A stretch of DNA of 20,387 nucleotides from a virus. Each line of letters begins with the position of its first letter. The first letter of the stretch is position 1. Below, in pieces: positions 1-20,387 of this stretch. The position numbers were made by a program, and so were the translations under genes. The DNA is taken from the IMG/VR virus record IMGVR_UViG_3300047481_000128, positions 1 through 20,387 of that record; one strand, given 5' to 3'. The notes under the pieces are model-generated. The model was given only the letters and a program-made list of their open reading frames with translations, had not been told where the DNA came from and made no database searches.

Positions 1-35
1 ATCGTAAACCGATTGAGTTTGTTGGAGTATTGTAA
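1..35 (+). CDS. C-terminal end of an upstream gene (partial)
   Basis: Reading from base 3, the frame encodes RKPIEFVGVL and stops with TAA at 33-35. The last A of the stop is the first base of the next ATG, the TAATG junction also used twice further on in this window. That junction and the position suggest the tail end of a head-tail joining gene, for example an adaptor, but ten residues cannot identify a family. Frame 1 is also open through here, so the assignment rests mainly on the overlap. Confidence 0.35.
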   Translation, partial: RKPIEFVGVL

Positions 36-484
36 TGGTAGTATGCGAAACTCCAGACTTCGCATTTCCTATGCAAGCAGATGTATATCACCCAATAGTT
101 GAGCAGGGTATATATGGAGAAGTTAAAAAGACTTGGATTCTAGATAGAACAATTGCTTGTTCTTTTGCTCCAGCAGGAACAGCATTTAAAGAAGAAGTCA
201 TACCCAATATAAATATTACACAAGATAAAATCCTTCTTGGTAGATGCAAAACAGATATTCGTATATCAAGTTTAAAAGACGGTAACTCAATAACAAATGT
301 AATTTTAACTAATATTCGTGACAAGAACTGTAACGAGATATACACAGAAACCTCTGGTCCACGTGCAGGAAAGTCTACTATATTTGAAATAGCGACACAG
401 GATCCATTTGCTGGACCATTTGGTGATGTAGAATACTACAAACTTATAATTCGTAGATCTGATAATCAGGCGGTAGATGTATGA
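35..484 (+). CDS. Putative head-closure (head-to-tail stopper) protein
   Basis: A 149-residue protein with no signal peptide or membrane segment, predicted to be mostly beta. The N-terminal pattern (ADVYHP...GIYGEVKKTW, then a Cys-containing strand) resembles head-closure proteins of the SPP1 gp16 / phage head-tail joining class, which plug the portal complex after DNA packaging and dock the tail. Length and position, just upstream of a gp10-like gene and a terminator-like gene, fit that role. The ATG at 35 is preferred because GGAG lies at 24-27; the in-frame ATG at 71 has no ribosome-binding site. The 3' end overlaps the next gene by ATGA, implying translational coupling. The family call is by pattern and gene order only; another connector is possible. 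Confidence 0.5.
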   Translation: MVVCETPDFAFPMQADVYHPIVEQGIYGEVKKTWILDRTIACSFAPAGTAFKEEVIPNINITQDKILLGRCKTDIRISSLKDGNSITNVILTNIRDKNCNEIYTETSGPRAGKSTIFEIATQDPFAGPFGDVEYYKLIIRRSDNQAVDV

Positions 485-1155
485 TAAAAATGAGAATTAA
501 TTCCACAGCATTTAGAAAAGATATGAACAACATTATGGAGTACTCCTTTGGATTTTTAGAAGGAATTCATCGTGGTAAAAAAACTTTATACATGGCTCTT
601 GGCCCTCAAATAACAGAGTTGGCATCACAGTTTGTTGATGCAAATGCTAGAGTTTCTCCACAATTACTTCATCATATTTATGAATGGGAAAAAACTGGAA
701 GTCCAAAAGCAAGACTTTTTGATATTACTTTTACTGTTAATAATTTTGGGCTTGCATTTAATTCTTCGCTAAAACAATCTCAGTCAATTAAAGATGGATC
801 TAGAGTTCCATTTTATGACAAAGCAACGATAATGGAAAATGGTGTTGCTGTTACTATAAGACCTAGTAGGTCAGATGTGCTAAGATTTAAAGTTGATGGA
901 GAAGAAGTATACACAAGAAATCCAGTTACAGTAGAAAATCCTGGAGGACAAACGCAAGGACAATTTAGAAATGTAATATCTAACTTCTTTGGACTTTATT
1001 TTAGACAATCTTTCTTGCAGGCAAGCGGTCTTGCTGGTTATTTTAAATATCCAAAAGTATATGCAAGAAATATGGCTAAAGGTAAAAGTGGTGGAAAGTC
1101 TGTAGGAATTAAGACAGGGTATCAATGGATAGTTAACGCAGGAGTTGCAAGATGA
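481..1155 (+). CDS. HK97-gp10-like neck/tail-completion protein
   Basis: A 224-residue protein. The segment around residues 63-80 (LLHHIYEWEKTGSPKARLFD) is the most telling: HK97 gp10-like proteins of actinophages carry a similar His-rich 'H-x-YEW...ARL' stretch. An N-terminal helix-rich part (residues 8-60) precedes beta segments, and the C-terminal 40 residues are basic and glycine-rich. Proteins of this class act at the head-tail interface or in tail completion. The gene overlaps its upstream neighbour by ATGA (481-484) and its downstream neighbour by ATGA (1152-1155). A second in-frame ATG at 490 is a possible start; neither has a strong Shine-Dalgarno sequence, and the overlap favours 481 through reinitiation. 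Confidence 0.55.
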   Translation: MIKMRINSTAFRKDMNNIMEYSFGFLEGIHRGKKTLYMALGPQITELASQFVDANARVSPQLLHHIYEWEKTGSPKARLFDITFTVNNFGLAFNSSLKQSQSIKDGSRVPFYDKATIMENGVAVTIRPSRSDVLRFKVDGEEVYTRNPVTVENPGGQTQGQFRNVISNFFGLYFRQSFLQASGLAGYFKYPKVYARNMAKGKSGGKSVGIKTGYQWIVNAGVAR

Positions 1156-1847
1156 CAGAATCAACATCAGTATTAAATACACCAGTGCTATGGATTAATA
1201 AATATCTTCAAGAAAAACTTTCTATCTTAATATTAGAAGAGGTAAATGATAGAGGTATATGGGACAATACTATTACTTATAATGAAAATGATTTAGTAAA
1301 CTACTCAGATATTTATTATGTTGCTCTACGAGAAACATTAAGCGATGTTCCTAGTCTAAGTGAAAGTGACAAAGACTGGAAAATTTTTGACATATCTCCA
1401 GACCTTATTCCATTTTTCCCTACTGGGCCAACTACCTTAGAAACTCTTCAAACACAATTTCCAGAAGGCGGGACTATGGCTGTTTGGGATAGAATGTTTA
1501 AAATGCGTAGAGGTCCATTTCCACATATAAAATGTGAGCAATTGTTATATTATTTTTATGCTACAGGATTAAGCCCAAATTTAAGAATGATTAAAATTCA
1601 AGAGGCAATAATGAGGCTTTTGGATCGTGGAGATGAAAGCGCCCAGGATATAAACCTGTGGGCTAAAAATCATGGCCCAATTGATGGAATGGTTTGTAAG
1701 TTCTACTTCCACGACTTTAAGATATATCAGTTAGAAGAGGCACGGGATATAGTAGACTTTGGAACAGCCCGAACCTATGCGGGTAACAAGATAATCATAG
1801 ACTACGACTACCATCAAATGCAAGACATTATAGACTCAGTACTATAA
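1152..1847 (+). CDS. Putative tail terminator with inserted CBM5/12-like domain
   Basis: A 231-residue protein. Residues 10-30 form a helix (PVLWINKYLQEKL), and residues 80-231 alternate strands and helices, with a long helix near 145-165 (MIKIQEAIMRLLDRG). This is the arrangement expected of tail terminators, which cap the tube and bind the neck, and the position just before the tube gene fits. Between helix 1 and the rest, residues about 34-79 read GIWD-x3-TYNENDLVNYSDIYYVALRE...P...DW, closely following the W-x-Y-x-x-GD-x-V-x-Y-x-x-x-YVA...P...W pattern of carbohydrate-binding modules 5/12. Without that insert the protein would be about 185 residues. The insert is seen in the sequence; the terminator assignment is inferred from order and fold pattern. 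ATGA overlap with the gene before. Confidence 0.5.
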   Translation: MTESTSVLNTPVLWINKYLQEKLSILILEEVNDRGIWDNTITYNENDLVNYSDIYYVALRETLSDVPSLSESDKDWKIFDISPDLIPFFPTGPTTLETLQTQFPEGGTMAVWDRMFKMRRGPFPHIKCEQLLYYFYATGLSPNLRMIKIQEAIMRLLDRGDESAQDINLWAKNHGPIDGMVCKFYFHDFKIYQLEEARDIVDFGTARTYAGNKIIIDYDYHQMQDIIDSVL

Positions 1848-1858
1848 TAAACAGGCTG

Positions 1859-1864
1859 TATAAT
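1859..1864 (+). promoter_or_regulatory. Candidate -10 box before the major tail protein gene
   Basis: A perfect TATAAT lies in the 71-base gap between the terminator-like gene and the tube gene, with G before it and TTAT after it. GTATAATTAT is shared with the box before the short chaperone gene at 3304-3313. No convincing -35 hexamer was found at the usual spacing, and TG directly abuts the box rather than standing one base away. Transcription would begin near 1871, giving a leader of about 48 bases. A chance match in AT-rich DNA is possible. Confidence 0.4.
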
Positions 1865-1918
1865 TATCAATGAGGAAACACGCCTTTTAATTTCTAGAAA
1901 AATAAAGAGGTGAAATAA

Positions 1919-2536
1919 ATGGCATATACACGTGGTGATAGTACACAAATCATCGTAGGTGCAGCAGCACTTTTTACGTATGAGGCAGGTCCACTACCAG
2001 AAGCAGGTGCTCTACCAGGGTACACTGCAGGTACATCTTACAAGACGACTCTTTCCGATGAGGCAGGATTTCGTAACGTAGGTTACACAATGAATGGTTT
2101 GGAACTTCAGTTCCAGCCAGACTTCGGTGAAGTTGCTGTTGATCAGGTTCTTGACGTTGCCAAGTTGTTTAAGCAAGGCATGCAGGTTAACCTCAATACA
2201 ACATTTGCTGAGGCTACACTAGAAAATCTTCTTTTTGCTCTTGCAGGCAAAGATGATAATCTAGAAACAGTATCTGGTAATCCAACACTCAATCTTTCAG
2301 CAGGCGATATTGGCGAATGTCCAGTAGAGCGTGGTTTGGTTGCAGTTGGTCCAGGAACTGGCGATTGTGCTGACTCAGATTCTATTGAAAGAATCTATGT
2401 TGCATATCGTGCACTCTCAATTGAGAGCGTAACTGTTGGTGCAAAGCGTGATGAGGCAACAATGTTTGAGGTCTCATTCCGTCTACTACCAAATGACAAC
2501 GCATCTTACGGTAAAATCGTAGATCGTTCTCTATAA
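1919..2536 (+). CDS. Major tail (tube) protein
   Basis: A 205-residue protein that builds the tail tube. It is beta-rich, Gly/Ala-rich and acidic, with no signal peptide or membrane segment. The C-terminal part (ATMFEVSFRLLPNDNASYGKI) has the form common at the end of actinophage tube proteins. The place between the terminator-like gene and the chaperones is the standard one for a siphovirus tube gene, and no sheath gene is present. A good ribosome-binding site (AAAGAGGTGA, about 1905-1914) precedes the ATG. Base use differs from its neighbours: hand counts of two 60-base lines gave 53% and 42% G+C, against 23% in a line of the following gene, with CGT arginine and GGT glycine preferred. This fits selection for high expression. 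An intrinsic terminator follows directly. Confidence 0.8.
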   Translation: MAYTRGDSTQIIVGAAALFTYEAGPLPEAGALPGYTAGTSYKTTLSDEAGFRNVGYTMNGLELQFQPDFGEVAVDQVLDVAKLFKQGMQVNLNTTFAEATLENLLFALAGKDDNLETVSGNPTLNLSAGDIGECPVERGLVAVGPGTGDCADSDSIERIYVAYRALSIESVTVGAKRDEATMFEVSFRLLPNDNASYGKIVDRSL

Positions 2537-2561
2537 TACAACTTAATAATACAGATGGCCC

Positions 2562-2590
2562 AGCCCAAAAGGTTGGGCTTTTCTGTTTTT
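2562..2590 (+). terminator. Intrinsic terminator after the major tail protein gene
   Basis: Perfect 7-bp inverted repeat AGCCCAA (2562-2568), loop AAGG, TTGGGCT (2573-2579), followed by a T-rich run to 2590 interrupted by CTG. An outer arm ACAGA (2551-2555) can pair with TCTGT (2582-2586), extending the stem across an internal loop. It lies 26 bases after the tube gene stop. It should end most transcripts of the tube gene before the chaperones. Confidence 0.8.
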
Positions 2591-2605
2591 GGTATAATGG
2601 ATTCA
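2590..2605 (+). promoter_or_regulatory. Extended -10 promoter for a leaderless transcript
   Basis: TGGTATAAT (2590-2598) matches the extended -10 consensus TGnTATAAT exactly. Counting about seven bases on from the box puts the transcription start at 2605, the A of the long chaperone's ATG. No Shine-Dalgarno sequence exists between the terminator T-run and this ATG. Both facts point to a leaderless mRNA. The box follows the terminator T-run directly, so transcription restarts as soon as the tube transcript ends. No -35 hexamer at normal spacing was found; extended -10 promoters often do without one. Confidence 0.65.
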
Positions 2606-3291
2606 TGCCTACTCAAATTTACGATAGTATAATTGTTACTTTAGTTGATGGATCAGAAATATATGTGACCCCTTTAAAAATAAAATATCTTAAACTTTTT
2701 ATGAAAGAGTTTGAAAGAGTAAGAAATGCTAAAAATGATCATGAGGCAATTGATGCATTATGTTCTTGTGTAACAATAATGATGAGACAGTTTTATCCTA
2801 AAATAAAAACACAAGAAGAGTTAGAGAATGCAATAGATCTTCCCACTATATATAAAATATTAGAATATGCTGGAGGAGTTAGTATCAATGAAAAATCCGA
2901 TGAGTCTGTAAAAGATCAGGCAACAAAAGGAGGGGCCACTTGGGAAGAACTGGATTTAGCAGAATTAGAATCCGAAGTGTTTCTTCTAGGAATATGGAAG
3001 GACTATGAAGAACTAGAATCGTCTATGTCTATGCCAGAATTAACATCTACTTTAAAAATAAAAAGAGAAATAGATTATCAAAATAAAAAGTTTTTGGCAG
3101 CCATTCAGGGCGTAGATCTGGACAAAGAAAGCGGTAAACAAAATGCCTGGGAAGAAATGAAGGCTAGAGTATTTAGCAAAGGCAAAGCAGCAAATTCTAA
3201 AGATGTTTTGGCCTTACAGGGGGCAAATGCACAAAAGGCTGGTTTCGGTATTGGTATGGGCCTAGACTATGAAGATTTAACTAAAAAATAA
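2605..3291 (+). CDS. Tail assembly chaperone, long (GT-like) form
   Basis: A 228-residue, highly charged soluble protein that should bind and hold the tape measure during tail assembly. Residues 1-95 form a G-like domain that matches the next gene product (hand alignment from TLVDG through FMKEFER: 15 identities in 30). After a hydrophilic linker (about 96-110), residues 111-228 form a T-like domain with TWEELDLAELESEVFLLG and WKDYEELESSMSMPEL, ending in FGIGMGLDYEDL; this domain is typical of the frameshift-added part of actinophage chaperones. Here G and T are already fused in one uninterrupted frame. I found no X-XXY-YYZ slippery heptamer in phase at the domain junction. The start lacks a ribosome-binding site and is probably leaderless. 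Confidence 0.75.
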   Translation: MPTQIYDSIIVTLVDGSEIYVTPLKIKYLKLFMKEFERVRNAKNDHEAIDALCSCVTIMMRQFYPKIKTQEELENAIDLPTIYKILEYAGGVSINEKSDESVKDQATKGGATWEELDLAELESEVFLLGIWKDYEELESSMSMPELTSTLKIKREIDYQNKKFLAAIQGVDLDKESGKQNAWEEMKARVFSKGKAANSKDVLALQGANAQKAGFGIGMGLDYEDLTKK

Positions 3292-3301
3292 AACCTCACT
3301 A

Positions 3302-3331
3302 TGGTATAATTATTTCACTACCTTAAGGAGG
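3302..3331 (+). promoter_or_regulatory. Extended -10 promoter and strong ribosome-binding site for the short chaperone
   Basis: A second perfect TGGTATAAT (3302-3310) lies in the 44-base gap between the two chaperone genes. Transcription would start near 3317, leaving a leader of about 19 bases that contains AAGGAGG (3325-3331), five bases before the ATG. CCTTAAGG (3321-3328) is palindromic and overlaps the ribosome-binding site, but is too short to be a convincing hairpin. Unlike the upstream gene, this one has a conventional leadered start. Confidence 0.6.
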
Positions 3332-3335
3332 AGAA

Positions 3336-3659
3336 ATGGCTACAAACGTGCAAGAAGAGAAAGAAATTACTCTTATTGATGGCACAAAAATTAAAATCAG
3401 ACCACTTAAAATATCACTGCTTCGTCAATTTATGAAGAAGTTTGAAGGATTGGCAGAAGTTCAAGAAGATAATGATAAGTCTATGACTTTGCTTATCGAG
3501 TGTGTTCAGATCGCTATGAAACAATACAAGCCAGAATTGGCAGAAGATCTTTCTAAACTGGAAGACGTGTTGGATTTACCAACGGTCTATCAAGTTGTTG
3601 AAGCAGCATCAGGAGTGAATCTTTCAGATACCGCACTTCTCGCTTTAGCACAGCAGTAA
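3336..3659 (+). CDS. Tail assembly chaperone, short (G-like) form
   Basis: A 107-residue protein made only of the G-like domain. It shares the order TLIDG...PLKIS-x-L-x-x-FMKKFE...DLPTVYQVVE...GV with residues 8-92 of the preceding gene product, so the two are paralogues. In most siphoviruses the short G and long GT chaperones come from one start with a programmed frameshift; here the short form has its own gene, promoter and a strong AAGGAGG site. The long C-terminal T-like part is absent. An A8 run covers the stop codon (3658-3665), but the -1 frame past it ends within a few codons, so it does not look like a frameshift signal. It probably coats the tape measure together with the long form and is released as tube forms. 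Confidence 0.7.
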   Translation: MATNVQEEKEITLIDGTKIKIRPLKISLLRQFMKKFEGLAEVQEDNDKSMTLLIECVQIAMKQYKPELAEDLSKLEDVLDLPTVYQVVEAASGVNLSDTALLALAQQ

Positions 3660-3684
3660 AAAAAATTAATACAGGAGGCGGTTA

Positions 3685-6600
3685 ATGGCAGGAGATGTAA
3701 ACAGCAACATTTTTATTAATGTTGATACTTCTTCGGCTATGGCACAACTACGTGCCCTCGAAAAAGAATTAACTGCTCTTAACCGTGCTCTTGTTGTAGG
3801 AACAAAAACTGCAGCCCAGGCTCAGTCTAAATATGCACAAGGATTACTTCATAATGTAAACGCAACTGGTCAGTGGACAGCATCTATGACCAGAATGAGC
3901 ACTGCATCAGAGCAGTTTGCTAATAATTTAGACAGATCTAGATTATCATTAAAAGAATACTTTCGTTATGGAATGGCATCTACTAAAACATTTGGTAGAG
4001 TTTTTGGTAGTGAATTTGATACCGTATCTAAGTTAGTTCAGAAACGTGTAAAGACTTTACAACAACAATACGTCCAATTAGGTCGTGATGCTCAGGGTGC
4101 AATGAACGGCCTTAAGTTTACACCAAAGGCATTAAACTATAGAGATGTAACCACTCAACTAATGATGGCGACTCAACGCCAGCAAATATTTAACAAATTA
4201 CTTGATGATGGCTCAACAAAACTTCTAAATTTTGGTAAGAATACTCAGTGGGCTGGTCGTCAATTAATGGTTGGTTTTACAGTTCCTTTAATGCTTTTTG
4301 GAACACAGGCAATCAGAGTATTTAAAGAAATAGAAACTCAGACAATTAGATTTAAAAAAGTTTATGGAGATATTTTTACCGATCCTGGTCAAACAGACTT
4401 AGCATTAAAAAATATTAGAGCCCTTGCTGACGAATATACAAAGTATGGCGTAAAAGTTGCAGATACAATCAAGATGGCAGCCGATGCTGCTGCTGCAGGT
4501 AATTCTGGAAAACAGTTAGAGCAGATAGTAGAGCAAACCAATAGACTTGCAGTTCTTGGTGGAGTTACACAAGAAAAAGCATTAGAAACTACAATTGCAT
4601 TAAAAAATGCTTTTCAAATTGGAGCAGAAGATTTAGATCAAACAATTAACTTTTTAAACGCAGTAGAAAACCAAACAGTTGTTGCTTTAGAAGATTTAAC
4701 AGAAGCAATCCCAAGAGTAGCACCAGTTGTTCAGCAACTAGGTGGAGACGTTAAAGATCTAGCATTTTTTATGGCTGCTATGCAAGAAGGTGGTATTAGC
4801 GCAGCACAAGGTGCTAACGCACTTAAGTCTGGTCTTGGTTCCTTAATTAACCCAAGCAATAAAGCAGCAGAAGCAGCAGCAAAAGTTGGAGTTAATATAA
4901 AAGGAATTGTAGAAGCAAATCAAGGAAATCTAAGAAATACTGTAGTTGGTTTTGCTCAAGCGCTAGAACCATTAACAGATTTGCAAAGAACAAGAGTTAT
5001 TGAAGACGTATTTGGTAAATTTCAATTTGCTCGTATTTCTGCACTTTTAAATAACGTTACAAAAGAAGGGACTCAGGCTGCAAGAGTCCTTCAGTTAGCA
5101 AATGCATCCGTAGAAGAACTTGGTATTTTAGCAGAACGAGAATTAGGAGTTCAAGCAGATTCGTCTATGAACAAATTTGTTGGTGCAGTAGAAAGACTAA
5201 AGGCTGCAATTGCTCCAGTCGGAGAAGTATTTGCTAAAACATTAACTCCAGTTATTGAATTTATAACAAAAATGGCAGAAAGATTTAATAAATTGCCAGA
5301 AGGTATTAAAAAAGGTATAGCAACAATTGTTGCTGTTGTGGGTGGGTTGGGACCTATATTCTTAATGACATTTGGTCTAATGGCTAATGCCATGGCTAAT
5401 GCTATGAAAGGATTCAATTTACTTCGTAAAGGATATCAGCAATTAGCGTATGGATCTTCTGATGCCGCTTTAAAAACACAGTATTTGTCACAGGAAGAAT
5501 TAGAAAACATATCTGTTACCAATGCTTTGTATTCTACACATGAAAGACTTTCTGCAGCATATAAGATAGAATCAACTGCCCTCGGAGCATTGATTGCTCA
5601 GTATGGTACTGCAACAAATGCGATGAGAAACTTTTCAATGGCCAATCCAGGATTATTTGTTCCTGGAAGAGTTGTTCCGCCAATTCGTCGTTCAGGTGGC
5701 GGTACAGTAAGTGGTCCAGGAACCGCAACATCAGATTCAATTCCAGCATATTTGTCTGACGGTGAATATGTAATAAATGCAAAGGCAGTCGATACCTATG
5801 GAGTAGGTACTTTTGATGCATTGAATGCAAGAAAATATGCTAGTGGTGGTCCAGTAATAGGCAAAGATGGGATACCACGTTTATTCACTGGCGGATGGAT
5901 GACAAGAATTTTAAACTCAATGCTTCCTAGAACAAGAATGGGGGTTGTTCAAGAGGGCACAAGTGGATTCGCATTGTCTGGTTTTGGTGGCGGTAGTAGA
6001 GCGACAGCAAGAGTCGGTGCTGTTACGCCTAGTCCAAACTTGCCAACATCCTGGAGAAAAATTCCTTGGGAAAGAGATCCCTCAGATCCAGAATCTTTAA
6101 TTATTTCAGATCCAAATACAGGTCAAAAATTTAAAATTGCTAAAACAAGTAAGGAAGGATTTAACAAACTTTATGATGATTTAGTTAAACAGGGCAGAAT
6201 TCAAAAACGTGGAGATAGACCAGAAATGTCTCCAGAAGAATATTTAGTTCATAGATTATTTAAAAAATATAGACAAGGCAAACCATTAACACCAATTAAT
6301 GTTTTAGGACAGGCTGGATCTGCAGGAAGATCTCGTGTAAGAATTACTGGGGCAAGTAAAGGTGGAGCATATAAAAGATGGGGCGATGCAGTCAGGGCTA
6401 GATCACCTAGAGTAATGTCATTAATAAGAGAATTTGACTCAGAAGAAGAACATTTAAGAAGAAATTTTCCTGAGTTACACGCTCAGTTATCTGATCCAGC
6501 ATATAATAGATTTGTTATTTCCCCATCTCACATATCCCCTGCTGGTGCAAATAGAAACGCCTCTTCCTGGGGAAGAGAATTAATATTAAGAGACTCATCA

Positions 6601-9600
6601 TTAATTAACATGGCAATGAAAGATATGACAAAGGGAAAGCGTATGCCAAAAAGCACACGACACCCAAAAACTCAAGCAGAGGCACAGCAAATTATCAATG
6701 CAATGGAAAACTTGGGTCCAGTAGATCAACTAGCACCAACTGTTCGTGGCGCTTTAGAAATATTAAAACTTAGAGTTAAAAATAATTTTTATGGAAGACA
6801 TGATATAAGTGATGTTGGGTTACAACTTAAATACGGAGGATTATTAAAACTTGCTGGTGGATCGGCATTTATTGGAATGCCAAAATCTTTTGCAAAAGTA
6901 CAGAAAACAAGAGCACTTGCTAAAACATTAGATGAAGGCGTTAGAGCAAGCAGATTCAGAAACCTTCCAATAACTGACACTGGCGTAAAAATAAAAAGCC
7001 TTGGCGGATATAGTGTTGGAGAAATTTCAAAATCAGTAAATGGAATTTATAGACATCCAAATGGTAGAGTGGTAGTTTATAAGGCAGTAGAAAGCGAAGA
7101 GGCTGCTCTTGCTGAAATGAGAATGTCTGCTTTAATGAGAAGTGGAAGTCAACTTAATACTCCAAGAAATCAATCAATTAAAGTTATTGCTGATCCAACA
7201 GATTTAACGAGACAAAGAAAAATACTTGCTATTGAATCAGATTATGATCCAAGATTTGAAAATCCAAAGGGAAAATTTACCAAGAAACAATTTATTAAGC
7301 AAACACTGGCTTCTGGTATTCGTGGGGATAAGGATGTTAAGAGATCAAATCTTAGTGAGGATGATGTAATAGATCAAGGAAACTCTGGCGTATTTAGTAC
7401 TGCATCAAGTAGATTTAAGTATGCAGATAGTATGAGGTCAGTTGAAGAGCAGTTGTTAATAAACTTTGGCGCAGTAAAAGGTGGTGCTTCAAAAGATTTT
7501 GCAAAGGCTGTTAAAAAAATGGCTAAACAGATGGGGTATCCAGCATTTAAAAGAGCGATGCTTAAAGAAATTGAAGAATCAATTCCCAGATATAGAGCAA
7601 CAATTAACACATTTAAATTAAATCCAAAAGAAAGAAAAATTTACGATGACTTAGTTTTGCGTTTAGAAGAATCCAAAAACGCTGATTGGAAGAAAATTTA
7701 TAATTCTGCTGCTGGTATTCCAGGATATGAAAACGGTGTATTCTCTGTCCCTGGTCCAAAGGGTGCTGGTGATGTAGTCCCTGCAATGTTGTCTCCAGGC
7801 GAAGCGGTAATTCCAACGGCAGAATCAGAAAAATATAGACCATTAATTAGATCTATCATTGCAGATAGGGTTCCTGGATTTATCACTGGACGTACTGGAA
7901 TAGATGATCCGTGGGATACTCCTTCAAACGCTCCTAAATCAAGAGGTGACATACTAGCAGATAAGATATCAGGCAAAGTTGCAGACGCAACTACCAGGTC
8001 TGGAATTTTGGGAGGTATCGCTAGAAGAATTACAAGCGCAGTAGACAGAGCAGCAAATTCTGGTCCAACCCCTATGACTTCGATGGAAAGAAACGCAGCA
8101 GCAGCCAGAGCAGTTCCAATGCCAGCATTTTCAGACTTAAAAGAATCTGTTGATAAAAATACTAAGGCAGTACAAGATGGCATTAATTCGTCTAAGAAAA
8201 ATACCAAGGGTGTTCTTGAAAGATTAAAGTTTGATAAAAAAGACAAAACAGAAAAAGACAAAATACAAAGAACACGTGGCTTAAGAGGATTTATGGGGGG
8301 ATATACCCCTGCTGCTGATTTTGACAAGGTTGTTGGAAAAGGTGGAAAAGAGAAATTTATAGCAGCCTCATCTGCTCAAAAAACAAATGCAAGACAACTA
8401 GACAGAATGAATCGTGCACAAAGAATGATGGGGCCTTCAATGGGAATTGCCATGGCTGGTTCTATGGCTGGTATGTACGCTATGAGTAATCCCGATAAAC
8501 AATTTATGGGCATGAATTTAGGCCAGTTGGCTGGTCCATTAATGGGAATATCTATACTTGCTGGACTTCTTCCAATGCTCAATAGTCCAATGAAAATGTT
8601 AATTGCTACAGCAATCGGACTTGTTGCTGTATTTAAAATGCAATCTAATCAAATAAAGCAATCAATTTTAGATGGTCGTGAGCAAGGTAAGACAATGATT
8701 TCTACTAAAGATGAGTTAGAGGCTTTTGGAGAAATTACAAATACAGTGTCTAAGACTCAAACCGCAGCAGCACAAAGAGCATCACGAACAACAGAAATTG
8801 TTCCAGTAAGTATGGAGTTTGGTAAAAACTTTGTTTTAAATAACGATTTTGGTAAAAAATTTCAAGCAGATTTTGAAAAAATAGTTGAAACATTTGGAAG
8901 AGGAGTTGCAGGACAGACATTAGCAAATCAATTGGCTACAGCCGTTGGACAAGGTGTTTTGACAGCAGAACAGGCACAATCTATTGCAATAGCACTAACT
9001 AGAGATCTTAAAGATGCAAGACTTGAAATGCAAGTTCGTGGAAAATTAATTGAACTACTTGGTCCAAATGGAGAAAATATAACTAAAGATCCTATAGAAT
9101 TACAATTAAAATTAATATATGATCAAAAACAAATACAGCAAGAAGCCTTTAAAAATTTACAAAATGTTATATCAAAAGAAAGAAATGGGTTGGCTGGTTT
9201 AAGCGGTAAAGAGGCTACAGCATTAGGCCTTTCAACAATACCTGCTGCTGGAGCAGGTGCTCTTGCAACGGGAGCAATGTATAGAGGACAAGTTATAGGT
9301 TACAACGTACGAGGTGCAGAAAATTTAGCGCTTAAAGGAAAACGTGCTCAGCAATTTATGTCTGCTGCTGAAATGGCAAGAGGAACTGGAAAGTTGAGTA
9401 TGGCTGCTAATGCAGTAAGAGGTTTACGTGTAGCATCGCAGGTTGGTGGAGCAGCAGCAAGCGCAACTGGTGTTGGTGCAGTTCCTGGCTTGGCATCAGT
9501 TGCAATAGGAACTATAGTATTTGGTTCCATTGAAGCAGGTTTACGTGCATGGCAAAAAGGTAATGAAAAGAAGGCAATAGGAAAGGCTGCAGGAATATTT

Positions 9601-12600
9601 TCTGGAGTTACAACAGAGTTATTAAAATCAACTCAACAATCAATAGATGCTTTTAATGCTCAAATTGGCGATCAAATTAAAGTGCTTGAGGCTAAAAAGA
9701 AAACAGCAAAAACTGCACAAGAAACTGCAGATATAGAAAAACAAATAGCCGTTCTTGAAAATCAAAGAACAGAGGGAACTAAAAAAGTTTATCAACAACA
9801 AGCAGAAATATTAAACAACCTTGAAGCATCCTATAATAAAATTGGAGAGTCTACTTTCTTTGAAAAAATTAGTCCATTTGGAACAGGTCGAGGTCAATTA
9901 AGACAAAAGTTTATGGAGTCTTTCCAAGAAGGAACAGATCTAAAGTTTAAAAAAGATCCAATGAGTCAAATGTATATTGAACAACTTCGCAAAGATTTAC
10001 AAAAAAATAGCGGACCTATTTCTGGCGGTGCTCAAGGCGTTGTTGATACTGAACGTCAAAAAAATGCAAGCGATCTTATTACATTAAAAATAGAAGCCTT
10101 AGTTAATTCAGATGTTTTAAGTGCAGAGCAGGCAGTAACTATGGCTTCATTTTTATCTGGAGATAGGTTAAAGGCACAGCAAGAACTAGAAGCAATAGTT
10201 ACAGTACATGGCAATGAAGGTCTTCAAAGAATGGCAATTTTACAAGAGTATATCCCAAATGCAAAAAATAAGAAAATTCTTCAGGTAATGCTTCAAGAAT
10301 CCAACAAACAAGATGCTGATGAAACAATGACTGCCCTTGAAGAATTAGTAAAACTTCCCAAATCCCTTGGTTATAATATTAATATAGAAACAAATAAAGA
10401 TGATATGGAAGATCTTGAAGTGATTGGACAAGAAATTGGTGATATCAAAAAGGCGTTTCCTAATGGACAAGTAAGTTTAAATTTATTACAAAACTTGCAA
10501 ACAAAATCTGGTGGTCCAGACAAAAATATGGGTCTGGCTCAGGCAATAAAATATTGGGATGCTATCAGCAGTGTTCCAAAAAATCTTCAGTTAAGCGCAG
10601 TAATTACTGTTACAGCCATTACGCAAAGTGATAGTTTTGAAAAAATTATTGATAGGGAAATGGAGGCAGCATTTCAAGCAGCAAATCCACAATTTGCAGG
10701 CCTTACGCAACAAATGCTGAATCAACTTCCAGATTCATTTAGAAAACAATATGAAACAGGATTAAATGCATTTATGAATGATGCAGCAGAAGAATCAAAA
10801 GTAATTGCAAAATATCTTGGAAAAACATTAGAGGATTTGTATGGAAAGGCAGTTCCAGATACAATAAAAACTCCAACCACAGGCGCAGGAGATGGAAAAG
10901 GAAAAGGCCCAGACACAAGTTGGTTATCAGACCTACTACAAAAACTTAAATTATTTAAAGAAGTATCAATCGATGCTACTGGCACGTATAAAGAACTTCT
11001 TGCCGAAGTAACTGAATATTTTGGACCAGACGCTTTAGCCTCAGTAAATCCTATGTTGGATAAACAAGTTGGTGCTTTAAAGCAAATTGAAAAAGCAGCA
11101 ACAGATGCTGGCTTCGCACTATCAACAGAAATGAAAGAGTTTATTCAAAGTTTGGACGCAGAGGCTTTTGAAGAATTTTCAAAAAAGTTTTTTACAACTA
11201 AAACAAACAAAAGAGGCCAAGTAACAATTACTGGATTTAAAGGATCTGCAGCGGGAAGTGATGCTGCATATGATAGGAGACAAAAAGATTTAGCATCAGG
11301 AAAAATCTTACCACAACAAGCATCTATTTTTGGTCAGGTAAATGAAGCAATGAAAACTGGAACCATAGTAGACTTTATTCAAAAACAAAAAGATGCTATT
11401 GATGAAACAAATAATCAAGTTATAGCATTTAAAAAACTTACTGATGCCACTGGAGAATTTAAACTTGATGCACTCGCTGCTATGGAAATCTTAAAGGATC
11501 CTAAACTTGCTAATGACATAGCGTTAGGAAAGAAAATATTTAGTGACGAAGACAGAAAAACAATTCTTTCTAACATACAAAAAACATATGTTGCAGCCTC
11601 TTCATTATCTCAAATAAAAATGATTCAAGGAACTCAAGAATTAAAGAACCAGGCTATTGCTTTTGATAAACTTGCTGCTGAGGGTTATGACTATGCTACT
11701 ATTCTTAAAATTATAGAAAATGAAGCGCATGCTTATACAATTGCTAATGATAATGTAAAAGGTCTTTCAGATGCTACAAAGGCTTTAGTAAAAGATACGC
11801 AATCTTATATTGATGCATTAGTAACTTTAGAAAATACAAAATTCTTTCAAGAAAGAACCAATGCTCTTCAACTTAAAAAAGACTTTGCTGCTATTGCTCC
11901 ACTTCTTCTAGAAATGGGATTAGGTCTTGAAGATATAAACGCAATATTAAGTAATCCTAATCTTGCAAAAGCATTTATTCAAGATTTAAAAAATGGTAAA
12001 TTAGACGCTGAACAATTAAAAAAATATATTGATGAAATTCCAGAATATAAAAGAGTTGAATTAGAACTTAAACTTTCTACAAGAGAAGGTAAGGAAGAAG
12101 AATTTGACAAACTATTTAATAAGGCAATGGAATATTATGACTTACTAGAAGGTAAAATTGAGGATGACTTTGAGCCGTTGCTTGAAAGTGCTCAAGATAA
12201 AATTGATGACACTCAAGAAAAAATTGAGGGTATCAATGAAGAGATTAAAGACTTCCAAGACAATATAGATACAAAACAAAGAAAAATTGAGTTAGAAATA
12301 ACAAGACCAATTGATGTATTACAAAAAGAATCTAATGCTTTAGGCAATGATCTTGACTTAATGAATAGAAGTGCTGATGAAATAACTAAGAGATATGACG
12401 AGCAGGCAGAGGCCTTAACAAAAGTTTTTGAGATAAATTCAAGAATAGCAAACCAACAAAAGCAACAACTAAGTCTGGCAGATGCGTTATCTCAAGGTGA
12501 TATTTCTGCTGCAGCATTAGCAGCACAAGAAATAAGAGCAACTTCAGCAGAAGCAATGCAGGAAGATCAGTTAGGTATTTTAGGCGCAGCAAAAGAAAGA

Positions 12601-13794
12601 GATATAGCCAATTTAAGAAGCAAGGGCGGATTAACTAGATTACAAATAGAAAATCGTCAATTTGCAATAAGTCAAGAAATATATGCTTTAGAGCAAAAGC
12701 GAGAAGTTGAATTATTAGCAATTAGGGATATCGAAGATAAGATTTATGACATAAAGGAAGGCAGATTAAAACTTGCACAAGATGAACTAGATTTAGCAAA
12801 TAAGGCTTTAAAAGATTATCAAAAGCAAAGAGATGCTGCTATAGAAGCAGTAGACAGACAGCGTGAAGTATGGAGAGATGCTAAACTTGCAATTGGATTT
12901 GCAAGAATAGATGCTGGTTATTATAATGATGTTATTTCATTCTCTAATACATTGATTGATTTAATGAAAGATGGTTGGCTTGGAGTTGGAGATGCTATTC
13001 TTGCTGCCGTCGCTGCTCTTGCTCTTTACAATGCTGCACTTAAGAAACCTGTTAGTTTTGAAGAGGCTCAAGCAAAAGCCCAAGCAACTCTTACTGGTTA
13101 TTTGGATAATTTTGGTACTCAACTTGGAAATGCAGATCAGCAAATAGTTGATCTAGAACTTAAGATTGCAGAGGCAATGGAGAAAGGCCAAGATACCACC
13201 GCACTAGAAGCACAGTTGACAGCCCTAAGAGAATCTACCGAATTACTAGCAGATAATATGTATGATGTGGCAGGAGCACTTGATAAAGTTGATAACGCAA
13301 CCAATATAGCACAAATTAATGCATCTGTATCAGAGGCAACCAGTGTTAAACAAAATCCATATGGAGATATAGATATTGAGTGGCTACCTAATCCAAGCGG
13401 TGGTGGTGCCGATATAGGATCTCCTGATGTTTATTCTAAAGGTGGAATAATCAAGCCAAAATATCTGCGTAAGGGTGGAATGACAAGTCCATTATACAGA
13501 CCTATGGGAGGATTAATTCCATATTTCTTGGGTGGTGGATTTGCTAAAGGAACAGATACAGTTCCTGCAATGTTAACTCCAGGAGAATTTGTAATGAGTA
13601 GATATGCTGTAAATGCTCATGGAATAGATAGGATGAAAGCAATTAATAGTGGTGACTCAATTGGAGAGTCAGTGTATAATTATAGTATCAATGTAAATGT
13701 TAAGTCTGATGCAAACCCTGACGAAATTGCACGGGCAGTAATGACACACATTAAGCAGGTAGACTCAAAGAGGCTTAGAGGAGCACAAATATAA
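3685..13794 (+). CDS. Tape measure protein
   Basis: A 3369-residue protein that sets tail length and is expected to enter the host envelope during DNA delivery. The start has a strong AGGAGG site eleven bases before the ATG. Order seen: residues 1-180, helical N-terminus (NIFINVDTSSAMAQL); about 183-600, TP901-type tape measure core ending in a hydrophobic segment (545-575); 683-697, first D-x-[IV]PA-x-L-x-x-GE motif; about 715-1350, a soluble insert including a kinase-like stretch (1106-1237); 1363-1376, second motif; 1582-1655, glycine/methionine-rich hydrophobic hairpin; 1849-1956, further small-residue hydrophobic segments; 1993-2050, coiled coil; 2393-2412, Gly/Lys linker; about 2828-3062, long coiled coils; 3097-3120, hydrophobic segment; 3291-3304, third motif; then the actinophage-type end (INVNVKSDANPDEIARAVM). 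No M23, NlpC/P60 or lysozyme motif was recognised. TAATG junction with the next gene. Confidence 0.93.
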   Translation: MAGDVNSNIFINVDTSSAMAQLRALEKELTALNRALVVGTKTAAQAQSKYAQGLLHNVNATGQWTASMTRMSTASEQFANNLDRSRLSLKEYFRYGMASTKTFGRVFGSEFDTVSKLVQKRVKTLQQQYVQLGRDAQGAMNGLKFTPKALNYRDVTTQLMMATQRQQIFNKLLDDGSTKLLNFGKNTQWAGRQLMVGFTVPLMLFGTQAIRVFKEIETQTIRFKKVYGDIFTDPGQTDLALKNIRALADEYTKYGVKVADTIKMAADAAAAGNSGKQLEQIVEQTNRLAVLGGVTQEKALETTIALKNAFQIGAEDLDQTINFLNAVENQTVVALEDLTEAIPRVAPVVQQLGGDVKDLAFFMAAMQEGGISAAQGANALKSGLGSLINPSNKAAEAAAKVGVNIKGIVEANQGNLRNTVVGFAQALEPLTDLQRTRVIEDVFGKFQFARISALLNNVTKEGTQAARVLQLANASVEELGILAERELGVQADSSMNKFVGAVERLKAAIAPVGEVFAKTLTPVIEFITKMAERFNKLPEGIKKGIATIVAVVGGLGPIFLMTFGLMANAMANAMKGFNLLRKGYQQLAYGSSDAALKTQYLSQEELENISVTNALYSTHERLSAAYKIESTALGALIAQYGTATNAMRNFSMANPGLFVPGRVVPPIRRSGGGTVSGPGTATSDSIPAYLSDGEYVINAKAVDTYGVGTFDALNARKYASGGPVIGKDGIPRLFTGGWMTRILNSMLPRTRMGVVQEGTSGFALSGFGGGSRATARVGAVTPSPNLPTSWRKIPWERDPSDPESLIISDPNTGQKFKIAKTSKEGFNKLYDDLVKQGRIQKRGDRPEMSPEEYLVHRLFKKYRQGKPLTPINVLGQAGSAGRSRVRITGASKGGAYKRWGDAVRARSPRVMSLIREFDSEEEHLRRNFPELHAQLSDPAYNRFVISPSHISPAGANRNASSWGRELILRDSSLINMAMKDMTKGKRMPKSTRHPKTQAEAQQIINAMENLGPVDQLAPTVRGALEILKLRVKNNFYGRHDISDVGLQLKYGGLLKLAGGSAFIGMPKSFAKVQKTRALAKTLDEGVRASRFRNLPITDTGVKIKSLGGYSVGEISKSVNGIYRHPNGRVVVYKAVESEEAALAEMRMSALMRSGSQLNTPRNQSIKVIADPTDLTRQRKILAIESDYDPRFENPKGKFTKKQFIKQTLASGIRGDKDVKRSNLSEDDVIDQGNSGVFSTASSRFKYADSMRSVEEQLLINFGAVKGGASKDFAKAVKKMAKQMGYPAFKRAMLKEIEESIPRYRATINTFKLNPKERKIYDDLVLRLEESKNADWKKIYNSAAGIPGYENGVFSVPGPKGAGDVVPAMLSPGEAVIPTAESEKYRPLIRSIIADRVPGFITGRTGIDDPWDTPSNAPKSRGDILADKISGKVADATTRSGILGGIARRITSAVDRAANSGPTPMTSMERNAAAARAVPMPAFSDLKESVDKNTKAVQDGINSSKKNTKGVLERLKFDKKDKTEKDKIQRTRGLRGFMGGYTPAADFDKVVGKGGKEKFIAASSAQKTNARQLDRMNRAQRMMGPSMGIAMAGSMAGMYAMSNPDKQFMGMNLGQLAGPLMGISILAGLLPMLNSPMKMLIATAIGLVAVFKMQSNQIKQSILDGREQGKTMISTKDELEAFGEITNTVSKTQTAAAQRASRTTEIVPVSMEFGKNFVLNNDFGKKFQADFEKIVETFGRGVAGQTLANQLATAVGQGVLTAEQAQSIAIALTRDLKDARLEMQVRGKLIELLGPNGENITKDPIELQLKLIYDQKQIQQEAFKNLQNVISKERNGLAGLSGKEATALGLSTIPAAGAGALATGAMYRGQVIGYNVRGAENLALKGKRAQQFMSAAEMARGTGKLSMAANAVRGLRVASQVGGAAASATGVGAVPGLASVAIGTIVFGSIEAGLRAWQKGNEKKAIGKAAGIFSGVTTELLKSTQQSIDAFNAQIGDQIKVLEAKKKTAKTAQETADIEKQIAVLENQRTEGTKKVYQQQAEILNNLEASYNKIGESTFFEKISPFGTGRGQLRQKFMESFQEGTDLKFKKDPMSQMYIEQLRKDLQKNSGPISGGAQGVVDTERQKNASDLITLKIEALVNSDVLSAEQAVTMASFLSGDRLKAQQELEAIVTVHGNEGLQRMAILQEYIPNAKNKKILQVMLQESNKQDADETMTALEELVKLPKSLGYNINIETNKDDMEDLEVIGQEIGDIKKAFPNGQVSLNLLQNLQTKSGGPDKNMGLAQAIKYWDAISSVPKNLQLSAVITVTAITQSDSFEKIIDREMEAAFQAANPQFAGLTQQMLNQLPDSFRKQYETGLNAFMNDAAEESKVIAKYLGKTLEDLYGKAVPDTIKTPTTGAGDGKGKGPDTSWLSDLLQKLKLFKEVSIDATGTYKELLAEVTEYFGPDALASVNPMLDKQVGALKQIEKAATDAGFALSTEMKEFIQSLDAEAFEEFSKKFFTTKTNKRGQVTITGFKGSAAGSDAAYDRRQKDLASGKILPQQASIFGQVNEAMKTGTIVDFIQKQKDAIDETNNQVIAFKKLTDATGEFKLDALAAMEILKDPKLANDIALGKKIFSDEDRKTILSNIQKTYVAASSLSQIKMIQGTQELKNQAIAFDKLAAEGYDYATILKIIENEAHAYTIANDNVKGLSDATKALVKDTQSYIDALVTLENTKFFQERTNALQLKKDFAAIAPLLLEMGLGLEDINAILSNPNLAKAFIQDLKNGKLDAEQLKKYIDEIPEYKRVELELKLSTREGKEEEFDKLFNKAMEYYDLLEGKIEDDFEPLLESAQDKIDDTQEKIEGINEEIKDFQDNIDTKQRKIELEITRPIDVLQKESNALGNDLDLMNRSADEITKRYDEQAEALTKVFEINSRIANQQKQQLSLADALSQGDISAAALAAQEIRATSAEAMQEDQLGILGAAKERDIANLRSKGGLTRLQIENRQFAISQEIYALEQKREVELLAIRDIEDKIYDIKEGRLKLAQDELDLANKALKDYQKQRDAAIEAVDRQREVWRDAKLAIGFARIDAGYYNDVISFSNTLIDLMKDGWLGVGDAILAAVAALALYNAALKKPVSFEEAQAKAQATLTGYLDNFGTQLGNADQQIVDLELKIAEAMEKGQDTTALEAQLTALRESTELLADNMYDVAGALDKVDNATNIAQINASVSEATSVKQNPYGDIDIEWLPNPSGGGADIGSPDVYSKGGIIKPKYLRKGGMTSPLYRPMGGLIPYFLGGGFAKGTDTVPAMLTPGEFVMSRYAVNAHGIDRMKAINSGDSIGESVYNYSINVNVKSDANPDEIARAVMTHIKQVDSKRLRGAQI

Positions 13795-14435
13795 TGTCAA
13801 CATCAGGATACATGACGGGTAGAAAAAAGTATCAAAGACCACAAGCAATGCTATGGTCAGAAAACTCTGGTACCTTAATATCTGGAAAATATGTTCCTAA
13901 TGGTTTGGAAATAGGTCAGAATCCAGGATTAGAAACAGATGAATCAGTTTATAATCAATTTTTAATATTATCTGATGACAATAGATCATCAATTGATTTT
14001 ACTACAACTAGAATAGAAACTCGTGAAAGAATGATTAACGGAAGAATGAGATCTCATCATGTAGCAGACAAACTAAACATTTCTACTTCGTGGACAATGT
14101 TGCCTTCTAGATCATACTACACAGTTCCCGATTTTAATGCTACTACTGGCTTATCTCCACATACTGGATCAAACGATTTAGAACATACAACAGACGGTGG
14201 TGCAGGTGGTGCAGAGATACTTGATTGGTATGAGAATCATCAGGGTCCTTTCTGGGTTTATCTTGCATATGACAAATATCCTAATTTTGGAAAAGATGCC
14301 AATGCATATACTCATCTTGCACAATATAATCAATTAATACAAATGTTTTTTTCTGATTTTAACTACAGTGTTGTTAAGCGTGGCGGAAGCAATTTTGACT
14401 TCTGGAATATTTCTGTAACTCTGGAAGAAGTATAA
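13794..14435 (+). CDS. Distal tail (Dit-like) minor tail protein
   Basis: A 213-residue protein directly after the tape measure and before the hub, the usual place of the distal tail protein that joins the tube tip to the hub. Predicted beta-rich; residues 56-105 (ILSDDNRSSIDFTTTRIETR... and TSWTMLPSR) are like the segment shared by actinophage minor tail proteins at this locus, and the end (SNFDFWNISVTLEEV) is typical of a tube-like strand. Tyr and Trp are frequent; there is no membrane segment. It overlaps both neighbours through TAATG junctions (13792-13796 and 14433-14437), so translation is likely coupled from tape measure to hub. The name comes from order and overall pattern, not from a diagnostic motif. 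Confidence 0.6.
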   Translation: MSTSGYMTGRKKYQRPQAMLWSENSGTLISGKYVPNGLEIGQNPGLETDESVYNQFLILSDDNRSSIDFTTTRIETRERMINGRMRSHHVADKLNISTSWTMLPSRSYYTVPDFNATTGLSPHTGSNDLEHTTDGGAGGAEILDWYENHQGPFWVYLAYDKYPNFGKDANAYTHLAQYNQLIQMFFSDFNYSVVKRGGSNFDFWNISVTLEEV

Positions 14436-17400
14436 TGTTTCAAGACGAAGATCTTAAAACACACTTAGAAACTTCTCCTACTGTTAGGACTCAGTCTGCC
14501 ATCATTGCAGAATGGAATATGAATATTGCAAACAATATTTCTAAAATAGGAAATTATAGGTATAGACCAACAGCACCTAACGATACGCTAGATCCTGACT
14601 TTAAATATAGAACAATACCAAACACTTTTGATGTCAATGATATAGGAAATTTTTATACTGGAGCAACTGATGCAGATGTAAAAGTTGATGGCGGAATTGA
14701 TCCAAATGGTAATTCGCAACCTTGGTTTTTATTAGCACAAAATAAAAAAAATGAAATGCTGTATTCTTTAGAAGATTGTTTTAAAAGATTTAGGCCAAGA
14801 TCTGGTATAAATAAGGCTGCATATTTTCCAGGAAAAAAATTTCATCATTCTAATATGAACATGTCAAATAGACCAAGATACTATATGGCAGATAAAAGTG
14901 ATAACTTTAAATACTGGACTTCCTTCAGAACAGATTCTGGAAATTTGCGAGGTATAGCAAATAAACTAGTTAATGGACAAAACTATATAGACGACACGGT
15001 GCCATTCGTAGTCTATGATAAAGCAATACCAGCCAATAGAGTTATTATTAAAATGCAAACAAATGTCGGCTCTGTAGACCTTGGACCATTTTCTAACTCA
15101 TCGGGATCATTTGCAGATCCTTTGTATGGAGATTCAAATAAGACCACACCATTAAAATGGAAGATACAGTCATTACAAAACAATAATTGGGTAGATATTA
15201 TATCTTTTAATTCTGGTACTACAAGAAGAGATGGCACTCCAATAATTAAAGATGATGGATATGTTGAACTTTCTTATGGATTGATTATCCCAGATAAATA
15301 TAAAGATTCTTTTATTAATGCTGAAGAATATACAAGTGCATCTTTTCTTCCAGAAAAATCTATTGAGGGCTACGCTTATTTAATTAAAACAGATGAGTCT
15401 GATATTGGTCAATACTATATTTGGTTTGATAATGATTATGAAACTTTTACACCAGAATATGGCTGGACATTAACAGAAGAAACTGTAAATCGTTCAAGTC
15501 ATTTTGTTACAAATTTTGTAAATCCATCAAAATTTTTATCCGCTTCAGAAAATAAAAATGTATATCGTGAGTTTGAATATATAAAAGGTTTAAGAATTAT
15601 TGTTGATACTATGAATAAAAATAATTCAACATTTGATCTTATAGAACTGTCTCCAAGACTAAGTGCAGATATATCAGACAAGGTGTTAAGTTTTAACTTA
15701 TCTAAGACTGCTTCAGATTTAGGAACTAGCGGACTCCCAGTCGGACAATTATTAGCATCAAATGGACAACTAGAAATATTTGATTATGATAATTCTTTTA
15801 ATGAAAACAATGAATCAAGTATAATAAAAGATTATGCATCTAATAATTTACAAATTAAATTTTACGATATAGTCGTTAATGTTGACGGATATGATTACTT
15901 TGTTCCCATAAAGACAATGTACTCTGAAGGATTTTTTGGTTTTTCTTATTCTAATAGAAGGGTTGATATTACCTTAAGAGATTTATATTTTTACTTTGAA
16001 TCAGTAAAAGCACCAGAAATGCTTGTTCCAAATGTTTCTCTTAGTTACGCAGTATCGTTATTGTTAGATTCTATAGGATTTTCTAATTATGCCTTTAAAA
16101 GAGTGTTTCAAGAAAAAGAATTAACAATACCATTTTTTTATGTAGCACCAGACAAAACTATTGCAGAGGTATTAAACGACCTTGCTATATCAACTCAAAC
16201 TGCAATGTTCTTTGATGAATATAATAATTTTATAATGATGAGTAAAAACTATATGATGCCATCAAGTTTAGACAGAGATATAGACATAACCTTAATTGGA
16301 TCAAATGATCTTACGGACATTGGTGTTGTTGAAAATAAAGATACACAAAATAAACTTGCCAATATTATTGAGATATCTTCAGAAGAAAAAAATGTTTATA
16401 ATGATGGAGTAATCAATTACGATACTAGATACATACAAAGATCTTATGGAAGTTTAAAACAGGCATCAATGATTGACAATGAAGTTGCTGCAAAAAATTG
16501 GATATATAAACCAGTCCTACTTTGGGAAATAGTGGGAAACAAAAATCTTAGATCAATTAATAATGAAACTAGTGATCAGTCTTCTTACAACCTTTCTGCA
16601 ATTCCATTAAATTCTAACTTGTCTTCTAATGTTCCTAGCGTTGTAAATAATACTTTAATAAACAATGTAATAGATTTAGGAGAAGCCGTTTATTGGTTAG
16701 GAAGACACAATGGATATTTTTATGCTAACGGAGAAATAATAAAGTTTGATGCAGTACAATACAATATTCCTGGAACAGAAAAAAATATTATAAGAGAAGA
16801 AAACAACGGAACAATTTCATACAGCACAGAAACAGTCGGTGCAGTTGGAAATGTCTGGATTAGTAGTAATCAAGAGTATCAAGACTATATGTCTAAACTT
16901 TCTTTTAATGGTAAAATATATCCAACTGGTTTGGTAAGGATATATTCTGTACCAAAATACGAAGAAGTTAATGGAATAACCGTAATGAAAAACGGAGAAG
17001 TCGCAACACATGGACGTGGTCAATTTGGCACCTCTGTGGTGTCACACGATGCAGGACTAAACTCTCATTGGAATAATGATTCTTATGTTCGTGGTATTAA
17101 TATGGAAAGCAAACATTTGTTTGGATTAAACGAACAAGATATTTTAGATAATGATGATATAGTCGCTAAGTCTCTCGGCACATCTATTCCAGCAGGACCG
17201 AATAATATTAAGGCAAAAGAAACAACTAGGTCTAGCATAATTAAAAACTTTTTATCTCACTCATATGTTAATGAATCTCAAAACAATACAAACAAATCTA
17301 CACAAGCAGGATCTGTTCAGGCCTCTGCTTTGGTAATGAGTGGTCCTTCTTTTAGCACTATAGAAACTCCATTAGGTTTTGTTTCTTATCAATATAAACC

Positions 17401-18847
17401 ACTAGACAATAAATATAAACATTTTGGTACAAGAATGAGAGTTATAGGAAAACTTGAAGTAAGCGAAACTAAAGAACAAACTCCAGTTAATGCCATGCCA
17501 GTATATGTTTTGCCAGGAAGTCAGCCAAATCAACAATTAAATATTTCTGGAGGATCAGGTGGAATTGGAGTTATGGTTAATCCAAGTACTAACGTAGGAT
17601 ATTATTTTGAAATTATTGCATTAACAGAAAAAAATATAAGCGAGTATTCTTCAGAAATAGATAACCTTCACAATATAATATTTTACAAGGTTTATTCAGA
17701 TTCAAACGGAAAAGCAATCCCTATAAAACTTTGGGGAGGGCTTAGTAATATTATTGTTGACGATGGCAAGTTTACTGGTCAATCTAGAATGCTTGGCGAA
17801 CAAAATCCAACCGTATACGATCTTGCAGTAGAGTATCAAGACATAGGATCTTCTAGAAGATTTTATTTATATATGAATAATAACTTAATCAAGATTGTTG
17901 ATGATTCTTCACCTTTGCCAATTTATAACAATGTTGCCTTGTTTGTTCGTGGAGGATCAAAGTGCATGTTTGAAAATGTATACGCCCTTGCAAATAATTA
18001 TAGTCAAAATACGGCATCAGATATAGACACTCCAGTTTCAGCAGCATTTGGAGATGAACATATAACAACAAACGAATCTTTCAGAAAGTATGCAATGTCT
18101 GGCATTGTACAAGCAACTTATTTATCAGGAATTAATATGAGTCAGCCACCATCTTTTAATATTTATTTTGATGAGTTTGGAACAATTATGAGAGAGGCTG
18201 CATATTTAAAAATTAAATATGATAAGGCATACCCTGCACTATATGCACAACTTTCTCCAACTTTTAATAGAATAAAAGGATATGCAGTTTCTGGATTTAA
18301 GGCAGGTTCGTATGGTGCCGAGTTTATGTTATTTAACGCTACCGATACAGCGCTTAATCTTGATGAAACAAGTGGAAACTATTTAAGAATTCAAGGTATT
18401 ACTTTTACACAAGAATCAAATGATCAATTAACCGTTGATTCTTATTTTGCAAAAAATGCAAACTTTTCTGATCCAGCAATAGGAAAAGAAGGATTAATTA
18501 TTTCTCCACTTAGATCTGTATTAGATTATGACAAAATAAAAACTAGCAGACTTACTTATGGTAAAAAAGAATTTTCATTAAATCCAGTTTATGTACAATC
18601 AAATGATGACGCAAATGATTTAATGTCCTGGCTAATTAGCAAAATGCTTAAACCAAGAAAAAATATTGGGGTTAAGGTTTTTGCTAACCCTATAATTCAA
18701 TTGGGTGATATTGCAAATATAAAATATAAAGATAATTCTAACAATGATATAATATCTTCAGAAGATAAAAGATTTGTTATTTATCATATGGAATATACTA
18801 AAAATAATAATGGTCCAGAAATGACATTATATATGAGTGAGGTGTAA
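14435..18847 (+). CDS. Large tail hub / minor tail protein with lectin-like domains
   Basis: A 1470-residue protein likely to form the tail-tip hub and contact the host. Residues 1-130 are unassigned. About 170-310 read like a discoidin/galactose-binding sandwich (VPFVVYDKAIPANRVIIKM, later LKWKIQSLQNNNWVDI). About 399-620 look like the hub core related to phage hub proteins of the T4 gp27 / Tal N-terminal class (LSFNLSKTASDL, VDITLRDLYFYFES, IAEVLNDLAIST). About 690-900 contain a segment I associate with actinophage hubs (YWLGRHNGYFYANGEIIKFD, later HGRGQFGT). About 960-1190 look like a concanavalin A-like jelly roll (FGTRMRVIGK, GYYFEII, RRFYLYMNN, VALFVRGG). Residues 1383-1470 complete the hub fold (IIQLGDIANIKY). 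No signal peptide; no peptidase or lysozyme motif recognised. Starts at a TAATG junction. Confidence 0.75.
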   Translation: MFQDEDLKTHLETSPTVRTQSAIIAEWNMNIANNISKIGNYRYRPTAPNDTLDPDFKYRTIPNTFDVNDIGNFYTGATDADVKVDGGIDPNGNSQPWFLLAQNKKNEMLYSLEDCFKRFRPRSGINKAAYFPGKKFHHSNMNMSNRPRYYMADKSDNFKYWTSFRTDSGNLRGIANKLVNGQNYIDDTVPFVVYDKAIPANRVIIKMQTNVGSVDLGPFSNSSGSFADPLYGDSNKTTPLKWKIQSLQNNNWVDIISFNSGTTRRDGTPIIKDDGYVELSYGLIIPDKYKDSFINAEEYTSASFLPEKSIEGYAYLIKTDESDIGQYYIWFDNDYETFTPEYGWTLTEETVNRSSHFVTNFVNPSKFLSASENKNVYREFEYIKGLRIIVDTMNKNNSTFDLIELSPRLSADISDKVLSFNLSKTASDLGTSGLPVGQLLASNGQLEIFDYDNSFNENNESSIIKDYASNNLQIKFYDIVVNVDGYDYFVPIKTMYSEGFFGFSYSNRRVDITLRDLYFYFESVKAPEMLVPNVSLSYAVSLLLDSIGFSNYAFKRVFQEKELTIPFFYVAPDKTIAEVLNDLAISTQTAMFFDEYNNFIMMSKNYMMPSSLDRDIDITLIGSNDLTDIGVVENKDTQNKLANIIEISSEEKNVYNDGVINYDTRYIQRSYGSLKQASMIDNEVAAKNWIYKPVLLWEIVGNKNLRSINNETSDQSSYNLSAIPLNSNLSSNVPSVVNNTLINNVIDLGEAVYWLGRHNGYFYANGEIIKFDAVQYNIPGTEKNIIREENNGTISYSTETVGAVGNVWISSNQEYQDYMSKLSFNGKIYPTGLVRIYSVPKYEEVNGITVMKNGEVATHGRGQFGTSVVSHDAGLNSHWNNDSYVRGINMESKHLFGLNEQDILDNDDIVAKSLGTSIPAGPNNIKAKETTRSSIIKNFLSHSYVNESQNNTNKSTQAGSVQASALVMSGPSFSTIETPLGFVSYQYKPLDNKYKHFGTRMRVIGKLEVSETKEQTPVNAMPVYVLPGSQPNQQLNISGGSGGIGVMVNPSTNVGYYFEIIALTEKNISEYSSEIDNLHNIIFYKVYSDSNGKAIPIKLWGGLSNIIVDDGKFTGQSRMLGEQNPTVYDLAVEYQDIGSSRRFYLYMNNNLIKIVDDSSPLPIYNNVALFVRGGSKCMFENVYALANNYSQNTASDIDTPVSAAFGDEHITTNESFRKYAMSGIVQATYLSGINMSQPPSFNIYFDEFGTIMREAAYLKIKYDKAYPALYAQLSPTFNRIKGYAVSGFKAGSYGAEFMLFNATDTALNLDETSGNYLRIQGITFTQESNDQLTVDSYFAKNANFSDPAIGKEGLIISPLRSVLDYDKIKTSRLTYGKKEFSLNPVYVQSNDDANDLMSWLISKMLKPRKNIGVKVFANPIIQLGDIANIKYKDNSNNDIISSEDKRFVIYHMEYTKNNNGPEMTLYMSEV

Positions 18848-18848
18848 A

Positions 18849-19343
18849 TTGTCAACAGTTAATAGTACCCCCAACTTACCTTCATCAAGCCCCACCCCTA
18901 ATCAAAATGTTAAAGCAGCAACTCCTGATATTATTCTTTTTGATGACGAAACCACACCTATAGAAATAATGACAGACCTTATATTTGAAAATATAGGTGG
19001 TCAAGAACTTATAAATATTTTACGATCTGATATTATAAATGGACAAAATGTTTCTTATCAGCCAATAAAAAATCTAACTAACTTATACTTTCAGTATAAT
19101 CCACAAAATATTTTAGCGTTACAAGATACTGACTCAAATTATTTTAAAAAATTTCCTATCAATTTTTCAAGCAAAGTGCCATCTTACGGCACTGGTCCAA
19201 ATGGATCAATAGTCTACATAGACCCAGAAACTGGAAACCTCGTCATCAATGTGGTTAATTTGGGGCGGGATGAGCAGGTAGAAGTTTCAATAGTCTCTGA
19301 CGGAGAAGTGTTAGATGATACAATATATGAGGTGAATCCATGA
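18849..19343 (+). CDS. Small minor tail protein (unassigned family)
   Basis: A 164-residue protein if started at TTG 18849, one base after the hub stop. This start is chosen because GAGGTG (18839-18844) sits at the right distance, as before the tube gene, and gives MSTVNSTPNL. The alternative GTG at 18837 adds four residues inside the hub gene and has a poorer site. Residues 1-20 are Ser/Pro/Asn-rich, followed by an acidic stretch (IILFDDETTPIEIMTDLIFE), a segment GGQELINILRSDIINGQ, and a beta-rich C-terminus (SIVYIDPETGNLVINVVN). I recognise no enzyme or domain; it is probably a tail-tip or fibre-attachment component because it lies between hub and fibre genes. ATGA overlap with the next gene. 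Confidence 0.65.
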   Translation: MSTVNSTPNLPSSSPTPNQNVKAATPDIILFDDETTPIEIMTDLIFENIGGQELINILRSDIINGQNVSYQPIKNLTNLYFQYNPQNILALQDTDSNYFKKFPINFSSKVPSYGTGPNGSIVYIDPETGNLVINVVNLGRDEQVEVSIVSDGEVLDDTIYEVNP

Positions 19344-20387
19344 TTACAAATACAGGAAAAGGCATATTAGCAAAATATTTAATTGGTCAGGCTCCAGCCT
19401 ATGCCTCTTATCTTGCGATAGGCTGTGGAGCAAAGCCATTGGCAACAAATCAAAATTTTGGAGATTATTCTGCAAAGCAATCTTTAGACTTTGAAATGTT
19501 TAGAGTTCCAATTACATCAAGGGGATATGTTAACGAAGATGGTTTGGATAAAATAGTTCTTACAGCAGAACTTCCAACAGATGAAAGATATGAGATTTCT
19601 GAGGTTGGAGTTTATTCTGCTGGAGCAAATCCATCTGCTGGTGCATACGATAGTAGAACATTGTTTGCATTTACAGTAAATGAAAACTGGGAATATCACG
19701 ATCAAACTTCTGCAACAGAGTTACCAATAGTTTATGAACCACTAGATGGAACAAATAATGATAATATTATTAATCAGCCATATGAGGCGTTTCAAACAAA
19801 CTCTGACAATAGATTATTTACCAATACCGATAGAATTTCAAGATATGAAAGAGCACGTTTTTATAATAATATAGTTATGTTAAGGGGAGACTCTGCGAAC
19901 TTAACAGTATCTGGAGACAATTTAAATATAGGAACAGGCTCAAACCACATCCACCTCCTTGGCGTAGGTCTAGATTTTAACTCTAATGCGCCAACTGATC
20001 AAATTAAACTAGCATTTAGCATTATCAATAAAGATCCAGATGCATCTATTGTTCCTGATGAAGTAAGGATATTATTAGAATTTGCAGAAAGCGACACGGC
20101 TGGAAGTGGGGAGTCTGCCAGATTTGAAGTCATAATGGAAGCAGGGGATTATAATTTTTCAACAAATAGATATCATGTAATAACTAAACAATTACAAGAA
20201 TTGTACAAGACTACTGGTTTCACATGGAACAATGTTTCTATTATAAAAATATATTCTACAGTAATTAATGATGGATCTCCTTCTGAAGATTTTTATATTG
20301 GCCTAGATGCAATCAGATTTGAAAATGTATCTACAACAAACCCAGTTTATGGAATGACTGGTTATACAGTTCTAAAAAATGTAAATG
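19340..20387 (+). CDS. Tail fibre / receptor-binding protein, N-terminal part (partial)
   Basis: Starts at ATG 19340, overlapping the stop of the preceding gene by ATGA, with GAGGTG (19329-19334) as ribosome-binding site. The frame stays open to the window edge, giving 349 residues without a stop. The N-terminus (ITNTGKGILAKYLIGQAPAY-ASYLAIG, then EISEVGVYSAG near residues 89-99) has the form of tail-fibre attachment domains, which anchor the fibre to the tail tip. Residues about 190-330 are beta-rich (HIHLLGVGLDF, IKLAFSI, VRILLEFAE, RFEVIME, FYIGLDAIRFENV), a pattern suggesting a galactose-binding-like jelly roll. The protein probably recognises the host surface; the receptor-contact tip may lie beyond the window. 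Confidence 0.7.
   Translation, partial: MITNTGKGILAKYLIGQAPAYASYLAIGCGAKPLATNQNFGDYSAKQSLDFEMFRVPITSRGYVNEDGLDKIVLTAELPTDERYEISEVGVYSAGANPSAGAYDSRTLFAFTVNENWEYHDQTSATELPIVYEPLDGTNNDNIINQPYEAFQTNSDNRLFTNTDRISRYERARFYNNIVMLRGDSANLTVSGDNLNIGTGSNHIHLLGVGLDFNSNAPTDQIKLAFSIINKDPDASIVPDEVRILLEFAESDTAGSGESARFEVIMEAGDYNFSTNRYHVITKQLQELYKTTGFTWNNVSIIKIYSTVINDGSPSEDFYIGLDAIRFENVSTTNPVYGMTGYTVLKNVN

Follow-up and report, generated by a model that had tools for sequence, protein, structure and literature searches.

How can a phage supply a short and a long tail assembly chaperone when the long one is read from a single continuous frame and the short one from a gene of its own? Few recoding events in tailed phages are as conserved as the chaperone frameshift, and lambda needs a gpG:gpGT ratio of about 30:1, which is made by frameshifting (PMC5009743). 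The locus considered here lies in the 20,387-base virus record IMGVR_UViG_3300047481_000128, which carries a tail module and is referred to in full as the window. We suggest that its two genes, GT and G2, are quite probably the tail assembly chaperones of a long-tailed phage in which a duplicated gene would have replaced the frameshift, and that the excess of G over GT would now be set at initiation.

Gene layout of the locus

On the plus strand the window has, in order, three small genes, the major tail protein gene, GT, G2, the tape measure gene and further tail genes. The major tail protein gene (1919–2536) matches phrog_2175, 'protein with Ig domain' (E 4e-30), and the gene in the same position is annotated as major tail protein in EGole and Circinus. 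The region upstream of it (1848–1918) holds a TATAAT of its own (about 1859–1864) and a Shine-Dalgarno sequence of the GAGGTGA type, so several genes of the tail cluster may carry their own promoter.

GT (2605–3291) encodes a long chaperone of 228 amino acids, in which a G domain (2605–2904) is fused in frame to a T domain (2941–3288). It is followed by the short gene G2 (3336–3659, 107 amino acids); the coordinates and lengths of both reading frames are as they were given in the initial annotation of this DNA. Next comes the tape measure gene (3685–13794, 3369 amino acids), identified by phrog_10030, tail length tape measure (E 2e-89), and PF10145. GT and G2 thus sit between the major tail protein and tape measure protein genes, as lambda-type G/GT chaperones do. 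The tape measure protein itself is matched by Pfam tape measure families in its N-terminal part only, leaving a long middle stretch with no Pfam match, and by eye it contains several repeats of a GxDTVPAMLxPGEFVI-like motif.

Two paralogous G domains

The initial annotation had aligned the two G domains by hand. This alignment was correct in kind, as BLASTP of GT against G2 finds 36/100 identities and 67/100 positives in the G domain with an E-value of 8e-23, far beyond chance. The profile search agrees: phrog_10504 matches both GT (5e-21) and G2 (6e-22), so the second protein does not belong to an unrelated family, while phrog_10474 matches the C-terminal half of GT. Judged by sequence, G2 is a true paralogue of the G domain of GT, i.e., the short and the long protein share an N-terminal G domain as paralogues and not as one shared coding sequence. 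Both the G and the T domain are homologous in sequence to a Stanwilliamsviridae-like chaperone family, represented by the same two groups, phrog_10504 and phrog_10474.

The structure model of G2 (mean pLDDT 75) consists of two strands followed by helices, and among viral structures it matches a tail assembly chaperone best (E 5e-8). When the model is re-aligned to PDB structures, the HK97 chaperone gp13 (2ob9) ties for first place, with a weak match that is within noise (Z 4.5, rmsd 5.2 over 88 residues, 8% identity). The model of GT is confident in the G half only.

Fused and split relatives

IMG/VR was scanned with G2, GT and T-domain queries, and together with seven phage records this gave 258 loci, some of which share a contig. 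The set divides into 212 loci with a continuous GT followed by G2 (two of them being the window itself), 39 with G and T split, 2 that are split with a divergent G, and 5 truncated by the end of their contig. The extra G gene, which had been noticed beside the fused GT in a single sequence, is present in the survey of relatives at 212/212 fused loci that lie complete within their contig. The presence of G2 is not imposed by the query, since 132 of the fused loci were retrieved by GT (77) or by the T alignment (55). Nor is the continuous frame an artefact of sequencing or assembly, as it is open, and the arrangement kept, in 109 distinct full-length sequences.

The split loci (n = 41) have T in the −1 frame, and no second G gene was seen among them. 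No intermediate was found in the survey: there is no split G/T accompanied by G2, and a fused GT lacking G2 occurs only at three loci that end with the contig.

Searching phage records with tblastn gave matches in 127 Streptomyces phages, and all the records examined are from Stanwilliamsviridae. In these phages the counterpart of the G part is a gene of its own, which often carries the annotation tail assembly chaperone, and that of the T part is the ORF after it, which is in the −1 frame relative to G at every locus inspected directly. The T domain of GT is homologous to these −1 frame ORFs in EGole, Circinus, Coruscant and Yaboi. Split relatives repeatedly show a slippery heptamer, CCCAAAT/C or GGGAAAC, at corresponding positions, and in many Streptomyces phage loci a canonical CCCAAAT or CCCAAAC lies within the overlap of G and T. 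By sequence, the GT/G2 pair stands where its sister lineages have a −1 programmed frameshift arrangement.

Two groups of split loci vary on this pattern. Samistivirus-like Streptomyces phages (L165, 1001–1662; L003, 4288–4345) have no canonical heptamer and conserve CCCGGAA at the matching place, which is a possible non-canonical slippery site; in Yaboi, from the wider Samistivirus-like group, G and T are annotated as a joined gene. The two loci with a divergent G (L178 and L179, 2546–3309) have a longer G that is matched in two HMM pieces, a split −1 T and CCCAAAT, and they group with the Streptomyces-type phages.

Apparent loss of the frameshift

In each of the 212 fused loci GT reads through as a single frame. 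In the window its only in-frame heptamers of the X XXY YYZ type are at 2670, 2673 and 3051. The stretch 2850–2960, which had been named as the place to look for a slippery site, has none, and none is conserved at the junction of G and T. Among the 109 distinct sequences no conserved slippery site was found in GT, and the commonest in-frame heptamer of this type, present in 25/109, is in the T domain and not at the junction.

G2, too, is nearly free of such sites. The window copy has no slippery heptamer; when the 3' ends are aligned by eye, the codons GAT ACC GCA (3627–3635) roughly match the place where split relatives have GAC CCA AAT. Any heptamer at all in the last 75 nt of G2 is seen in only 3/109 sequences. 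A remnant of T after G2 was ruled out, the −1 frame staying open for a median of 5 codons past the G2 stop, and the gap between G2 and the tape measure gene has a median of 23 nt.

Evolutionary history

The short T alignment alone leaves it unsettled whether the fused loci form one clade (p-AU 0.488), and the tree was therefore built from the tape measure protein (N-terminus, 614 columns). In this tree the fused phages are on one side of a single branch with SH-aLRT 99. Their sister group consists of four split metagenomic phages with GGGAAAC (L181, L187, L191 and L207), and all the more distant lineages sampled are split. With the fused phages forming a single clade within the split ones, one switch is the simplest history.

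The tree of the G domains helps to infer which copy has changed. The G domains of GT (G1) form one clade (99/89), while G2 groups weakly with the G genes of the split sister phages (92/44). G2 also retains the regulatory layout of the split G genes, a −10 element and then a Shine-Dalgarno sequence. The simplest reading of these data is one duplication, with the G domain of GT as the derived copy. The duplication followed by loss of the frameshift that was first proposed from the window has thus survived comparative testing, with both the sister and the outgroup lineages keeping the split −1 arrangement.

In the probable course of events, either the whole unit of G and −1 T, or G alone, was duplicated once. 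In the first copy G and T would then have been fused into one frame. The second copy would have retained G with the Shine-Dalgarno start, while T and the slippery site disappeared from it.

Start signals and codon usage

Start signals were compared in 108 distinct loci. Between the major tail gene and GT, the window contains a terminator-like hairpin followed by a T-run, GCCCAGCCC-AAAA-GGTTGGGC-TTTTCTGT (2558–2586, plus strand). Such a hairpin precedes GT in 81/108 relatives, compared with 2/108 shuffled sequences, and similar hairpins are scarce further on, with five between GT and G2 and one after G2 over the 108 loci.

After the hairpin comes an extended −10 element, TGGTATAAT (2590–2598, plus strand), which ends 6 nt before the ATG of GT. 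This distance is exactly 6 nt in 83/108 loci and 4–9 nt in 96/108, against 6/672 other ORFs. As transcription starts about 7 nt after a −10 element, the GT message is predicted to begin at its own start codon, i.e., to be leaderless. In 12/108 loci the −10 is at 14–15 nt, which would give a very short leader instead of none. A Shine-Dalgarno sequence at the GT start was looked for and is present in 0/108.

The same extended −10, TGGTATAAT, precedes G2 (3302–3310, plus strand), here about 25 nt before the ATG, a distance that is mostly 24–28 nt in the relatives. It is followed by a Shine-Dalgarno sequence, AGGAGG (3326–3331, plus strand), present in 108/108 relatives. The TGn extension is found at both genes (GT 100/108, G2 108/108), and the −10 itself is TATAAT in 106/108 loci for G2 but in only 50/108 for GT. 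The suggestion of the initial annotation that the two genes use two promoters and two types of start is supported by these counts.

Leaderless translation is well known in Actinobacteria. Kinship with the Streptomyces phages is what suggests an actinobacterial host for this phage; scans of genome contigs found no host relatives.

Codon adaptation was scored against the codons of the major tail protein and is, like the match to the −10 consensus, an indirect proxy of expression. Its median is 0.709 for the major tail protein, 0.616 for G2, 0.539 for the tape measure and 0.475 for GT. G2 scores higher than GT in 100/101 loci and in 20/21 diverged representatives (p 2e-6). In the window, GT has the lowest value of the nine genes scored (0.422), and G2 has 0.573.

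How the ratio could be set, and alternative explanations

If the two proteins work as in lambda, the tape measure would be coated by many G subunits, and a small number of GT subunits would recruit the tail-tube protein through T. GT would be cut off from the tail-tube transcript by the terminator; its own message would be leaderless, its −10 is often weaker and its codons are poor. G2 would have a consensus extended −10, a strong Shine-Dalgarno sequence and better codons and, since no terminator stands between the genes, is probably also translated from the GT transcript. The opposite start signals would thus probably keep the short form in excess, and we infer that it is they that set the ratio of short to long form. 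On balance we favour the full scenario, in which a duplicated gene took the place of the frameshift in one event and the ratio became fixed by a leaderless GT with a weaker promoter and poor codons on one side and a Shine-Dalgarno-led G2 with a strong promoter on the other.

A possible but unlikely alternative is that the roles of the proteins have diverged and that the pair is not a ratio device. The G domain of GT would then serve mainly as an anchor in a mixed assembly and G2 as the coat of the tape measure, while the differences between the starts would be untuned, arising from a relaxed need for GT. Median pairwise dN/dS values, taken from the roughly half of the pairs that are unsaturated, are 0.226 for the G domain of GT, 0.131 for T and 0.125 for G2. 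All three domains are therefore under purifying selection, and the faster evolution of G1 relative to G2, as well as its separate clade on a long stem, would fit such a divergence. However, even very diverged loci retain the leaderless spacing, the lack of a Shine-Dalgarno sequence and the terminator before GT, a conservation suggestive of selection on expression. Divergence of roles is also compatible with a ratio set by start signals and may be partly true.

It is much less probable that the first gene still yields a short G by an unrecognised route, such as a non-canonical frameshift to an early stop, transcript slippage or proteolysis, with G2 as an added paralogue. An A AAA AAR heptamer in the T domain (residue 161) does occur in 25/109 loci, with the −1 stop mostly 10–16 codons further on, and slippery sites that depart from the X XXY YYZ pattern are known (PMC10885494). 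However, no site is conserved in most loci and none is at the junction. The junction is ordinary in other respects too: the linker contains no run of eight or more A/T, the RNA fold is not unusual (z −0.58) and there is no synonymous constraint, with a fourfold third-base identity of 0.45–0.46 in the linker vs 0.35–0.55 elsewhere. A hidden frameshift or slippage in GT was rejected on these grounds, and its short product would be redundant with the stand-alone G gene. That GT and G2 are some other pair of tail-module proteins is less probable still: searches of Pfam and PDB with the sequences gave nothing above noise and no Pfam family above its cut-off, phrog_10504 and phrog_10474 are listed as of unknown function and the PDB structural match is weak, but the position between tail tube and tape measure, the homology to genes of many Streptomyces phages that are annotated as tail assembly chaperones and the −1 split with slippery sites in the relatives, which is the hallmark of the chaperone gene pair, all argue against it.

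Comparison with known systems

Among the closest known systems are the Streptomyces Stanwilliamsviridae (EGole, Circinus, Coruscant, Yaboi and Gilson). They have a homologous G and T between the major tail protein and the tape measure, and a −10 and a Shine-Dalgarno sequence before G. They differ in having a single G gene with T in the −1 frame, in many cases with a slippery site, and they have neither a second G nor a continuous GT. In the open-access literature we found no account of the GT and G2 arrangement in the Stanwilliamsviridae-like group, and none of a division between chaperone genes into leaderless and Shine-Dalgarno starts.

Judging from the loci surveyed, a large group of environmental phages related to the Streptomyces phages appears to have swapped the near-universal chaperone frameshift for two genes. 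A lineage without the frameshift beside close relatives that keep it allows one to ask, as a natural experiment, whether the frameshift is important in its own right or whether the ratio it produces is all that counts. The same lineage offers a comparative case of two paralogous subunits whose stoichiometry appears to be set by leaderless vs Shine-Dalgarno initiation. For annotators, it is a warning against assuming that a pair of chaperone genes in such phages has to be joined.

As in lambda gpG and gpGT, the short and the long chaperone share an N-terminal domain. In lambda, however, both forms are made from one start by −1 frameshifting, while here there are two genes. Some Microbacterium cluster EA phages are described as having two chaperone ORFs with no evident frameshift, while other members of the group frameshift (PMC7302621). 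This resembles the present case in that a chaperone pair with no evident frameshift is found within a frameshifting group. The two ORFs of the EA phages are said to be separately expressed, and a duplicated G with a fused GT is not described in the available part of that report. A precedent that the initial annotation does not mention is reported for some T4-like phages, in which the short chaperone has a gene to itself and the long one is encoded by a fused gene, likewise with no frameshift (Vladimirov et al. 2022, as cited in PMC10885494); these phages are contractile-tailed. Relative to the T4-like precedent as it is cited there, what is added here is the apparent single switch inside a frameshifting lineage, together with the division into a predicted leaderless and a Shine-Dalgarno start.
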